In this document: piece by piece, positions 1 to 64,000 of the stretch | Position numbering within the stretch: position 1 is the stretch's first letter | How the letters are laid out: each line of letters starts with the position of its first letter | Origin: Pelagomonas calceolata | Taxonomy: Eukaryota > Sar > Pelagophyceae > Pelagomonadales > Pelagomonadaceae | Reading direction: 5' to 3' | Assembly (NCBI GenBank): GCA_918797485.1 | Contig: CAKKNE010000002.1 | Location: 586,501 to 650,500, forward strand | Length of the DNA stretch: 64,000 bases | Made by a program: the position numbers and the translations under genes | Notes under the pieces: model-generated | What the model saw: only the letters and a program-made list of their open reading frames with translations | Databases searched by the model: none | Told to the model about the DNA's origin: nothing

Positions 1-1
1 A

Positions 2-2161
2 GCTGTAAGAGCTGCCGCCGTCTGCGTCGCCGAGGAGCGGTCGGCGTCGTCGCCGGACGTCGATGCATTAAGGGCCCAGCTCGAGGAGCTGCGCATGGGC
101 GAGGTCATCCAGCAAGCTTTAAATCCCGACGAGAATAGTGACGACGACCCGCGCAAGGCGCAGCGGCGCGCGCGCGAGCGCAAGGAGCAGTTACGAAGAG
201 AGGAAGACCGCAAGGGCGCCGTCGAGCAGGCGCTGCTGAGGTTGCGTAAAGAAAGGGAGGCCCGCCTCCGGGACCGGGAGCGGCTGCGCGAGGAGGCTGA
301 GCGGCGGCGACGGCGCGAGGAGGCGCGGCAGCGCAAGCCGCGCGTGCCGCGGCAGCGCGAGTGGAAACGGCCCGTGCCCAGAGAGAGAGCGAGCCGCGTG
401 CGCGCGTCGGCGCCGGACGCGCGGCGCGAGCGCATCGTCGAACCGGAAAGACGATCGGTCGACCAGCGGCGGCGCGACCAGCGGCGCGACGACGAGGCAA
501 GGCGGGTGCGGGAGCTCGAGCGGTGGGAGAATAAGCAGAGGGCCGCGGCGGCGGAGCGCAAGCGGCGTGTCGAGGCGGCACGGCCCCCAAACAACGGCGC
601 CGCGAGGCGGGAGGTCGAACGCGCGAGGGAGGCGGACCGCGCGAGGGACAACGGCGCGCGGCGGGAGGCAGAACGTGCAAGAGAGGCCGACCGCGCGCGG
701 GACAACGACGCCGCGCGGCGGGACCGTGCCCGGGACGCGGAGCGCGCGCGCCAGCGCGAGATCGTCGAAAAGCTCAAGGCGGACAAGCTCGAGCTAGACG
801 AGGCCGAGGCGCGGCGCCAGGCCCGCGTGCGCCAGGCGGCGGCCGCGGAGCGGCGTCGGGCCGAGGCGGACCTCCTGCGGGAGCAGGAGGAGGCCGCGGA
901 GCGACGGCGTGTCGAAGCAGAACTCCTCAGAGAACAGGAGCGCCGGTTGGCCGCTCGACTCGAGGCGGCGAAGAAGGCGCCTCCGGCCTCGCCCCGCGTC
1001 GCCGAGGCCAAGAACCTGCACGACCCCTCGCTGGCGGCGAAGCACGCGTTTTCTCCCAGAAACGACGGCCTCAACGCGCGCGACCGCGTCTTGATGCGGA
1101 AGCGCGCCGCCCAGGAAGCGCGGGAACGCGAGCTGAACCAGGCTTTGGCCGAGGCGCGCCAGGAGTCCGCCGAGCAGGCGCAGCAGGCCAAGGCCTGGGG
1201 TGACGCCCAGTACCGGTCGTCCATGGACTCGAAGCTTCCGCGGCGGCCCCCGAATTCGCCGCGGCGCCCCCCGGCGACGCCGCCCCGGTCGCCTCCGATG
1301 TCGCCCGAGGCCAAGGTCGCATCGCCGACTCGCTGGGCCTCGCCCTCGCCGCGGCGCCCGGCTGCCTCGCCCTCGCCGCGGCGCCCGCCGATGACGCCCG
1401 ACACGCCCGAGCCGCGGCGTCTCACACCTGACACGCCGCCCCAGTGCCCGCCGACTCGCGACGGCCCGCCGACGCGGGACGACGACGCTGACCTCGTGCT
1501 GGACTCGGAATCCGAAGACGAGGAGGCCGCAATCGGCTTCGCGGTCGCCGCGCCCGAGCACATCGAGGACGCGGAGCAAGACATCCAGAAGCGCGAGGAC
1601 GAATTGCGAGCTGAGCTCGAATTGACTTCGCAACGCTGCGAGGAGCTCCGCAAGTCGCTTCACGACACGAAGGCGCGGATGGCGGCGCGCGACGCCGCGC
1701 CGGTCGAGGACGAGTCCGAGGACGAGGGCCCCGCGGTGGGCGTGCTGAACGCCGTCGTCGAAGAGGACGAGAGCGACGACGAGGCGCCCGTCCGCGTTGT
1801 GCCTCAGTCGCCGCCGCGCGTGCTCGAGTCGCCGCGGACGCCCCATAATAATCTCGCCGACGCGCCGTCGCCGTCGGGCCGCCTGGAGCAGCGTTTGCAA
1901 ATTCTCAAGGAACGGTGCATCGGCCAGATGGGGGCCCGCCAGTTCCGCAGGGCCTACGACTACCTCAAATCCGTCCAGGACGCGGACGACGACGCCCTGG
2001 ACTACGACGTCGACGACGCGGGCCTCGAGATCGGCGGCGACGCCTATGACGAGCAGGCCGACGCGGAGACGCAGGCGAAGCTCCTCGCGATCCTGGGCCC
2101 GGACAAGGTGCACCTCGCGCCGCTCGTCGACCAGCTGCTGTTCATGGAGGAGTCGCTTTAG
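2..2161 (+). CDS. C-terminal part of a NEK-like coiled-coil protein (5' end outside window)
   Basis: The reading frame is open from base 2, well upstream of the first ATG at 95, so the gene starts left of the window and 719 residues are visible. Most of it is a highly charged Arg/Glu/Ala coiled coil with 'AREADRARDN' type repeats. A Pro/Ser-rich stretch (SPRRPPATPPRSPP and similar) and acidic 'DESEDE' patches follow. The last ~90 residues hold an LEQRLQILKERCIGQMGARQFRRAYDYL-like helix and an ILGPDKVHLAPLVDQLLFMEE tail, which resembles the extreme C-terminus of NIMA-related (NEK) kinases. The kinase domain itself is not visible, so the NEK assignment is an inference from that tail. The stop lies 21 bp from the stop of the convergent neighbour. 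Confidence 0.6.
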   Translation, partial: AVRAAAVCVAEERSASSPDVDALRAQLEELRMGEVIQQALNPDENSDDDPRKAQRRARERKEQLRREEDRKGAVEQALLRLRKEREARLRDRERLREEAERRRRREEARQRKPRVPRQREWKRPVPRERASRVRASAPDARRERIVEPERRSVDQRRRDQRRDDEARRVRELERWENKQRAAAAERKRRVEAARPPNNGAARREVERAREADRARDNGARREAERAREADRARDNDAARRDRARDAERARQREIVEKLKADKLELDEAEARRQARVRQAAAAERRRAEADLLREQEEAAERRRVEAELLREQERRLAARLEAAKKAPPASPRVAEAKNLHDPSLAAKHAFSPRNDGLNARDRVLMRKRAAQEARERELNQALAEARQESAEQAQQAKAWGDAQYRSSMDSKLPRRPPNSPRRPPATPPRSPPMSPEAKVASPTRWASPSPRRPAASPSPRRPPMTPDTPEPRRLTPDTPPQCPPTRDGPPTRDDDADLVLDSESEDEEAAIGFAVAAPEHIEDAEQDIQKREDELRAELELTSQRCEELRKSLHDTKARMAARDAAPVEDESEDEGPAVGVLNAVVEEDESDDEAPVRVVPQSPPRVLESPRTPHNNLADAPSPSGRLEQRLQILKERCIGQMGARQFRRAYDYLKSVQDADDDALDYDVDDAGLEIGGDAYDEQADAETQAKLLAILGPDKVHLAPLVDQLLFMEESL

Positions 2162-2182
2162 TAGTAGTAAGTACACATATCA

Positions 2183-5100
2183 CTATTTTACGTACACGTT
2201 CGCGAAGACCGGCGGCGCGTGGTGCTCGCGGTGGTCGCGCTCCATCCGCGCGATTTTGCGCGCGTGCTGGCGCGCCTCGGCCTCGACGTGGGTGCGCGCG
2301 AGCTGCTTCATCGTCGGCTTCTTGTCGAAGAACTCCCGGATCGAGGGCGGGTCCACGCCGTCGCTCGATTGTGACCCCGAGATGACCTGCCAGAACTGGT
2401 CGAAGGTCATGAGCCCTTCCTCGTGGCCGAATGTGTCACCAATCGCCGCAAGCGAGTCGACGGCGCAGGCCCGGTGGAGACCGCACTTGCGGAACAATCG
2501 AGCGGAGGGCAGCCTCACATGGGGCGCCTCGTGGCGATCGATCCCGTTGGCGTCGCCGACGACGTGCGCGGAGAACAGCCGCCACGCCATGTGCCTCAGA
2601 TATCTCAAATCCTCGTCCTCCATTTCATCTTCAATCAAGCCCACCCAGGGCGGCGCGAGGATGGCCAGGGCGTCGGCCCGCCGTTTCAACACGCCCTTGC
2701 CCGCCGCCGACTTGAGGAAGTGCTCGACGTCGGCGGTCGCGAAGGCCGACAGCACCGCGCATCTATGTAAAATCGCCGCGTGGTGGGGCTTCACCACGTG
2801 CTCTTCGACGCCGAGGTGTTCACGGGCTATGACATCGCGAGCCGAGTCGCGGGCGTCCGACCGCGCATGCGCCAGAATGCTCTGCAACGCGCAATGTCGC
2901 GGCGCCGCGGCCTTCGGGTTCATTATCCTCAAAACGTTGCGCGTCAAGGCAAGAGCGTGGGCTTTGGCGCACCACGCGTCGAACTCGGCTCGCGAGCAGC
3001 GCGAGGCGTCTGGGGCGCGGCCACCCCGGTCCTTGACGTCGTCGTGATGCACGGCGAGCGACAGCAACAAACTCATCTTGCGCTTCGCGAGGCGCCCCAA
3101 CTCCTTCTTCGCCGCCTTGTCGCCGCCCGGGTGGAGGAGCTTGCGGACGGCGGAGTCCTTGATGGCCGCGCGGTGCGCCAGGAGCTCGGGGTCGGCCACG
3201 ACGCGCGTCGGCGCGAGCGCAGCACTTACATCTCCTTCGAGCGGCACGCCACGCTCCTTTATCAATCGATGGACGACGCGGCTCAGCTCCGCCCGGTCGA
3301 CCGTGTTGTCCTTGGTTCGCGCATGGTCCGACCATACATCGTCGATCGCGATCGCCGCCGCGGGGGGCAGACCGTCGACCGCCGGCAGCCCGGCCGACCG
3401 CCGGCGCGCGATGATCTCCTCCTCCCGCTTCCGCAGGGCCCGCTGGCCCGCCGCCGTTGCGAGGAAGCGTCGGGCGTCCGCTTCGGCGTGGTACGCCGCG
3501 CGCTCCAACTTACGGCGCGCCGCCTCGGTGGCGTCGCCGGGGCCCTTATTTTCCTCGGCGTGTGCCGCCCGGACGAGGTCGCCCACGAAGGAGTAGTTCT
3601 TCGCGTGGCGCGCCTCGGCAAACGCGACGAGGCCCTCGTTAACGCGCTTCGCGGCCGCTCGCTCCGCGCGGCGCTCCGCGGCCAGCGCCTGGCGCAGCTT
3701 GAGGGCCGCCTCGACGCGGGCCGCCAGCACGGCCCGATCTAACTCCGAGCCCGGCTTGACGTCGCGCCACCCTTGCTGTAATCGCTCCGGGCGGTGCGCG
3801 ACCAGGAACCTCTTCAGCACGGGCCACGACACCTCGGCCTTGCCCGGCGCGGCGTCGCGCGTCGCGACCAGCGCCTCGGGCCACGTTTGACAGCAACCAA
3901 ACGCCAGCAGGAACTTCGGGCAGGCCTCGTGCGTATCTAAAACGCCCGAGTGCTCGACGTCGAACCAGGCGAAGACGTACGCCGCCTCTTCCAGCGCCGC
4001 GTCCTCCTTCGATAAAGACGTCGCGCGGGCGAAGTAGTGGTCGCGCATGGCCTCGTGGTTGCACGCGTCCCACTCGAGGCGCGCGAGGCCCCGCCGCGTC
4101 GACGACAATATTCTAACTTTGTGCTCGGCGTCGCGGCAGGCGTGCGCCCGCAAACACGCGTTCTCGACCAAGTGGTCGAGGGCGTTCCGCCGCGCGCGCC
4201 GCAGGTCGTCCGTCACGTCGTGCGCGCGATGCCGGTCGCGTGCCCGATGCCGCGCGCGCGCGATGAGGGACATGGTCGCGTCGATCGTGCGCTCTTGCAC
4301 CAGGCCCTTCCGCTGACACAAATACGTGACGACGTCGTCCGTTGCCACCAAGCCGTCCTTACGGTCGAACATCCAGGCGTGGTCCGCCTCACTCAAGTCG
4401 CCCGTCGCGTATTTTATGAGTTCTGGGAGGTCCCGGCCATCCACGACACCGTCGCTGCCCGCGTCGAAGCACCGCGCCGCCGAGGCCGCCAGTTTCTCAT
4501 CTTCGGTGCCGCCGTCCTCGAGCCAGGCCGCGGCCTGGAGCCGCGCCGCCTCGAACACCAAAGCGTCCCTGCCGTGCGGTGTCGTCAGCATCTCGCGGCA
4601 CTCGTCCTCAAGGCGCTGCTCGGCCTCAGCTAAAATCTTCTCGGCCTCGCGCTGCGACACGGCGCCGTCCTGGGGCTGCTGCGCCGGCGCCGGCGCCCCG
4701 GGCGCGTCCTCCTCCTCGTCGCTCGACATGTCGTCGAGGTTCATGCGCTCCGGCGCGACCTTGGTCGTGCGCTTCTTCTTCTCCTGGCCCTTGCGCACGA
4801 GCGCCGCGGCCGCCGCGACGCACCGCGCCTCGCCCTCGTCGTCGGCCCGCGCGCGCCGGTCGACCGCGGCAGCTGAGAGGTGCCTCAGATCGTGGGCCTT
4901 GAGCTGGTCCTCGTCGAAGCCGACGTCCCGGAGCGGCGGTCGTTCCCCCCGAAAGTCGCGCCGCGCCGCCGCGCGCGCCGCGGCCTCGGCGCGCCGCGCG
5001 AGCACGTCCTTGGCGAGCGCGCGGACCGTGTCGGGGGTTTTAAGAGCAGTCGTCGAGAGGCCCGTCGACCGCCCGCCCGTGCGCCACCACGTGATCAACT

Positions 5101-8100
5101 CATTGGCTGTCACTAAGATATCGGCGCCCGGCCACGCTTCTTTCAGCGCGAGCACGGCGCGCGCGGCCGCCGCCGCCATCTCGTCCGCGTCGCGCCACTT
5201 CAATGAACCGGGCTCGACGTCGCCGGCCCGCATGGCGCGGAAGAGGCCCCGCACGCATCTGGAATCAAGCAGCCCCTTGGCGTCGAGCGCGTCCACGATG
5301 TCGCGCAGCTCCGCCTCGGCCTTCAGACGCTTCTTGATGACCGCCCGCAGGCCCCGGATCACGAAACCGAGCTCCTTCTTTGCCGCCGGGTCCTCGTCGA
5401 GCGCGTGGCGCGCTTGGGCATAAGCGTCGCGGCCCGCCGCATCCACCACACGCTCCTCATCTTCCAAACGGCTCAGCTCCCGTAGACAATTCGCGCGCGC
5501 GCGGTGCTCCTTCGCGCTGACCACAATCGACTTCATGTGGAAGGGGAAGGCCCGCTTCCGCGTCTTTTTTTCCTCGGCGGTGTGCGGCCGCGCGTGCGCG
5601 TGGCTCGCCGAGCAGTTCCCAAACCGATCAAAGTGCTTGACGAAGTCCCGCTGCAAGGCGAAGGTCGCGTGGCAGGCGCCGCAGGCGAAGCGTGGGTGGC
5701 CCAGGTCCTCGCGTAGACCGTTCACGGCCCGGCGCGCCGCGCGCCGCGCCGCGTCCCGTCTAGCTTCCCCGGCGGCACGCCTTCGGATAGCAGCTGCTAA
5801 ATCAATCTTGGGCTTCTTGGCGAAGAGGCGCTTCAAGAAACTTAAACGAGGCTTCCGTCTCTTCCCATTCGTCGCGAGCCAGTGCGCAAAGTCCGGGAAC
5901 GTGATCTCCGCCTTGCCGCCCAATTCCCCAAACGCGGCCGCGACGTCCGACTCGTTTTGCGACAGGCCCGCCGCCGCGAGCGCCTCTTCAAGGTTTTCGC
6001 TCTTCATCACGGTCCCGTCGTGCGCGCCGGCCGCGAAGGCCTCCCTCGCTTTCTTCTCTTCAATATCTTCCGTCGCGGCGTCGTCGTCGTCGTCCGCGCG
6101 TAATCTAGCAGCCCAGAACTTCAGGGCGGGACCGGATGAGGAAGGCGCCTCCAACTTCAGCGCGGTCCTTAACTCCGCGAGCGCCGCGGCCCGCTTCACT
6201 AGCTTCCGCTCCGCGGCGAGGCGCGCCGCCTCCGCTTTGACAAGCTCGCGCTCGCGGATGCGCGCGCGCGCGCGGGCTCTCGCTCTTCTAGCGACGGTCT
6301 GCGCCATCGTCGCGGCCTTGAGCCGTCTCGCGCGGTAGCGCGCGAGCTCGTCCGCGAAGGCCGCTCTCCCACAACCGCCGCGCCACACTCTTTGAATCGT
6401 CGTCGCGCCCCAGATGCGGCCCCGCCGTATCCTCGCTCTTATTTTAGCAATGCACCTTTTCATGAAGAACGCGAGCTTCCAGCGCAGCTCCCGCTCCCTT
6501 CGTATCAAAAACGCGATTCGGCGCGCCTTCCGGCCCCGCTCGCACCGCTCCAGATGAATGGCGTTGTTCCACCTTCTTGCATACCACCTCCTACAAGGCT
6601 TCTGGGCGAAGACGGCCGCCGCGTAGAGGCGTCTGTGATAGCGCCGGTTCCGGTTTCTTACTGTACTCCCTCGATATAAGGCTTTGCATTTAGTGAAGGC
6701 GTCGCCCAGCAACTCGTGGTGCCTCCGGTAATACCTCTGGATCCGTTTCAGAGCTTTGATCGCGAAGGCATCATAAACAAACACGTCCTGCGCGTTCACT
6801 TTGCCTGGTGGCCCCTCGGTGAAGCGCGCCTTCTCGTACAGCGAAGCCGCTTTGCCGAAATGTTGATACGCGTCGACGGAGTTGCCCTGCTGCGCGTGCC
6901 ACTCGCCGACGGCCTGCTCCCACTTCGCCCTCCTCCGCAGATCCGCGTCCTGCAGGTGGCGCGTCTCCAATTCGTTAGACGTGCCGTCCTCGCCGCCGTC
7001 GAAGGCGACGATGGCCCCCGGCAGTCCTTGTTGTAAATCAGCATGACAATAAACGCTTTCCGACGACAATGGAGGCGCTAATACGGAGTTGACGCGGTCG
7101 CGGTGCAAATCGTTCCCCAGGTTCGTGGCGATGGTGTGCGCCAACCTCAATTCCATCTCCGAACTGACGGCGATGGGGTCCAGCTCCCGATTATCACCGA
7201 CAATCTCCAAATCTTCCCCGTCCAAGTCCTTGGCCGCCTCTCTAGCTTCCCTAATAGCCTCGGCTGTTAATCTACCTTCATGTCTCACTTCATCCACTTC
7301 AAGCCGTCGAGCTGGATCGCGATCAATGAACCCCTTGAACTCCTCGCAGACCGCATCGGGGATGGCCGGCTTTCTGGATTCGTGGAACTTCTCGAGGGCT
7401 AGGGAAGGGTCCTCGTTCTCGTTCTCAAACCGCTCGAGCGCGCCCTCCGCCGCCAATTGCGCCTGCGCGTCTCCAGACAGCATGACCTGCTCCTCGACGA
7501 GCGCCATTTTTGGCGCCTTTGGTTGATCATATTTTTCGACCTCATGATACAACGCCTTCGCGAAGTCGTCGCGAAATGCCGCGCCCTGCGCCTTTAAAGT
7601 AGCGAGGAACGCGTCCCGATCGTCCGCCTCCCTTGCTAAATGAATGACGAAGGCCACGAGATCTTCATCGCTCTCGCCCGCCTCCTCGGTCAACATCTCG
7701 TGGACCTTCCGATCCAAGGCGTCCTCCAGGAGATGGCTGACACGGTCATCTACCACATCGTCCTCATCCGAGACGTCGTCCGTGCTCGGCTCGGGCGACA
7801 CCACCGCCGAAGCCTTGCGCTTCTTGCCGAGCGCGAGCGTCGCCGCGTCCTCGTCAGGAACCCCAAGGGCGTTCGCGAGCGCCGGCGTCACCTCCATGCG
7901 GTACTCCTCTATTTCAGTATTGGCCTTGGCCTTCTTCACGACCTTGCCAAGATGGTCGACCGTCGCGTCGTCGACCGGCTCGACGTCCGGCCACTCTTCT
8001 TCAATCTTGCGCCTTATCTTAGTCAAACGCTTCTCCGCGATTTCTGCCGGCGAGGGCGGCGGCGTCGGCGGCTTCACGGGTTTCACAGGTTGGGCATACG

Positions 8101-8395
8101 GGGTCGTGGATAAATGATCGGCGATGAGTGCTCTGGTGCGATCCCTGGGCTTCACGAACCGATTAAAGTGCGTGATGCTTCGCAATCGCACCGCGGGCCA
8201 GTCCGGCCAGGGCAGCTGGTCCATCGTGACCTCGTATTGCGGCGCGTCGCTGATACTGGGTTTGTGCTGCGGGCTCTCCATGATCACGTCCGCGTCGAGG
8301 TTCGTGACCGGACTTCTAAATAAAGTCGTGGCCAGGGGGTCCTCGGAGGGGCTCCTTGTTGTTACGGGGGCAGCATTACTTGGTGTGAGGGCCAT
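2183..8395 (-). CDS. Large IQ-motif / EF-hand protein of unknown function (2070 aa)
   Basis: This is a single uninterrupted frame. An in-frame GTG lies 30 nt further out, but the first ATG (MALTPSNAAPV) is at 8395 and is preferred. Features in order: an acidic, low-complexity N-terminus; a TPR-like helix pair near residues 490-525 (WEQAVGEWHAQQGNSVDAYQ); a basic region with IQ-like calmodulin-binding motifs at about 545-720 (TTIQRVWRGGCGRAAF); a C2H2-like zinc finger near 905-930 (CGACHATF, then HFDRFGNCSASH). Several degenerate EF-hands follow near 815, 1310-1360, 1475-1500 and 1690 (DAGSDGVVDGRDL, FDVEHSGVLDTHE). It is likely a calcium/calmodulin-responsive cytoskeletal or ciliary protein, but no named family is recognised. 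It is convergent with the upstream gene and divergent from the next. Confidence 0.8.
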   Translation of the reverse strand: MALTPSNAAPVTTRSPSEDPLATTLFRSPVTNLDADVIMESPQHKPSISDAPQYEVTMDQLPWPDWPAVRLRSITHFNRFVKPRDRTRALIADHLSTTPYAQPVKPVKPPTPPPSPAEIAEKRLTKIRRKIEEEWPDVEPVDDATVDHLGKVVKKAKANTEIEEYRMEVTPALANALGVPDEDAATLALGKKRKASAVVSPEPSTDDVSDEDDVVDDRVSHLLEDALDRKVHEMLTEEAGESDEDLVAFVIHLAREADDRDAFLATLKAQGAAFRDDFAKALYHEVEKYDQPKAPKMALVEEQVMLSGDAQAQLAAEGALERFENENEDPSLALEKFHESRKPAIPDAVCEEFKGFIDRDPARRLEVDEVRHEGRLTAEAIREAREAAKDLDGEDLEIVGDNRELDPIAVSSEMELRLAHTIATNLGNDLHRDRVNSVLAPPLSSESVYCHADLQQGLPGAIVAFDGGEDGTSNELETRHLQDADLRRRAKWEQAVGEWHAQQGNSVDAYQHFGKAASLYEKARFTEGPPGKVNAQDVFVYDAFAIKALKRIQRYYRRHHELLGDAFTKCKALYRGSTVRNRNRRYHRRLYAAAVFAQKPCRRWYARRWNNAIHLERCERGRKARRIAFLIRRERELRWKLAFFMKRCIAKIRARIRRGRIWGATTIQRVWRGGCGRAAFADELARYRARRLKAATMAQTVARRARARARARIRERELVKAEAARLAAERKLVKRAAALAELRTALKLEAPSSSGPALKFWAARLRADDDDDAATEDIEEKKAREAFAAGAHDGTVMKSENLEEALAAAGLSQNESDVAAAFGELGGKAEITFPDFAHWLATNGKRRKPRLSFLKRLFAKKPKIDLAAAIRRRAAGEARRDAARRAARRAVNGLREDLGHPRFACGACHATFALQRDFVKHFDRFGNCSASHAHARPHTAEEKKTRKRAFPFHMKSIVVSAKEHRARANCLRELSRLEDEERVVDAAGRDAYAQARHALDEDPAAKKELGFVIRGLRAVIKKRLKAEAELRDIVDALDAKGLLDSRCVRGLFRAMRAGDVEPGSLKWRDADEMAAAAARAVLALKEAWPGADILVTANELITWWRTGGRSTGLSTTALKTPDTVRALAKDVLARRAEAAARAAARRDFRGERPPLRDVGFDEDQLKAHDLRHLSAAAVDRRARADDEGEARCVAAAAALVRKGQEKKKRTTKVAPERMNLDDMSSDEEEDAPGAPAPAQQPQDGAVSQREAEKILAEAEQRLEDECREMLTTPHGRDALVFEAARLQAAAWLEDGGTEDEKLAASAARCFDAGSDGVVDGRDLPELIKYATGDLSEADHAWMFDRKDGLVATDDVVTYLCQRKGLVQERTIDATMSLIARARHRARDRHRAHDVTDDLRRARRNALDHLVENACLRAHACRDAEHKVRILSSTRRGLARLEWDACNHEAMRDHYFARATSLSKEDAALEEAAYVFAWFDVEHSGVLDTHEACPKFLLAFGCCQTWPEALVATRDAAPGKAEVSWPVLKRFLVAHRPERLQQGWRDVKPGSELDRAVLAARVEAALKLRQALAAERRAERAAAKRVNEGLVAFAEARHAKNYSFVGDLVRAAHAEENKGPGDATEAARRKLERAAYHAEADARRFLATAAGQRALRKREEEIIARRRSAGLPAVDGLPPAAAIAIDDVWSDHARTKDNTVDRAELSRVVHRLIKERGVPLEGDVSAALAPTRVVADPELLAHRAAIKDSAVRKLLHPGGDKAAKKELGRLAKRKMSLLLSLAVHHDDVKDRGGRAPDASRCSRAEFDAWCAKAHALALTRNVLRIMNPKAAAPRHCALQSILAHARSDARDSARDVIAREHLGVEEHVVKPHHAAILHRCAVLSAFATADVEHFLKSAAGKGVLKRRADALAILAPPWVGLIEDEMEDEDLRYLRHMAWRLFSAHVVGDANGIDRHEAPHVRLPSARLFRKCGLHRACAVDSLAAIGDTFGHEEGLMTFDQFWQVISGSQSSDGVDPPSIREFFDKKPTMKQLARTHVEAEARQHARKIARMERDHREHHAPPVFANVYVK

Positions 8396-8532
8396 GGCTG
8401 CCTGTGAACCAAGGGTTGTTAGCACAACGCCTCGGGCAGCCCCCGGTGGGCCAGGAGTGCCTCGCGGGCAGCAGCTCCGGCCCCGGGTCGCGCGTCACGG
8501 CGCCCAGGCGCAACGAGCTTGTAGCGCTGAAT

Positions 8533-8554
8533 GCTAGTGTGTCAGTACGCTAGC
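8533..8554. promoter_or_regulatory. Palindromic CTAG element in a divergent promoter
   Basis: This is a copy of the recurrent element with outer arms GCTAG and CTAGC around TGTGTCAGTACG. It sits in the 307-bp gap (8396-8702) between the start codons of two divergent genes, 138 bp from one ATG and 149 bp from the other. The same gap has a 9-bp inverted repeat, TTGCTATCG (8568-8576) with CGATAGCAA (8617-8625). No gene is seen in the gap. Confidence 0.6.
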
Positions 8555-8702
8555 TCGCGCTTTCTCCTTGCTATCGGTAGCATAGGTCTGCGCGGCTGCG
8601 CACTGGCCACAGGCATCGATAGCAAAGCGCTGCTCTCGGTCTGCGGGCTAGATCCCTACATCTGCAGCACTTGGTATCAAGAGCTGAGACGCTCGCTGCG
8701 CG

Positions 8703-11219
8703 ATGGCGCGCGAGATGGAGCGACAAGTCAAGGACGCCATGGACCACTGCCTCGAGAAACTCGCGAATAGGTGCGCGGTCGTCGACGCCGGAAAAGACCA
8801 CGCCGCATTCCCGCGCGAGGGCCTGTGTTTTTTGAGAGTGACGGGCAGCCAACAAAGAAAAATACTGTGGCCCGCCTGGCTCTTATCAAAGGGCCTGGCC
8901 GTCTCAAACGACGACAAAAGAAAAATTGTCTGTTACGGGAGCGGCTGGCAACTGGAAGTTAACATAGAGGAACTGGTCGAGTACGACCCGTCGCTGACGT
9001 ACAAGTACAAGCGGTTAGGTGGTGGTTTGTATGCCGAGGCCTTTGTGGAAGCCGAGGCGCGACGGAGTTTAGGTGAAGACGAAGATGAACAAAAGGCGTT
9101 TTCCGAGCTCGTGACCCAGAACCTGGAAGCGTGTAGGGATCCGGTCCTGTTAGGCAGGTTATATGCGGAACATCTGCGGCGCATCGAGGAGATCCCGTCG
9201 GACAATGATTTGTTGGTCGTGCGGTGGCGGACCGACCTCGGAGAAGACTGGTGGCCCGCAAAAGTCATAAAAACGGTTGAGGATAATGTGGAGGTCGTGT
9301 ACACGGGTTATGAAGGTGATGATGGGAGCGAGACCATCGAGCTGGGCGGCGACCTGTGGACGGCGGACGTGCGCTGTTTGGGCGACGACCGCGAGCCCGT
9401 TTTTGATGCGAGGGATGCGGCGTTATTGGATGGCGGGGATTTTGGGGACATGGCCGTCGAGGCGGAGGACGACGATGAGGAATATAAGCGGTACAAGACG
9501 GACTCGGAGGAGGACTTGTATGATGATAATGGGATTCAAATCGCGCGGAAGAAGCGCAAGAAGGGGCAGGATGACAAAGGCTCCGAGAAGAAGGCTAAGA
9601 AGGCGCCTCGAAAAAAGCGCGAGGCGCGAATGCGGCCCAAGAAGGTGCACCTCGCGTCGGAGATCGCCATCCGGCGCGCGCAGTGGTCCGTGGGCGCGCG
9701 GGCGCCGGCCGTCGTCAACAAGCCGCCGCCACAACAGGCCGAACCTGTTGAAGACGACTCCATCCCGCGCTGGAAGCGCGCTTTATTAGCCGCGGCGCCG
9801 CCGCCCGCGCCGGCGCGCCGGCCGGCGTCGACACGCGCCGCCGAAGACGACGACTCCGGCAAACAAAAGCGGAGCACGCTCGCGAACAAGCGCGCCAAGG
9901 CGCCGCGGCCCTCCGCTTTAGAATTGCTGGGCGCCATTCGCGCGCCGACGGAGAGCTTGGGAAACGCGCCCAAGGCCGCCGTCGCGACGCAGAACGACTC
10001 GCGCAACGCCGCGACCGAGGCGGCGCGCGACCGGGCCCGCGAGGTCGAGGCGGCCATGTTGAGAGCCGGCCGCGGCGTCGCGCCGCCCCCGGCGCCGCCG
10101 CCCGCGCCCGCGCCCGCGCGCAAGGGCGCAGAAATCGACGACTTCCACGTCGACGAGTTCGAGGCCGGGCGCCGCCGCGCGCCTTCATCGAAGTCCGACC
10201 TGCCGACCTACCAGCGGCCCAACGCCTCGAAGCCCCTGCCGCCGGGCTGGACGGCGAAGTGGTCCGCGCGCAAGCAGATGTACTACTACACGCACAAGGC
10301 CAAGGGTTTAACCAGGTGGACGCCGCCGCGCGAGGAGACCGCGAAGTCGCCCCGTAAAAAAAAACCGGCGCCGGCGCCTCCATCGAACGACGACGCCCTG
10401 AAGCGCGCGCGCGCGACGCTCGCGGCGCTCGAGGGCTCGCTGCCCGACTCCGCGCCGCCCGTCCCGGCGGACGCGCTCGCCGCCGCGGCCGCCGCGAGCC
10501 GCTGGGACGCGCCGCCGCCCGACGCCCAGGGCGCCGCGGCGCAGCGGTACGTCGAGCAGCAGCGCCGCTACGACGCGCCGGCCGGCGGCTTCGCGCCGGC
10601 GCCGCCTGCCGCCCCGGGGTGGCGCCCGCAGCCGCGCGCGCCGCGGCCCGGCGAGGTCGTGCGGGAATTATCCGTCCCGAGCCAACACGTCGGTCTCGTC
10701 GTCGGCAAGGGCGGCGCGAACTTGGACAGAATGAGGAGATTGTACGGCGGCGTCGACACCCGCCTCGGACAGGCCGACGAGCCGGGCACGGCGCCACCGC
10801 AGCGGCGCGTCGCGTTCACGGGCATGGCGCCGGACGTCGACAGGGCCATGGCAGACGTCGCGGGGCTCATGCGCCAGCGCGGCGCCGCGGCGACGCCGGT
10901 CAACGCCGGCGCGCCGTCCCAGGACCCACGCATCGCCGCCGCGATGCGGGCGGCGGCCGCCTTCTCCGCGCCGCCGCCCCCGCCGGCCGCGCCCGCGCCG
11001 TGGGTGAACCCCCTCGCGCCCGGCGGCGCCGACGCGGCCGTGACGCAGCTCCTGATGGAGGCCGACCTCAGTACGCGTCCCGGGTTCGCGCCGCAGCCCC
11101 CGCCGCCGAGCGGTTTTGCGCCCGCGCCGCCGTTCGGCGGTTACGCGCCGGCGCCGCCGAACCCGCGCGGCGGCGAGCGCCGGCCCCCGGGCCACTCGGG
11201 GCCCTACCGGCGGAACTAG
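8703..11219 (+). CDS. Tudor/PWWP-like, WW and KH domain RNA-binding protein
   Basis: This 838-aa frame starts at ATG 8703; Met5 is a possible second start. The N-terminus has an aromatic 'ILWPAWLLSKG' segment. A Tudor/PWWP-like fold follows at about residues 167-232 (VRWRTDLGEDWWPAKVI...VVYTGYEGDDGSE), then a Lys-rich nuclear-localisation stretch (KKRKKGQDD). A canonical WW domain lies at 508-545 (LPPGWTAKW...YYYTHKAKGLTRWTPP). A KH domain lies at about 651-726 with the GxxG loop VVGKGGANLDRMRR. Long Pro/Ala-rich linkers and a Pro/Gly-rich tail complete it. WW plus KH is typical of splicing or mRNA-processing factors that bind Pro-rich partners and single-stranded RNA, so a nuclear RNA-processing role is inferred. 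No orthologue is assigned. Confidence 0.75.
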   Translation: MAREMERQVKDAMDHCLEKLANRCAVVDAGKDHAAFPREGLCFLRVTGSQQRKILWPAWLLSKGLAVSNDDKRKIVCYGSGWQLEVNIEELVEYDPSLTYKYKRLGGGLYAEAFVEAEARRSLGEDEDEQKAFSELVTQNLEACRDPVLLGRLYAEHLRRIEEIPSDNDLLVVRWRTDLGEDWWPAKVIKTVEDNVEVVYTGYEGDDGSETIELGGDLWTADVRCLGDDREPVFDARDAALLDGGDFGDMAVEAEDDDEEYKRYKTDSEEDLYDDNGIQIARKKRKKGQDDKGSEKKAKKAPRKKREARMRPKKVHLASEIAIRRAQWSVGARAPAVVNKPPPQQAEPVEDDSIPRWKRALLAAAPPPAPARRPASTRAAEDDDSGKQKRSTLANKRAKAPRPSALELLGAIRAPTESLGNAPKAAVATQNDSRNAATEAARDRAREVEAAMLRAGRGVAPPPAPPPAPAPARKGAEIDDFHVDEFEAGRRRAPSSKSDLPTYQRPNASKPLPPGWTAKWSARKQMYYYTHKAKGLTRWTPPREETAKSPRKKKPAPAPPSNDDALKRARATLAALEGSLPDSAPPVPADALAAAAAASRWDAPPPDAQGAAAQRYVEQQRRYDAPAGGFAPAPPAAPGWRPQPRAPRPGEVVRELSVPSQHVGLVVGKGGANLDRMRRLYGGVDTRLGQADEPGTAPPQRRVAFTGMAPDVDRAMADVAGLMRQRGAAATPVNAGAPSQDPRIAAAMRAAAAFSAPPPPPAAPAPWVNPLAPGGADAAVTQLLMEADLSTRPGFAPQPPPPSGFAPAPPFGGYAPAPPNPRGGERRPPGHSGPYRRN

Positions 11220-11543
11220 TTCGCGTGTGAAACTGTCGTAATCTTAATCAAACTGGAAGCAGTGCTCCGCGAGATAGCTGCGGGCATTCAGGCTCAGGCT
11301 CAGGCTAGTTACGTCGCAGGGTTCCCATACCCCTCCCGCTCCCCCCGATTCAGGCTCAGGTCAAGTAATTCAGGCTCAGGCTTCGGGCTAGTGGCCCACC
11401 ACTAGCTGCAGACCTCAGCGCCCAGCCTTTGGCAGTAATATAAGCTGGGACACGCCGACATAACAGCGCGGGGCAACACACACGCCCACGACGCCGTCGC
11501 CGCGACGCAGCCCCGAGGCGCCGCAACATAATCGACAGCCAGC
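11220..11543. other. Intergenic region with TTCAGGCTCAGG repeats and a perfect inverted repeat
   Basis: No gene is seen. Short direct repeats of TTCAGGCTCAGG occur near 11289, 11349 and 11369. At 11387-11406 there is a perfect inverted repeat, GCTAGTGG-CCCA-CCACTAGC. It shares the GCTAGTG arm with the recurrent promoter element and lies about 140 bp upstream of the next start codon. Confidence 0.5.
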
Positions 11544-12320
11544 ATGGGCCGCATGACCTACAATGCCCTCCAGCCGCCCTTCCCGGAGCACAAGCCCGAG
11601 GACCAGCCCGCGAGGCAGGCCGCTGTAGAGAATGAGCTCAAGTTCCACACCGCGCGCCTCGACGTCGCGGCGATCCAAAACTTGTATGATGTCCACGACA
11701 CGACCGAGATGCGCGAGGAGCTGCGGGCCGCGCTCAACGTCTCCGAGGCGCTGGACGCGCAGCAGCGCGAGATCGTCCAGGACTACTACTTCCACCTCTA
11801 CGCCTTCGCGAAGGCGAAGGGCTTTGACGCGAAGAAGGCCGGGACGCTGCTGAGCATCTGTCGCGAGATCTTCGACGCCGACGCGGCCACGAACGCGCCG
11901 TCGGAGTCCATGGAGAAATCCTTCGAGCGGCTCGAGGCGCAACTGCTCCGCCACGCCGAGTTCCGGCCGCCCAAAGCCCTCGACATCTTCGACGAAGGGG
12001 ACGTCCAGGAGATCATCGAGTGGATGCTGCACAACTACTTCCGCCACTACAAGCTCTACAAGGCCATCTTCACGAAGCGACGGTCCGACGTGTTTTCCCA
12101 GGCGGCGCCCTTCGCCGTCGAGGCGCCGCGGGACCCTCTACCGCTCTCGTCCTTCCTGCCGCTCCGCGTCGAAGTGGACATGCCCGAGGATGCACCGGCG
12201 CCGGCGCCGGGACCGGCGCCGGCGCCCGCCGCGGCGTTAGACACGTTCGAGGCATCGAGCGTCGCGTCGGAATGCCCGCCCGCCGAGCCGATGCCCGCGG
12301 AGGACGACGGGGAAGAGTAA
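11544..12320 (+). CDS. CFAP119: CFAP119 (CCDC189)-like cilia- and flagella-associated protein
   Basis: This 258-aa protein has a helical core ending in the diagnostic segment RHAEFRPPKALDIFDEGDV, then IIEWMLHNYFRHYKLYKAIFT at about residues 138-180. That matches the conserved 'HRPPFSI...NTYFRHFKLYKYVFT' block of animal CFAP119/CCDC189 proteins. It is known as an axoneme-associated protein of motile cilia, so its presence implies a flagellate stage or ancestry. The C-terminus is an Ala/Pro-rich acidic tail (APAPGPAPAP) that is probably disordered. The frame is complete and intronless. Its stop lies 86 bp from that of the convergent neighbour. The assignment rests on motif recall, not on a search. 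Confidence 0.7.
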   Translation: MGRMTYNALQPPFPEHKPEDQPARQAAVENELKFHTARLDVAAIQNLYDVHDTTEMREELRAALNVSEALDAQQREIVQDYYFHLYAFAKAKGFDAKKAGTLLSICREIFDADAATNAPSESMEKSFERLEAQLLRHAEFRPPKALDIFDEGDVQEIIEWMLHNYFRHYKLYKAIFTKRRSDVFSQAAPFAVEAPRDPLPLSSFLPLRVEVDMPEDAPAPAPGPAPAPAAALDTFEASSVASECPPAEPMPAEDDGEE

Positions 12321-12406
12321 TTTGTAGGTCATGGTTGATGCAGGCGGCCCAACCGGCGGCACTTCCGGCGGCGGCGGAATTCAAGCTAGGTCTTGATTCT
12401 TACAAG

Positions 12407-14707
12407 CTACTCGGTCTGGCGCAATCTTCGACGGCGCTCGGCCGAGCGGATCTGCGCACGTCGCCGGTGCGCCCACGAATTCGGGTCGACGCGCGGCGCG
12501 CGGCGCGGCTTGAGCGCTTCTGCGAACTCGGCCTCGGTGGTCGACTTCGATCGCATCGTGGCCTTTGCCGCGCGCCGCTGCGGCGCGGCCCGCAGAGCCT
12601 GCCGCGCGAGTCGCGCCGCGCGTAGAGTCGCACGGATCTCGTGCGCCCGGAGGCCCGCCTGCTGCAGCGTCGCCGCGGGGATCGTCGCGAAGGCCTGGCT
12701 CGAGGCGTAGGAACCTCGCAGCCGGAGGCGTCCGGCGGCTCGGACCGCGCGCGGCGCGTCCACTCCGCCCGCCACGAGGAAGGCCAGCAGGAATCCGTCG
12801 TTCGCTTCATCTTCCTCATCGCCAGTTTCCTGCTTCTCCACGGCCGCGGCCTTCTTCTTGCGCCGCCGCGGCCCGCGGTCCGCTTCCAAAGCCGCCAGTC
12901 GCGCTTCGAGAACGCCCAAGCGACTCTTCGGCTCGTGCCTCACAGGCATCTCTGGTTCTTCCAGAGGCGGTTGCGCGTCGCTCGGCGTCGCGCCCGCAAC
13001 GAACTGCACTCTAACGACATCGCTCGAGTCGCGGAGCGACTGCGGCGTCTCGGCGCCCGGAGGGCTAAAGGCCATGGCGTCGTCGGCGTCGCGCGGGCCG
13101 CGATTCTTTCGCGCGTCCAGCGCGGCCGCCGCCAGCGAGGCCTGCCGCGTCGCGTGCAGTTCGGACGCGTCGGGCGACGGCTCGCGGATGCGAGCGCGCC
13201 GCCGACCTTTCGCGGGTGGCGTGCCGCCCGCTCTGCGGACGCGCCGCGACCGCGCGTCGTCGTCGCTCGGCGCCGGCGACTCGGTCGTCGTCTCGGCGAA
13301 GCGCGTCCGCCGGACGCGCCGGCGTGGTGGCGAGTCCTGGCCCGCGGCGAACCGAGCACGGCGCGGAGGCGAGGCCTGGCCCGGTGGTGAAGCGCCAGGG
13401 AAGCGCGTCTCGCTCTCAGAAAAACGAGCTCGTCGCGGAGGGGAGTCTTCGGCCGTCGATTGCGGCGGCGAGGCGCCCGGGAACCGAGCCGCAGGCGGCG
13501 AGTCGGAGGCGAAGCGCGTCCGTCTAGGGGGCGAGGGCTCCTCAGCGAAGCGCGCCTTGCGCGGCGGCGGGGAGTCGGCGGCCGCGAAGCGCGTTTTGCG
13601 GCGCGGCGGAGGCGAGTCGGCGGCTGCAAAGCGTGTGCGTCTCGGCTCCTCCGCGGCGGCGGCGAAGCGAGCTCTACGAGGCGGCTCCTCGGCAGCGGCC
13701 GCGAAGCGCGCCCGTCGCGGTGGATCGTCGTCGGCGGCGACGTTGCGTGCCCGCTTCGGTGGATCGGCTGAGAAACCGACTGATCGGCGCACGGGAGGGG
13801 ACTCTATCACCGATATCGGCGAAGGATCGGCGTCGACGTCGTCGCGGTCCACCTCCGGGGCCCGCGAGTCGTCTCGCCGCGGCGTCGCGATCGCCGCGTC
13901 CTCCTCGATCTCGTCGTCGTCATCGTCGTCGTCCTCGTCGTCATAATTCATCGCACCGAGTTGAGGGAGCGGAGTCGGCGGCCGCCGAGCGCGGAACTCC
14001 GACGGGGCGTCCAGCTGCGGCTCCGCGGCGAAGCGGACCGACGGCGGCGACTCCTGGTCCTTGAGGCCGCCTCCAGGCGTCCGGGGGTCGGGCGCCGCCG
14101 CGTTGTTGATGTCCGGCAGCGAAGAATCTCCTTTAAGGCCGCCTCCGGGGGTCCGGGGATCAGGGGACGCCGCCTTAGCGTTGGGCGTCCGCATGAAGTC
14201 CCGGTCCTTGCGCCGCTCGTTCCGGCCGCGCACGCGGGCTTGCAACGCCGTTGCGCTCTTGGTTTTTGATCGCGCCTCCATCGTCGCCTTGTGCCGCTTC
14301 CGCGCCGCGCGGCCGCGCTCGCACGCCTGCAAGTGCGACGCGGCCGCGGCTTCGAGTTCGGGAAAGCGCGTCTCGCCCGCGTCGAGGTCCAGGTCGCCGT
14401 AGTCCTCCTCGGCGTACGCCGGGTCGTAGACCGCGTCGTCCGACGCCGCCGTGTTCTGGCCGCCGTAGTCGTTCGCGTCGTCGGCGACGTGCTGGGAGTA
14501 GGCCGCGTCGGCGCCGTACGCGCCGCCAGCCTCGTCGGCGGGCTGCGTGTAGGCTGCTTCGTCGTACGCGCCTTCCTGCGCCCAGTCCTGGCCGCCGTAC
14601 GTTTCTTGCTGGCCGCCGTACGCGTCCTGCTGACCGCCGTAGGCGGCCTCCTGGCCGGCGTATGTGTCCTGTCCGCCGTAGGTGTCGTCTTCGGCGAAGC
14701 GGACCAT
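12407..14707 (-). CDS. IQ-motif protein with YGGQ and PPRRARFA repeats, unknown function
   Basis: This is a 766-aa frame. A GTG lies upstream in frame, but ATG 14707 (MVRFAEDDTYGGQ) is the natural start. The N-terminus has about six YGGQ-type repeats. A pair of IQ-like motifs sits near residues 122-160 (LQACERGRAARKRH, ALQARVRGRNERR), followed by two copies of PDPRTPGGGLK. Residues ~316-436 contain more than a dozen copies of a PPRR(A/T)RFA unit, each starting from a 'DSPPRRARF' variant. A short ordered C-terminal helical block near 640-700 (NDGFLLAFLVAGGVDAPRAV...AHEIRATL) looks SAM-like but is not firmly that. It is likely a calmodulin-binding scaffold with a large disordered repeat region. 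The repeats appear recently amplified, because their DNA is also similar. Confidence 0.65.
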   Translation of the reverse strand: MVRFAEDDTYGGQDTYAGQEAAYGGQQDAYGGQQETYGGQDWAQEGAYDEAAYTQPADEAGGAYGADAAYSQHVADDANDYGGQNTAASDDAVYDPAYAEEDYGDLDLDAGETRFPELEAAAASHLQACERGRAARKRHKATMEARSKTKSATALQARVRGRNERRKDRDFMRTPNAKAASPDPRTPGGGLKGDSSLPDINNAAAPDPRTPGGGLKDQESPPSVRFAAEPQLDAPSEFRARRPPTPLPQLGAMNYDDEDDDDDDDEIEEDAAIATPRRDDSRAPEVDRDDVDADPSPISVIESPPVRRSVGFSADPPKRARNVAADDDPPRRARFAAAAEEPPRRARFAAAAEEPRRTRFAAADSPPPRRKTRFAAADSPPPRKARFAEEPSPPRRTRFASDSPPAARFPGASPPQSTAEDSPPRRARFSESETRFPGASPPGQASPPRRARFAAGQDSPPRRRVRRTRFAETTTESPAPSDDDARSRRVRRAGGTPPAKGRRRARIREPSPDASELHATRQASLAAAALDARKNRGPRDADDAMAFSPPGAETPQSLRDSSDVVRVQFVAGATPSDAQPPLEEPEMPVRHEPKSRLGVLEARLAALEADRGPRRRKKKAAAVEKQETGDEEDEANDGFLLAFLVAGGVDAPRAVRAAGRLRLRGSYASSQAFATIPAATLQQAGLRAHEIRATLRAARLARQALRAAPQRRAAKATMRSKSTTEAEFAEALKPRRAPRVDPNSWAHRRRAQIRSAERRRRLRQTE

Positions 14708-15122
14708 GGTGGCTTGCCTGATAGCGCAACGCCAACCCCGGCCGGTGGACACGCTTTGCCTTGCAGCACACGCAGCCCCCCGGCGCTAGTCAGTCGCGCC
14801 CGGCGCACAGGGCGTCTCTTGCAGCGCCTGAGCTTCGCCGGCCGGCTGCGCGCAGCTGAGCCTCGTCCGTGCGCTGTGTGCATCCGAGACACTAGCGTAA
14901 GCCTAGTAGCCGAACGCGGCGCAGCCAATCAAAAGTCTGAAGATCGCCTTTCTCTTTGATCCACCCCCTGGGGGCGCCTCGAGGGGCGGGATCCCAGTTT
15001 GGGCTGCCACCGCGGCCCGCGGGCGGGCAATGATCCGACGCCCCCGACGCCGTCGACGCCCAATCAAGAGATTGTTCAAACATACGGGAAATTACAGGGG
15101 AGACGTCGGGGCTAGGGATAAC
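14708..15122. other. Intergenic region upstream of the IQ repeat gene
   Basis: No gene is seen. A degenerate relative of the recurrent CTAG element lies at 14888-14910 (GACACTAGCGTAAGCCTAGTAG), about 180 bp upstream of the start codon at 14707. The rest is GC-rich without visible repeats. Confidence 0.35.
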
Positions 15123-16180
15123 TCAGGATACGACGCAGGCGCACTCCGAGGCGCCGACCTCCGCGCCGTCCATGGACTTGCAGGGGTCCGCGCAGGACGT
15201 CGGCTCCGGCGGCCGGGAGCACGGGTCCTCCACATCCGAAGCGTCCACCGAACAACCGGGCCCGGGCCGGCACTCGCAGGCCGTCGTCTCGGCCGCGCGC
15301 GGCCCGCCGGCGCGCTTCTTTTTGGTCGCGAAGACGCAGACGAGTAGGCGGCGGCCCCGCTTGATGGGCAGGCCCTCGTGCCTGCGTGGAAAATCAAAGT
15401 TCGGGCTGCGTCTGCGCGATGGCGTGGCGATTCCACGCCCTCAGCGCGACGTTGTCCTTGTGACCGCGTCGGCTCGATGGCGTGGCGATTCCACGCCATC
15501 GGCGCGACGTTTGTCCCCGTGACCGTGTCTGCTCGATGGCGTGGAGGTTCACGAAGGTCCACGCAATATTTCTCACGGGTAGATTTCCGCGCCGCCCCGC
15601 GCTGTAAGGTATCGGAGGGGAAGACGACCGTCGAGCCCTTGGCCGGCTTCGCGTCGAAGGACGGTTCCAACACCGAGGGAAAGAAGCGCGTGCCGCCTCC
15701 TTCAAAGTCGACGCCGGGCGTCGAGAGGAGTAATAACAAAGTAGCACCCTCCTTCCTTCCATCAGTGTGCTTCTTCAGGCCCTTCTGGCCGCCCGCGTCG
15801 TAGACGATGCAGAAGGCCCGCGCCATGGAGAACTCCAGCCTGATCTCCGGCGGCAGCTCGTCGGAGGCCCTGGAAGCCGACGCCTCGAGCGCGGCGCGGA
15901 TCTCGTCCTGCGACCGTTGCGGGAGGGAGGAGACTAGCACATCCTGGGTTGGCAGGGAGACGCCCCGGTCCGTCGTCTTGCCCGCGTCGAAGCACGCGTT
16001 GACCGCGTCTCTGGCCCGGTCGCAGGCGTCCGGCGCTAGAGCGCCGGCGATCTCGAAGACGGGCGCGCTCGACTTCGAGAGCCGCCGCAGGTGGAACTTG
16101 GGCGTGGGCTTCTCGTTGACGGGGTTCTCCTCGTCGTTCGGGAGCTCGCGCAGGGGGCGGCGGCCCCAGAGGAGGGCCAT
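15123..16180 (-). CDS. Prolyl-4-hydroxylase-like 2-oxoglutarate/Fe(II) oxygenase (spliced)
   Basis: The gene has two exons, 16180-15603 and 15381-15123, encoding 278 aa. Exon 1 supplies the double-stranded beta-helix with the first iron ligands (KKHTDGRKEG, an HxD) and LLLLLSTPGVDFEGGGTRFF, as in P4H enzymes. Exon 2 supplies the missing second His and the 2OG-binding basic residue as HEGLPIKRGRRLLVCVFA. Reading through the intron would lose these. The splice joins TTACA to GCACGAGG in phase 2. The C-terminus is an unusual Cys-rich tail (CECRPGPGC, CADPCK). No signal peptide is evident, so a cytosolic or nuclear hydroxylase is likely. The substrate is unknown. Confidence 0.8.
15382..15602 (-). 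mobile_element. Introner element forming a 221-bp GC-AG intron
   Basis: On the minus strand the intron starts with the target duplicate GCGCGGGG and ends TTGATTTTCCACGCAG before GCACGAGG, a 6/8 match to the 5' duplicate. The element ends, CGGCGCGGAAATC and GATTTTCCACGCAG, are inverted repeats of the family seen in the kinases. The inside holds two tandem ~57-bp units carrying CCACGCCATCGAGC and GATGGCGTGG. The 5' splice site is GC rather than GT, because the duplicated exon bases happened to be GC. Removal restores the oxygenase active-site frame. Confidence 0.8.
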
Positions 16181-16782
16181 CTCGGGTCAGGCCGGCGGGT
16201 CGCGCGCGCGGTTTTGTTTGTTAAAAGTCCTTCGGCCCAGCCCGAGCGCTGGGAGGACGGCACTGATACCGTCCGGACGCAGTCGCAGTGTGTTAAACAC
16301 GTGCGGTCACAATTTTTTGGTATCCTGAGAGCCTCCTTTCGGCCTGGGTCACTGCTTCACTACCGGCTAGGCACAGTCCGAAAGTTGGCGCTGGCGAGAA
16401 CAGGCGATCGTGCAGTGCTGCGCACACAATTTTCACAGTCACGCAACGGCCCGATACCTCAGACAAAGCCGATTTCAGGTCGGTGTGTCTGCCTGGGAGG
16501 TTGACCGACATGGGAGAACGCAAACAAATTCAAATCGTAGAGCCTCCAAGGAGCCCTGCGTTACGCGGTAGGCACCCGTTTTCGCAGCGGCGCAGCCTTC
16601 CGCTTTCGTTCGGGTCTGGCTCCTTGCTTGCCTCTCCAAAACGCCAAAATCATCGTCTAAACTAATCACAGACAAGCTTCGTAACCGTAAAAATACACGA
16701 ATTGGACCTACGCGACCCCGAGCACCAGCTCGAGTTGTAAAATCAGCGCTCCATAGCCCAATCAGCAGCGCTCCAGCCGACC
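16181..16782. other. 602-bp divergent intergenic region
   Basis: This lies between the divergent hydroxylase and CysRS-tail genes. No gene, clear copy of the CTAG element or obvious repeat is seen. Confidence 0.4.
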
Positions 16783-17397
16783 ATGCTGCGCGCACTCGTC
16801 TTAACCAAGCTGGCCATGCACGCGAACACGCTGACACCGTCGACTAGACGACGACGACTACAAACGAGACGCCCGCTCGTCACCGAGGCCGTCGACCTCG
16901 ATGCCTGCCTCTCGAGCGACGACGCGCTCGAGCCGCTCTATGCGTCGACGCCAGAACACGGCTACGCGCGGTGCCCCGACTGCACGGCACCGGTGGACGT
17001 TGTGAGTGTCGACGCGCTGCTGTCGGCCCGCGCGTTCCACCGCGAGTGCCGGAACTACGCCGAGGCCGACTTGCTATTGGAGCAGCTGCGCGCGGTCTGT
17101 GGCGTTGTCGTTGATGATGAAAAAATGAGTTGGCGCTACTCTGACCACGCGGAAAAGCCGGCAGAGGCCGCGGAGGCCTCCCTGCCGGCGTTCGACGGCG
17201 ACTCGGCGGCGCTCGACGCGGCTCTCGTAAACGCGGTCGAGGCGATCCTGCGGCGGCGCGCCGCGGCGCAGCTGGCCAAGGACTACGTCGTCGCTGACGC
17301 GCTGCGCGACGAGCTGCGCGCGGAGTACAACGTCGCGGTGCACGACCGCGACGGTCGCTGGCGACTTCTTGAGCCGACGAAGCGAAGGCTCGTGTAA
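16783..17397 (+). CDS. Protein with two CysRS C-terminal-type (DALR-like) helical repeats
   Basis: This 204-aa protein has two related helical units, at about residues 68-112 and 145-195. They read VDALLSARAFHRECRNYAEADLLLEQLRAVCGVVVDD...W and VEAILRRRAAAQLAKDYVVADALRDELRAEYNVAVHD...W. Both follow the pattern R-x2-AR-x2-KDY-x2-AD-x-LRDEL-x3-GV-x-VxD-x3-GxW found at the C-terminus of cysteinyl-tRNA synthetase. No catalytic Rossmann domain is present, so it is not a synthetase. It may be an RNA- or tRNA-binding accessory protein. The N-terminus is basic and may be targeting sequence, but that is unsure. Confidence 0.65.
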   Translation: MLRALVLTKLAMHANTLTPSTRRRRLQTRRPLVTEAVDLDACLSSDDALEPLYASTPEHGYARCPDCTAPVDVVSVDALLSARAFHRECRNYAEADLLLEQLRAVCGVVVDDEKMSWRYSDHAEKPAEAAEASLPAFDGDSAALDAALVNAVEAILRRRAAAQLAKDYVVADALRDELRAEYNVAVHDRDGRWRLLEPTKRRLV

Positions 17398-17584
17398 TTC
17401 TTCTTGGTGAAAGGGCCCTGATAGGACTAGTGGGCGGAGCCCCTGGGGGGAGGAGACACCGCGCGTTTGAATCGGAGCCGCTGGCGCTAGTAGGTAAGGT
17501 GTATGCCTGGGCTTGGTGTCTCGGCTGCCCCCGCAACGCAGCCCGCGCGGTCGCGTGTACCGGCACTACAAACGCGAATTTAGC

Positions 17585-19591
17585 ATGGGGGACGATGCCA
17601 ATGGCGGCTGCTGTACCCTCAAGCGCGGCTCCGGGATCTTCATCCTCGTGCTCTCCATCCTCTCCCTCGTCGGCAGTATCATCTGCGCGGTCATCGCGGG
17701 CTTCTCGGAGATGGGCCTCTACACGGCCTTCAACTGGATCCACTTCGTCCTCCTCATTTACCTTATCTCGGCCGCTTCGGCCTACGTGTGCTGCCGAGCG
17801 TGCGGCCCCAAGATCACGGGGGGGCTCGCCGTCGGCTACTGCGTCCTCGCCTTCGTGACCTTCATCGTCCTCGCGACCGGCCAGCGGTCCGCCATCGAGC
17901 ACAATTGCGAAGGTACGGTGGAGTGCGCCTCCATCTCAGACTGGGACCATCCTGATCCCGAGTGCGGGCGCAAGACGTCGTCCTTCTCGCTGTGCTACTT
18001 GCCGGAGACGGACGACCGCCGCCGCCGTCTCGCCGCGCTAGCGTACGCTGAACCTGAAGAAGCTTCTGAGAAGAAAAAGGAGAAGACGAAGAAGACGAAG
18101 AAGAATAGAAAGAAAGACGGGGCGCCGGGGCCACGGCGCGCGCTCCAGGGCTGCTCGCTGACCGGCGACCTTTGGTCCTCTCCTAGCGGCACGACGAATC
18201 ACGGCAATTCGGACGGGTGGTGCTACAGCGAATTGGACCAGGACGTGGGCTGCACGGAGTCGCCGAGAGACTGCTGGGAGACGTGCCTTTACTACTACGG
18301 CGACGACCTCGTGGCCATCGACTGGAATGACGACGGCACCTGCTACTGCCAAAATGACTGCGAGTGCATGTCGGACGTCGGCGACGACGAAACCTACCTC
18401 ATCACGCGCGACTCGAGGGTCGGCGCGCTGCCGCACGAGTGCGACGACGGCGTCGTGACCCTCTACGAGGACAAGAGCCGCGGCGCGGGATGCGACGCGC
18501 TCGACTCTAGCGGCAATGTCGTGAACACGAACTCCGCGGACCACTGCTGCCAGGGCGAAGGCTATTGTTGCGATTACGGGTCATGCACCTCGGATTCGGA
18601 CTATTGCGGTTACCGGTTCCGCTGTGGCGGTCGTCTCTTCGTCGCCGGGCCCTCGGGGGGCACTTACTACGACGCGACGGCCTACTGCTCAAGCATAGGC
18701 GCATCGATCGCCACCATCTATAGCGCGACCGAGAACGAGCTGGCGCGCCAGGCCTGCGGCGGCTCGTCGTGCTGGATCGGCCTCGAAGAAGTCGGCGGCG
18801 ACGCGTCGACGCCCAAGGAGAGCCAGACGTGGCGGTGGATGGATGGATCGACAGCCAGTTACACGAACTGGCTGCCGAGCGAGCCGCAGAATCACGAGGG
18901 GAACGACGAGAGGAACGCCATCATGAACTGCTGCGGCACAGACGGCGTCGACGCGTCGGGCATGTGGTACGACGCGGGCGGCGGCTACGGGGCCCCGAAG
19001 CCCCTCTGCCGCACCGATGGTAGCGGTACGTACGTTGCCCCGACGTGGTACTACTCGAAGTGGGGCGACGACTGCCAGCACGGCGGCGGCGGCGGCGACG
19101 ACCACTGCCGCGTGTTCAAGACACAAGACGACTGCATCAACTATTGCAATCCGTGGGACGACGACGCCGACGAGCAGTGCGAGGACGCGGACGACCCGGA
19201 AGACTGCAACTCGATCGTTACGCACGTCAACACGGTGGCCGGCTGGTCGACGTTTTTTGTAGGGCTGGTGCTCTTCCCGACTCTCGTGTGGGTCGCGCTG
19301 CTCTTCGCCGTCCCGGACCCGCAAGCTGCTGCGCCCGTGACCGCGGTGGAGTTGCCACGCATGCAACCCCAAGTGATGATGGTATCGCCCGTATCGCCCG
19401 GGGGCGGGCAACCTCAGGTGATCATGGGCCAGCCCCAGATTGTCCAGGGGGGGCAACCTCAGGTGATCATGGGCCAGCCCCAGATGGTCCAGGGCGGGCA
19501 ACCTCAGGTGATCATGGGCCAGCAACCTCAGGTGATCATGGGCCAGCCCCAGGTTGTCCAGGGTGCCCCGTCGAAGCTCGCCGAGTTCTAG
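17585..19591 (+). CDS. Multipass membrane protein with a C-type lectin domain
   Basis: The frame extends upstream only to a GTG, so ATG 17585 (MGDDANGGCC) is chosen, giving 668 aa. The N-terminus has three hydrophobic segments within residues ~15-105 (IFILVLSILSLVGSIICAVIAG and others). A Lys-rich spacer and a Cys-rich WSC/apple-like region follow at ~205-290 (CTESPRDCWETCLYYYGDD...CYCQNDCEC). A C-type lectin domain lies at ~347-477, with WIGLEE, WRWMDGS, YTNWLPSEPQN and MWYDAG. A fourth transmembrane helix lies at ~552-574, then a cytosolic tail of GQPQVIMGQPQ repeats. This architecture suggests a surface carbohydrate-binding receptor. No ligand can be inferred. Confidence 0.75.
   Translation: MGDDANGGCCTLKRGSGIFILVLSILSLVGSIICAVIAGFSEMGLYTAFNWIHFVLLIYLISAASAYVCCRACGPKITGGLAVGYCVLAFVTFIVLATGQRSAIEHNCEGTVECASISDWDHPDPECGRKTSSFSLCYLPETDDRRRRLAALAYAEPEEASEKKKEKTKKTKKNRKKDGAPGPRRALQGCSLTGDLWSSPSGTTNHGNSDGWCYSELDQDVGCTESPRDCWETCLYYYGDDLVAIDWNDDGTCYCQNDCECMSDVGDDETYLITRDSRVGALPHECDDGVVTLYEDKSRGAGCDALDSSGNVVNTNSADHCCQGEGYCCDYGSCTSDSDYCGYRFRCGGRLFVAGPSGGTYYDATAYCSSIGASIATIYSATENELARQACGGSSCWIGLEEVGGDASTPKESQTWRWMDGSTASYTNWLPSEPQNHEGNDERNAIMNCCGTDGVDASGMWYDAGGGYGAPKPLCRTDGSGTYVAPTWYYSKWGDDCQHGGGGGDDHCRVFKTQDDCINYCNPWDDDADEQCEDADDPEDCNSIVTHVNTVAGWSTFFVGLVLFPTLVWVALLFAVPDPQAAAPVTAVELPRMQPQVMMVSPVSPGGGQPQVIMGQPQIVQGGQPQVIMGQPQMVQGGQPQVIMGQQPQVIMGQPQVVQGAPSKLAEF
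19395..19570 (+). repeat. In-frame tandem repeat coding GQPQVIMGQPQxVQGG
   Basis: About three and a half copies of a ~48-bp unit containing CAACCTCAGGTGATCATGGG encode the tail of the lectin membrane protein. One copy is shortened. The copies are nearly identical at DNA level, so the array is young or kept uniform by conversion. Confidence 0.8.
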
Positions 19592-20093
19592 GCCACTTCC
19601 TCGCGGCTCCCTCTCTCCCTCCCCCTTGTCCTCATGTCCAGACGGTTATCCACGTGGAGCATACTATTCGCGTCAAAGATCTACTAAGTAGACAAATTGC
19701 AGACTTGGAGTTTAGACGATGGCGCACGCCGTCGGAAGCTGTGTGTGGGGGGGCGGCGTCGGTGGCTCCGGGACTAATGTGCCCGATGGTGGCCAAATTT
19801 TTTTCAATCCCCGGGGATCGGTCCGGGGAGTCGTTCCCTTGTGTAGACGGGCGTGGATTATGGCCGGGGTGATTGGTGATTGCAGCAACTCTAGAGAGCA
19901 AACTCTTGGGCTTCAGTGTCAAAACATTTAGCGCAAAGAGCAAAGGAGATCGCCGCGCGGGCCTCGCTCGTGCACTGGTCTCGTTTAACTCCAAAAAACC
20001 AGGCGTGAGTCGCGCGCGCTGTGGGGCATCGCTCCTGAATTCTCAGGACAAGTTAGGCCAACCAGGCGAGCATATTGCCGGGAACCACGAGCG
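19592..20093. other. 502-bp intergenic region
   Basis: This lies between the lectin and cyclin genes. Only short random frames are present. No repeat or clear promoter motif is recognised. Confidence 0.4.
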
Positions 20094-20927
20094 ATGTTGG
20101 CGCCGCGCCTCCCAGTAACGGCGCGTGACGAAGCCGAGCCTTCGCCAGACGCCGCAGAGCGCATCGAGGCCGTCGCAAAATCCGAGCCGAGCTTCCTGCC
20201 GCGGGCCGACTACGTCAGCGCAACGCAATCAAACGGCATGACCGTCGCGTCGAGAGAGAAGATCGTCGGCTGGTACGAGCAGATGGGCGCCGCCTTCGGC
20301 CTCGGCGACCACCTCCTCGACCTCGCGACGAACTACCTCGACCGCGCCCTCTCGGCGCGGTCGGTGAGCGCCGACGAGTTCCGGAGGGACGCCGTCGCCG
20401 CCATCTACCTCGCGGCCAAGGTCGAAGGCGCCGCCGCGTTCAAGGCCGCCGACGTCGCCGCGCTCACCCGCGGGAATGTCACCGCGGAGGACCTGATCGC
20501 GGCCGAGGCTGACCTCGTAAAAACGCTCCAGTGGCGCACGCACGCGCCGACCGTCGCCGTCGCGGTGCTTGACGCGATCACGTTCCACGAGGTCTCCGTC
20601 GCCGACGAGGTCTCGGCGTTTGCCCGCGCGGCGCGCACGTCCTACGAGCTCGTCGGCGCGCCGCCCACGCTTGTGGCGGCTGCATGCGTCGTCGCAGCGT
20701 CACCGAACGCGCGCGCGGTCGCCGAGGCCGCGTCCCAACTCGACACGCCCTGGGGCGGCTCGCCGTCGCGGGTCCAGGCCGCCGCGGCCCTCCTGCGCGC
20801 GGCGCGCGCCAAGCGGGCCGCCGCGCGCGCGGGAGTCGCGTTCGTGCCGGTGGAGACGCCCGACGACTGCGCGACGGTCACGCCCGACCCGCCGACGCGG
20901 TCGCCTTCCCCCTACTCGAAGCACTGA
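20094..20927 (+). CDS. Cyclin-like protein (cyclin box)
   Basis: This complete 277-aa frame starts at ATG 20094. Residues ~53-150 form a cyclin N-terminal box: REKIVGWYEQMGAAFGLGD, then LDLATNYLDRALSA and DAVAAIYLAAKVEG, then a helix ending DLVKTLQWRTHAPT. A weaker second helical bundle follows (VADEVSAFARAARTSYELVG). The tail 'DDCATVTPDPPTRSPSPYSKH' contains SP/TP sites suitable for proline-directed phosphorylation. The pattern is closest to A/B/D-type cell-cycle cyclins in general. The subtype is not resolved. The end of the gene coincides with a local DNA duplication. Confidence 0.75.
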   Translation: MLAPRLPVTARDEAEPSPDAAERIEAVAKSEPSFLPRADYVSATQSNGMTVASREKIVGWYEQMGAAFGLGDHLLDLATNYLDRALSARSVSADEFRRDAVAAIYLAAKVEGAAAFKAADVAALTRGNVTAEDLIAAEADLVKTLQWRTHAPTVAVAVLDAITFHEVSVADEVSAFARAARTSYELVGAPPTLVAAACVVAASPNARAVAEAASQLDTPWGGSPSRVQAAAALLRAARAKRAAARAGVAFVPVETPDDCATVTPDPPTRSPSPYSKH

Positions 20928-20968
20928 GCTGACTGCGCGACGGTCACGCCCGACCCGCCGACGCGGTC
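20865..20968 (+). repeat. 38-bp direct repeat across the cyclin stop codon
   Basis: GACTGCGCGACGGTCACGCC and the next 18 bases occur identically at 20865-20902 (coding) and 20931-20968 (just after the stop), 66 bp apart. This looks like a recent short duplication of the C-terminal coding end. Confidence 0.8.
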
Positions 20969-21400
20969 CTCCTGAGCTGTCCGACCTCCCTACCACCACG
21001 ATCCTTTGACTGTTCCACTTGTTTGGTTCCACTTGTTTGGTTCCGCTCGCGCCCGACGAGACGTCGGCGCGCCCGGCCCCCGCCGCCTCTCAGAGGCGGC
21101 GGCGCAGCCCTGTTCGGGTCCCTTTGTCTGAGTTCTTTCTACTAACCTTACTATTATTTCAACATATCTATTCTATTCTATTCCGATTTGCTCCAGCGGC
21201 AAAAACCCGTTTAGTAGAATTGAATTTTTGAATTTAGCCTCTCAACGCGCGAGAGCGACGGCGCGCGAGACGGCCAACACGCTCTTACATAGGCACGCAG
21301 CAGCAAGCGCAGCAGCTCTGTGACCGCCACCCAGCGGCCAGCCAAAAGAAACCGCGCAAAGTGCAGCACTAGCGGAGTACAGCAGCCCTCGCCGCGCTAC
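20928..21400. other. 473-bp intergenic region upstream of GMP synthase
   Basis: No gene is seen. It contains two tandem copies of GGTTCCACTTGTTT-like sequence near 21013-21045. An unusually AT-rich block at about 21130-21240 (ACTATTATTTCAACATATC) may be the promoter or a 3' processing region. Confidence 0.4.
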
Positions 21401-23412
21401 ATGTCCACAGCGGCACCGCAACCCTCTCCGCGCGTCACGCCGGACAAGGAGCCCATGGCTCAAAACAAGAAGATTTACGTCTTGGACTGCGGCGGCCAGT
21501 ACTGCCACCTCATCGCGTCTAGGCTGAGGCGCCACGAGGCGCTCTCGGTGATCGTGCCGCGCGCCGCCGCGTCCCGAAGCAAGCGCCGCGTCTGCGCGAT
21601 GGCGCGGAGGAGACACCACTTCTACGCCATCGACGACCGCGCCGCCGCGCCTCGACTCACCGGTCGCGCACACGCAGGTGCGACGTGCCCGTCGCCGAAC
21701 TGAACGATGCGGCGGCCATCGTCGTGAGTGGAGGGCCCCAGTCGTGCTTTGATCCGGACAGCATGAAGGTCGACCCCGCGCTGTGGCAGCTCCCCGTGCC
21801 CATCCTAGGGATTTGCTACGGGTGCCAGATGATGTGTAGAGATCTCGGTGGTAAAGTAGAAGAAGCCCAAGTGGGCGAGTACGGCGCTGCGACGTTAACG
21901 GTCACCGATTCATCCGGTTTACTGAAGACAGCGCAAAACTCGACGGTCTGGATGAGTCATAGAGATAAGGTCACGCAGCTCCCGCCGGACTTCACGACCA
22001 CGGCCACAACATCCCACTGCCCCCACGCCGCCGTGGCCTGCGAGGTCGGTGGGAAGCGATTGTACGGGTTTCAATTCCATCCTGAAGTGACGCATTCCCA
22101 AGAGGGCGAGAACATGCTCGGGGCCTTCGTCGACCTCTGTGGATTGAGGGGGTCGTGGCGCATGGACGACTTCGTGGACGAGCAGCTCGCGAAGATCCGG
22201 AATAAGTGCGAAGATGGTAGATCGGTGTTTGTTCTGGTGAGCGGTGGTGTTGATTCTACCGTAACTTATGCACTACTCGCAAAAGCACTACCCCCGGATC
22301 GTATTCTAGGGTTGTACGTGGACACGGGCATGATGCGCAAGGGCGAGAGTGCATTGGTGGAAGAATCATTACAGAAGGCGGGCCTGCCGAACTTGCGATG
22401 CGTCGACGCGTCGGCCCAGTTCCTAGGCGCGCTCGAGGGCTTGACGGCCCCGGAAGCGAAGCGAAGGGCCATCGGCCAGCAGTTCCTGGCCGTCCAGCGC
22501 GACAAGTGCAAGGAATTAGGACTGGATCCCGAGAAGTGGTTATTAGGCCAAGGCACGATCTACCCCGACACGATCGAGTCGGGAGGGGCCGCGAAGAAGG
22601 CCGACGTCATCAAGACGCACCACAACCGCGTGCCGGAGATCGACGCGCTGATCGAGCGCGGTTTAGTGGTAGAACCTCTAGCTGATTTATATAAAGATGA
22701 GGTGCGCGCCGTCGGCGAGCGGCTGGGCCTCGCGCCGCACTTAGTGTGGCGCCAGCCCTTCCCGGGGCCCGGCTTAGGCGTTCGATTATTATGCCACGAT
22801 GGCGAGGACGACGACGCCGACATGAGGGCCAAGGCCGCTCAACAAGCCACGGCGCTCGTCGGCGCCACGGTGTCCGTGCCCCCCTTGAAGAGCGTGGGCT
22901 GCCAGGGCGACGCGCGCACTTATAGAAACTTCGGCGTCATTTGCGGCGATTACGGACGGGACTGGGATGTGCTCGGCGACGCGGCCACAAAAATAGTGAA
23001 CGAGAGCGGGAGTTTGAATCGCGTTTGTGTTTCGTTATTACACAACAAGGCCGGAGACGCGCCGTCGTTCTCCGTGAGCCCGGGCGGGCCGCACACGTGC
23101 ACCTCGGACCGATTCGACGTATTAAGGGAGGCCGACGCCATCGCGACCCAAAAACTCACGGACGCGGGCCTGATGCGCAAGATCTGGCAGTGCCCCGTGG
23201 CCATGGCGCCTCTGACGCTTAACGGCGAGAAGGGCGAGGTCATCATCCTGCGGCCGGTCGACTCGACGGAGGCGATGACGGCGTCCTTCTACCGCGTGCC
23301 CTTTGAGATCTGCGACGACATCGCCTCCGCTATTAAGGAGGCGCTGCCGCAGATTTCGGACGTCCTCTTCGACGTGACCAACAAGCCGCCGGGCACGATC
23401 GAGTGGGAGTAG
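21401..23412 (+). CDS. guaA: GMP synthase (glutamine-hydrolysing), spliced
   Basis: Two exons (21401-21570 and 21678-23412) encode 634 aa. The enzyme converts XMP to GMP in purine synthesis. Residues ~20-190 are a class-I glutamine amidotransferase: VLDCGGQYCHLIASR, the nucleophile Cys in GICYGCQMM, and the catalytic FHPEV motif. The ATP-pyrophosphatase domain follows with the P-loop VSGGVDST, then IKTHHNRV and HPFPGPGLGVRLL-type motifs. The C-terminal dimerisation domain ends in the invariant KPPGTIEWE. ATG 21401 is the first in-frame start; Met at 21455 (MAQNKKIYVLD) is an alternative. The two frames are joined by a phase-2 intron. Confidence 0.93.
21571..21677 (+). mobile_element. 107-bp introner-like intron in GMP synthase
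   Basis: GTCCCG...CACACGCAG is the only GT-AG choice near this site that keeps frame (phase 2), joining GCCGC to GTGCGACG. The inside carries TCTGCGCGATGGCG and CGCCATCGA, traces of the internal inverted motifs of the family. The inverted ends and the target duplicate are much decayed (GTCCCGAA against GTGCGACG). It is read as an old introner, with moderate confidence. Confidence 0.6.
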
Positions 23413-23450
23413 ATGTATAGCCGCGACCGTATCTAACAACATACAACTTA

Positions 23451-24195
23451 CTATACTTCCTTTCCCCGCGTCGCGACCCAGAGCTCGCCGTGGAAGCGCA
23501 TCGCGGCGTGGTGCGCGGCCGCGGCGAAGACGTGCCAGCCCGCGTGGAACCAGTAGACCGGGTTGAGCGCGCTCGTGGGACACGTGCCTTCTCGGTACCG
23601 GTACTGCTCGATCTCCCAGATGATTTTCCCAAATGCAAAAGTCCCTATGAACCAAAACCAAGTCCGCAGCGGCGCGCCGATCTTTCTACTCGCAGAGAAC
23701 GCGATGCCACCCGCCAGGAAATACTGGAACCTGTGTGCGAAGAATATTGTGCGTTTGCCCCCACGCCATCGAACTGACACCGGCCACGAGCGTCAGCGTG
23801 TTGATGAACACCGCATAGTTCTGCCACCATACATATGTCACGGCGCCGACGATCGGCACGCCCGCGCCCACGAAGAGCGTTCGTCCCCAGAGTGGCGGCC
23901 TCGTCCAGGGGTGGATATCGCGGACGCTCCACAAGTACGCGTGTGCCAGCAGCATCATCGGGAGCTCGTCTAGGAGCTCCGCGCGCCACGACGCGCCCGC
24001 CGTGCCGTGAAAGAGGACGCTGCCGACGAACACGACGATCAATAGGAGCTCGGCAGCGACGAACTCGAAGGGCAGGCCTCGTTCCTTCGCGAGCCGCCAG
24101 CCGATGTAGGCGGTGATTGCAAATATCAAGTTACTAAACGTGTTGGTCCACTCGAAAGTGCGGACCTCCGCCTCGCACCATTTGACGGCAACCAT
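23451..24195 (-). CDS. Alkaline ceramidase family membrane hydrolase (spliced)
   Basis: Exons 24195-23810 and 23730-23451 encode 221 aa, somewhat shorter than the ~260 of animal enzymes. Hallmarks of the family are WCEAEVRTFEWTNTFSNLIF (compare WCE...AEFxNTxSN), VFVGSVLFHGTAGASWRAELLDELPM (the FH...LDELPM catalytic block) and a C-terminal WFHAGWHVFAA histidine pair. Several hydrophobic helices make it a multipass ER or Golgi enzyme hydrolysing ceramide to sphingosine and fatty acid. ATG 24195 is preferred over an upstream GTG. Splicing after AACTATGCGGT gives YAVFQYFLAGGIAF, which aligns well with the animal sequence. The neighbour DRG2 is divergent. Confidence 0.82.
23731..23809 (-). mobile_element. 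79-bp introner-like intron in the ceramidase gene
   Basis: On the minus strand it runs GTTCATCA...TTCTTCGCACACAG and is followed by GTTCCAGT. The first four bases of a presumed target duplicate remain (GTTC). TTCGATGGCGTGG inside is the conserved internal motif. The 5' inverted end has decayed. It is phase 2 and needed to keep the enzyme in frame. Confidence 0.65.
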
Positions 24196-24326
24196 CCTCA
24201 GCCTCCTCAGGGATGCTGATTTGTACACAGCGCCACCGGCAGCAGTGATGACTTATGCGACTACTAGCAGCGTCTACAGATGCTTGGTTGCAGTTAAATC
24301 CACGCTGCAGCAAAGCCGTCGAGCTG

Positions 24327-24350
24327 GCTAGTGTCTTACATGTCGCTAGC
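24327..24350. promoter_or_regulatory. Palindromic CTAG element, full form
   Basis: This is the best full copy: GCTAGTGTCTTAC, then ATGT, then CGCTAGC. It lies in the 346-bp gap (24196-24541) between ceramidase and DRG2 start codons, 132 and 192 bp from the two ATGs. The gap holds no gene. Confidence 0.65.
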
Positions 24351-24541
24351 TTTTGCTCGTCGCGCTTTCGCCATCAAGCCGCGCCAGACGGTTACATCAA
24401 CCGCTAGAGGGTCACATCGATCCTCTGACTGAAGGCGCACTGCATACCAGATAGCCTCGCCAGCACGCTGCTAGCTGAAAGCCCTCAGGAGCAGCACACC
24501 ACCTGCAAGCCGCACGCTAGTCGCCGCGAGCCGCAACAAAA

Positions 24542-25780
24542 ATGGGCATCGTCGACAAGATCAAGGAGCTCGAAAATGAATACGCGCGGACCCAAAAGAA
24601 CAAGGCCACGGAGGGCCACCTCGGCATCATCAAGGCCAAGCTCTCGAAGCTGCGCGGCGAGCTCCTCCAGGACCAGGCCGGGAGCGGCGGCGGCGGCGAG
24701 GGCTTCGCCGTGCCGCGGTCGGGCGATGGAAGGGTTGCGCTCATCGGCTTCCCGTCCGTCGGCAAGTCGTCTCTGTTATCAACGCTCACGACGACCCAGT
24801 CCGAGGCCGCCGGCTACGAGTTCACGACATTGACCTGCATCCCGGGCAATATTATATACAACGACACGAGGATCCAGCTCCTAGATCTACCGGGCATCAT
24901 CGAGGGCGCGGCCCATGGAAAAGGACGAGGCAAGGAGGTCATTGCCGTGGCGCGGACCTCGGATTTAGTACTGATCGTGTTAGATGCGGCGAAGGAGGGC
25001 GTCGACAACCACAAGATGATCCTCGAGAGGGAGCTCGAGACCGTCGGCCTGCGGTTGAACAAAAGGCCGCCGAATATTACGTTGACGAAGAAGGCGACGG
25101 GCGGCGTCAAATTTAATGCCACGGTACCTCTTACCAAACTAGGAGACGACCCCGAGAAGACGGTCCTGCAGATCCTGAAGGAGTTCAAGCTGCACAACGC
25201 CGAGGTCCTGATGCGGGAGGACTGCTCGACGGACGAACTCATTGACGTGATCAACGGCAACCGGAAATATGTCAGGTGTCTCTACGTGTATAATAAGATC
25301 GACATGATCCCGCTTGAAGATGTAGAAACACTAGCAAGGCAACCCGACTCCATTGTGATAAGCGTGAGGCAGAAGCTGAACCTCGACTATTTGTTAGCAA
25401 GGATGTGGGACGCCATGGGTTTAGTAAGGGTCTACTGTAAGAAGAGGGGCTGCCCGCCGGACCTCGACGAGCCCGTCGTGCTCTCGGCGCAGCGCCACGG
25501 TATTACGATTGAGGCGGCGACGCAGCGCATCTCCAAAGAACTACTGGTGATCTTCAACTACGCCGAGGTCTGGGGCACCTCCGCAAAACACTCGCCGCAG
25601 CGCGTCGGTTTACAACACAAGCTCCACGACGAGGACGTCTTCCAGATCGTCGCCCAGACGAACCAGCAACAAAAGCAGGACAAGGGCTACAGCCAGCGCG
25701 TCCAGAACTACAACGCCGAGATCGCGCGGAAACGGCGGACGCGGACCAAGGAAGGGAAGAAGAAGCGCAGCACGGGGTAA
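24542..25780 (+). CDS. DRG2: DRG2 developmentally regulated GTP-binding protein
   Basis: This 412-aa Obg/DRG-family GTPase has all G motifs: G1 GFPSVGKSS, the G2 region YEFTTLTCIPG, G3 DLPGIIEGAA, G4 NKID, and a TGS domain near the C-terminus (VWGTSAKHSPQRVGLQHKLHDEDVFQIV). MGIVDKIKELENEYARTQKNKAT and LNLDYLLARMWD match DRG2 better than DRG1. DRG2 is known to associate with translating ribosomes with a DFRP2/RWDD1-type partner. A basic, Gln-rich C-terminal extension of ~40 residues (QQQKQDKGYSQRVQNYNAEI) goes beyond the usual end. The stop lies 4 bp from the stop of the convergent gene. Confidence 0.93.
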   Translation: MGIVDKIKELENEYARTQKNKATEGHLGIIKAKLSKLRGELLQDQAGSGGGGEGFAVPRSGDGRVALIGFPSVGKSSLLSTLTTTQSEAAGYEFTTLTCIPGNIIYNDTRIQLLDLPGIIEGAAHGKGRGKEVIAVARTSDLVLIVLDAAKEGVDNHKMILERELETVGLRLNKRPPNITLTKKATGGVKFNATVPLTKLGDDPEKTVLQILKEFKLHNAEVLMREDCSTDELIDVINGNRKYVRCLYVYNKIDMIPLEDVETLARQPDSIVISVRQKLNLDYLLARMWDAMGLVRVYCKKRGCPPDLDEPVVLSAQRHGITIEAATQRISKELLVIFNYAEVWGTSAKHSPQRVGLQHKLHDEDVFQIVAQTNQQQKQDKGYSQRVQNYNAEIARKRRTRTKEGKKKRSTG

Positions 25781-25784
25781 CTAT

Positions 25785-26615
25785 TTATTTGTGATCGGTC
25801 GAACGGACGGACGGGTGCTTCAGCTCGTCGGCGGAGAGACGAAATCCGAACGGGCCGCGCAGTACGCCGCCGTACGAGCAGAAGTTGAGCGCGGAGATCG
25901 GCATCGCCCGGAACGCCGGCACGGGGCGACCTAAATAACGCGCCAGCGCGCGCGCGTCCATAGACTCCGGGCGATTGATGTCGAGGACGAGGCGGCGGTC
26001 GGCGGGCACGCGCGCCACGGCGGCCTCGTTCCGGCGAAAGGCCGCCTGCGACTCCGCGAGCTGTGGGCATCGCGTGCCGTATTCCAGGCATCGGACGATG
26101 GATTTCTGGGGCTCGTGGTACGCCGGGCCCTCGCAGTGGTGGGCTCCGAAGTTCCGGCCATATTTGGTTCGCGTCGTGTGCACCACCCGGTACCGGGGAA
26201 AGGCGCAGGCGAGGCGCGGCCAGATGTGCGCGAGGGGCGTGTCGAAGTACGCGCGTGCGCCGGCCCGTTCAAAGGCCGAGAAGTCGTAGCGACTCGAATT
26301 CAGCAGCAGGTCGGCCGTCGTGACGAAGCGGTGGCACGTCGGTATGCCGAGCGCGTCGACGGCGGCCGCGACGGAGCGTGTGCCTGTAGCTCCGAGGCCA
26401 GTGCCGAGCACGAGTCGGGTCTGCGACGTCCGCATCCGCGCCGAGCAAGTGAATGGTTCGAGCAGCCAGTCCAAGTTATTTTCGCTCAGCACGGCACGGC
26501 ACTCCTTCGTCATCGCGGCGAGCGCTTTCGCGCCCTGCTTCCGTTTGCCGAGCGCTCGCCGGGCCGGGTCCGCGGCGGCGACCACCGCCGCGACGAAGAG
26601 AACGGACAGGCGCAT
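25785..26615 (-). CDS. Secreted/Golgi sulfotransferase-like protein
   Basis: This 276-aa protein begins with a clear hydrophobic signal or anchor (MRLSVLFVAAVVAAA). The P-loop-like 5'-PAPS site is LVLGTGLGATGTRSVAAAVDALGI near residue 70, and RYRVVHTTRTKYGRNF fits the 3'-phosphate region. HHCEGPAYHEP and LDINRPESMDARALARYLG match the sulfotransferase-superfamily layout, where a late segment recruits the cofactor. It probably sulfates glycans or small molecules in the secretory pathway; the substrate is unknown. The P-loop differs from the classical PKSGTTW, so the family assignment is moderate. Confidence 0.6.
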   Translation of the reverse strand: MRLSVLFVAAVVAAADPARRALGKRKQGAKALAAMTKECRAVLSENNLDWLLEPFTCSARMRTSQTRLVLGTGLGATGTRSVAAAVDALGIPTCHRFVTTADLLLNSSRYDFSAFERAGARAYFDTPLAHIWPRLACAFPRYRVVHTTRTKYGRNFGAHHCEGPAYHEPQKSIVRCLEYGTRCPQLAESQAAFRRNEAAVARVPADRRLVLDINRPESMDARALARYLGRPVPAFRAMPISALNFCSYGGVLRGPFGFRLSADELKHPSVRSTDHK

Positions 26616-26883
26616 TATCCTCGATGCGATACGACGATGAATCGAAACGAATGCAAAAGAGTGGCGGGTCGCCGCGAGGCGAATGAATATATTGAAGCGA
26701 GTGGTTGCCTCAATTCACTCACTGAGGGATTCAGGGCCAATTTCAGGCAATTATGGAGCCTCATGCCTCATAGTTCCCGGCACGTTACCACCACAGTGAT
26801 GATTGCTCGGAGATCGCCTCGCTTCTTCGACACAAACTCTTACGTCCGGTCGGCGCCGAGCAAAGCTAAGCTGAAATCGGGGG

Positions 26884-26908
26884 GCTAGCGGTCTGTAAAG
26901 ACACTAGC
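26884..26908. promoter_or_regulatory. Palindromic CTAG element (reverse orientation)
   Basis: On the minus strand it reads GCTAGTGTCTTTACAG, then ACCGCTAGC. It sits in the 656-bp divergent gap (26616-27271) between the sulfotransferase and WWE genes, 269 and 364 bp from their ATGs. The rest of the gap shows short TGCCTCA/TGAGGCA-type words but no supportable gene. Confidence 0.65.
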
Positions 26909-27271
26909 AAGCACTCAGCGGCGCGATGGCCCAGCAGATTACTCCTGCGAAACCACCCCACTACTACGATTCGAGTTAAGCAAGCCATGGTGAGTGTACT
27001 GGTAGTAGGGGGCGCGTCCGACTCCCGCGCGTCCACCAGGATTTTAGCCGACACTACTGGTACCTTCGAGATCTGCGACGCCGCCCCTTGACTGCAGCCG
27101 AAGGAGAGATACTTCCGCCGCGGCAGATCGCGCGGGGTCGCGGAGAGTAGCGCCGAGTTTGCTCTCCGGGCAGCGGAAGCTGGCGAGGTCTTGCGCGCCT
27201 TGCACGGGAGTAGCAGGAGCTCGGTGAGGCTCGCGGGCAGCCTTTGCTCTCCGTAGGAGGCAGTAGCAGCC

Positions 27272-30200
27272 ATGGGCTGCAACGCGAGCGCGCAGACCGT
27301 CGTTCCCGATGATGCACCGAAGCCGCAACAGTACCAATGGTACTGGCAGTGCTGGGATGAAAAAGTAGAGTACCCTGCGGATGTGCGGGACCGCCTAGAA
27401 AAAGCCTACACGGAGTTCAAGGCGGGCCGCGGCCCGACGTATCCGATTATATCGATAGGGGACGACGGCGACACGGTGTCGCTGAAGGCGATGCAGCAGA
27501 TCTCGAAGACGGGCATCAAGCGCAACGTGGTCCGAGAGACGACGGGCCCCGACCGGGCCGCGGTGTGGTACTACGGATCACCAAAGAGGTGCGCGGGCGA
27601 CGAGGTCCCGTTCGACGAAGGGGAATGCGATAGGCTGGAAGAGGCCTTCGCGGCGTTCCAGGACGGCGGCGCGGCGACCGTCAACATTGATGAAGACCGC
27701 GAGGTCTCTTTCCCGAGGATGCGGCTGCGTCATATGAAAACGGGCGTGCGGCGCGCGGTCGTGCGCGAGGCCCTGCCCGAGAAATATGAATGGTCCTGTA
27801 CAAAAGGAGAGCGGACGCCCTACGGCGCCGACGTCCGCGACCGCCTCGAAGGGGCCTATTTTGAGATGAGCCGGGGCCGCGGCGCGTCGTTCCCGACGGT
27901 CGCCGTGGGCGGCGGCAACACCGTGCACCTCAAAACATTACAGCAGATCTCGGGGACGGGCGTGACGCGGGACGTCGTCCGCGTCGTCGATTCACATCCC
28001 CAGCAGTACCGGTGGTACTGTGATGGGACGCTCTACGGCGATGACGTCCGGGACAGGCTCGAGGCCGCCTACCAGCTCCTGCAGAGCGGCGGCGGCCCGA
28101 CGTATCCGACTATACCGATAGGGGACGACTGCAAGGTGTCGCTGAAGGCGATGCAGCAGATCTCGGGGACGGGCATCAAGCGGGACGTTGTGAGAGAGGG
28201 CGACGGGCCCGACCGGGCCGCGCGGTGGTACTCGGTTACCGAGGCCACGGGTAGCGCCTACGACGCTGATGACAACGAGCGCCTCGAGGCCGCCTACGCC
28301 AGCGATCAGGTGGAATTGGCCGTCGGCGACCGCACAATTGACTTGCAGCGGATGCAGCAGACGTCGACGGCGGGCGTCGTCCGGGATTTGGTAAGGGAGA
28401 AGCTGCCGCAGGAGTACCGCTGGTCCTGCGCCGGCGACGAACTGACCCCTTATACTGATGACGCCCGGGCCAAGCTCGAGGACGCCTACGCGACCTTTCG
28501 CCAGGGCCGCGGGCCGACGTACCCGACCGTATCCGTCGGCGACTGTGAGGTGTCGCTAAAGACCATGACGTCGCGGCACGCGCGGACGGGCGTCCAGCGC
28601 GACGTCGTCCGCGAGCTCGCGCACGACGGGCCCGTCGTGCCGCCGCCGGACGCCTCCCTCGCGCGCGAGGCGTCGTCCGTCAAGCTCCAGGCCGCCCAGC
28701 GGGGCCGCGCGGCGCGGAAGGCCGGCCTGCGCGCGGCGCTGGCGGCGTCGCGCCTCCAGGCGACCGAGCGCGGCCGCCTCGTGCGCACGAAGCGACGGGC
28801 CGTCGCGGCCCACATCCGGGCGGCGGCGGGCTTCCTCGTCGTCCAGCGCCGCCGGCCGCCCCGCTCGGGCGAGGGCCTCGCGGCGACGACGCTCCAGGAG
28901 ACCACGAACGCCACCGCCGAGGAGGAGGCCGCCGCCATCACGGCCGCCGTCGTCGACGACCTCGGGAGAGAGACCGACGAGGAGCCCGCGGTGCCGGCGA
29001 CGCTCACGCGCGCCGAGAGCGTCCGGTCCGCCGAGGCGGAGTGGCGCAAGGCGCGGGACGTCATCCGCGCGATCCCGAACGCGCACGCGCCCATGAGCCG
29101 AGCCTTACAGCGCCTCGTCGAGCAGCGCGAGGCGGCGTTCCGGGACGAGGCCCGCCGGGACGCGGAGGCGGAGGACGAGGCCGCGCGCCGGCGGCGGGAG
29201 GAGGAAGAGGCAGCGGAGGAGGCACGGCGGCAGCATCAGGAGGCGATCATGACGCGCGTGCTAAAACGCCTGGTTGAGATAAAGCTCGGCAATGCTTTCG
29301 AGACCTGGTGCGTCGGCCTGGCCGAGCGGAAGTCGTGGCTGTCGCGCACGACAACGACGGCGCCCTTCTCGGAAAGCTTCGCGACCACGGGGATCTTCGC
29401 GTCGACGCAGTCGCTGGGCGCGACGTTCAAATCGACGCGCGAGGAGGCGTCGTCGTACCTCGACGAGGTCATGCGCTCGCCGTCGCTCGCGCGGGCGTCG
29501 TCGGCCCGCGCGCGGTCGCGCGGCGGCCGCGCGGCGTCGCCGGAGAAGTCGCTGCGCCTGGCGGATTGGAACTTCTCGCCGCCGCCGCCGGACCGCGTCG
29601 TGCGGCGGACGACGCCGGCCTACCCGTACTCGCCGCCCGTCCTCAAGGACCTCACGGCGAACCCACTGGGCGGCTCCGTGCGCGCGGCGACGCCGGCGCG
29701 GGGCCGGCGGCCGCCGTCGCCGACGAAGCAGCCGGATTTTCGTCCTAGGGCGGTCGATGCCGCCCGGAAGGAGGGGCCTCCACATCAAGAAGAAGAGACG
29801 TCCACCGTGCTCACGCCGCGGCGGTCGCCGTCGCCGCCGCCCGCGGCGGACGGCGGACGTGCCGCGCTGGGGCCGCCCGCGCGGCCGGCGCCCGCGTCGC
29901 CCGCGGAGCCGACGCCCGCGTCACCCGAGACTGAAATCCAACCGCGCTCGCGGTCGCGCTCTCCCGAGCGGCCGAAGACCGCAGCGCCGTTTTATGGTCC
30001 ACGGTCGCGGTTGCCCGAGCGGCCGCGGTCGGCGTCGCCCGTTGGCAGGAATCCCTACTCGCCGCGCGATCGGAATTCGAAGGAAGCGGGATGGAATCCT
30101 TGCTTTAACCACGTCGTCGTCAAGAACAAGCCGCTCGACCCCCAACCGTATGGGCCACCACCGCTCACAAAGCCCAAGGCCGTGAGACTGGACGGGGTGC

Positions 30201-30652
30201 CCCAGCACTTGCACCCGGGGAGCCGCCGCGCAGCGGAGACCGCGAAGAAGATCAAGAAGTACCGCCGACAAAGACGCCGGATCGCCGCGGCGGCGGAGGC
30301 GCGCGTCGAGGCTCTCAAGGAGCGGCGGGCACCGTGGGAGGCCTCGTTTGCCTATCCCCGCGGGGACTCTGCGAACCGGAACGCGCCTCGGAAGCAGGCG
30401 CGGCCCGCGACGGCGCAGCCCGCGCGCCCGGCCGCGGACGCGGCGAAGAAGCGGCCCGCGACGGCTGGCGCCGCGCGGTCGCCGATCCGCATCGAGTTCA
30501 ACCCGCGCCACGGCCCGCCTGCGCGGCAACCGGGGACTCGCGACCGCCTGGCCGACCAGAAGAACTCCTACCGCGCCAAGCTGGCCAAGCCGCCCCGCTT
30601 CGGTCCGAAGGTGCACGCTGCGATCGCCGAGGAAATGTATAAGACCATTTAG
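27272..30652 (+). CDS. Protein with six tandem WWE-type repeats and IQ motifs, lipid-anchored N-terminus
   Basis: This 1126-aa frame begins MGCNAS, a strong N-myristoylation plus Cys3 palmitoylation signal. Residues ~19-447 hold six WWE-like repeats of ~70 aa. Each starts with Y(Q/E/R)W-x-C/YW and ends MQQISGTG(I/V)xRDVVRE. WWE domains are known to bind ADP-ribose polymers and occur in ubiquitin ligases and PARPs. IQ-like motifs follow at ~468-520 (LQAAQRGRAARKAG), then an Arg/Glu coiled coil at ~623-673, and a long Ser/Pro/Arg-rich disordered region with SRSRSPERP. The last residues, RFGPKVHAAIAEEMYKTI, lie in the 82-bp repeat that flanks the following insertion. No PARP or RING domain is visible, so it is likely a membrane-attached ADP-ribose-reading scaffold (inference). 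Confidence 0.75.
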   Translation: MGCNASAQTVVPDDAPKPQQYQWYWQCWDEKVEYPADVRDRLEKAYTEFKAGRGPTYPIISIGDDGDTVSLKAMQQISKTGIKRNVVRETTGPDRAAVWYYGSPKRCAGDEVPFDEGECDRLEEAFAAFQDGGAATVNIDEDREVSFPRMRLRHMKTGVRRAVVREALPEKYEWSCTKGERTPYGADVRDRLEGAYFEMSRGRGASFPTVAVGGGNTVHLKTLQQISGTGVTRDVVRVVDSHPQQYRWYCDGTLYGDDVRDRLEAAYQLLQSGGGPTYPTIPIGDDCKVSLKAMQQISGTGIKRDVVREGDGPDRAARWYSVTEATGSAYDADDNERLEAAYASDQVELAVGDRTIDLQRMQQTSTAGVVRDLVREKLPQEYRWSCAGDELTPYTDDARAKLEDAYATFRQGRGPTYPTVSVGDCEVSLKTMTSRHARTGVQRDVVRELAHDGPVVPPPDASLAREASSVKLQAAQRGRAARKAGLRAALAASRLQATERGRLVRTKRRAVAAHIRAAAGFLVVQRRRPPRSGEGLAATTLQETTNATAEEEAAAITAAVVDDLGRETDEEPAVPATLTRAESVRSAEAEWRKARDVIRAIPNAHAPMSRALQRLVEQREAAFRDEARRDAEAEDEAARRRREEEEAAEEARRQHQEAIMTRVLKRLVEIKLGNAFETWCVGLAERKSWLSRTTTTAPFSESFATTGIFASTQSLGATFKSTREEASSYLDEVMRSPSLARASSARARSRGGRAASPEKSLRLADWNFSPPPPDRVVRRTTPAYPYSPPVLKDLTANPLGGSVRAATPARGRRPPSPTKQPDFRPRAVDAARKEGPPHQEEETSTVLTPRRSPSPPPAADGGRAALGPPARPAPASPAEPTPASPETEIQPRSRSRSPERPKTAAPFYGPRSRLPERPRSASPVGRNPYSPRDRNSKEAGWNPCFNHVVVKNKPLDPQPYGPPPLTKPKAVRLDGVPQHLHPGSRRAAETAKKIKKYRRQRRRIAAAAEARVEALKERRAPWEASFAYPRGDSANRNAPRKQARPATAQPARPAADAAKKRPATAGAARSPIRIEFNPRHGPPARQPGTRDRLADQKNSYRAKLAKPPRFGPKVHAAIAEEMYKTI

Positions 30653-30675
30653 TGTTACACAGCACAATCAGTAGT
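30594..30675 (+). repeat. Left 82-bp flanking direct repeat of the 7.1 kb insertion
   Basis: It runs from CCCGCTTCGGTCCGAAGGT to CACAATCAGTAGT. It matches 37755-37836 at 80 of 82 positions. It contains the last codons and stop of the WWE gene plus the antisense of the last codons of the 2OG oxygenase gene, that is, the ancestral convergent junction. Confidence 0.9.
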
Positions 30676-30841
30676 TCCGGACAGCGACGGGCCGCACCGC
30701 ACTCCGAGTCGACCTGCTGGCCCCTTTTTCTGTCACAAGCCTGAGACTCTAGTTCCACAATTTATTCTTAGCACAAGCCTTGGCACGGGAATAAGGATCG
30801 TAGACGGACGTCGCGTGCAGCGCCCGCGGGATCGAACGCGT

Positions 30842-33800
30842 TCACTCCTCCACAGGCTGCAATTCCACGCCCTCGTAAGGCACGAAGCTGTCGTAGTGGT
30901 TCTCGCCGTTGTACAGCAGGAACGTGTCCGTATCATCTAAATCATCCAATTCCGACAATTTGAGCTCGCGTCTGACAAGCACGCCGCCGTTCCAAGCGTC
31001 GTTCTCGTCTAAGTCCTTCTCGAAGCAGTATATGTCGTCCGTACGGAGATAGTCCGTACGGCTGCTCTCCAGCACGAAGATGCGGCCGGGCGCCCGTCCC
31101 GCCAAGGCCATCAGCTCCCACGCTCCGCAGAAGTATTCGAACTCGGCTTTATCCCGCATGGCTTCCTCTGAAGCAACCGAGGGACTGATCCTCTTAAGAT
31201 CATCATACAACTGGTGCGCGTCTAGGGTGTCGTCAACGATCCCATTACCGTGAAGCATCTTTACATTTTCGTAGATAGAGTTGAACATGACGCTGCCCTC
31301 TTGGAGAGAATCCGCGAGATAGCGCCGCACCGGTTCGTACCAAGCATTGTCATCGTCTTCGAGCTCGTTTTCTTCGTCATGGTCGAGCGGTTGCCAGGCA
31401 CTTTTCAATTCGCCAGCGCACCAAAGCCGCATGCGCTCGGGTCCCGCGAGTGTGCAGTGCCCGTCGCCCTCTTCCTCGCAGAAGACTCGACCGTGGCTGT
31501 CCATATACTCGAAGAGTGTAACTAATTCATTGTAGGACATGTTGTCCTGCTCCGCCGTCAGCCGCAAGCGTTCGATGGACGTTTCATCATAATCGTCAAA
31601 TTTATCTTTGAGCTCTTCATATGTGATTCGTCGCGTCCGATGGTCGTCCCGCTCGGGATCCCGGGCCTCGCGTCTCATCTTCGAAGCTCCGCGCCCGGCC
31701 CGTTTCTTGGCGGCCGGCTTCCGTCGCGGCGGCGCGGCCCGCTTCTTCGATGGCTTCGACGAAGCCTCGGCGGCCGGCTCTAGCTGCGGCGCCCACGTGA
31801 CGCTCTTCTGCTTCGCGGGCGAGCCTTCGTAAATCTTCGCGTGGAGGATGTCGATCGTCATGCGCCGGCGAAGATGCGCCATGTCGTCCTGCGAGAAGTC
31901 GAGCGGTGCTCCGAATGATAAGTAATTAGCTGAAAATGCCAGGAACAGGCCGCAGTCGCAGTTGGACTTCTGTTTTGGCGTGTCGCGAGTCGTCCCGAGC
32001 GTTCCCCAACCCGAGGGGAATTTGCCCTGCTGCGAGGCGCGCCATTCTTTCTGGAGCCACTCCTTCATAGCTCTCAGATACATTGCACCGTCGGTGTAAC
32101 GTCCAGAATCAAAGTACCTGATGATTTTATTGTCGAAGTCCACCATAATTAGAGTCCAGTGCCAGTTGTCGTGGCATATCGGCACGAAGAGCTTCGATAA
32201 CGAGAACACGTCCACATTTCTATGCCAACGTTTCAGTTCCTCCTCTTCGCCTTCTTTCACCCGACCCGAGCGAACTCGCATCCATTGAGACATGAAGAAG
32301 CTACTGAAGTAGTGGGTCTTTCCTCGTCGAGGGTCGGCCGCGAGCAGTGCGTCGTCGCGTTGCTGCAGCAATCTTAAGTAACAGTTGATCACCTCGGACT
32401 TGAGCCAGCCCTCGCGTCCCGATTTTCCGAGGGCTTCCGCATCCTCTCCCAGGACGTCGTATGTTCTGTTATTGTGCGTGTAGGTGACGAGTTTCTTATT
32501 CGCTCTGGCCTCCCAAGCTCTGTCCACCTCCTTTTGCTCGTCCGGCGTCAAAGGATCTTTACACGTGTTCACTCGCGCGAGCTCGGCGTCGGCTCTGGGA
32601 CCGAGGGCAGGTGGGGACGGCTCTTCTTCTTCCTCCTCCTCCTCTTCATCAGGGTCCACTCGTTCTCCGATATCAGGAACGAAGCTGTCGAAGTGGTTTA
32701 AACCGTTGTAGAGCAGGACGGCGTCCGCCTCGTCCAACGTCTCCCTTACAATATCAATCGCGGGTCTGACGTGCACGCCACCAGTCCACTCGTCTCTTTC
32801 ATCACGCTTCTTCTCGTAGCAGATCCCGTACGTGCCTTTATCGAGCACGAAGATGCGCCCGGGCACCCGTCCCACCAAGGCCATCAGTTCCCACGCGCCG
32901 CAGAAGTATTCTCTGCCACATCTAGGGCGCAGGGCGCCCTCCGAAGCGATCCAGGTGGAGATACCGCTGAGCTCTTCTAGGAGATCAGTGTTCACGGCAT
33001 ACGATTGCGATTCGTAGTCTAAGATCGACTGGAACATGTCCGTGCTCTGGTCGAGCTCAGAGGCGATGTAGCGCCGCACGTCTCTGTGCCAGCCGTCGGG
33101 GAGAGGCTGCCAGGCCGTGGTCAAATCGCCTCGTGACCAGAGTAAGGCACGCTCGGGTCCAGCGAGGCAGCAGTGCCCCGCCGGCTCCTCCTTGCAAAAG
33201 ACGCGACCTTGTTCCTCCATGAACTCAAAGAGACATTTCGCATCCACAGACGGCAGCTCTTGTAGCTCGTACAAAAAGAATTCCTCCTCCTCCTCCAGTA
33301 TCTCTACCTCAGAAAGGCGAATTCGTCGATTGCCCCACTTGTCGATTGTGTCGCCGCCCCGCGCCGGGCGCGCGCTCTTCTTCGAAGCCTTGCGCGCGGC
33401 CGGCTTCTTGGCGGCCGGCTTCTTCTTCTTCTTGGCGGCCGGTTTCTTATTCTGCGCCGCGGGCTTCCGCTTCTTCGACGGAGCCGGAGCCGGTGCGGGT
33501 GTAGATGCCGGAGGCCAGCGCGGCGGGAGCGTCGATTGCGGAGGCGGTGGAGGTCTCGACGCGCGGCGTGCATGTCCCCGCGCCTGCGGCGTTGGGTTGG
33601 CCCGCTTGTTGGCGAGCTCCGCCTCGATCATCTTCTTGAGGATGGACCCGGCCCGCCCGCCCTGACCGTACTTCCCGTCTCCGAGATCTTTCGCGACGGC
33701 AAACTTTTTGTTGAGCGACTGCACGTCCAACGAATCCAGTTTCCTCTCTTCCACCCTACCGTCAATCGGCTTGCCGTCGTCGCCGATTTCAGTAAACTCA

Positions 33801-34093
33801 ATCTTGGGCTTCTGCAAACCCTTGATGTCCGTGACGCAGTAGCGTGGGCCAGGTTCGAACTGATAAGAGCGTGTACTCCCACCTCCTGGCATCCCCTTCC
33901 TCCCAAGAGGCGTAGCTAACACGAACTCTGAAGTCGTGCCGGCTTCACGCTCTGGACCCCTCTGCGAATCTATGGCAATCTGTCGAACATTGTCCTGGCG
34001 CTCATCCTGGGCCGTCGGTCGCTCCGGTCCGAGCAGCGCGATCCTACGTGGAAATGAACCAGTGAGAGTCGCGTCGAGGCCCGTCGAAGTCAT
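30842..34093 (-). CDS. OTU-like / Ulp1 (C48) / OTU-like multidomain cysteine-protease protein
   Basis: The frame is open further upstream but overlaps the preceding gene, so ATG 34093 (MTSTGLDATLTG) is chosen, 20 bp after that gene's stop. ATG 33892 is an alternative. The protein has ~1083 aa. Order: N-terminal region; a histone-H1-like Lys/Ala linker (KKPAAKKKKKPAAKK); OTU-like module 1 (EEPAGHCCLAGPER...EYFCGAWELMALVGR...NGLNHFDSFVP); an Ulp1/C48 protease module (ICHDNWHWTLIMVDF...YFDSGR...QKSNCDCGLFLA) with the His, Asp and Cys of the triad; a second basic linker; OTU-like module 2 (EEGDGHCTLAGPER, FCGAWELMALAGR, NGENHYDSFVP). Ubiquitin/SUMO deconjugation is inferred from these motifs. The OTU calls are by motif only. 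Confidence 0.7.
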   Translation of the reverse strand: MTSTGLDATLTGSFPRRIALLGPERPTAQDERQDNVRQIAIDSQRGPEREAGTTSEFVLATPLGRKGMPGGGSTRSYQFEPGPRYCVTDIKGLQKPKIEFTEIGDDGKPIDGRVEERKLDSLDVQSLNKKFAVAKDLGDGKYGQGGRAGSILKKMIEAELANKRANPTPQARGHARRASRPPPPPQSTLPPRWPPASTPAPAPAPSKKRKPAAQNKKPAAKKKKKPAAKKPAARKASKKSARPARGGDTIDKWGNRRIRLSEVEILEEEEEFFLYELQELPSVDAKCLFEFMEEQGRVFCKEEPAGHCCLAGPERALLWSRGDLTTAWQPLPDGWHRDVRRYIASELDQSTDMFQSILDYESQSYAVNTDLLEELSGISTWIASEGALRPRCGREYFCGAWELMALVGRVPGRIFVLDKGTYGICYEKKRDERDEWTGGVHVRPAIDIVRETLDEADAVLLYNGLNHFDSFVPDIGERVDPDEEEEEEEEEPSPPALGPRADAELARVNTCKDPLTPDEQKEVDRAWEARANKKLVTYTHNNRTYDVLGEDAEALGKSGREGWLKSEVINCYLRLLQQRDDALLAADPRRGKTHYFSSFFMSQWMRVRSGRVKEGEEEELKRWHRNVDVFSLSKLFVPICHDNWHWTLIMVDFDNKIIRYFDSGRYTDGAMYLRAMKEWLQKEWRASQQGKFPSGWGTLGTTRDTPKQKSNCDCGLFLAFSANYLSFGAPLDFSQDDMAHLRRRMTIDILHAKIYEGSPAKQKSVTWAPQLEPAAEASSKPSKKRAAPPRRKPAAKKRAGRGASKMRREARDPERDDHRTRRITYEELKDKFDDYDETSIERLRLTAEQDNMSYNELVTLFEYMDSHGRVFCEEEGDGHCTLAGPERMRLWCAGELKSAWQPLDHDEENELEDDDNAWYEPVRRYLADSLQEGSVMFNSIYENVKMLHGNGIVDDTLDAHQLYDDLKRISPSVASEEAMRDKAEFEYFCGAWELMALAGRAPGRIFVLESSRTDYLRTDDIYCFEKDLDENDAWNGGVLVRRELKLSELDDLDDTDTFLLYNGENHYDSFVPYEGVELQPVEE

Positions 34094-34113
34094 GAAATGT
34101 CCACACTGGTAAA

Positions 34114-37100
34114 CTACGGGGCGTAGCTGATCACATCGCCGACGCGCGACGCAAAGATGGGAAACAGTAGGCCGCTTCCAGTCATCGCCGGACTGATCTT
34201 GCCCAGTAAAGCTTCTACGTCCGCTTCGAGCGTGCGCGGCGACGGCGCATGTTCGCGGGGACGTGCGGCGGCCGGCGCCGGAGCGGGCGCAGGTGCCGGG
34301 GCTGGTGCCGGGGCAGGAGCGCGTCGGGCTTCTCTTAGGGCGGCCGGTCCGCCACGCGTGCGAGCGGAAACTCCAATAGCGGAACGTCGCGCCGTCTTCA
34401 ACGCTGCCTTCGTAGCATGCGCCTTCCGTGCAGCTTCCGATCGTTTCGCCGCCGCCCCAGGCGATTCTTCCAGTCTCAGAGCGTCCGCTGCGCCCGCGAC
34501 GGCGTGCGCGAAGAGGTCCTCGACGACTCGGCGTAGCAGACCAGGGGTCTCGGACGCGTCCAGCGCGATGGCCGGGAGCTGACCGGCTTGGCGTTTCTTC
34601 ACACGGCGGAGGACGCCCTCGAGTGCTTCCAATAACTGTTGTTGATGTAACCCCCCCTCCTCCGAGAAGCCGCTGATAACAAGATTCGTCGCGGCGCCCG
34701 ATTCCCGTCGCACCAAGCACGAGCCAAAGTCCACATCAAACGCCGTGGTATGAGTCTTGAGAACCGTCGTCGCGAGCGAGAAGAAGATGCCCCGCAGAGG
34801 TAGCAGAGTAAAGGCCAGAAATGGGTTCGACATTAGAAGTAGGCCGTGGATCGTGTTGGCGCCGTCGCGCGACGAGTACTGGAGCGTCGGCGACGCACCG
34901 GCGACATCCGCGCGTCTCGGCGACGCATAGCCGTGGAGCTTGACCATGAGAGCGTTTGAACCGTGAATGATCGATATAGGGATTCTGCGCGTCGCGCCGG
35001 CGACGCCGACGCGCACCTCTATCAATGCGTTGAACGCAACACCACTTGTTGGTCGCGCGAGCAGGCGCATGCCCGCCTTTTCAAAAACGCGAGCGATGAG
35101 AGACTGCGCCAGCATGCGTTCCAGAACATCCTTGGCGCACAATGACATGGCCATCTCGTTCATGACTAGGCATGCCCAATAACAGCGCGCCTTGAGCGAG
35201 TCGTTCGGTTCGATCTTCATCACCCGCACCCTAGCTAACGTCGCAGTCGTCGCCTCGAGCACGACGACCTTGCAGTTCTCGCCGTCGACGTGGAAATCCT
35301 CGTTCTCGAGCACGTAGACCACCGGTCGATCGTCGTCCTCTCTACACATCATCGACTCCATCTCGTTGCGTTGGGGTGATGTTTTCTGGCCGTCCTCGCC
35401 AGTATAGCCGCAGTCCGTCCATTCCCTCACAATCGCCCCGTACGTCGCGTTCTGTGGCGCGAGGTTCGAGCGGTTCAGTTGCTGACGGTTGGCATACCAC
35501 GCCGCCGAGCAGAGCTGCATGACGAACGCAGTCTTGGCGCGGCGGTCGTAGCCAGGCGACGCCCGCGACACTCCTCCAGCGCGCCTGTGCGGAAATCAAA
35601 GTTCATGTGCTGAATCATCGCGTCGACCTCCACGCCGTCGACGCGGCGTCTGTTCACACTGGAGCGCACAGGAAGCCATCAATGAACTCGCGCTCCTCGT
35701 CACCCCACTCGTCGTGTTGGTGCTTCCGTTGAAAGTCTTCGTAGGACATGTCGAACATGTCCCTCATCGATTTGACGTCGTAGCCCGTGATGACTTCGAT
35801 GGGGAACTTGAGGGACAGCTCATCATCCGCATCTCGGAAGTTGTCCAGCGCTAGAGCAGCGTCCAGCTTCGTGGCGAGCCGGTCCGACGACTGCGAGAGC
35901 AAGCCCAGGTAGAGCGGGCTTTGAGTACTAATGTTGAGGTTGACGTACAACAGCTTCTCGCCGATCCCGTCGAAGCTTAAATTAGCGGCCTTGACGTCTC
36001 GGTGGTTCTCGAAGGCCTCGACGGAATCGAAGGAGACTGACTCGTCCTCAATGAACGTGCCACTGCACTCGATTTTTCCCAACTGGCCGTCGGGTTTAAC
36101 GAAGATCTTGATGTCGTAGAATGCGTACTTGACGTGGGAGGAATTGCCCAGCTCCTCGCCCTCCTCGTCACCGTCAACAAACCCGGGATGCTTGCAGTAA
36201 AACACATGGTCGCCGCTCGTACTGACGGTGAAGTGGACATGCGCGCTCTTCGTGCAACGGGCCTTCCGAAAACCGTTCCGGATGAGGTGCTCCGAACCCA
36301 CCAGTCGACCGAGCGCTTTGGTGGACATGTACGCGAGCCGTTTGCCTCGAGGATCGAGGAAAACCAACGGCATGCCGTCGGCCTGTTCTATCTCGAGACG
36401 CGCCAGGGCCAATTCCCTTCCTGACCAACCTTTGCGATCCGCCTCGGCGAGCCACTTCGATTGATTCAAAAGGTACTCCGCGCCGAGCATATTATTCAAA
36501 TCCTTTGTTTCGAGACGAAGCCGGCCATATCTTGAGTCAGAGCAGCGCGCCGCAATCCTATGTATTACAGTGTCTGTGGTGTATAGGACCCGCTTGAACT
36601 CAATCGGTTGCACGGACTCATTTGCCACGTCGGCCCAGGCGAAGTCCCAGCCCAGTAACTTGAGCGTGTTACAATGGGCGCGGCGTCCGAGCGCGTCCAC
36701 GACGTCGTTGCGCAACGTGTCCTCGTTTTGAGGGTCGCCGTGGTCGATGCTCTCATCGAGGACCCTCCAGACCCTCTTCTCATCTGCTGACGCAAGCTTC
36801 TTCAGTACCATGCCCTTCGTGCTGGCGCCGCCGAGCATGCGGCCGAATGGACGGTGGCGGCGCGCGCTCCCCGCGACGACTGCGAGCGACGTCTCCGTGA
36901 TCGGCGCCTCGCGCGTCGACGGCGTGTCTGGCGCCGCGAGCGCGTTCTTTAGAGATGCGTGGACGCGCAGAACGTCGTGGCCGTTGCGCGTCGGGTCGTC
37001 GCCAGGCGCTTTACGAGCGTCGCGGAGCGTGTCGGCCCCGCCGCACGCCATCTCCTCGACGCCGTCTAGCGACGCGCGCGAAGTGTGGTTGCCGCCTAGA

Positions 37101-37570
37101 CGACGGGCACGTCTCTCGACGGGCTCGGCGCCCGCCGCGCCCTCCAGCCCGGCGGCCGCGGGTGTCGCGCCGTGCGTCTTGTCGAGCCGCGGCGGGCCGC
37201 CGGAGAGGAGCGACGAGCAGGAGGGCGGCGCATCGGCGGCGCGCAGCGCGTAACGCGGCCCGACGAGGCCGAACGACGGCGTCGAGATGCCCTCCGCCGC
37301 GACGCCGCGCATTGTTGGTTGGGATGGAGCACAGGTGGTTGCTGGCCTCTTGGGGTACGGAGAACCGCGGCGCGGCGCGGCAACGCGTCGATGGCGTCCG
37401 AGAGACACGCCACAGGTGCTGCGAGGTGCGGAGACGTCGCAGCGGTGCCGTGTGCCGAAGGTACAAAAGGCCACCACCATGGCGAGGCGGAGCGCCCCCA
37501 AACTGGTTGGTGTTCCGTGGGGCAGCTTCATGCCGCCGAAGGGCTGCCGGAAAGCGCCAGGCGTCGCCAT
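34114..37570 (-). CDS. Large uncharacterised protein of the insertion (spliced)
   Basis: Two reading frames, 37570-35670 and 35584-34114, are linked by an 85-bp introner-type intron, giving ~1123 aa. The frame extends past 37570 only to a GTG; ATG 37570 (MATPGAFRQPFGG) is the first Met, and the true start may be further in because the first ~250 residues are compositionally odd. The central part is globular (VLDESIDHGDPQNEDTLR, LLGWDFAWADVANES, EVITGYDVKSMRDMFDMSYEDF), with several aromatic and acidic blocks. The C-terminus has an Ala/Pro repeat (APAPAPAPAP). No family is recognised. It could be the replication/integration or structural partner of the downstream OTU-Ulp1 gene, but nothing in the sequence proves that. 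Confidence 0.6.
35585..35669 (-). mobile_element. 85-bp introner inside the insertion's first gene
   Basis: On the minus strand it starts GTGCGCTC, then CAGTGTGAACAGAC, and ends TTTGATTTCCGCACAG before GCGCGCTG. The target duplicate matches 6/8. The 3' inverted end is intact in family terms and the 5' end is worn. GTCGACGGCGTGG inside is the internal motif. Splicing is phase 2 and joins CTTCCT to GCGCGC in frame. Confidence 0.75.
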
Positions 37571-37754
37571 TCGAGCTGCCCTGTGGCCTGCCTCGGCCAC
37601 AGGACAGCGCGGCAACGCTTGCCGTCCGCGCGCCGCTGCATGCAATTTGCTCGGTGCGCGCGGGTTCACTGCTTTTCGCGTCGACGGCGTTATGGGGCAG
37701 CAAAGGCCTCTGAAGACCACTCTCCCGCCGAACTAAGGGAAATAACCACGAAAA

Positions 37755-37836
37755 CCCGCTTCGGTCCGAAGGTCCACGCGGCGATCGCCGAGGAAATGTA
37801 TAAGACCATTTAGTGTTACACAGCACAATCAGTAGT
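37755..37836 (+). repeat. Right 82-bp flanking direct repeat of the 7.1 kb insertion
   Basis: It is the partner of 30594-30675. It contains a displaced copy of the last WWE-gene codons (GPKVHAAIAEEMYKTI and stop) and the genuine last codons of the 2OG oxygenase on the other strand. Confidence 0.9.
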
Positions 37837-39088
37837 ATTCCTTCACGCTGTCGGCGAGGAACTGGGCGAACGCGACGGGCAGGCGGGGCAGCCGCTTCGC
37901 GAGCGGCGGGATCGTCTCGCCGTAATCCACGAGCGCGTCGGCGCGCGCGCAGCCCCGCGGCACGTCCAGGGGCTCGTCCCAGGCGGGCTCGACGAAGAGC
38001 GCGAAGGCCTCCCGGGAGCACGAAGCGAGTTCGCCGGCCTGGACGGCGTGGGGCGTCGCCATGAGCGCCCCGGCCGTGAGGATCTGGGCCGCCTCGCCGA
38101 TCTGGAACAGCACCGACCCGCGCGGCGGCGCGACGCGGTGCTCGGCGCCGGACCGCGACAGGGCGGTGAGGCCGGCGCCCGGCGGGGCGGGAACCTCGCT
38201 GCCCGCCGCGTCGTAGAAGAGGGCCGGCGCGAGCGCCGTGATGATCGAGTTGTCGTTGTGCCAGCCGCACCAGGTGCCGGAGGCGTCGCGCGGGAAGTAG
38301 TGGAGCAGCCGCCCGACGTGCAGACGCGACCGGTCGACGACGGCCGACAGCGTCGTCTCGTAGGACACCCCGTGCTTCCTGAGCGCTCGCTCGGCGACGG
38401 CGTCGCAGCGCCGCAGCACGTGCCGCGACAGCGCGTGCAGGTCCCGCGACAGGTCCCGAAAGGCGTCCTCGAGCGAGTCGCCGAGCAGGTCCGGCGACGG
38501 CCACTGCGGTTCGGTCGTCGACTCGGGGTAGCGCTCCCGGAGGCTCGCGTCGTCAATATTGCTGTGGAGCCCGTTCGCGTACCAGCTCCCCTTCGCGACG
38601 TCCAGCTGGCCTCGGAACTTTTCCCGTCCGCGCGACCAGCCGGCGCAGTAGCATAGCTCGGGCCGCTCGTATCGTTTAAGGACGTCGTCCGGCAGCGTGC
38701 CGAGCTTCTGGCCGAGGCGCAGCAATCGCCGCCGTTTCTCAGTGAGTGACGGTGGAATGTTGGTCACGGCTAGCACGCCGAGGCCATTGGGACCGAACGC
38801 ACTGGCTACGGCCGCTTCGACAGCTTTTTCATCAGTGCTGTTGAGCAGGCTGTCGTAGTCTATGGTTTGAAGCACTGCTTCGGCTGCGCTGCTTGGTTCG
38901 CTCTTCACGGCCTCCGGTACTTGTTCTTCGGGCTCCTCGGGCGCGGCCGCCGCCGCGATCGCCTCGAGGGCCGCGTCGGTCGCGGCGTCTCTGGCTGCCG
39001 CCGGGCACCGTTCCAAGACATCGAACAGTTCCAGTATTAATTCTTCGCTGTTGTCCCCGGCTGCACTGCTTTTATCGAAGGCAGCCAT
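37829..39088 (-). CDS. Isopenicillin-N-synthase-like 2OG-Fe(II) oxygenase
   Basis: This 419-aa frame starts at ATG 39088. It has an acidic helical N-terminus (~60 residues), then the plant-type 2OG oxygenase layout: NGLGVLAVTNIPPSL (DIOX_N-like), a central helical part, then HNDNSIITALAP as the HxD iron ligands. ATPHAVQAGELASCSREAFALFVEP carries the distal His and the Arg-x-Ser/Phe-type 2OG site. The substrate is unknown; relatives act on small molecules and nucleobases. Its last three codons lie in the right copy of the 82-bp repeat, showing that it was the direct convergent neighbour of the WWE gene before the insertion. Confidence 0.75.
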   Translation of the reverse strand: MAAFDKSSAAGDNSEELILELFDVLERCPAAARDAATDAALEAIAAAAAPEEPEEQVPEAVKSEPSSAAEAVLQTIDYDSLLNSTDEKAVEAAVASAFGPNGLGVLAVTNIPPSLTEKRRRLLRLGQKLGTLPDDVLKRYERPELCYCAGWSRGREKFRGQLDVAKGSWYANGLHSNIDDASLRERYPESTTEPQWPSPDLLGDSLEDAFRDLSRDLHALSRHVLRRCDAVAERALRKHGVSYETTLSAVVDRSRLHVGRLLHYFPRDASGTWCGWHNDNSIITALAPALFYDAAGSEVPAPPGAGLTALSRSGAEHRVAPPRGSVLFQIGEAAQILTAGALMATPHAVQAGELASCSREAFALFVEPAWDEPLDVPRGCARADALVDYGETIPPLAKRLPRLPVAFAQFLADSVKEYY

Positions 39089-39246
39089 GGGTTAGGGGAT
39101 GCGTCGCTACCAGGCGTCACGCCTCGCACCGCTGCTCGAAGATTTCCACACGAGTGCACCGCTGCTCGAAGGCGTGCACACGGTGCTGCGAAATGCGAGA
39201 GATCACGCGTTGGAACGCTGGCCCGTTTTTTTCTTAAAGCCGGCGA

Positions 39247-39268
39247 GCTAGCGCCGTAAGACACTAGC
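39247..39268. promoter_or_regulatory. Palindromic CTAG element (reverse orientation)
   Basis: On the minus strand it reads GCTAGTGTCTTACGGCGCTAGC. It lies 159 bp upstream of the 2OG oxygenase ATG at 39088, in a 277-bp gap where the other flanking gene only ends. The element therefore also occurs at a one-sided promoter. Confidence 0.65.
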
Positions 39269-39365
39269 ATTCAATTATCTGCCTCAGCCTCAATTTTCTA
39301 GCCCTTTGCAAGTCGCAAGAGTGCGCAACTACAGGTAGAGAGTAAATACAAAACCATAAAAAACG

Positions 39366-40367
39366 TCAGAGCTCCCCGCCGTGGCCGGCCTCCGCCCCCA
39401 CCCTCTCGAAGGCGACCTTCTGCCAGTCGCCCCGATGCTTCCACCGCGCGAGGACGCGGCCCTGGTGCGTGTCCGCAAAAGTCCCGTAGTGCGTCTGCAG
39501 GAACAGCGTCTCGCCGTAGCACACCGCCGAGAGGGGGTGCGCGTCGAGCTCCTCGCCCTTGTGTATGATAAATTTCTGCCAGTCGCCCCGGTCCTTCCAC
39601 CGCGCGGCCAGCGGCGCGATCCCTCGGCCTTGGGGCGGCGGCGCGTCGATGTAGGCCGGGCCCTCGGCGCCCTCTCCGAGAAAATAGACGTAGTCGCCCG
39701 TCCACAGAGGCCCGGCCGTCCGATCCGACTCGACCTTCCAGATCTGGTGGTTCATGGTCCGGCTGTCGTGGGCGGCACTCAACAAACCGTCTTCTTGCGC
39801 GACCCAGGCCGGCGCGCCCTCGGAGCCGATAGCTCTCACGCGCACGACGTCGTCCACCAGCACGGGGTCGGCGCAGCCGTGGTGGTCGTGCTTCGCGCCG
39901 TAGTCACTATCCAACCGATGTAGATCATACAACTCCGGGTGCTCGATGATCGACGAGATCGTCCGTTTTACGGATCTATCTTTCGAGATCGCGACGTGCT
40001 GGTTGTAGCCCTTCCCTTCGTCGACGACCATCTGCCAGACCGTCTCCCCATTCTCATTCTCGACCCACCAGCGGTGGCCCTCGAAGGTCCCCGCGATGTA
40101 GGTTTGTTTGACATATCCTAAATCGGCCTGGTGCTTCCTCCCGACGCCGCCGTCCCACCACAACCGGTGGCCGCCGGCCACAGGTAAATAATTTGTGAAC
40201 GTGATCTTCACTTGTTTTTTGCCAGCGTCGGCGTGGCGCGAGTTCACCTCGCGCTTCTTGAGCGCCGCCGCGTGCTCGTGCGGGTCCTCGTGCTTGTTCA
40301 CGGCGGCCGTCGCGAGGAGCAGCGTGAGGAAGGTGGCGGGCAGCCGCATGGGTAGCGGCGCGGCCAT
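39366..40367 (-). CDS. Secreted protein with VHL-beta-like and beta-trefoil-like regions
   Basis: This 333-aa protein starts with a signal peptide (MRLPATFLTLLLATAAV). Residues ~50-115 (VKITFTNYLPVAGGHRLWWDGG...QTYIAGTFEGHRWWVENENGETVW) follow the von Hippel-Lindau beta-domain pattern: a strand, W-x-D, a QTY turn, and HRWWV. The rest carries paired segments ARWKDRGDWQKFII and ARWKHRGDWQKVAF plus IWKVESDRTAGPLWTGDYVYF, which suggest a fascin-like beta-trefoil. In the cytosol VHL-beta recognises hydroxyproline. A secreted version might recognise hydroxyproline-rich wall proteins, but that is speculation. Confidence 0.55.
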   Translation of the reverse strand: MAAPLPMRLPATFLTLLLATAAVNKHEDPHEHAAALKKREVNSRHADAGKKQVKITFTNYLPVAGGHRLWWDGGVGRKHQADLGYVKQTYIAGTFEGHRWWVENENGETVWQMVVDEGKGYNQHVAISKDRSVKRTISSIIEHPELYDLHRLDSDYGAKHDHHGCADPVLVDDVVRVRAIGSEGAPAWVAQEDGLLSAAHDSRTMNHQIWKVESDRTAGPLWTGDYVYFLGEGAEGPAYIDAPPPQGRGIAPLAARWKDRGDWQKFIIHKGEELDAHPLSAVCYGETLFLQTHYGTFADTHQGRVLARWKHRGDWQKVAFERVGAEAGHGGEL

Positions 40368-40582
40368 GCTGCACGCGTGGGGTGCGATCGGCTGTGGGTG
40401 TCAGCGGCTGTCGATTGCAGTCGGTGTGGGGGCGATTGACGCAGCCGCTGCCCGTGAACGCTGCCCGAGGACTCTCCGTCGAGCTATGCGTGCCACAGCG
40501 ACTCGCCTGCGGCCAGAAACGATTCCACAATGTGCTTTCTTCGCGGAGCTGCCTGTCACAGCCGAAAAATTTCACGTGTTTT

Positions 40583-40600
40583 CTAGTGTCTTACCGCTAG
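40583..40600. promoter_or_regulatory. Palindromic CTAG element, short-spacer form
   Basis: CTAGTGTCTTACCGCTAG lies 216 bp upstream of the ATG at 40367, in a 444-bp gap (40368-40811). The other flanking gene only ends there. No gene is seen in the gap. Confidence 0.6.
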
Positions 40601-40811
40601 TTCGCAAGTAGTTTCGGTTTTGGGGGGGCTAGCACCGTGTCACGATGAAGTAATTGAGCAAAGAAACCGCGAAACTGTCCAGCTAAGACGAAAGTAAACC
40701 ATTGTGAAAGACGCGGCCCGCGCCGCCCGCCGACCGAGGAATCGACCGTCGTGCACGAGAGTGCTCACTACGGCAAGGAAGTACCGACACATGGAGTTAC
40801 ACAAACAAACA

Positions 40812-43800
40812 CTACTGCGGGCCGATGTGGTGCCGCGGCCGCCGAGGACGACGAGGAGGAGGAGGCTTCCGAGGCTCCTCGCCGCCGTGGTGGCCCCGCC
40901 TCTCAACACCCTTCTTCGGCGGCTCGCGGCGCCGCAGCACGGCCGCGACCTGGCGGAAGGCCTTCGGGAGGGGCGGCCGGAACAGCGCCATGCGCACCTC
41001 CGTCGCCACCGCCAACGTCTCCTCGAGGTTCACGACGCCGTGCCCCCACATCTCCGGGACGACCGCGACGTCGCCGGCCCGCTGCACGCATGTTAATGGA
41101 GAAGGCTGGCCGTCTTTTTCTAGTTCAGAGCGGTCGTCCTCGTCCCATTTTCGGATCTGTTCGTTCGACATCAACGCATAAGCCGGCGGGTAGACCAACC
41201 ACTTTTTAGCACCATAAACGCACGCGTTCCAGGCCGTGTTGTGAAAGTGCTGCGGCGCGCCGCTCGCGGGCCCGCCCAGCGCCCACTGGAGGTTCACGAA
41301 GGGCCAGGCGCGGTCGTAGGGGTCCTCCGGCACTTTTGAGTCGTGGGAAGCCCACCTGTCTTCATATTTGAGAGGAGCGTGCCGCTGACTGGGCGTGTGC
41401 CGGTGCGCGTCGAAGGCCGACGCCGCCTCGAAGGCGCCGTACAACGACGGTGGAGTTGGGGATTGTGAAGGGTCGACGAACCACGACTCGGTGTCGTGTA
41501 TCCTATCCTTGGGGGGCATCTTCGCCACGGGGTGGCCCCGAAATACATACCAGGGGTAGCGTTCATTGTCAAGTGACGTCTTGTGCGAGGCCATATCGCT
41601 CACATAGTGGCGAAGGGCCATATCCCTTTGCACCTCGTGGTGGCCGTCGGCGTGCGCACTGAACTTCGTCGCGTAGGGGATCGCGCTCACCGTGACCGTC
41701 GACGCGCCGTGCGCTTGGAGGAGCTTGTCCCGCGTCATCTCGTCCAGAGCCCAGGTCTCGTCTATGAGACCTCTGATGACAAAAGGCCGGTTCTGCGCGA
41801 GTCTAGCCAATATCTCTGCAGAAGAAGCGTCCTTTTCTAGAATTTCAAAGTCGCACTCCCGGTAGGCTTTGTTGAGCGCCGCGTCCGACTTTGGAGGGGA
41901 GCCTTTGCCATACAGCAGCTCGGAGAGCTCCGCTCGCGACGCTGTTTCCCAGCCGCCTCGGCCTCGCTCGCCGGCCGCGTCCGGCGCGTCTTCACTAGCA
42001 TTGTCCGGCGCGTCCATCGATGCGGAGCCGTCGTCGCCGATCTCGTCGGCGGGGTCGCTCCGGAGCAATCCACCTAATAACCGCGACAGGCGCCTCCTCA
42101 GCACCTCGGGCGCGTCGGCCTCGGTCGCATCATTAACGACCGCATTCACGTCATCGTCCTCGGCCTTGAACGGGAGGGACGCCCTTAACGGCGCGCCCTT
42201 GCCCCCCGCGAGCATGGATAGGTCGTGGCCGTGGCCGTCCTTGATCTTGGGGTCCGCGCCGCGCTCCAATAAAGCGACGACGCTTCTGCCTTGCCCATGT
42301 AACGCCGCGACGTGGAGCGGCGTTGACATATGAGGCGCATCTCGTATGTCCAGGTCCGCCCCGCCCTCGGAAAGAGCTATCAACGCATCTCCAAACCCCG
42401 CCGCGGCACAATAATGCGCCGGCGTCCGCCCTAGACCATCAAGCGCGTTCGGGTCGCCGCCGTGTGCGAGTAGTAGGCGCACGACCCGTAAAGCAGCACC
42501 ACCTAACGCCTGTCTTATGTGGAGCTGGCCGTAGGTCGTGTCCCCCTTGTGTTGCAGGACGCGGTGGCCCAACGACGAACTACCGCGCTCGATCGCCTTG
42601 TCCAACGGGTGCCCCGTGTTCGCTAACAACGCGAAGACAAACGAATGCTTCATGGAGTCGCCCCAGGTCATGGTCTGGCAGGCCACGTGCAAGGGGGACG
42701 CGCCCGGGCCCTTCCCGAGGCCCTCCGTCGCGTTCGCGTCCAAGCCGTGGTCCAGGAGGACCTTGAGGACCGGCTCATCTAAAGTTAATGCAGCAACTGA
42801 AAGGACGTCGCCGACGTTGGTTACGGCCCCGTCCTTGAGGTATTCGGCAACACCATGAGCGTCGCCCGCCGCGACCAAAGCAACGAGGCTCTGCTGCTGC
42901 GGTGGAGGGGGCTTTGGCTTGCCGCGTTGGGCGCGATCGTCCAGCTTGTGCCTCGCGACGTCCTCGCTCGAGACGCCGCCGCCGCCGGTCTCGACGTCCT
43001 TCCACAAAAATTTCTCGTCGTCCAGTAACGACGCGAGGCGTTCGTTGAGCGGCCGGAAGAAGGCCCGCAACACCGTTGACGTGTCGGCGCGCATCGGCGG
43101 CCGCTCCGCCTTCGCGCCGTTCGCCCGAGCTTCTACGACCTCCTCGTCTAAGGAACGGGCCACGCTCGCGTCCAGATTCAAGAAAGCATAGACTCGACCG
43201 AGCTCGTCCCTCAAACCAGCGTCGTCCTGCCTATCTTCCAACCTTAGTACAAGTAGTTGAGAGCGGGGATACGCATCGAGCCACCGCCCGACGAACGCCG
43301 CGTAGACCGACGCCCCCAGCCGCCCTCTTCCATTAAGTCCGAAGTGCATGCGGTCATAAACACAAGTTTGAACCGCTTCGAGGGACCACTCGTACCTCGG
43401 GTTGACGTTCTGTTGCTGCTCGAAGGCGTCGAAGCACAGCTCCAACGCCTTGACGTCCTTGAGAATTTTCGAGTGGAAGTCGTCGGCCGACTGGAGAGGT
43501 TGCTGCTTGCCTTTTATGGGCCGGCCCGCCACGCCTTCCGACGTGAGGAACCAGTAGTCGGAGTAGGTCCTGCGGGAAGGTTCGGCGAGCGAGACGATGA
43601 GCTTGGCTTCTGGTACCATAAAATGTAAAAGTTGGGGCACGGGCACCATCTTCGAGTCGACGCCGTCGTGGCGCTGCGTCGACCACCAGAGCGTGTGGGG
43701 CCCGCCGTCGAGCACGGTCAGCGCCTCGCCGGCCTGGATCCGCCTGGACACGTCCCGGTGGCTCCTACTAAATTCGTCGAGGCGCGTGTGCGCATCTATA

Positions 43801-44486
43801 TAACCCTCGCGCGGCGCGCCGAACTCGCCTCTCGTAAAAAATCTCGTTTCCTTCCGCCGCGCGGCCGCCGCGGATGGATGGGAAGTGACGAGCCGCCACA
43901 AATCCGACGTGCCGGCCTTCGGCGCACCTAACAAATAGACGCGCGGGACGCAGCTCAACTCAGAATCGATCGTGTAGCAGAACGACCCCGGCGTCTCCTT
44001 CTCGTGCGCGCGCGCCGCGTCTACGTCCGCCGCGAGCGCCGGGTGCCTTTCCCTAATTTGGGCTTCATCAAAATCAACGAGGTCCGCCGGCCAGCCTACC
44101 GTTGAATCGTCGTCGAGGCCGAGGGCGCTTCCGATAACGTGCGTGCTCGGCTTTGGGCGCGGCGGCGGCGGCGGTGGACCTGTATTGTCGACGGCCACAA
44201 CCGTGGGCGTCAGGCCGGAGATGCGCGCGGCGAGCGCCACCGCGAGGCCGGCGTGGACGAGCAGCGCCGCCGGGCGGGCGCCCGGCCGCGCGCGCTCGAC
44301 GCCCAGGCCGGCGACGCCGCCGGCGACGAGGCGCCAGTCGCCGAGCGCGTAGCCGAGCGCGAGGCACGCGGTGCTGAGGGCGTAGCAGCACAGCACGAGG
44401 AGGATCGTGCCCCGCCGGCGCTTCCGCCGCTCGCGCGGGTGCGGCGCCCTCCGCGTCGGCAGCGCTTGGCGTCTGGAACGCATCAT
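40812..44486 (-). CDS. Sulfotransferase - ankyrin - JmjC/cupin fusion protein
   Basis: A GTG lies upstream in frame; ATG 44486 (MMRSRRQALPT) is chosen, giving 1224 aa. A type-II anchor (GTILLVLCCYALSTACLALGYAL, ~24-46) places it in the Golgi or secretory pathway. A sulfotransferase domain at ~180-470 has the PAPS loop VYLLGAPKAGTSDLWRL and the 3'-phosphate block LIVSLAEPSRRTYSDYWF. Four to five ankyrin repeats follow (~530-770: DGLGRTPAHYCAAAGFGDAL, STPLHVAALHGQGRSVVALL). A JmjC/cupin-type domain at ~895-1165 has PFVIRGLID, QHFHNTAWNACVYGAKKWLVYPP and the distal His in VVPEMWGHGVVNL. The one frame is continuous, so the fusion is not an assembly of neighbours. The hydroxylase part resembles JMJD-type protein hydroxylases. 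Confidence 0.82.
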   Translation of the reverse strand: MMRSRRQALPTRRAPHPRERRKRRRGTILLVLCCYALSTACLALGYALGDWRLVAGGVAGLGVERARPGARPAALLVHAGLAVALAARISGLTPTVVAVDNTGPPPPPPRPKPSTHVIGSALGLDDDSTVGWPADLVDFDEAQIRERHPALAADVDAARAHEKETPGSFCYTIDSELSCVPRVYLLGAPKAGTSDLWRLVTSHPSAAAARRKETRFFTRGEFGAPREGYIDAHTRLDEFSRSHRDVSRRIQAGEALTVLDGGPHTLWWSTQRHDGVDSKMVPVPQLLHFMVPEAKLIVSLAEPSRRTYSDYWFLTSEGVAGRPIKGKQQPLQSADDFHSKILKDVKALELCFDAFEQQQNVNPRYEWSLEAVQTCVYDRMHFGLNGRGRLGASVYAAFVGRWLDAYPRSQLLVLRLEDRQDDAGLRDELGRVYAFLNLDASVARSLDEEVVEARANGAKAERPPMRADTSTVLRAFFRPLNERLASLLDDEKFLWKDVETGGGGVSSEDVARHKLDDRAQRGKPKPPPPQQQSLVALVAAGDAHGVAEYLKDGAVTNVGDVLSVAALTLDEPVLKVLLDHGLDANATEGLGKGPGASPLHVACQTMTWGDSMKHSFVFALLANTGHPLDKAIERGSSSLGHRVLQHKGDTTYGQLHIRQALGGAALRVVRLLLAHGGDPNALDGLGRTPAHYCAAAGFGDALIALSEGGADLDIRDAPHMSTPLHVAALHGQGRSVVALLERGADPKIKDGHGHDLSMLAGGKGAPLRASLPFKAEDDDVNAVVNDATEADAPEVLRRRLSRLLGGLLRSDPADEIGDDGSASMDAPDNASEDAPDAAGERGRGGWETASRAELSELLYGKGSPPKSDAALNKAYRECDFEILEKDASSAEILARLAQNRPFVIRGLIDETWALDEMTRDKLLQAHGASTVTVSAIPYATKFSAHADGHHEVQRDMALRHYVSDMASHKTSLDNERYPWYVFRGHPVAKMPPKDRIHDTESWFVDPSQSPTPPSLYGAFEAASAFDAHRHTPSQRHAPLKYEDRWASHDSKVPEDPYDRAWPFVNLQWALGGPASGAPQHFHNTAWNACVYGAKKWLVYPPAYALMSNEQIRKWDEDDRSELEKDGQPSPLTCVQRAGDVAVVPEMWGHGVVNLEETLAVATEVRMALFRPPLPKAFRQVAAVLRRREPPKKGVERRGHHGGEEPRKPPPPRRPRRPRHHIGPQ

Positions 44487-44660
44487 TTTGCTTGCTTGGC
44501 GCCTGCTCGACGGCGCGGCGGCTGCGGTTCTCTGATTGCGCGACTTGGCTGTAGCCAGCACTCGTCTGGATGTAAAAGCGGCGTGCCGGTGGCCACAAGA
44601 GCCACGCTCGGCCGCCCGTGAGCTAGCCTTGCTGGTGTCGATTGTGGCTTGCTAGGGATG

Positions 44661-44684
44661 CCTAGTGTCTTACATGCCGCTAGG
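44661..44684. promoter_or_regulatory. Palindromic CTAG element, full form
   Basis: CCTAGTGTCTTAC, ATGC, CGCTAGG lies between the divergent fusion gene and IMP3, 175 and 223 bp from their ATGs. The outer bases changed as a pair (G-C to C-G), so the palindrome is kept. The 420-bp gap (44487-44906) holds no other gene; the frame upstream of IMP3 is open by chance. Confidence 0.7.
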
Positions 44685-44906
44685 CCAGTGCGGCGGCCGT
44701 GGCAAAGGACTGCTTGCTCTTACGTTGTACGCGCTTGGTCTCAGATAGCTGAGAATCCAGCGATTCAACGAGTTGCCAAAAATTCCTGCTGCATTTCCTG
44801 CTCACGGCTCATAAAACACACTTGCAGTCTTGCAGAGCATCGCCGCCTTCATAACTACCGCATAAATCGACGCGGTTTTCCGCCAGCGTGCGCAGCCGAC
44901 GCAGCA

Positions 44907-45455
44907 ATGAAGCTCAAGCACCACCAGCAGAAGCTCCTGCGCAAGGTCGACTTCCTCAGTTGGAAGGGCGACAACACGCTCCGCGAGGCGGCGGTCATGC
45001 GCCGCTACCACGTTACTGGTAGAGAGGACTACGTCAAGTATTCGAGATTAGTAGGGCAGGTCACGGCCTTCGTCGCCAAGCTCAAACAACTGAAACCGGA
45101 CGACGAGCAGCGCGCCGATTTATCGGGCCAACTACTACGGAAGCTCTACGCCATGGGTCTGGTGGATTCCGAGTCGTCGCTCGCCAAGGCCGAGAAGGTC
45201 ACGGTGTCGTGCTTCTGCCGGCGGCGCCTGCCCGTGGTGCTGGTGCGGCTGAAGATGGCGCCGTCCGTCAAGGAGGCGTCGAGATTCGTGGAGGACGGCG
45301 ACGTGCGCGTGGGCCCGCGCGTCGTGAGGGACCCGGCCTTCCTCGTCACCAGGTCCATGGAGGACTTCGTGACGTGGGCCGGCGACGCGTCCCAGAAGCG
45401 GCACATTGCCCGGTACTCGAACAAGCTCGACGACTTCGATCTGCTCCAACTCTAG
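44907..45455 (+). CDS. IMP3: IMP3, U3 snoRNP component (S4 domain)
   Basis: The open frame runs further upstream, but homology starts at ATG 44907 (MKLKHHQQKLLRKVDFLSW), giving 182 aa, the normal IMP3 size. Diagnostic blocks are RREDY-like GREDYVKYSRLV, LLRKLYAMGLV, and SCFCRRRLPVVLVRLKMA. The S4-type RNA-binding part is FVEDGDVRVGPRVV, and the near-invariant DPAFLVTRSMEDFVTW follows, ending in DDFDLLQL. IMP3 joins U3 snoRNA to the pre-18S rRNA in the nucleolar small-subunit processome. It is divergent from the sulfotransferase-JmjC gene and shares its promoter gap. Confidence 0.95.
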   Translation: MKLKHHQQKLLRKVDFLSWKGDNTLREAAVMRRYHVTGREDYVKYSRLVGQVTAFVAKLKQLKPDDEQRADLSGQLLRKLYAMGLVDSESSLAKAEKVTVSCFCRRRLPVVLVRLKMAPSVKEASRFVEDGDVRVGPRVVRDPAFLVTRSMEDFVTWAGDASQKRHIARYSNKLDDFDLLQL

Positions 45456-45470
45456 GGCGTGCGGTCACGG

Positions 45471-45530
45471 AGCCCCCGCGGCGGTCGTGGTGGCTAGGCG
45501 TTCTAGCTCGAAGCAAAGCGACTCTTAAGA
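45471..45530. other. CTAG palindrome at a convergent 3' junction (copy 1)
   Basis: Between the stops of IMP3 and the HisI-like gene is CCCGCGGCGG, then GGCTAGGCGTTCTAGCTCGAAG. A close relative occurs at 51406-51455 in another convergent gap. The inverted arms are CTAG...CTAG around GCGTT. It is a possible terminator or 3'-end signal; function is inferred from position only. Confidence 0.45.
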
Positions 45531-45539
45531 TATGTGTGG

Positions 45540-46085
45540 TTAGTTCCTCGCCGCCCCGAAGAGCCACGTAGGCAAACGCGGAGCCTTCGCCTTCGAGAGC
45601 AGGAAGCCGAGGAGGAAGGCCCCGAAGACGGCCTCGGGGCTGTATCCCACAGACTTGGGCGACGGCCGCTTCACGAGCCACGCGTCGCCCTCCAACGCGC
45701 GGTAGAAGCACGACCGCCGCGTGCGCCCGTCGGGGCCCCGCGTGTGGCACGCGCCCGTCCGCCGCGGCTTGACGAGATACAGTAAGGAGTTCTGCTCGCA
45801 GTTCACGCGGATCTCGACCAAATCCAACACGTCGCCCGACGTCTCGCCCTTGATCCAGAGCTTGCGCCGCGACGTGCTCCAGAGCACGCAGACGCCGCGC
45901 CGCCGCGCCTCGGCGAGCGCGTGCTCGTTCGCGTACGCCAGGATCAGCATCTCGCGCGTGTCCGCGTCCTGGACCGCCACGGGCACAACATCATCACCGC
46001 ACGTCGCCACCTTGTGCAGCTTGCGCCAGTCGAGCATGAGCTCGCAGCCCTCCTCGAGCTGGTGGTGATCATCGCGCCGGCCCAT
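45540..46085 (-). CDS. hisI: HisI-like phosphoribosyl-AMP cyclohydrolase domain protein
   Basis: This 181-aa protein matches HisI over residues ~17-130: LDWRKLHKVATCGDDVVPVAVQDADT, MLILAYAN, LWSTSRRKLWIKGETSG, and the zinc Cys block GACHTRGPDGRTRRSCFYR. HisI opens the ring of PR-AMP in histidine synthesis and needs Zn (three Cys) and Mg (acidic DCDxD). Here that segment reads NCEQN. The Zn cysteine is kept, but the acidic residues are N, E and N. The C-terminal ~45 residues form a hydrophobic tail (AVFGAFLLGFLLSKAKAP), unusual for HisI. It could be an active divergent enzyme or a repurposed fold. Confidence 0.8.
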   Translation of the reverse strand: MGRRDDHHQLEEGCELMLDWRKLHKVATCGDDVVPVAVQDADTREMLILAYANEHALAEARRRGVCVLWSTSRRKLWIKGETSGDVLDLVEIRVNCEQNSLLYLVKPRRTGACHTRGPDGRTRRSCFYRALEGDAWLVKRPSPKSVGYSPEAVFGAFLLGFLLSKAKAPRLPTWLFGAARN

Positions 46086-46340
46086 GATGCGCGCCGGCGA
46101 TGCGCTGCGCCGCTGCTGCGCCCGTCTCTCTAAGTACGCGTCGCTCGTCTTGACGAACTGATCAGGTGTCGTGGGCCTCGCAGCAGGCGATCACTGGCAT
46201 GCACCGCACGCAAGCTGGTGTGCGTGGGCGGCGGACGATGCCCGGTGGTTGGGTTGGGTACTGGGCACACGATGGCTGCGTCCTTTGGCTAGCAGCAGCG
46301 GACACAGCGGTTCAAGCCTCAGGTAAAAAGCTGAGCCAGC

Positions 46341-46359
46341 GGGCTGTAACACACTAGGC
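46341..46359. promoter_or_regulatory. Degenerate CTAG element upstream of the HisI-like gene
   Basis: On the minus strand it reads GCCTAGTGTGTTACAGCCC. The left arm and TTACA core match the family; the right arm is changed. It lies 256 bp upstream of the ATG at 46085. Confidence 0.4.
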
Positions 46360-46659
46360 ATCTCGAACGAACGAGAGCGTTTCCTCACCAAGAGGCCCCG
46401 AGCCCTAGCATCGTAGAAACATGAATCCGGGCAGGCGTGTTCTCTCCAGGGCAGGACGATGACGACGGGGCGACGACGACCGCGTCGCGCCGACGCACGC
46501 CGCCCATAGCACGACCTCCTAGGCACGACGTGTGGAACCCCGCCGCCGCCGTAGAGATCACGGGCGACAGCTCGCGCACCGCCCGGAACACCGCCGTCCG
46601 TCCCTGCACAACAAGAACGGAGCCTTGAGATACTGCGGGTGACGGGTAATAAGCTCTCT

Positions 46660-46704
46660 GAGTTGAGGCAGCCGTTTTTATCCAGGCTGTTGTTGCCTCA
46701 ACTC
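46660..46704. other. Strong hairpin GAGTTGAGGCA...TGCCTCAACTC
   Basis: The 11-bp perfect arms at 46660-46670 and 46694-46704, extended by AGCC/GGCT with a bulge, enclose a T-rich loop. Related TTGAGGCAGCC words occur near 62500. It could be a terminator, a structured RNA or a worn inverted-repeat element. Confidence 0.5.
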
Positions 46705-47613
46705 CGATATTCGTACAGGCATGGATTGACTTTACTCACTCATGTTCTTCAATCGATTCATACTGGGTGAAGAGGCCAAATAACCCTTCAGGGCTGCGCG
46801 GCACTCCGTGGCGTCCAGCCTGCCCTTCCGAACGACCACGCCAGCGCCCCCTCCGCGCCCGCCGCCCGCGCCGACCCCAGCTCCCACGCATGAATCTCCT
46901 GGGCTAGTCGGCCCTGCTGCCCGCGCCGACCCCAGCTCCCACGCACGAGGAATCTCCGGGGCTAGTGATCGGGAATGGCCGCCGCCACGAACGGGCTGCC
47001 CGAGGACCCGGCCCTGCTGCGCGCGCGCCTCGTCGAGGTCGAGGCGCGCTACGCCCAGAGCCAGGTCCAGTTCCGCGAGCTCCGGACGTGGTACGACAAA
47101 TTGAAGAGGCAGCACCGCGAGCTGCTGTGGTCCGAGGCGGTGCTCGTGCGCGAGGGCCTGGAGGAGGCCATGCCCGGGCCGCCGATCGCGGACGCCGACC
47201 GCGCGAACGGCCACATCGGCGGCGGCTTCGTCCTGCGGCACCACCTCGGCGCCGGCGCGTTCGCCACGGTCTACGCGGCCGTCGACAAGGAAGGGCGCCC
47301 CTGCGCCGTGAAGCGCATCGACAAGTAACACATCAAGTCGCTCGAGTCGCTCCGGAACGTCGCGGGCGAGCTCCGGGCGCTGCGCGCCGCGGTGGGCTGC
47401 CCGAACTTGGTGTGGGTCCGCGGCGTCGTCGCGTCGGAGACGTACCTGTCCTTCGTCATGGAGCTCTTCGGGACGAGCAACCTGCAGGAGGCCGGCGCCG
47501 CGCGGCCGCAAGACGTGCGGCGCGCCGCGCCGCGCTTCGTGCGGGGCGTCGCGAACGGGCTCGCGCACCTGCACGCGCGGCACCTGCACCACCGCGACAT
47601 CAAGCCCGAGAAC

Positions 47614-47825
47614 GTGCTGCTCTGTGCGGAGATCAACTGGTGTGTCGGGTGCACCCGACAATTCTTCAGTAAGTCATTTCTCGGCGATGACGCGGCCGTC
47701 CTGGCTCGGTCGAGCGGCAAGGAATCGGCATCGCCACGCCATCGAGCAGGCATCGCGTCGATGGCGTGGAGGACAACGCGACGATTCAGCACGAACGCGC
47801 CGTAAAAAAATTGATTTCCACACAG
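47614..47825 (+). mobile_element. Introner element, 212-bp GT-AG intron (kinase copy 1, intron 1)
   Basis: The target duplicate is GTGCTGCT (5') and GTGCTGTT (3'). The element starts CTGTGCGGAGATCAA and ends TTGATTTCCACACAG, inverted repeats that match at 13 of 15 positions. The inside has CGCCACGCCATCGAGCAG and CGTCGATGGCGTGG. The paralogue reads AATGTGCTCTTCGAC without interruption, so the insertion point is exact. Phase 0. Confidence 0.92.
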
Positions 47826-47917
47826 GTGCTGTTCGACGGCACCGACGTCAAGCTCTGCGACTTCGGGCTCACCACGCCCTGCCGGCGGGACGCGAGCGGC
47901 GCGCGCCTCCGCTTCCC

Positions 47918-48009
47918 GCAGCGCGCCGTGCGGAAATCAACCAGTGAGTAGTTACGGCGACGACGTCGCGTCGATGGCGTGGGGCGTCCGAAATCTGATT
48001 TTCACACAG
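47918..48009 (+). mobile_element. Introner element, 92-bp GC-AG intron (kinase copy 1, intron 2)
   Basis: It has a perfect 8-bp target duplicate, GCAGCGCG, on both sides. The element runs from CCGTGCGGAAATCAA to CTGATTTTCACACAG. The paralogue reads CCGCAGCGCGTCACC uninterrupted. Exact removal needs a GC 5' splice site supplied by the duplicate. Phase 2. The perfect duplicate suggests it is among the youngest here. Confidence 0.92.
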
Positions 48010-48659
48010 GCAGCGCGTGACCGGGAGCCTGGGCTTCTTCGCGCCGGAGATGCTCCATCCCGGGGGCTACGACGGCCCGCCGGCCGACGTCTGGAGCGCG
48101 GGCGTGCTGGCCCTCGAGGTGCTGATCGGCACGCCGGACTTCGACGCCCTGTGGTTCGTGGCCTACAATACGGAGTACAAGCGGGGCACCTTGATGCAGG
48201 ACCGCCGCGCCGACGACGGCGCGGACGTGCACGCCCATTTTTGCGGCGTCCTGGCGCCGATCGTCGACGCCCTCGCCGACGGCGCGACGGCGCTGGGCGC
48301 GCTCGTGGCGCGCCACGCCGCCAACGCCGAAGTCGCCGGCGCGTGCCGCGCCATGCTGCGCCTCGACCCGTCCGCGCGCCCGACAGCGGCCGCGGTCCGC
48401 GACGGCCTCACGACCGAGACGGTCGTGACCGAGCTCTGACCGGGCCTCAATTCCATGTAGAAACAACATGCACATGTCACCGGATCCCATATCTTCGAAT
48501 CATCGTCAATCAAATCCTACTACGTGTATAGAATCGACCCCCATCGACCGACCCCCATACAATTAGACGCGGTCTCGTGCGGACCCTTGGTTCTCGCTGA
48601 CCCCGATGTCCATAATCGTAACTTGAATCTAAACACCCGGTCCACCACCATAACCGTCG

Positions 48660-48739
48660 GAGCCCCCTCCAGCCCCCCCGAGACGTAGGGAGAGGTCGTT
48701 TGAGTGCGGGGAGGAATGTCTCGGTCCAATTTGCGCGAG
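48660..48739 (+). repeat. 80-bp dispersed repeat, copy 1
   Basis: It runs from GAGCCCCCTCCAGCC to CCAATTTGCGCGAG and matches 49401-49480 with only a few differences. It lacks obvious inverted ends. Confidence 0.8.
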
Positions 48740-49400
48740 TCGTTGAAGCGTCAAAGTACGGGAGTGATCGGACGTGAGATGATGAGCAGCTAAATGGTTG
48801 AGCTCTGGCGCGGCCGGAGGAGGGTGCACCGGGCAGTACGCGCGTGCGCGCGTTGCTCTGACTGCCGCCTGCCGTGGGGCAGCCAACGCGGCGGGGAAAA
48901 GGCAGCAGCTTGCCTCCCACGGGAGGTGAGACAAGACAAGTCCGCCGGCCGCTGGGGTAGGGACGGCTGTTCATGCGCCGCAAGCTGGCTCGAGGCCAAT
49001 GACGACGGGTGCTTTTCCGGCGGCGCGAGAGGCGGAGCCTCAGCGCAGTGGAGAGCGACGGCTCCGTCGCCCGCGGGACGTCGGAGGCGCGCATGCGTGA
49101 ACGCCACTCATACCGTTGGTGCGGTGGCGCGACGCGGCCGACGCGAAGATGAATCCTTCGGGACGATGTTCACAGCATGGGTAGCCATTTTCTTTGCGTT
49201 GATTCCCCCGTGTGCTCGCGTCGGCAGCGGCGACCGCGCGTCGGCGAAATTCGGCGCCACCGATGCCGGGGCCAAGGACCAGACCCGTTTGGGTGTGTAG
49301 GCAGTTTTTACTAAGGCCTAGTTTGTGTCTCGTCGTCAGGCTCTTTGTTTGGCTGTTGCGGGGTCGGTGCGGCGCGCCTCGGAGCCCAAGCCGCGCCTTC

Positions 49401-49480
49401 GAGCCCCCTCCAGCCCCCCAGAGACGTAGGGAGAGGTCGTTTAAGTGCAGGGAGGAATGTCTCGGTCCAATTTGCGCGAG
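49401..49480 (+). repeat. 80-bp dispersed repeat, copy 2
   Basis: This is the partner of 48660-48739, in direct orientation, 741 bp away. Both lie between the duplicated kinases. Confidence 0.8.
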
Positions 49481-49765
49481 GTGTAGATTCAAGCGCGAGT
49501 ATCAGCGAGTTTGCTTGTTTTAGGGTCATGTGGGCAAGACGGGGGAATTGGTTCAGCAGACCATCTCAATACCAGTTTTGAAGCCCACGTTTTTTTTTGC
49601 TCGTGTTCTTCAATCAATTCATACTGCGTGAAGAGCGAAGAGCCGCCCTGCCGCGCTGCGCGGCACGCCGTGGACTCCCGACCACGCCAGCGCCCACTCC
49701 GCGCCCGCCGCCCGCGCCGACCCCAGCTCCCACGCACGAGGAATCTCCGGGGCTAGTGATCGGGA

Positions 49766-51274
49766 ATGGCCGCCGCCACGAACGGGCTGCCCGAGGACCC
49801 GGCCCTGCTGCGCGCGCGCCTCGCCGAGGTCGAGGCGCGCTACGCCCAGAGCCAGGTCCAGTTCCGCGAGCTCCGCACCTGGTACGACAAGCTGAAGAGA
49901 CACCACCGCGAGCTGCTGTGGTCCGAGGCGGTGCTCGCGCGCGAGGGCCTGGAGGAGGCCATGCCCGGGCCGCCGATCGCGGACGCCGACCGCGCGAACG
50001 GCCACATCGGCGGCGGCTTCGTCTCGAGCCGCGTGGAAATCAACCAATTTCTCGGCGACGACGCGGCCGTCCTGGCTCGGTCGAGCGGTGGGGACCCCAC
50101 ATCGCCACCCCGTCGAGCAGGCGTCGCGCCAATGGCGTGGAGGACAGGCAGCGCACGATTCAAGAACGCGCCGTAAATTTTGATTTCCACACAGGTCCTG
50201 CGGCACCACCTCGGCGCCGGCGCGTTCGCCACGGTCTACGCGGCCATCGACAAGGAAGGGCGCCCCTGCGCCGTGAAGCGCATCAACAAGTACCACATCA
50301 AGTCGCTCGAGTCGCTCCGGAACGTCGCGGGCGAGCTCCGGGCGCTGCGCGCCGCGGTGGGCTGCCCGAACTTGGTGTGGGTCCGCGGCGTCGTCGCGTC
50401 GGAGACGTACCTGTCCTTCGTCATGGAGCTCTTCGGGACGAGCAACCTGCAGGAGGCCGGCGCCGCGCGGCCGCAAGACGTGCGGCGCGCCGCGCCGCGC
50501 ATCGTGCGGGGCGTCGCGAACGGGCTCGCGCACCTGCACGCGCGGGACATGCACCACCGCGACATCAAGCCCGAGAATGTGCTCTTCGACGGGACCGACG
50601 TTAAATTGTGCGACTTCGGGCTCACGAGGCCGTGCCGGCGGGACGCGAGCGGCGCGCGCCTCTTCTTCCCGCAGCGCGTCACCGGGAGCCTGGGCTTCTT
50701 CGCGCCGGAAATGCTCCATCCTGAGGGCTACGACGGCCCGCCGGCCGACGTCTGGAGCGCGGGCGTGCTGGCCCTCGAGGTGCTGATCATCGCATAAATC
50801 AAATTGTCGCGGCGCGTCTCCGCCACCGCTGAATCGCGGCCGCCACGCCATCGACGCGACGTCAGCACGACGGCGTGGCGGTGTGGTCTCTCACCGACCG
50901 ATTCGGCCAGCACGGCCGCGCGTTCGCCGAGAGACTGATTGATTTGCGCACAGGTCCTCATCGGCACGTCGGACTTTGACGCCCTGTGGTTCGTGGCCTA
51001 CAATACGGAGTACAAGCGGGGCACCTTGATGCAGGACCGCCGCGCCGACGACGGCGCGGACGCGCACGCCCATTTTTGCGGCGTCCTGGCGCCGATCGTC
51101 GACGCCCTCGCCGACGGCGCGACGGCGCTGGGCGCGCTCGTGGCGCGCCACGCCGCCAACGCCGAAGTCGCCGGCGCGTGCCGCGCCATGCTGCGCCTCG
51201 ACCCGTCCGCGCGCCCGACGGCGGCCGCGGTCCGCGACGGCCTCACGACCGAGACGGTCGTGACCGAGCTCTGA
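49766..51274 (+). CDS. Serine/threonine protein kinase copy 2 (intact, spliced)
   Basis: Exons 49766-50020, 50195-50779 and 50954-51274 encode 386 aa. Residues ~1-80 form a coiled-coil N-terminus (ARLAEVEARYAQSQVQFRELRTWYDKL). The kinase domain spans ~85-375: Gly loop LGAGAFATVY, ATP Lys in CAVKR, catalytic HHRDIKPENVLF, Mg site CDFGLT, and activation segment ending TGSLGFFAPEML. DVWSAGVLALEVLIGT is subdomain IX, and the ARHAANAEVAGACRAMLRLDPSARPT helix follows. All catalytic residues are present, so it should be active. Group CAMK/AGC-like; no orthologue named. It is the intact partner of the stop-carrying copy upstream. Confidence 0.88.
50021..50194 (+). mobile_element. Introner element, 174-bp GT-AG intron (kinase copy 2, intron 1)
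   Basis: It starts GTCTCGAG, then CCGCGTGGAAATCAA, and ends TTTGATTTCCACACAG before GTCCTGCG. Copy 1 reads GGCTTCGTCCTGCGG without a break, so the boundaries are certain. The first three bases of the duplicate are kept; the rest of the intronic copy has drifted. Internal CGCCACCCCGTCGAGCAG and CCAATGGCGTGG motifs are present. Phase 0. Confidence 0.9.
50780..50953 (+). mobile_element. Introner element, 174-bp GT-AG intron (kinase copy 2, intron 2)
   Basis: The target duplicate is GTGCTGAT (5') and GTCCTCAT (3'). The element ends are CATCGCATAAATCAA and TTGATTTGCGCACAG. Copy 1 reads CTCGAGGTGCTGATCGGCACG without a break. CGCCACGCCATCGACGCG and CGACGGCGTGGCGG lie inside. Phase 0. Confidence 0.9.
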
Positions 51275-51405
51275 CCGGGCCTGAATTTCGTACAACATGC
51301 ACATGTCACCAGATCCCGTATCCTCATCAATCATCCTCTTGACACTGGCAGAATCGACCCCTGCCGACCCCCATATCATACGAAGTATTAGTAATCGTAA
51401 TCTCT

Positions 51406-51455
51406 AGCCCCGCGGCGGCCGGGTAGCTAGGCGGCCTAGCTCGTAAGGAAGGAAT
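51406..51455. other. CTAG palindrome at a convergent 3' junction (copy 2)
   Basis: AGCCCCGCGGCGGCCGGGT is followed by AGCTAGGCGGCCTAGCTCGT. It lies in the 302-bp gap (51275-51576) between the stops of two convergent kinase genes and resembles 45471-45530 base by base. No gene is seen in the gap. Confidence 0.45.
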
Positions 51456-51576
51456 CTAATAGTAAAAACCACCAGAGTGACGACGACTGATTACGCGGGG
51501 GCACAGGGGGGGCGTGTGACAACACAGACAGGCTGTGGAGTGTGCGTTGGGGGCGTGGTGGGTGGGCCTAGGGCCG

Positions 51577-52984
51577 CTAGGCGGCGGCCGGGACGGCGTC
51601 GAAGGAGGCCGGCCGCGTCGGCGGCTCGGCGAGGCCCTCGGGCGCGTGGATAGGTGATGGCGACGTCGGCGAGTCGGGCTCGCGCGGCCGGGAGAGGTCG
51701 ACGCTCGTCTGGACGCGGAGGCCGCGCGCCGCGGCGCCGAGTTTGTCGGATTCCGTGGAATCGATGCGCGAGAGCGTGACGCGCTTGCGGCGGCCGCAGG
51801 GGCGGCGGTGAGGCATGGGCGTGTCGGAGAAGGAGCGCCGCGCGGAGTCGTAGGTGAGCCGCAGCAACTTCCGCGCGCCGCCCTCCGCGTTCGGCAGGAC
51901 GAGGTCGAAGTACGCGGCCTCGCAGAGCTGGTCCACCGTCGCGCGCCGCGCCGGCTCCAAATCCAAGAGCTGCTCGACCAACATACGTAGCGCGGGCGAC
52001 GGCGCGCACTGCGTCGAGCCGAGCTTGACCTGGAGCACGGTCTCCGAAACGGCGTCGCGAAACGCCTCGTCGTCGTGCAAGTGGTCGTAGGGCGGGCACC
52101 ACAGGTTCGTGAAGACCTCGTGGCCCAAGAGCATCTCGAGCATGACGCAGCCCAGCGACCAGACGTCCGCGCGCTTGCCGCAGTACGACTTCGCGAGGAG
52201 TAGCTCGGGCGCGAAGAAGCCCGGCGAGCCCACGAAGTCCGTGAGATTCTCTCCCGAACTGACGTCCGCACAGAGCCCGAAGTCGCAGAGCTTGACGACG
52301 CCGCGCTTCCTCGGGTCGACGTTCTGCTCGTGGGCCGCCCAGGTGTCGGGCGTGCCCATGACCAGGACGTTTTCTGGTTTCAAATCTCTATGAGCAATAC
52401 CCTGCGCGTGGCAGTGGCGCAGGCCCAGCGCCGCAATCCTCATGACGCTCCGCACCACGTCTTCCGTGCAGCCGTCCTTGTAGTCGTCTAAGAACGCGTA
52501 CAAATCTCGGTCGCCCCGCTCCAACACCAAGTACACATGCTGCGGGCTCTGGATGACGTCGTACAGTCGCACGACCGCCGCGTGCGAGAAGCGCTTCAGA
52601 GCCCTAACCTCGGTGTCGACGCGCTTGATGTTGCGCTTCGCCTTGTGTAAGGACGCGTGGCGCTGGACCCGTTCCTTCCGGATGGCCTTGCAGGCGAACT
52701 TTTTGGAGCGGTCCTCCCTCTCGACGCACTCGAACACCTGCGCGAACTCGCCCTCGCCTGTGCGAAGAAGGGTGAGATAGTTCTAATGATGTGAACGTAC
52801 CGAGCTTGCGCGTGAGCTCGAAGCGGCCCAAGTTCATACCTCTGCGGACCTGCTCGCCGCTCAATTTGGGGTCGATGGGCGGCAGGTGCTTTTGCTGCTG
52901 CCAGGTGCTCAGGAGCGTCGAGGCCGCGCCGTCGGGCGCGGGCTTCGTCGCCCCGGCGGGCCGCGGCCGGCGGAAGGGCGCCAT
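51577..52984 (-). CDS. Serine/threonine protein kinase with a conventional intron
   Basis: Exons 52984-52801 and 52757-51577 encode 454 aa. Exon 1 ends inside the Gly loop; joining gives GRFELTRKLGEGEFAQVFECVERE, which exon 2 alone lacks. Further motifs are FACKAIRKERV (ATP Lys), IAHRDLKPENVLV, KLCDFGLCADV, VGSPGFFAPELLL, and DVWSLGCVMLEMLLG. The pattern is CAMK-like. The C-terminal ~110 residues are a Ser/Pro/Arg-rich tail (SRPREPDSPTSPSP) that may be regulatory. It shares the FFAPE signature with the tandem kinases next door but is clearly a separate gene. Confidence 0.87.
52758..52800 (-). other. Conventional 43-nt spliceosomal intron
   Basis: On the minus strand it runs GTACGTTCACATC...CTTCTTCGCACAG. 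It has a consensus-like GTACGT donor, a possible branch site (AGAACTATC) and a short pyrimidine tract. It has no target duplicate or inverted ends, so it is not of introner type. Phase 1. Confidence 0.85.
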
Positions 52985-53268
52985 CGCGGCAGCCCCCCCG
53001 TCGATCGGGCGCGGGGTGGCCGCGCTCCCGGACTGGAAGCTTGGTCATGCGCCTTCGAGCCTTGGCTGCCCTTTTTGTTTTTTAGCGGCCTGCGACGATC
53101 AGTGCTCCGAGGGCGGTTCGGACGTCCCGAGGGCCCCCGTGCATCGGTGGACCTGGGTTTCACGGCGCGCGGTGCCTGCCCGCGGCTCCGCGGCCTCCGC
53201 CCATTCGTCCTAGCTTCGTGACAGCAGAGGGACCCGAGTGCTAGGCGCATGTTCGTTCAGGCCCTTAC

Positions 53269-54159
53269 TCAGAGCCCCCCCGGTCGCCCGAGTCCACCAC
53301 TACTCCCGAACGCGGGCTCCGTCGAGAAGCCGTCGAGCGGGTTCTCGATCTTCGGGAGCCGCACGCCGCCCTGCTCCTCGAAGCGGTAGTCCGACGCGGG
53401 CTCCGCCCTTAGTTTCGTGGGCCGCGTCCCGTCGACGCGGAACGTCGACGCGACGCGGCGCGCGGCGTCGGCGCCGCCCTGGTTCCAGCGCGCCTCGGAC
53501 GCCGACGCTACGAGTACGAGCACGTCCGGCGACCCCTCGGCCTGCGTCGCCGCGAGGACGGCGCGCCGCGGCGTCGTCGCGCCGCCGGGCGTGATCGCGG
53601 AGAACGCGAGGTCGACGGTCCTCACGTCGCCCTTCGTGACGTCGTTGCTCACGATCACGTCCGTCGGCGGGCCGAAGGCGCCGTACCTCCCGTCCGTCGC
53701 GAGGATCTTCGACGCCAGCGCTTTGCCATCTAAACTACTCTTGGGCGCCGCGATGACGTGCAGGTACGCCGAGTCGCCCGTCTTCGCGCGGGCCTCGACG
53801 TCGTAGTAGAAGCCCTTGGCCAGTTTCAGCTCCGGCGCCGCGAAGGCGACTTTGGCGAGGACGCCGTTCGTCAGGACGACGTCTGCCGCCACGACGCCGG
53901 CGGCACTATTAGGAGCCTCCGCGAGGACGACGCCGGTGTAGGGCCGGCTCTTGCCCGAGATCGAGCCCGCGCCGAGGTTGGCGGCGCGCTGCGACCCCGT
54001 GGCGTCGGCGTAGCTTCCTATATCGGATGACGTGCGCATCATCTGCTCCGCAGCGTTGGCGGGCAGGGCGCAGCCCAGGGGTGCCGTTACTAACCAACGG
54101 CGTCGGAGGTCGAGCGCCGCCGCCGTTTGGAATGCAATTAGCATCCATGCGCGGGCCAT
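53269..54159 (-). CDS. PsbP-like thylakoid-lumen protein
   Basis: ATG 54159 is chosen over an upstream non-ATG start, giving 296 aa. The N-terminus looks bipartite: an ER-type hydrophobic segment (MARAWMLIAFQTAAALD), then RRRWLVTAPLGCALPANA ending in an AxA cleavage site. This is a Tat-type lumen-targeting signal of a secondary plastid. The mature part follows the PsbP/Mog1 fold order, with GKSRPYTGVVLAEAP, KGFYYDVEARAK, YLHVIAAPKS and a final helix ADAARRVASTFRVD. It is probably a photosystem-associated lumen factor; which PsbP-like subfamily cannot be told. Confidence 0.55.
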   Translation of the reverse strand: MARAWMLIAFQTAAALDLRRRWLVTAPLGCALPANAAEQMMRTSSDIGSYADATGSQRAANLGAGSISGKSRPYTGVVLAEAPNSAAGVVAADVVLTNGVLAKVAFAAPELKLAKGFYYDVEARAKTGDSAYLHVIAAPKSSLDGKALASKILATDGRYGAFGPPTDVIVSNDVTKGDVRTVDLAFSAITPGGATTPRRAVLAATQAEGSPDVLVLVASASEARWNQGGADAARRVASTFRVDGTRPTKLRAEPASDYRFEEQGGVRLPKIENPLDGFSTEPAFGSSGGLGRPGGL

Positions 54160-54558
54160 GGTCTCTGTTGCTCTCAGACTCTTTGAGAGCACTGCAGTTA
54201 CGGCTCCCTCAAGACGTCGCGAGCGCAAGCACGCCGGCTCGCAGGTTCACCCTGGACAGAATGACGCTGTAGAACCGCTCCGCGCGTCCGCAGGAGCTGA
54301 TCCTGAGGTCAGTCTCGAGCTCAGCCGCGGCGCCTTGGTGTGGCGCGGGTTTTTGGCGTAACGATGGGTCGCGCAGATCGCCAGGACAATGTGCACGTCT
54401 CCTTCGGCTTTCCTGATCTTTATTCAAATCAAGGCGTCGGGCGCTGCGCCAGCAAATTCGAGCAGGCAGGCCGGGGCAGCAGACCGATGAGACGCAGTGC
54501 TGGCGCTGGCATGGCTGCCCAACAAGCATAACACAATGGAAAGTATGACTCATCACTA
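54160..54558. other. 399-bp divergent intergenic region
   Basis: This lies between the PsbP-like and LNR genes. No gene and no copy of the CTAG element are seen. Confidence 0.4.
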
Positions 54559-56172
54559 ATGCGGCTGCTGCTGCCGCTCATTGCTGGCGCCGGCGCCGCC
54601 TGCACCAACACACTCACAACAGAGTGCTGGCGCTTCGTGGAGTGGCAGGCCACCTTCTTCTGCACGGAAGAGTTTTGCCCGAGCTGCCCGCATGCCGGCG
54701 GCTGCGACGACTGGTGCGGGCTCTGCGACGACGAACCGCTGGTCCCCGACTGCAACGGGCACCGGGCGCCCTCGGTGTTCCTGGGCGACGGCACCTGTGA
54801 TGCAGGCATTCACCGCTACGACGGCGAGCTGATCGATTTCAACTGCCCCGAACACGGGTGCGACGGGGGCGACTGCCAGCCGGGGAACGACCTTCATGGC
54901 ATAGAGGTCCCATGTCGTACGCCGGCGCCAACGCCACTCACGCCGGCGCCGACGCAGCAGGTCGACACCATCGCGTCGATCCAAAACTCGACGCTCGCCG
55001 GCTCCCACTTCATGGACTGCCGGCCGTCGCCGCGGCACCACGCGCTCGTGCGCGTGACCTGCGTCGTGACCCTCGTCACGAAGGTCGGCTTCTACTGCCA
55101 GGACGGCGGCCTCTGGTCGGGCATTTTCGTGCACACGCCGTACGACGCGCTCACGCTCGCGCTGCAGCCGGGCGATCAAGTCTCCGTGCGGGACGCCTAC
55201 GTCGACGAGGAGCTCGGGAGCACGCAGCTGGAGGTGGCCGCCGCGGACGACGTCGAAATCCTGCAGCGCTACGCGGTCGTGGAACCGCTCCTCGTCGACG
55301 CGGGCGCGCTGGGCAGTTTTGCCGAACGCGAATCGGCGCGCTGCCTCGCCTCCGCGGAGCCTTACGAGGGCCTGCTCGTGCGCATAGCGAACGCGTCGCT
55401 CACGTCGGTCGACGGCTACGTCTCGGTGGCCGACGGCTCGGGGACGACCCTGCTCGGCTCGACGGCGGGGCGCTTCGACGCCGCCGACGCCCTCGTCCGC
55501 TTCCGGGCGTCGGGCGCCGCCGCGGTCGACGTCGTCGGCGTCGGGCGTACCGGATTCCGGTGCGAGAACTCCGCCGGGGCGAACCAAGGGGCGATCGAGG
55601 ACCTGCTCGATTGCTTGTCGGACGCGAGCCAAATCTCGTTTACCTTTCAAGTGTCGCCGCGGTCCTTGCACGACGTAAGCTGGGCGACCCCCGCGCCGTC
55701 GCCCCAACCGATAGAGAGCCGACCACCGACGCGGCCCGCCAATCCCTCCCGCTCGGAGGAGGAAACCCGCGACCACACTATGCAATCGGTCACGCTGGGC
55801 ATCGCGTTGTGCGCGGTAGTCCTCGGTGTGGCTGGTGGCGTCCTGCTCATGAGGCCGCGGACCAGTCAAGTCGACCCCGGCCTGCGGGCGTGGCTGAGCG
55901 GCCTCGACCCGGGCGACGCGCGCTGGCCCCAGATGGCAGGCGTGGCCGGGCAGTCCGTCGAGGTCCAGGTGGCGCGGTGCCCGACTGAATACCGCGGTGG
56001 CGTCGCGGTGGCGGACTGTCGCGCGGTGCCGGCCGACGCGCCCATTCCCGTGGCCGCGGCCGTCGCGATCGAGATGCCAGTCATTGGCGAGCGCGCGCGC
56101 AGCGTCGAGGACGCGGCCGTCGACGACGCCATGGACGCGCTCTTCCGGCGGGGGCTGATCCCTCGTAGTTAA
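54559..56172 (+). CDS. Type I membrane protein with an LNR/Notch-like Cys repeat
   Basis: This 537-aa frame starts at ATG 54559 with a signal peptide (MRLLLPLIAGAGAAC). A Cys-rich ectodomain follows, including CWRFVEWQATFFCTEEFCPSCP and an LNR-like repeat at ~75-107 (LGDGTCDAG...FNCPEHGCDGGDC), whose CDGGDC end binds Ca in Notch. The middle is a beta-rich region resembling OB-fold nuclease-associated domains (VSVRDAYVDEELGSTQLEV). One transmembrane helix lies at ~410-432 (SVTLGIALCAVVLGVAGGVLLM), then a ~105-residue cytosolic tail. An antisense frame of similar length exists, but it has none of these features. Confidence 0.7.
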   Translation: MRLLLPLIAGAGAACTNTLTTECWRFVEWQATFFCTEEFCPSCPHAGGCDDWCGLCDDEPLVPDCNGHRAPSVFLGDGTCDAGIHRYDGELIDFNCPEHGCDGGDCQPGNDLHGIEVPCRTPAPTPLTPAPTQQVDTIASIQNSTLAGSHFMDCRPSPRHHALVRVTCVVTLVTKVGFYCQDGGLWSGIFVHTPYDALTLALQPGDQVSVRDAYVDEELGSTQLEVAAADDVEILQRYAVVEPLLVDAGALGSFAERESARCLASAEPYEGLLVRIANASLTSVDGYVSVADGSGTTLLGSTAGRFDAADALVRFRASGAAAVDVVGVGRTGFRCENSAGANQGAIEDLLDCLSDASQISFTFQVSPRSLHDVSWATPAPSPQPIESRPPTRPANPSRSEEETRDHTMQSVTLGIALCAVVLGVAGGVLLMRPRTSQVDPGLRAWLSGLDPGDARWPQMAGVAGQSVEVQVARCPTEYRGGVAVADCRAVPADAPIPVAAAVAIEMPVIGERARSVEDAAVDDAMDALFRRGLIPRS

Positions 56173-56198
56173 TGTTGCCAGTGTTGTACCAATAAACA

Positions 56199-58127
56199 TT
56201 AGTCCCGCAGGAACCGCTCGGCCAGCGGGTGCTTCGAAGCGTTGATCAGCACGTCGGCGACGATGCCGTCCTGGATGTTCAGCCGCAGCGCGGGGAAGCG
56301 GTCGTCCCGCTTGAGGTGCTCCGTCGCGAGGAGCCGCGCGTCGGCGAAGCGGTCGACGATCTCGAGCAGCTCGCCGTGCGTCGGCGGGCGCGAGGAGTCG
56401 CCCGCGTCGCCCGCGAGCGCGACGAGCCGCGCGAGGCGCCGCGCGACGTCTTCGAGCGGCGCCGTCTCCGACTTGCGCGCGCGCAGCTCCGCGCAGAGCG
56501 CGATCAACACCAACTGCTCCAGCGGCGCCGCGTGCTCGATCGCGCCGAGGTAGGCCGACTCCCTAAGGCCCCGGTCCGCCGCGTTCACGTCGGCGATGGT
56601 GACAACATATTCTTTTTCTTTCGGAGTAGCTTCGTCGCCCGCGCGCCGCGCCGCGTCCGCCCGCTCGGCGCAGAGCTCCGTGGCCCTACTACAAATCAAT
56701 AACGCGCGCCGGATGTCGCCCGAGTAGGCCGCGATCTTGCGCGCCGCCATCGTCACGGCCTGCGGCTGGAACGCCGCGCTCAGGTCGCCGGCCGAGAGGC
56801 GCTGCGTCAGGATGGACTCGATCTGGGCCGGTTTGTAGGGCGCGAAGGTCAGCCTTCGCGACCCCAGCCGCGACCGGACCTTCGGATCCAACCTTTCCGG
56901 CAGATCTAGGGTATTGGCGATGCCGATGACCGCGAGGCCCGCGTTCTTCCGCCCGGGCCACTCGAAGAGGTTGTAGAGCACTTCCTGCCGCTGCGTCAGC
57001 ATGTAATCGAGCTCGTCCACTAGGACCACGACCCGTTCCTCCTGCTCTTCCCCAGACGAGAAGCGCTTATCCAGTAATCGCGCCGCCGCGTCGGCGCCTC
57101 GTTTTTCGCCGGTGAGCGCCTCCCAGAGCAACGCATACGCGTGGTTCGGCTGCGGCAGCCGCATCGCGTTCACCTCCACGAACCGAAACGCGTTGCCTGT
57201 TTCTTGTAATGCTCTTACAACTTCCCTTACTGTTGCTGTTTTCCCAGTGCCCGGCATGCCCGCCACGTACAACGTCCGTCCGTCGCCGCCTGGCGCGCTC
57301 AGCATCTCCAAAACAAAATTCTCGATGGTATCCCGCTCGTTCTCCCGACACGGCAGTCTCTTCGGCGCCGCCGACAGCTGCAGCGCATTGCTGGCCCGTC
57401 TCAACCTATCTCGCGGCCCGCGCGTCGCGTGGTCTTCAGGGATATGTTCTTCATCGCTCACCACATCGCCGTCCCAGGCCGCGCCCCTTCTTTTAATACC
57501 GCGGCCCTTCCGACACAAGGCCTGGGCCCTCCGACATCGTTCCGCCGCCGGCCCGCACTCCGTCAGCTGCGCGCCGGGCTCCCACACATACCGACAAAAA
57601 AAAACATCTTTCATAGCCTTCCGGTCCTCCTTCTGTCTTCTTTGCACATACGCATCATACGATAAAACCTCAACACACCCCATGAGCGACGACGCCGGCA
57701 CCTCGTCGACGTGCGTCGTTTCAAAAACTTCTCTATCAGCGTACTTGGCCGCCGGCGCCGGCCTTCTTTTGGCGGGCACGATCTCCTCCGCACAATAAAG
57801 CCAGCGCACTTCGGCCCAGGGCTCGTCCTCGTCTTCGTCTTCTTCGGGCGCCGGCCACCAGATTTGTAATATTTGCGCGGCCGCGTGGCGCAGCGACTCG
57901 CCTTCTCTTACACCTTCGCCCTCCAACTGCACCATGACGCAGTCGCCGACTTTAAATGAGGCGCCTTCCGTATATTTAAATGAGTCGCGGAAGCGGCAGC
58001 CGTCCGCGTTCGTAGGGTCTTCTTCCCTGGGCTCCGGAGGCGCGATGGCGCGCGCGTCGACCCGCAGCCGGTGCGTGGCCGGGTCTCGAGGCCTGACGTC
58101 GCGGCGGGACCACTGGGCGTAGAACAT
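56199..58127 (-). CDS. ORC1: ORC1, origin recognition complex large subunit
   Basis: The frame is open upstream, but ATG 58127 (MFYAQWSRRDVRP) fits the domain start, giving 642 aa. A BAH domain lies at ~55-175 (FKVGDCVMVQLEGEG...AEVRWLYCAEEIVP...HVDEVPASSLMGCVEVLSYDAY). The AAA+ ATPase starts near 265: Walker A AGMPGTGKTATV, Walker B VVVLVDELDYM, sensor 1 GIANTLDLPERL, and Arg-rich VRSRLGSRRLTF. A winged-helix C-terminus follows. BAH plus this AAA+ is specific for ORC1 rather than CDC6. The protein binds replication origins and nucleosomes. Its stop is 26 bp from the convergent LNR gene. Confidence 0.92.
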   Translation of the reverse strand: MFYAQWSRRDVRPRDPATHRLRVDARAIAPPEPREEDPTNADGCRFRDSFKYTEGASFKVGDCVMVQLEGEGVREGESLRHAAAQILQIWWPAPEEDEDEDEPWAEVRWLYCAEEIVPAKRRPAPAAKYADREVFETTHVDEVPASSLMGCVEVLSYDAYVQRRQKEDRKAMKDVFFCRYVWEPGAQLTECGPAAERCRRAQALCRKGRGIKRRGAAWDGDVVSDEEHIPEDHATRGPRDRLRRASNALQLSAAPKRLPCRENERDTIENFVLEMLSAPGGDGRTLYVAGMPGTGKTATVREVVRALQETGNAFRFVEVNAMRLPQPNHAYALLWEALTGEKRGADAAARLLDKRFSSGEEQEERVVVLVDELDYMLTQRQEVLYNLFEWPGRKNAGLAVIGIANTLDLPERLDPKVRSRLGSRRLTFAPYKPAQIESILTQRLSAGDLSAAFQPQAVTMAARKIAAYSGDIRRALLICSRATELCAERADAARRAGDEATPKEKEYVVTIADVNAADRGLRESAYLGAIEHAAPLEQLVLIALCAELRARKSETAPLEDVARRLARLVALAGDAGDSSRPPTHGELLEIVDRFADARLLATEHLKRDDRFPALRLNIQDGIVADVLINASKHPLAERFLRD

Positions 58128-58325
58128 CGTTGTTGCACGGTCCTGAAGGCCTCGCGCGCAGCGGTTTGGCCTCTTGGCCTCTTGGCGCCAGCAGCCTGGA
58201 GATGAAACTAGCACACAGCGATGCTTACAAGGGAAGCCTTGCAAACCAGCGGTAACGAGCAGTATTTGTCGCAGCAAAACGATGCCTGTCGCCACCGATA
58301 CGGCTCTTGCCGCAAACGCGCGCTT

Positions 58326-58350
58326 GCTAGTGTCTTTACAGGTCGCTAGC
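58326..58350. promoter_or_regulatory. Palindromic CTAG element, full form
   Basis: GCTAGTGTCTTTACAG, GT, CGCTAGC lies in the 522-bp gap (58128-58649) between the divergent ORC1 and PRP38B start codons, 199 and 300 bp from the two ATGs. No other gene is seen in the gap. Confidence 0.68.
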
Positions 58351-58649
58351 AGAATTATCCCGGCAAAAACAGGTGGCAAGCTCAGCATATCACGGACCGG
58401 CACGCCGTAGCTGTGCTCCGTGATCTCTCAAAGCGGGTCGAGAAGCGCCGCGAACGACTGCCGCGCCTCCGGAGGCGCCAGCGGCCGACAGCCTGAAATC
58501 GGCTCTCTAAGCAAAAGAGCGCAACACCGCGCCGGGGAGGCACGCGCCGCGCTAACGCACGCCGCCGCTGCGCCCAAGAAAGGACGCCGCGCTGCGCCTT
58601 ACACGAAACCAACACACTGCCGCGCGAAAGCCGCACCGCCACCATCAAA

Positions 58650-60164
58650 ATGGCGTCCTGGGTCCAGAACATGGGCTTGAGCAAGGGCTCCCACTTAGTG
58701 GAAGGCAGTACATTGATGCCCAAGTGGGAGGACCGCAGTGGCATCGCCATCGCCGAGAACAACATCAATTTATTACCGAAAAATGTGGCGCAGGACCCGA
58801 TGCTGGCCAAGGGCGCGCTCTTCGAGATCCACGGGGATCAAGAAACATTTAATTTACATCAGATGTTGTATGAAAAGACCTTTGAAAGTGAATATTTTAA
58901 AGCGCTATTTATTTTCAAGACCTTCGAGAAAGTCGTCGATGTGATCTACGAAAAAGTATCTTATGTGGAACCCTGGGCGGCGACGGAGGTGAGATCACCG
59001 TCGTCGGCCTACTGTTTGCTGCTGAAGTTGTTCCATCTACGCTTGACGGAGCCGCAAATCCGGGCGCTGTTGGATCATGGAGACTCGACGTATATCCGAG
59101 CGTTGGGCGCTTTGTACGTGCGCTACGCCTGCCCCCCGGAACAATTGTGGCGGTGGCTCGGCGATTATGCGGATGATCTCGAGGAGTTCGCACCTGGTTT
59201 GGATAAGACCAAGGTGACTACTTTTGGCGAGTACTGCCTGGGATTACTCACTGACTTACAGTACTACACGACGATGCTGCCTCGCATACCGGTGCCCGTC
59301 ATGCGCACGATCAAAGTCGAATTAGTACTCTTCGAGGAGATGGTCCGGAGGGGCAAGAAGAATTCTAGGTATCTAGATTTCCTGCAGCCGGGCGCGGTCG
59401 TAAGGGCCATTTTCAGAGATGAGGGCAAGGACCCGGCCTGGCACGAGGCCACCGTCGTGTCGAGGATCGAGCCCTACGAAGGCGCGCCCGAGGGCACGCT
59501 CCCCACCTTCCGCGTGCAGTTCTCCGAGGCCTGCGGGTCCGTCGTCGAAATTGTGAAAACGGGGCAGATCGACCTGCCGGCGTCCGTCACGACTGACAAG
59601 TCTGATCGGGACCGCTCGCGGCGCGAGCGCTCTCGTCGCGACCGCGACCGCGATAGAGGAAGGCGGCGGCGCGACGACGACGACGAGCCGCGCGACCGGC
59701 GCGGCTACGACGCGGACCGGCGGCGGCGCGATCGCGACGACGACCGGGGGCGGCGCCGCCGCGATGACGACGGCGACCGCGACCGCGACCGGAGCCGGCG
59801 CGACCGGTCAAGAGAAAGGAGCCGGCGCGACCGGTCGCGCGACCGGAGCCGCCGCGACCGGAGCCGGAGCCGCGATAGAAGTAGGCGGGACGAGCCGCGC
59901 CGCGACGCCGCGCCGGCGCGCCCGGAGGGCGAGTCGCTGCTGGCGGGCCGCGACATCATGGGCGACGTCATCGCCGCCGAGCGCGCGGAGGCCACCGTGG
60001 ACCACAAGGGCGACTGCTACCGGCGGCCGATCGGCTTCAACACCGCGCTCATCGTGGCCTCGGACAAGTACACCTACAAGGCGCGGGCGCGGTCGCGGTC
60101 GCCCGACCGCGTCAAGGAGGTCGTGCACGTGGCGCCCGTCGTGCCGAGCCGTCGGGATGATTAA
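58650..60164 (+). CDS. PRPF38B: PRP38B-like pre-mRNA splicing factor
   Basis: This 504-aa protein has the PRP38 domain at ~40-215: FNLHQMLYEKTFESEYFKALF, DVIYEKVSYVEPWA, SSAYCLLLKLFHLRLTEPQ, YIRALGALYVRY, and LTDLQYYTTMLPRIPVPV. PRP38 is a spliceosomal B-complex protein needed for activation. A KOW/SH3-like stretch (PGAVVRAIFRDEGKDPAWHEATVV) follows, then a long SR/RD-repeat region (~310-420, RDRSRRDRSRDRSRR) typical of PRP38B. The last ~90 residues are more ordered (GDVIAAERAEATVDHKGDCYRR). Its stop is 10 bp from the next, convergent gene. Confidence 0.92.
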   Translation: MASWVQNMGLSKGSHLVEGSTLMPKWEDRSGIAIAENNINLLPKNVAQDPMLAKGALFEIHGDQETFNLHQMLYEKTFESEYFKALFIFKTFEKVVDVIYEKVSYVEPWAATEVRSPSSAYCLLLKLFHLRLTEPQIRALLDHGDSTYIRALGALYVRYACPPEQLWRWLGDYADDLEEFAPGLDKTKVTTFGEYCLGLLTDLQYYTTMLPRIPVPVMRTIKVELVLFEEMVRRGKKNSRYLDFLQPGAVVRAIFRDEGKDPAWHEATVVSRIEPYEGAPEGTLPTFRVQFSEACGSVVEIVKTGQIDLPASVTTDKSDRDRSRRERSRRDRDRDRGRRRRDDDDEPRDRRGYDADRRRRDRDDDRGRRRRDDDGDRDRDRSRRDRSRERSRRDRSRDRSRRDRSRSRDRSRRDEPRRDAAPARPEGESLLAGRDIMGDVIAAERAEATVDHKGDCYRRPIGFNTALIVASDKYTYKARARSRSPDRVKEVVHVAPVVPSRRDD

Positions 60165-60174
60165 GACATACAAA

Positions 60175-62463
60175 TTAAACATCGGGCGCGACGCGGGGGC
60201 TCACGCGTGACGCCTGAGACTGAACAGGAAGCCCTTCCGGAGCGATGCGCGGCGAGGCCTGCAATAGAATCTCGCCGCCACCCTGGGGGGCGATGCGCGG
60301 CGACTTCTGTGGCGATAACCGGGACCAAAAGCCACCATCGGGCTGCCGCGGCGACGTGTCCGGAACGATGCCGGCGCTTGGAGACGCTCGCTGCCGCGCA
60401 GCTCCGATCGGCGGCACGCGCGGCGACGCCTGGGTCCGCACAGGAACCCCTTCCGGCGCCACTCGTGGGCTCGCGTTGAACAAAAACGCGCTTCCGCCGT
60501 CGGCAGGCGCCACGCGCGGAGATTTTCGGGGCGATAGCCGGGGCCACCACCCCGCCGCTTCGTCACGCGAGGCCGACGACGTGCGCCGTGGCGACCACCC
60601 CGTCGACGTCGACGCCGCCGCCGCGGGCTTCCGACGGGTCGGAAACATGCTCCTCAACTCAATGGACGACTCGTCACCCTTGCGGAGGTCGAGGGGCGTG
60701 ACGACGACGTGGTCCTCCAGCCTCGCGTCGCCCGCGGAGTCGTACGCGTAGGCGAGCCAGAAGCCGGCGAAGACGACGACTTTCACGCTCAGCAGGAACA
60801 GCACGAGGTGTAAATGAGCCTCCCTTGTAGAACACCACCGCGCCAGCGGCGACGCTTCTCTATAAAACAGGCAGGCCCACCCAAACAACCACCCGTGGCC
60901 AACGACCAGCACCGCGTGCGCCCAGCCCATGCGCCGGTGGCGGTCGTAGTCCAGCGGCATGTCCGCGTAGAGCCACAGAATCGCCCGCACGAAGGCGCGG
61001 CCCCGCGTGCCCCGTCCCCGTCGGTCGTGCCGCGCGCAACCGCACGACGCGACCAGCACGAACAGGAAGTCGCCCGTCGAGAACAGCAACACGTAGATCG
61101 GCACGGCCCCGCGCAGCACGGCCGCGTAGGCCGCCAGCCTTAAGATGTTCTCGGCCGCGTAGCCTACACTAAGCCCGACGAGCTGCCCCGTCCGCGTCGC
61201 CTTCGATCTTATTCTTTTCCAGATGGCGCCGGCGCCGAGCGTCGCGGCGCCCGCGGCTATGGATGCGTCGACGACGTCGAGCGTGCTGCCACAGATGTCG
61301 AGCCAGCTCATATCGCCGCGGCCACCGAGCTGATAAAAGCGGCCGAGGGCCGTCGGCGCGGCGCAGGCCGTCGTCACCAACCTTAACATCGCGTAGGCCT
61401 CGGTCCGCCGTCCCGTGTTCGCCGACTTCCGCGCGTGGCTCGCCAATCCAAAGCCGAACGCCGCCCCTATTACTTCTTTGGGATAGGTCGCATCGGCCAT
61501 CGCAATCTCCATGATGCGGCCGATGGCGAAGCCGCTCAATCCACAAAAAGACGGGAACGTCCGCCCCTGCAGGGCCCACTCCGTGATCGTCGCCATGTCG
61601 GCCCAGAGGCGCAGGCTCCTTAGTAAAACGTCGCCAGACAAGGCCCAGGCCTCGCCGCGGCCCATGGGTTTTGGTTCTGGAGGTTTGGTATCTGGCAGGA
61701 GCGACTCGGTGTCGTGGAGCGGGTTCTGTTCGTATTGGGGTTGCCACGTCGGCGGCGGCGGCGGCGGCGGGCACTGGCACGTCCGCCAGCCGCAGGCGTC
61801 GCACCGGCCGGGGCGCTTGTCTGTCCTTGACGGTGGGCGCGTCTCAGCTGCCGGTCCGCCTATCGGTGCGATGCGCGGCGAGGCGTGCGGTGCCTGATGC
61901 ACGCCACCCTCAGGCGCGACACGCGGGCTCGCGTTGAACAGAATCTCACCTCCGCCAGCCGGCGCAACGCGCGGCGAGGCCCCTTGGGGCTGCGAGGCCT
62001 GAGTCCGAACAGGAGCCCCTTCCGGCGCCACCCGGGGCGACGCGTTGAACAGAAAAGCGCCTCCCCCATCGGCAGGGGCCACCCTCGGCGAAGCTCGCGA
62101 CAGCTCGACGCGCTGCACCGGCGCCGCGCCTTCCGGCATGGCCACCGGCGCTACCCTCGGACTCGCGTTGAACAGGATCGCGCCGCCACCGTCGGGCGCG
62201 ACGCGAGGTGATGCCTCGGACCGCCACAAGGGCTTGACGCGCGTCGACGACGTGAGTGGCGCCGCGCCTTCGGAAGGCGCGACCCGGGGCGACGCGTTGA
62301 ACAAGAGCGCGCCGCCACCCTCCGGAGCCACACGCGGAGATTTCCGAAGCAGCTCGTCCATGAGTGTGCGCCGTCCCCGCGCGGCCTCCAATTCATCATC
62401 CTCGATCAATGCGTCGAGCTGCTGAATGAGCTGCTGCTCGACGCCGTCGTCACCAGCAGCCAT
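60175..62463 (-). CDS. Multipass membrane protein with SPRVAP repeats on both cytosolic tails
   Basis: This 762-aa frame starts at ATG 62463. The N-terminal ~215 residues hold nine copies of SPR(V/I)AP, often as GGGxxLFNASPRVAPEG, followed by a CDACGWRTCQCP Cys motif and a Pro run. The middle (~290-620) has about six to eight hydrophobic helices (LVGLSVGYAAENILRLAAYAA, VPIYVLLFSTGDFLFVLVASC, LHLVLFLLSVKVVVFAGFWLAYAY). The C-terminal ~120 residues carry six more repeats of the same type. The transmembrane part is not assigned to a family. The S-P-R sites could be phosphorylated; this is inference. Confidence 0.65.
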   Translation of the reverse strand: MAAGDDGVEQQLIQQLDALIEDDELEAARGRRTLMDELLRKSPRVAPEGGGALLFNASPRVAPSEGAAPLTSSTRVKPLWRSEASPRVAPDGGGAILFNASPRVAPVAMPEGAAPVQRVELSRASPRVAPADGGGAFLFNASPRVAPEGAPVRTQASQPQGASPRVAPAGGGEILFNASPRVAPEGGVHQAPHASPRIAPIGGPAAETRPPSRTDKRPGRCDACGWRTCQCPPPPPPPTWQPQYEQNPLHDTESLLPDTKPPEPKPMGRGEAWALSGDVLLRSLRLWADMATITEWALQGRTFPSFCGLSGFAIGRIMEIAMADATYPKEVIGAAFGFGLASHARKSANTGRRTEAYAMLRLVTTACAAPTALGRFYQLGGRGDMSWLDICGSTLDVVDASIAAGAATLGAGAIWKRIRSKATRTGQLVGLSVGYAAENILRLAAYAAVLRGAVPIYVLLFSTGDFLFVLVASCGCARHDRRGRGTRGRAFVRAILWLYADMPLDYDRHRRMGWAHAVLVVGHGWLFGWACLFYREASPLARWCSTREAHLHLVLFLLSVKVVVFAGFWLAYAYDSAGDARLEDHVVVTPLDLRKGDESSIELRSMFPTRRKPAAAASTSTGWSPRRTSSASRDEAAGWWPRLSPRKSPRVAPADGGSAFLFNASPRVAPEGVPVRTQASPRVPPIGAARQRASPSAGIVPDTSPRQPDGGFWSRLSPQKSPRIAPQGGGEILLQASPRIAPEGLPVQSQASRVSPRVAPDV

Positions 62464-62669
62464 GATGCGTCGTTTAAGGCAGCTGTCGTATTAAGGCAGC
62501 CCAGCAGTTCTGTGTATTGAGGCAGCCCAAGTTATGTGGCCTCATCTCGAAGCTATAGCTGCCCGAGGGGTGCGGAGTCGCACGTTTCGATCGGTTCGTA
62601 CGTGCCGAGCCGTTTGACGGTGATCCGTGCGTGCTGCGTCCACAGCGCTCGACGGGTGCGCCCGAGTGA

Positions 62670-62692
62670 GCTAGCGGCGGTAAGGTACTAGC
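62670..62692. promoter_or_regulatory. Palindromic CTAG element (reverse orientation)
   Basis: On the minus strand it reads GCTAGTACCTTACC, then GCCGCTAGC. It lies in the 500-bp divergent gap (62464-62963), 207 and 272 bp from the two ATGs. The gap also has three AGGCAGC words near 62475-62510 and an AT-rich run, ATAAATATATAAAAA, ending 3 bp before the next ATG. Confidence 0.6.
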
Positions 62693-62963
62693 GAGGCAAG
62701 CGCAGCCGTGCTCGCGGTCAGCTCGCCGTCCATCGCTGTACGAGGCCGGCGGAAGCAAGAATTGCATCTCTGTGATCACTGGCTTGGCGCACCAGCCCTC
62801 TCGCTGTCAAAATATAGAGTGTGAGGACCGTGCACAAACTGCTCGCGCACCAGGCAAAAAGCCGCGGCGCCGAACGGAGCGCTGGGACGCACGTTTATCA
62901 AGCGGCTACTTTAACGCGCGCGCTACTTTGACGCGCGCCGCAAGCATAAATATATAAAAAAAG

Positions 62964-64000
62964 ATGGCCGAGAGCGACGACCCCGTCGCATCAGTGCGCG
63001 ACGAGGCGCCAAAACCAAGCAGCCCGCGCGCGAGCCCCGCCAAGTTCGACCGCGCGATGGTCGAGGCGAAAATGCGCAGCGACGGCTGGGTGACGACCGA
63101 GAAAGCTAGAGCGAATGCCGCCGAAGGATCTTCGAGAACAACAGATAAGTACTACCAGCTCCACGGCGACCCGAAGACGTACCGTTCATTACCGGAGGTC
63201 GCGCGCGCCTATTATCCGGACCTGATCGGTCCTTCGGACGAGAAACTGGCGCCGAAGAAGAAGAAGCCGCCGGCAACGACTTTACGGAAGCGCGACCGCG
63301 ACGCGGCGGAAAGTCTGGTCAAGAAATTCAACGAGGAAGAGAGGCGGTGCGCCGTCATTCTCGACGAGAACGGCTCGGACGATGAAGATAGGGAAGAACT
63401 GCGGGCGTCTTTGACAAATGCGCGCTGGGCCGCGCGGCGAGCGGCGCAGGCCATCGACGCGCACGAGCCTCCATTCATATTGGACGCGGCGCGCCGGCCG
63501 CCGACGAAGCGCGACTACACGGTGCGGTGCAAGGCGCTCTTAGGAAGTGGCATCGAGCCTCCTAGACAACCCGGCGAGTCCGACGAGGCGGTGCAGCGGA
63601 AGCGGCGCGCCAAGGCGTTGCGAGATAGAAAATGGACGCGGCCCATACCCTGCCAGCTGCCGGCGCCGCCCTGGCCCTCTGCAAAGCGTTTACTCGAGGT
63701 GCGGTCGACCTTCGCGGGTCAAAGGGAGTGGAAACGGTTGGGGGATGCGCCCTTCTCTTCATTGGCGAGTGTCTCGCAGCCCTTCTGGGCGCGGTTTGAT
63801 GGGGACCGCATCCCGAACGTGCAACCAGGTTCTAGGTACGTGCGCGTGAGGCTCAAATCTAAAAGATTGAGGATCGCGTCGCATCCTACAATAGCGGCCG
63901 TGCCGCTCGAGGAGCTCGACGCGGGCGTTCATGCCGCCGTTAGAGCGGCCCACGCGGCGTTAGGTCGCGTGGCCCGCGCTAGGAGGGCGAAGGAAGCCGT
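62964..64000 (+). CDS. Start of a gene with an MBD/TAM-like motif (3' end outside window)
   Basis: From ATG 62964 the frame is open to the window edge (345 codons seen). After an acidic start, residues ~35-90 read KMRSDGWVTTEKAR, DKYYQLHGDPKTYRSLPEVARAYYPDLI. The order GW...DKYY...G..K.YRSLxEVARYY resembles methyl-CpG-binding/TAM-type domains, which bind DNA. A Lys run (PKKKKPP) and several Arg-rich stretches follow, consistent with a nuclear protein. The assignment is by pattern only, and the product may also be a lineage-specific chromatin protein. Confidence 0.6.
   Translation, partial: MAESDDPVASVRDEAPKPSSPRASPAKFDRAMVEAKMRSDGWVTTEKARANAAEGSSRTTDKYYQLHGDPKTYRSLPEVARAYYPDLIGPSDEKLAPKKKKPPATTLRKRDRDAAESLVKKFNEEERRCAVILDENGSDDEDREELRASLTNARWAARRAAQAIDAHEPPFILDAARRPPTKRDYTVRCKALLGSGIEPPRQPGESDEAVQRKRRAKALRDRKWTRPIPCQLPAPPWPSAKRLLEVRSTFAGQREWKRLGDAPFSSLASVSQPFWARFDGDRIPNVQPGSRYVRVRLKSKRLRIASHPTIAAVPLEELDAGVHAAVRAAHAALGRVARARRAKEA

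What the first reader, a model, noticed from the sequence alone, without database searches (positions are those of the whole stretch)
46975..51274. Reciprocal intron presence/absence in tandem kinase paralogues: four introners caught in the act
Two nearly identical kinase genes lie in tandem. Copy 1 has introns at 47614-47825 and 47918-48009; copy 2 has them at 50021-50194 and 50780-50953. No position is shared, and each site is uninterrupted in the other copy, so all four insertions followed the duplication or were lost reciprocally. All four share inverted ends (about CTGTGYGGAAATCAA and its complement), internal GCCATCGA/TCGATGGCG motifs and 8-bp target duplicates. They bring their own CACACAG acceptor and borrow the donor from the duplicated exon. 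Spliced lengths of the two copies are identical (387 codons). This matches the introner mechanism known from Micromonas and Aureococcus, but the allelic-style pair gives the boundaries directly.
Basis: partly seen in the sequence, partly recalled or inferred. Interest (0 to 1): 0.93.

Follow-up and report, generated by a model that had tools for sequence, protein, structure and literature searches.

The report
Mobile introns in paired kinase genes
Two side-by-side copies of a kinase gene in a tiny ocean alga are interrupted at different places by small jumping DNA pieces that look like introns, and relatives from the sea carry the same pieces in other combinations, so the insertions seem to circulate and need not have arisen after the gene was copied.

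Summary
The genome fits Pelagomonas calceolata RCC100 (32.4 Mb, 8 contigs; name inferred). Corrections: copy 1 has a premature TAA at codon 118; intron C (47918-48009) is GC-AG; intron D lies in reverse; target duplicates match 8/8 (C), 7/8 (B), 6/8 (D), 5/8 (A). The family is genome-wide: 1663 exact terminal repeats, 677 with GT at -8 against 18 with TG. The introner reading stands, from DNA only; no splicing was seen. The dating claim does not. Metagenome proteins reading into these introns show A, C and D at the same places in relatives whose exons are 87-93% identical to copy 2, where the two copies are 95-98% identical to each other, and in other combinations (A without D; D without A; C without B; B without C, inferred). 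The reciprocal pattern is better explained by older, segregating introners sorted or mixed by recombination than by four gains after duplication; assembly chimeras are the main doubt. No driving transposase was found.

The parts
46975..48439 (+). kinase copy 1 (exons 46975-47613, 47826-47917, 48010-48439); premature TAA at 47326-47328
   Evidence: translation; 13 amino-acid differences from copy 2 plus the stop
47614..47825 (+). intron B (PEN|V): left target duplicate 47614-47621 + full-length element 47622-47825 (204 bp)
   Evidence: GT-AG; duplicates GTGCTGCT/GTGCTGTT
47918..48009 (+). intron C (FP|QR): duplicate 47918-47925 + 84-bp deletion derivative 47926-48009; GC-AG
   Evidence: duplicates GCAGCGCG/GCAGCGCG, identical to the empty site in copy 2
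49766..51274 (+). kinase copy 2 (exons 49766-50020, 50195-50779, 50954-51274), open reading frame intact after removal of the introns; Pkinase PF00069
50021..50194 (+). intron A (GGGF|V): left duplicate 50021-50028 (decayed, 3/8 mismatches) + 166-bp element 50029-50194
50780..50953 (+). intron D (ALE|VLI): left duplicate 50780-50787 (GTGCTGAT, identical to the empty site in copy 1) + 166-bp element 50788-50953 in reverse orientation
46739..48493 (+). left unit of the tandem duplication, as far as alignable
   Evidence: blastn blocks: match 49600-51322; flank identities
49600..51322 (+). right unit of the tandem duplication, as far as alignable
   Evidence: blastn blocks
51577..52737 (-). third, distant kinase (41% identity over query residues 89-297), one open frame, so no intron at the aligned B, C and D sites; outgroup

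Best explanation
The four introns are introners: 84-204 bp, non-autonomous, inverted-repeat DNA elements of a family spread through the Pelagomonas genome. An element inserts with an 8-bp target duplication whose first two bases are usually GT (sometimes GC). The left duplicate then serves as 5' splice site, and the element's end (..CACAG) as 3' splice site; because both ends carry the same inverted repeat, either orientation supplies an AG. Removing duplicate plus element restores the exon exactly. [Anatomy shown; splicing inferred.] The reciprocal arrangement is most likely not four gains after this duplication: the same insertions exist in other alleles and in more distant relatives, in several combinations, and the two copies are probably two diverged haplotypes or older paralogues whose coding parts were partly evened out by gene conversion. 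[Inferred.]
For: Family: 1390+1363 ends at up to 1 mismatch against 3+0 for the reversed-pattern control. 1663 exact ends: 677 with GT at -8, 688 with AC at -2 (the mirror image), 360 with GC at -8, 18 with TG at -8. In 264 kb (window plus 20 sampled regions) 7 complete elements with duplicates were found, 0 at each of four shifted offsets. Removing the element gives a longer frame than leaving it for 7 of 9 elements outside the window, e.g. 645 against 123 aa and 460 against 262 and 212 aa in L031. Either orientation: D. Other alleles, from ORFs that run into or out of the elements (site calls by eye from 22, 33, 43; cluster sizes in 21, 28, 29): P0010 (86 members) A+ B- C- D-; P0011 (56) A- B- C- D+; P0013 (13) A- B- C+; P0016 (72) A- B+; P0121 (323) B+ (inferred from its start at the acceptor) C- D-; P0022, P0137, P0138, P0141 A+; P0124 (66) and P0125 (53) D+. 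Exon-only identity to copy 2: P0022 90.6, P0137 88.2, P0138 87.1, P0141 88.2, P0013 89.3, P0011 89.3, P0125 92.5%; copies 1 and 2 over the same stretches 95.5-98.1%. P0137 has 50/50 identical residues in the translated part of A but 72/80 in the exon before it, as expected if A moved by recombination. Copy 1's T230 and R242, next to C, are shared with the C+ protein P0013 (and with the uninterrupted P0009). 18 of 36 differences between the copies fall in 190 of 1161 nt around B and C (post hoc binomial P 3e-6), while nt 354-560 have none.
Against: No RNA reads were available, so splicing is not shown. For the two L003 elements the frame is longer with the elements than without (495 against 378 aa). 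The relatives are protein predictions from metagenome assemblies; chimeric contigs could fake combinations (P0008, P0020 and P0150 look mosaic or chimeric). B+ in P0121/P0122 rests on the start position only; C+ outside this strain on one cluster (13 members). Closeness of differences to introns is significant against random placement (P 5e-5) but not against rotation that keeps their clustering (P 0.09). The immediate upstream flank is as similar as the coding part (62 of 64), so the flanks do not clearly show an older duplication (downstream 44 of 54 columns with 6 gaps). P0001-P0009 are uninterrupted, but may be spliced transcripts and not intron-free DNA.
Confidence: 0.7

Rival explanations
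1. One reading: one intron-free gene duplicated, then each copy independently gained two introners.
For: Empty sites in the other copy look like single, unduplicated targets; C has an exact target duplicate; copies are 96% identical in protein and the near upstream flank 62 of 64; the neighbouring distant kinase has no introns at the aligned B, C and D sites.
Against: A, C and D occur at the same places in relatives 87-93% identical in exons, and B in several alleles; decayed duplicates of A (3/8) and D (2/8).
Confidence: 0.14
2. Reciprocal loss: the ancestor had all four introns and each copy lost a different pair, by recombination with cDNA or with an intron-less copy.
For: Exact losses are possible by such recombination; sites A, B, C and D are each both occupied and empty among metagenome proteins.
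Against: No tabulated protein shows more than two introns, and none shows A with B; this is weak, because an ORF usually ends inside the first intron it meets. P0012, which reads through A, is B-; P0010, which starts from A, is B- C- D-.
Confidence: 0.1
3. Unspliced miniature transposons in decaying genes: not introns at all, copy 1 being a pseudogene already.
For: Copy 1 has a premature stop; the four donors lack an extended consensus; stronger donor-like motifs inside the elements (GTAAGT at offset 55 in B, GTGAGT at offset 26 in C) would shift the frame; L003 frames are longer unspliced.
Against: Exact frame restoration at four of four sites; 41% of all exact ends carry GT at -8 against 1% TG; other genes are interrupted (L031; RpiB-like P0164); the genome paper reports an intron-length peak near 210 bp (PMC9481584).
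Confidence: 0.06

Closest known systems
Introner elements of Aureococcus anophagefferens and Micromonas pusilla (Huff et al. 2016, not held, recalled; discussed in Gozashti et al. 2022, PMC9860276, passages seen)
   Same: Short inverted-repeat elements with target duplicates, one splice site co-opted from the duplicate, the other carried; many copies in genes
   Different: Different host genus; homology of the repeats with those of Aureococcus was not tested. The legend of Gozashti Fig. 2F describes an Aureococcus family that adds 12 bp to the transcript; here removal restores the exon exactly
Introners of Pelagomonas calceolata as hinted in PMC9481584 (passages and section 6 seen)
   Same: Same genome by size and contig number; [quoted passage not shown]
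   Different: The parts seen give no element anatomy, target sites or population variation; its Supplementary Note 3 was not readable here
Presence/absence polymorphism of introners in Micromonas from metagenomes (PMC3879977, passages seen)
   Same: Metagenome sequences reveal insertions absent from reference strains (511 novel ones there); GC donors common in one class
   Different: Here several sites in one gene, shared across diverged backgrounds and in different combinations, plus a tandem pair

Membership tests
Introner | many near-identical copies across the genome | tested here: met
   1390+1363 ends at up to 1 mismatch, control 3+0; 1663 exact
Introner | copies lie inside genes and leave the frame intact when removed | tested here: met
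   four of four in the window; outside it 7 of 9 elements give a longer frame when removed, the two in L003 do not; not tested genome-wide
Introner | inverted terminal repeats and target duplication (DNA-type introner) | tested here: met
   weak at D left end (6 of 15 mismatches) and in A duplicate (3/8)
Introner | donor co-opted from duplicate, acceptor carried by element | tested here: met
   sequence of four introns; GT at -8 in 677 of 1663 ends, TG in 18
Introner | spliced from mRNA | not testable with these tools
   no RNA reads; P0001-P0009 uninterrupted ORFs may be transcripts or intron-free DNA
hAT transposon (non-autonomous) | 8-bp target duplication | tested here: met
   other superfamilies share this length (recalled)
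hAT transposon (non-autonomous) | hAT transposase flanked by the same inverted repeats in the genome | tested here: not met
   one PF05699 match, C4:4499982-4500185; in the 7.1 kb examined (L038+L039) no end at up to 3 mismatches, and the 4 pairs of 4-mismatch ends have no matching duplicates (5 or 6 of 8 differ). Not filed as hAT

The most novel reading that the evidence does not exclude
A single transposition makes an introner, and homologous recombination or gene conversion then carries it, with a short exon flank, into other alleles, paralogues and diverged lineages, so that one gene and its close relatives hold a shuffled set of at least six to seven intron positions in nature; introns here spread in two steps, transposition and recombination.
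Probability: 0.4. Interest if true: 0.72.

Novelty: new member of a known kind. Interest (0 to 1): 0.55.

Why it matters
Intron gain is rarely seen with its empty site and its polymorphism together. This 1.16-kb reading frame shows, across metagenome relatives, at least six introner sites, with both occupied and uninterrupted forms at each of the four sites found in the window, and a tandem pair in a cultured reference strain judged homozygous by its authors (PMC9481584). That makes it a good place to measure how new introns are gained, lost, spliced and moved between alleles. It also warns that presence/absence between close duplicates does not date an insertion.

Tried and rejected
Driver transposase: hAT PF05699 one match without the repeats; MULE PF10551 none, with three positive controls; Merlin-type PF12762 none, with one positive control; KDZ PF18758 and P-type PF21787 none, but their controls were silent too, so nothing follows. 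Which superfamily each profile stands for is recalled. The driver may be absent from this strain, or missed.

Giant-virus carriage: three exact patterns in viral contigs (full-length pair, interior, short pair), 0 matches each; inexact relatives would be missed.

Clustering of exon differences at introns as insertion-associated mutation: not kept, because the rotation test gives P 0.09 (0.21 without differences inside the duplicates).

Diverged non-coding flanks as proof of an older duplication: dropped on checking. One upstream block is 81% and another 92%, but the second overlaps a local repeat and the nearest 64 columns have 62 matches. The odds of the best explanation were lowered slightly for this (0.72 to 0.70).

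B' (P0018), G in P0146 and a possible site in P0149: repeat remnants are seen, but what follows does not return to the kinase or is too short; listed as uncertain.

Papers: PMC9481584 passages and section 6; PMC9860276, PMC3879977 and PMC10087736 passages; Huff 2016 (PMC5684705) not held, recalled only. A search for introner with Pelagomonas gave one paper, PMC9481584; of searches I saw listings, and no title or abstract start described this family. Most subscription papers and preprints are outside the library.
Full report
What genome. The window is C2:586501-650500 of an assembly of 32,445,274 bases in 8 contigs. Pelagomonas calceolata RCC100 is described as six nuclear contigs totalling 32.4 Mb plus a plastid and a mitochondrial contig, 63.6% GC (PMC9481584, section 6); the window is 65.5% GC.

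Observation. Both kinase copies, the four intron coordinates and the equal length after removal (1161 nt) hold. The copies differ at 36 of 1161 sites (NG86 dN 0.018, dS 0.070, the stop codon left out). The product is a protein kinase (PF00069, E 9.6e-43). Among the 108 scored matches in the own genome, those outside the two copies are at most 41% identical. The metagenome protein P0016, which carries intron B, has tyrosine there, so the stop is not general for B-bearing genes; it may be a strain mutation or a sequencing error.

Anatomy. Label the sites A (50021-50194), B (47614-47825), C (47918-48009) and D (50780-50953). Each intron is an 8-bp left target copy plus the element: 166, 204, 84 and 166 bp. 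B is full length beside other copies of the genome (203-204 bp); A and C are shorter derivatives and D is reversed. Left/right target copies: A GTCTCGAG/GTCCTGCG, B GTGCTGCT/GTGCTGTT, C GCAGCGCG/GCAGCGCG, D GTGCTGAT/GTCCTCAT. In the other copy the empty site is GTCCTGCG, GTGCTCTT, GCAGCGCG and GTGCTGAT. So the empty sites look like single, unduplicated targets. C starts with GC, the others with GT.

Genome-wide. Exact ends CTGTGYGGAAATCAA number 837+826. GT stands at -8 in 333+344 of them, AC at -2 in 349+339, GC at -8 in 188+172, and the composition-matched control TG at -8 in 5+13. As each element has two ends and only one can be the donor side, about 80% of elements have a GT-starting duplicate in one orientation (my arithmetic). 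Whether this is target preference or survival of spliceable copies is open. In 264 kb (window and L018-L037) the relaxed finder gave 7 complete elements and none at four offset controls; it missed A and D, whose duplicates have decayed. Of 9 elements examined in loci outside the window, removal gave a longer spanning frame for 7 and a shorter one for the two in L003 (378 against 495 aa); the clearest gains are in L031 (645 against 123; 460 against 262 and 212), the others are small.

Population variation. Three protein searches were made. One search listed 120 of 977 hits, of which I fetched 24; one search gave 14, one search gave 34 (33 new), all fetched. I tabulated 61 (P0001-P0022, P0121-P0159; P0159 gave no alignment). 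Left out of the table: P0023 and P0024 (32-33%), and P0160-P0167, which match by an introner tail in other genes. Site calls were made by eye. A present: P0010, P0012, P0022, P0135-P0141, P0144, P0147, P0158 (13). B present: P0014-P0016, and by start position P0121, P0122. C present: P0013. D present: P0011, P0124-P0126, P0131, P0132, P0134 (7). Further sites: E (P0017, 265 members, a 73% relative), F (P0131, P0132, about 70% relatives), G (P0142; P0146 uncertain), B' (P0018, uncertain). No interruption anywhere: P0001-P0009; these could be spliced transcripts or intron-free DNA. The other tabulated proteins end or begin in sequence I could not assign to an introner. Because an ORF usually stops inside the first intron it meets, most proteins report on only part of the gene.

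What follows. Counting exon residues only, identity to copy 2 is 87.1-90.6% for the A+ proteins P0022, P0137, P0138 and P0141, 89.3% for the C+ protein P0013, and 89.3 and 92.5% for the D+ proteins P0011 and P0125; copies 1 and 2 are 95.5-98.1% identical over the same stretches. Either these insertions predate the split of the backgrounds, or they moved between them. The translated part of A in P0137 equals that of copy 2 in 50 of 50 residues while the 80 exon residues before it match in 72; P0136 50/50 and 75/80, P0138 48/50 and 71/80, P0135 47/50 and 78/80, P0139 36/50 and 76/80. An intron less diverged than its exon points to transfer by recombination, or to chimeric contigs. P0141 (8 members) and P0147 have their own deletions inside A, which speaks against all of these being chimeras.

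The two copies in this strain. Half of the differences (18 of 36) lie in nt 600-790 of the coding sequence, around B and C, and none in nt 354-560. This unevenness suits gene conversion between older copies, or a duplication that joined two diverged haplotypes; the data cannot separate these. Against over-reading: the test of closeness to introns fails once clustering is kept (P 0.09), and the nearest upstream flank is 62 of 64 identical, so the flanks give no clear sign of greater age.

Prior work. Introners as DNA elements with co-opted splice sites are established (PMC9860276, passages), metagenomic presence/absence variation was shown in Micromonas (PMC3879977, passages), and an introner-like length peak in Pelagomonas was noted (PMC9481584). 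The kind is therefore known. New here, as far as the listings of searches show, are the anatomy of the Pelagomonas family, the GT statistics, and the mixed, cross-background occupancy of several sites in one gene.

Noticed in passing
window 48660-48739 and 49401-49480: An 80-bp repeat, 96% identical, occurs twice in the spacer between the two kinase copies.
   Followed up: no
window 35585-35599: An exact terminal repeat of the family without a detected partner and duplicate.
   Followed up: no
L031 7356-7558 and 7799-7993: Another gene (minus strand, methyltransferase-like by eye) holds two elements; removing both gives a 460-aa frame.
   Followed up: partly
P0164 (metagenome protein, PF02502; RpiB-like, recalled): A sugar-phosphate-isomerase-type protein runs into the introner sequence near its end: an independent example in another gene.
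   Followed up: no
L038/L039 (C4:4499982-4500185): A single hAT-dimer-type open frame of over 600 aa, without this family's repeats nearby.
   Followed up: partly
P0008, P0136, P0147: N-terminal segments of one background joined to the rest of another near RELLWS: mosaic genes or chimeric contigs.
   Followed up: no
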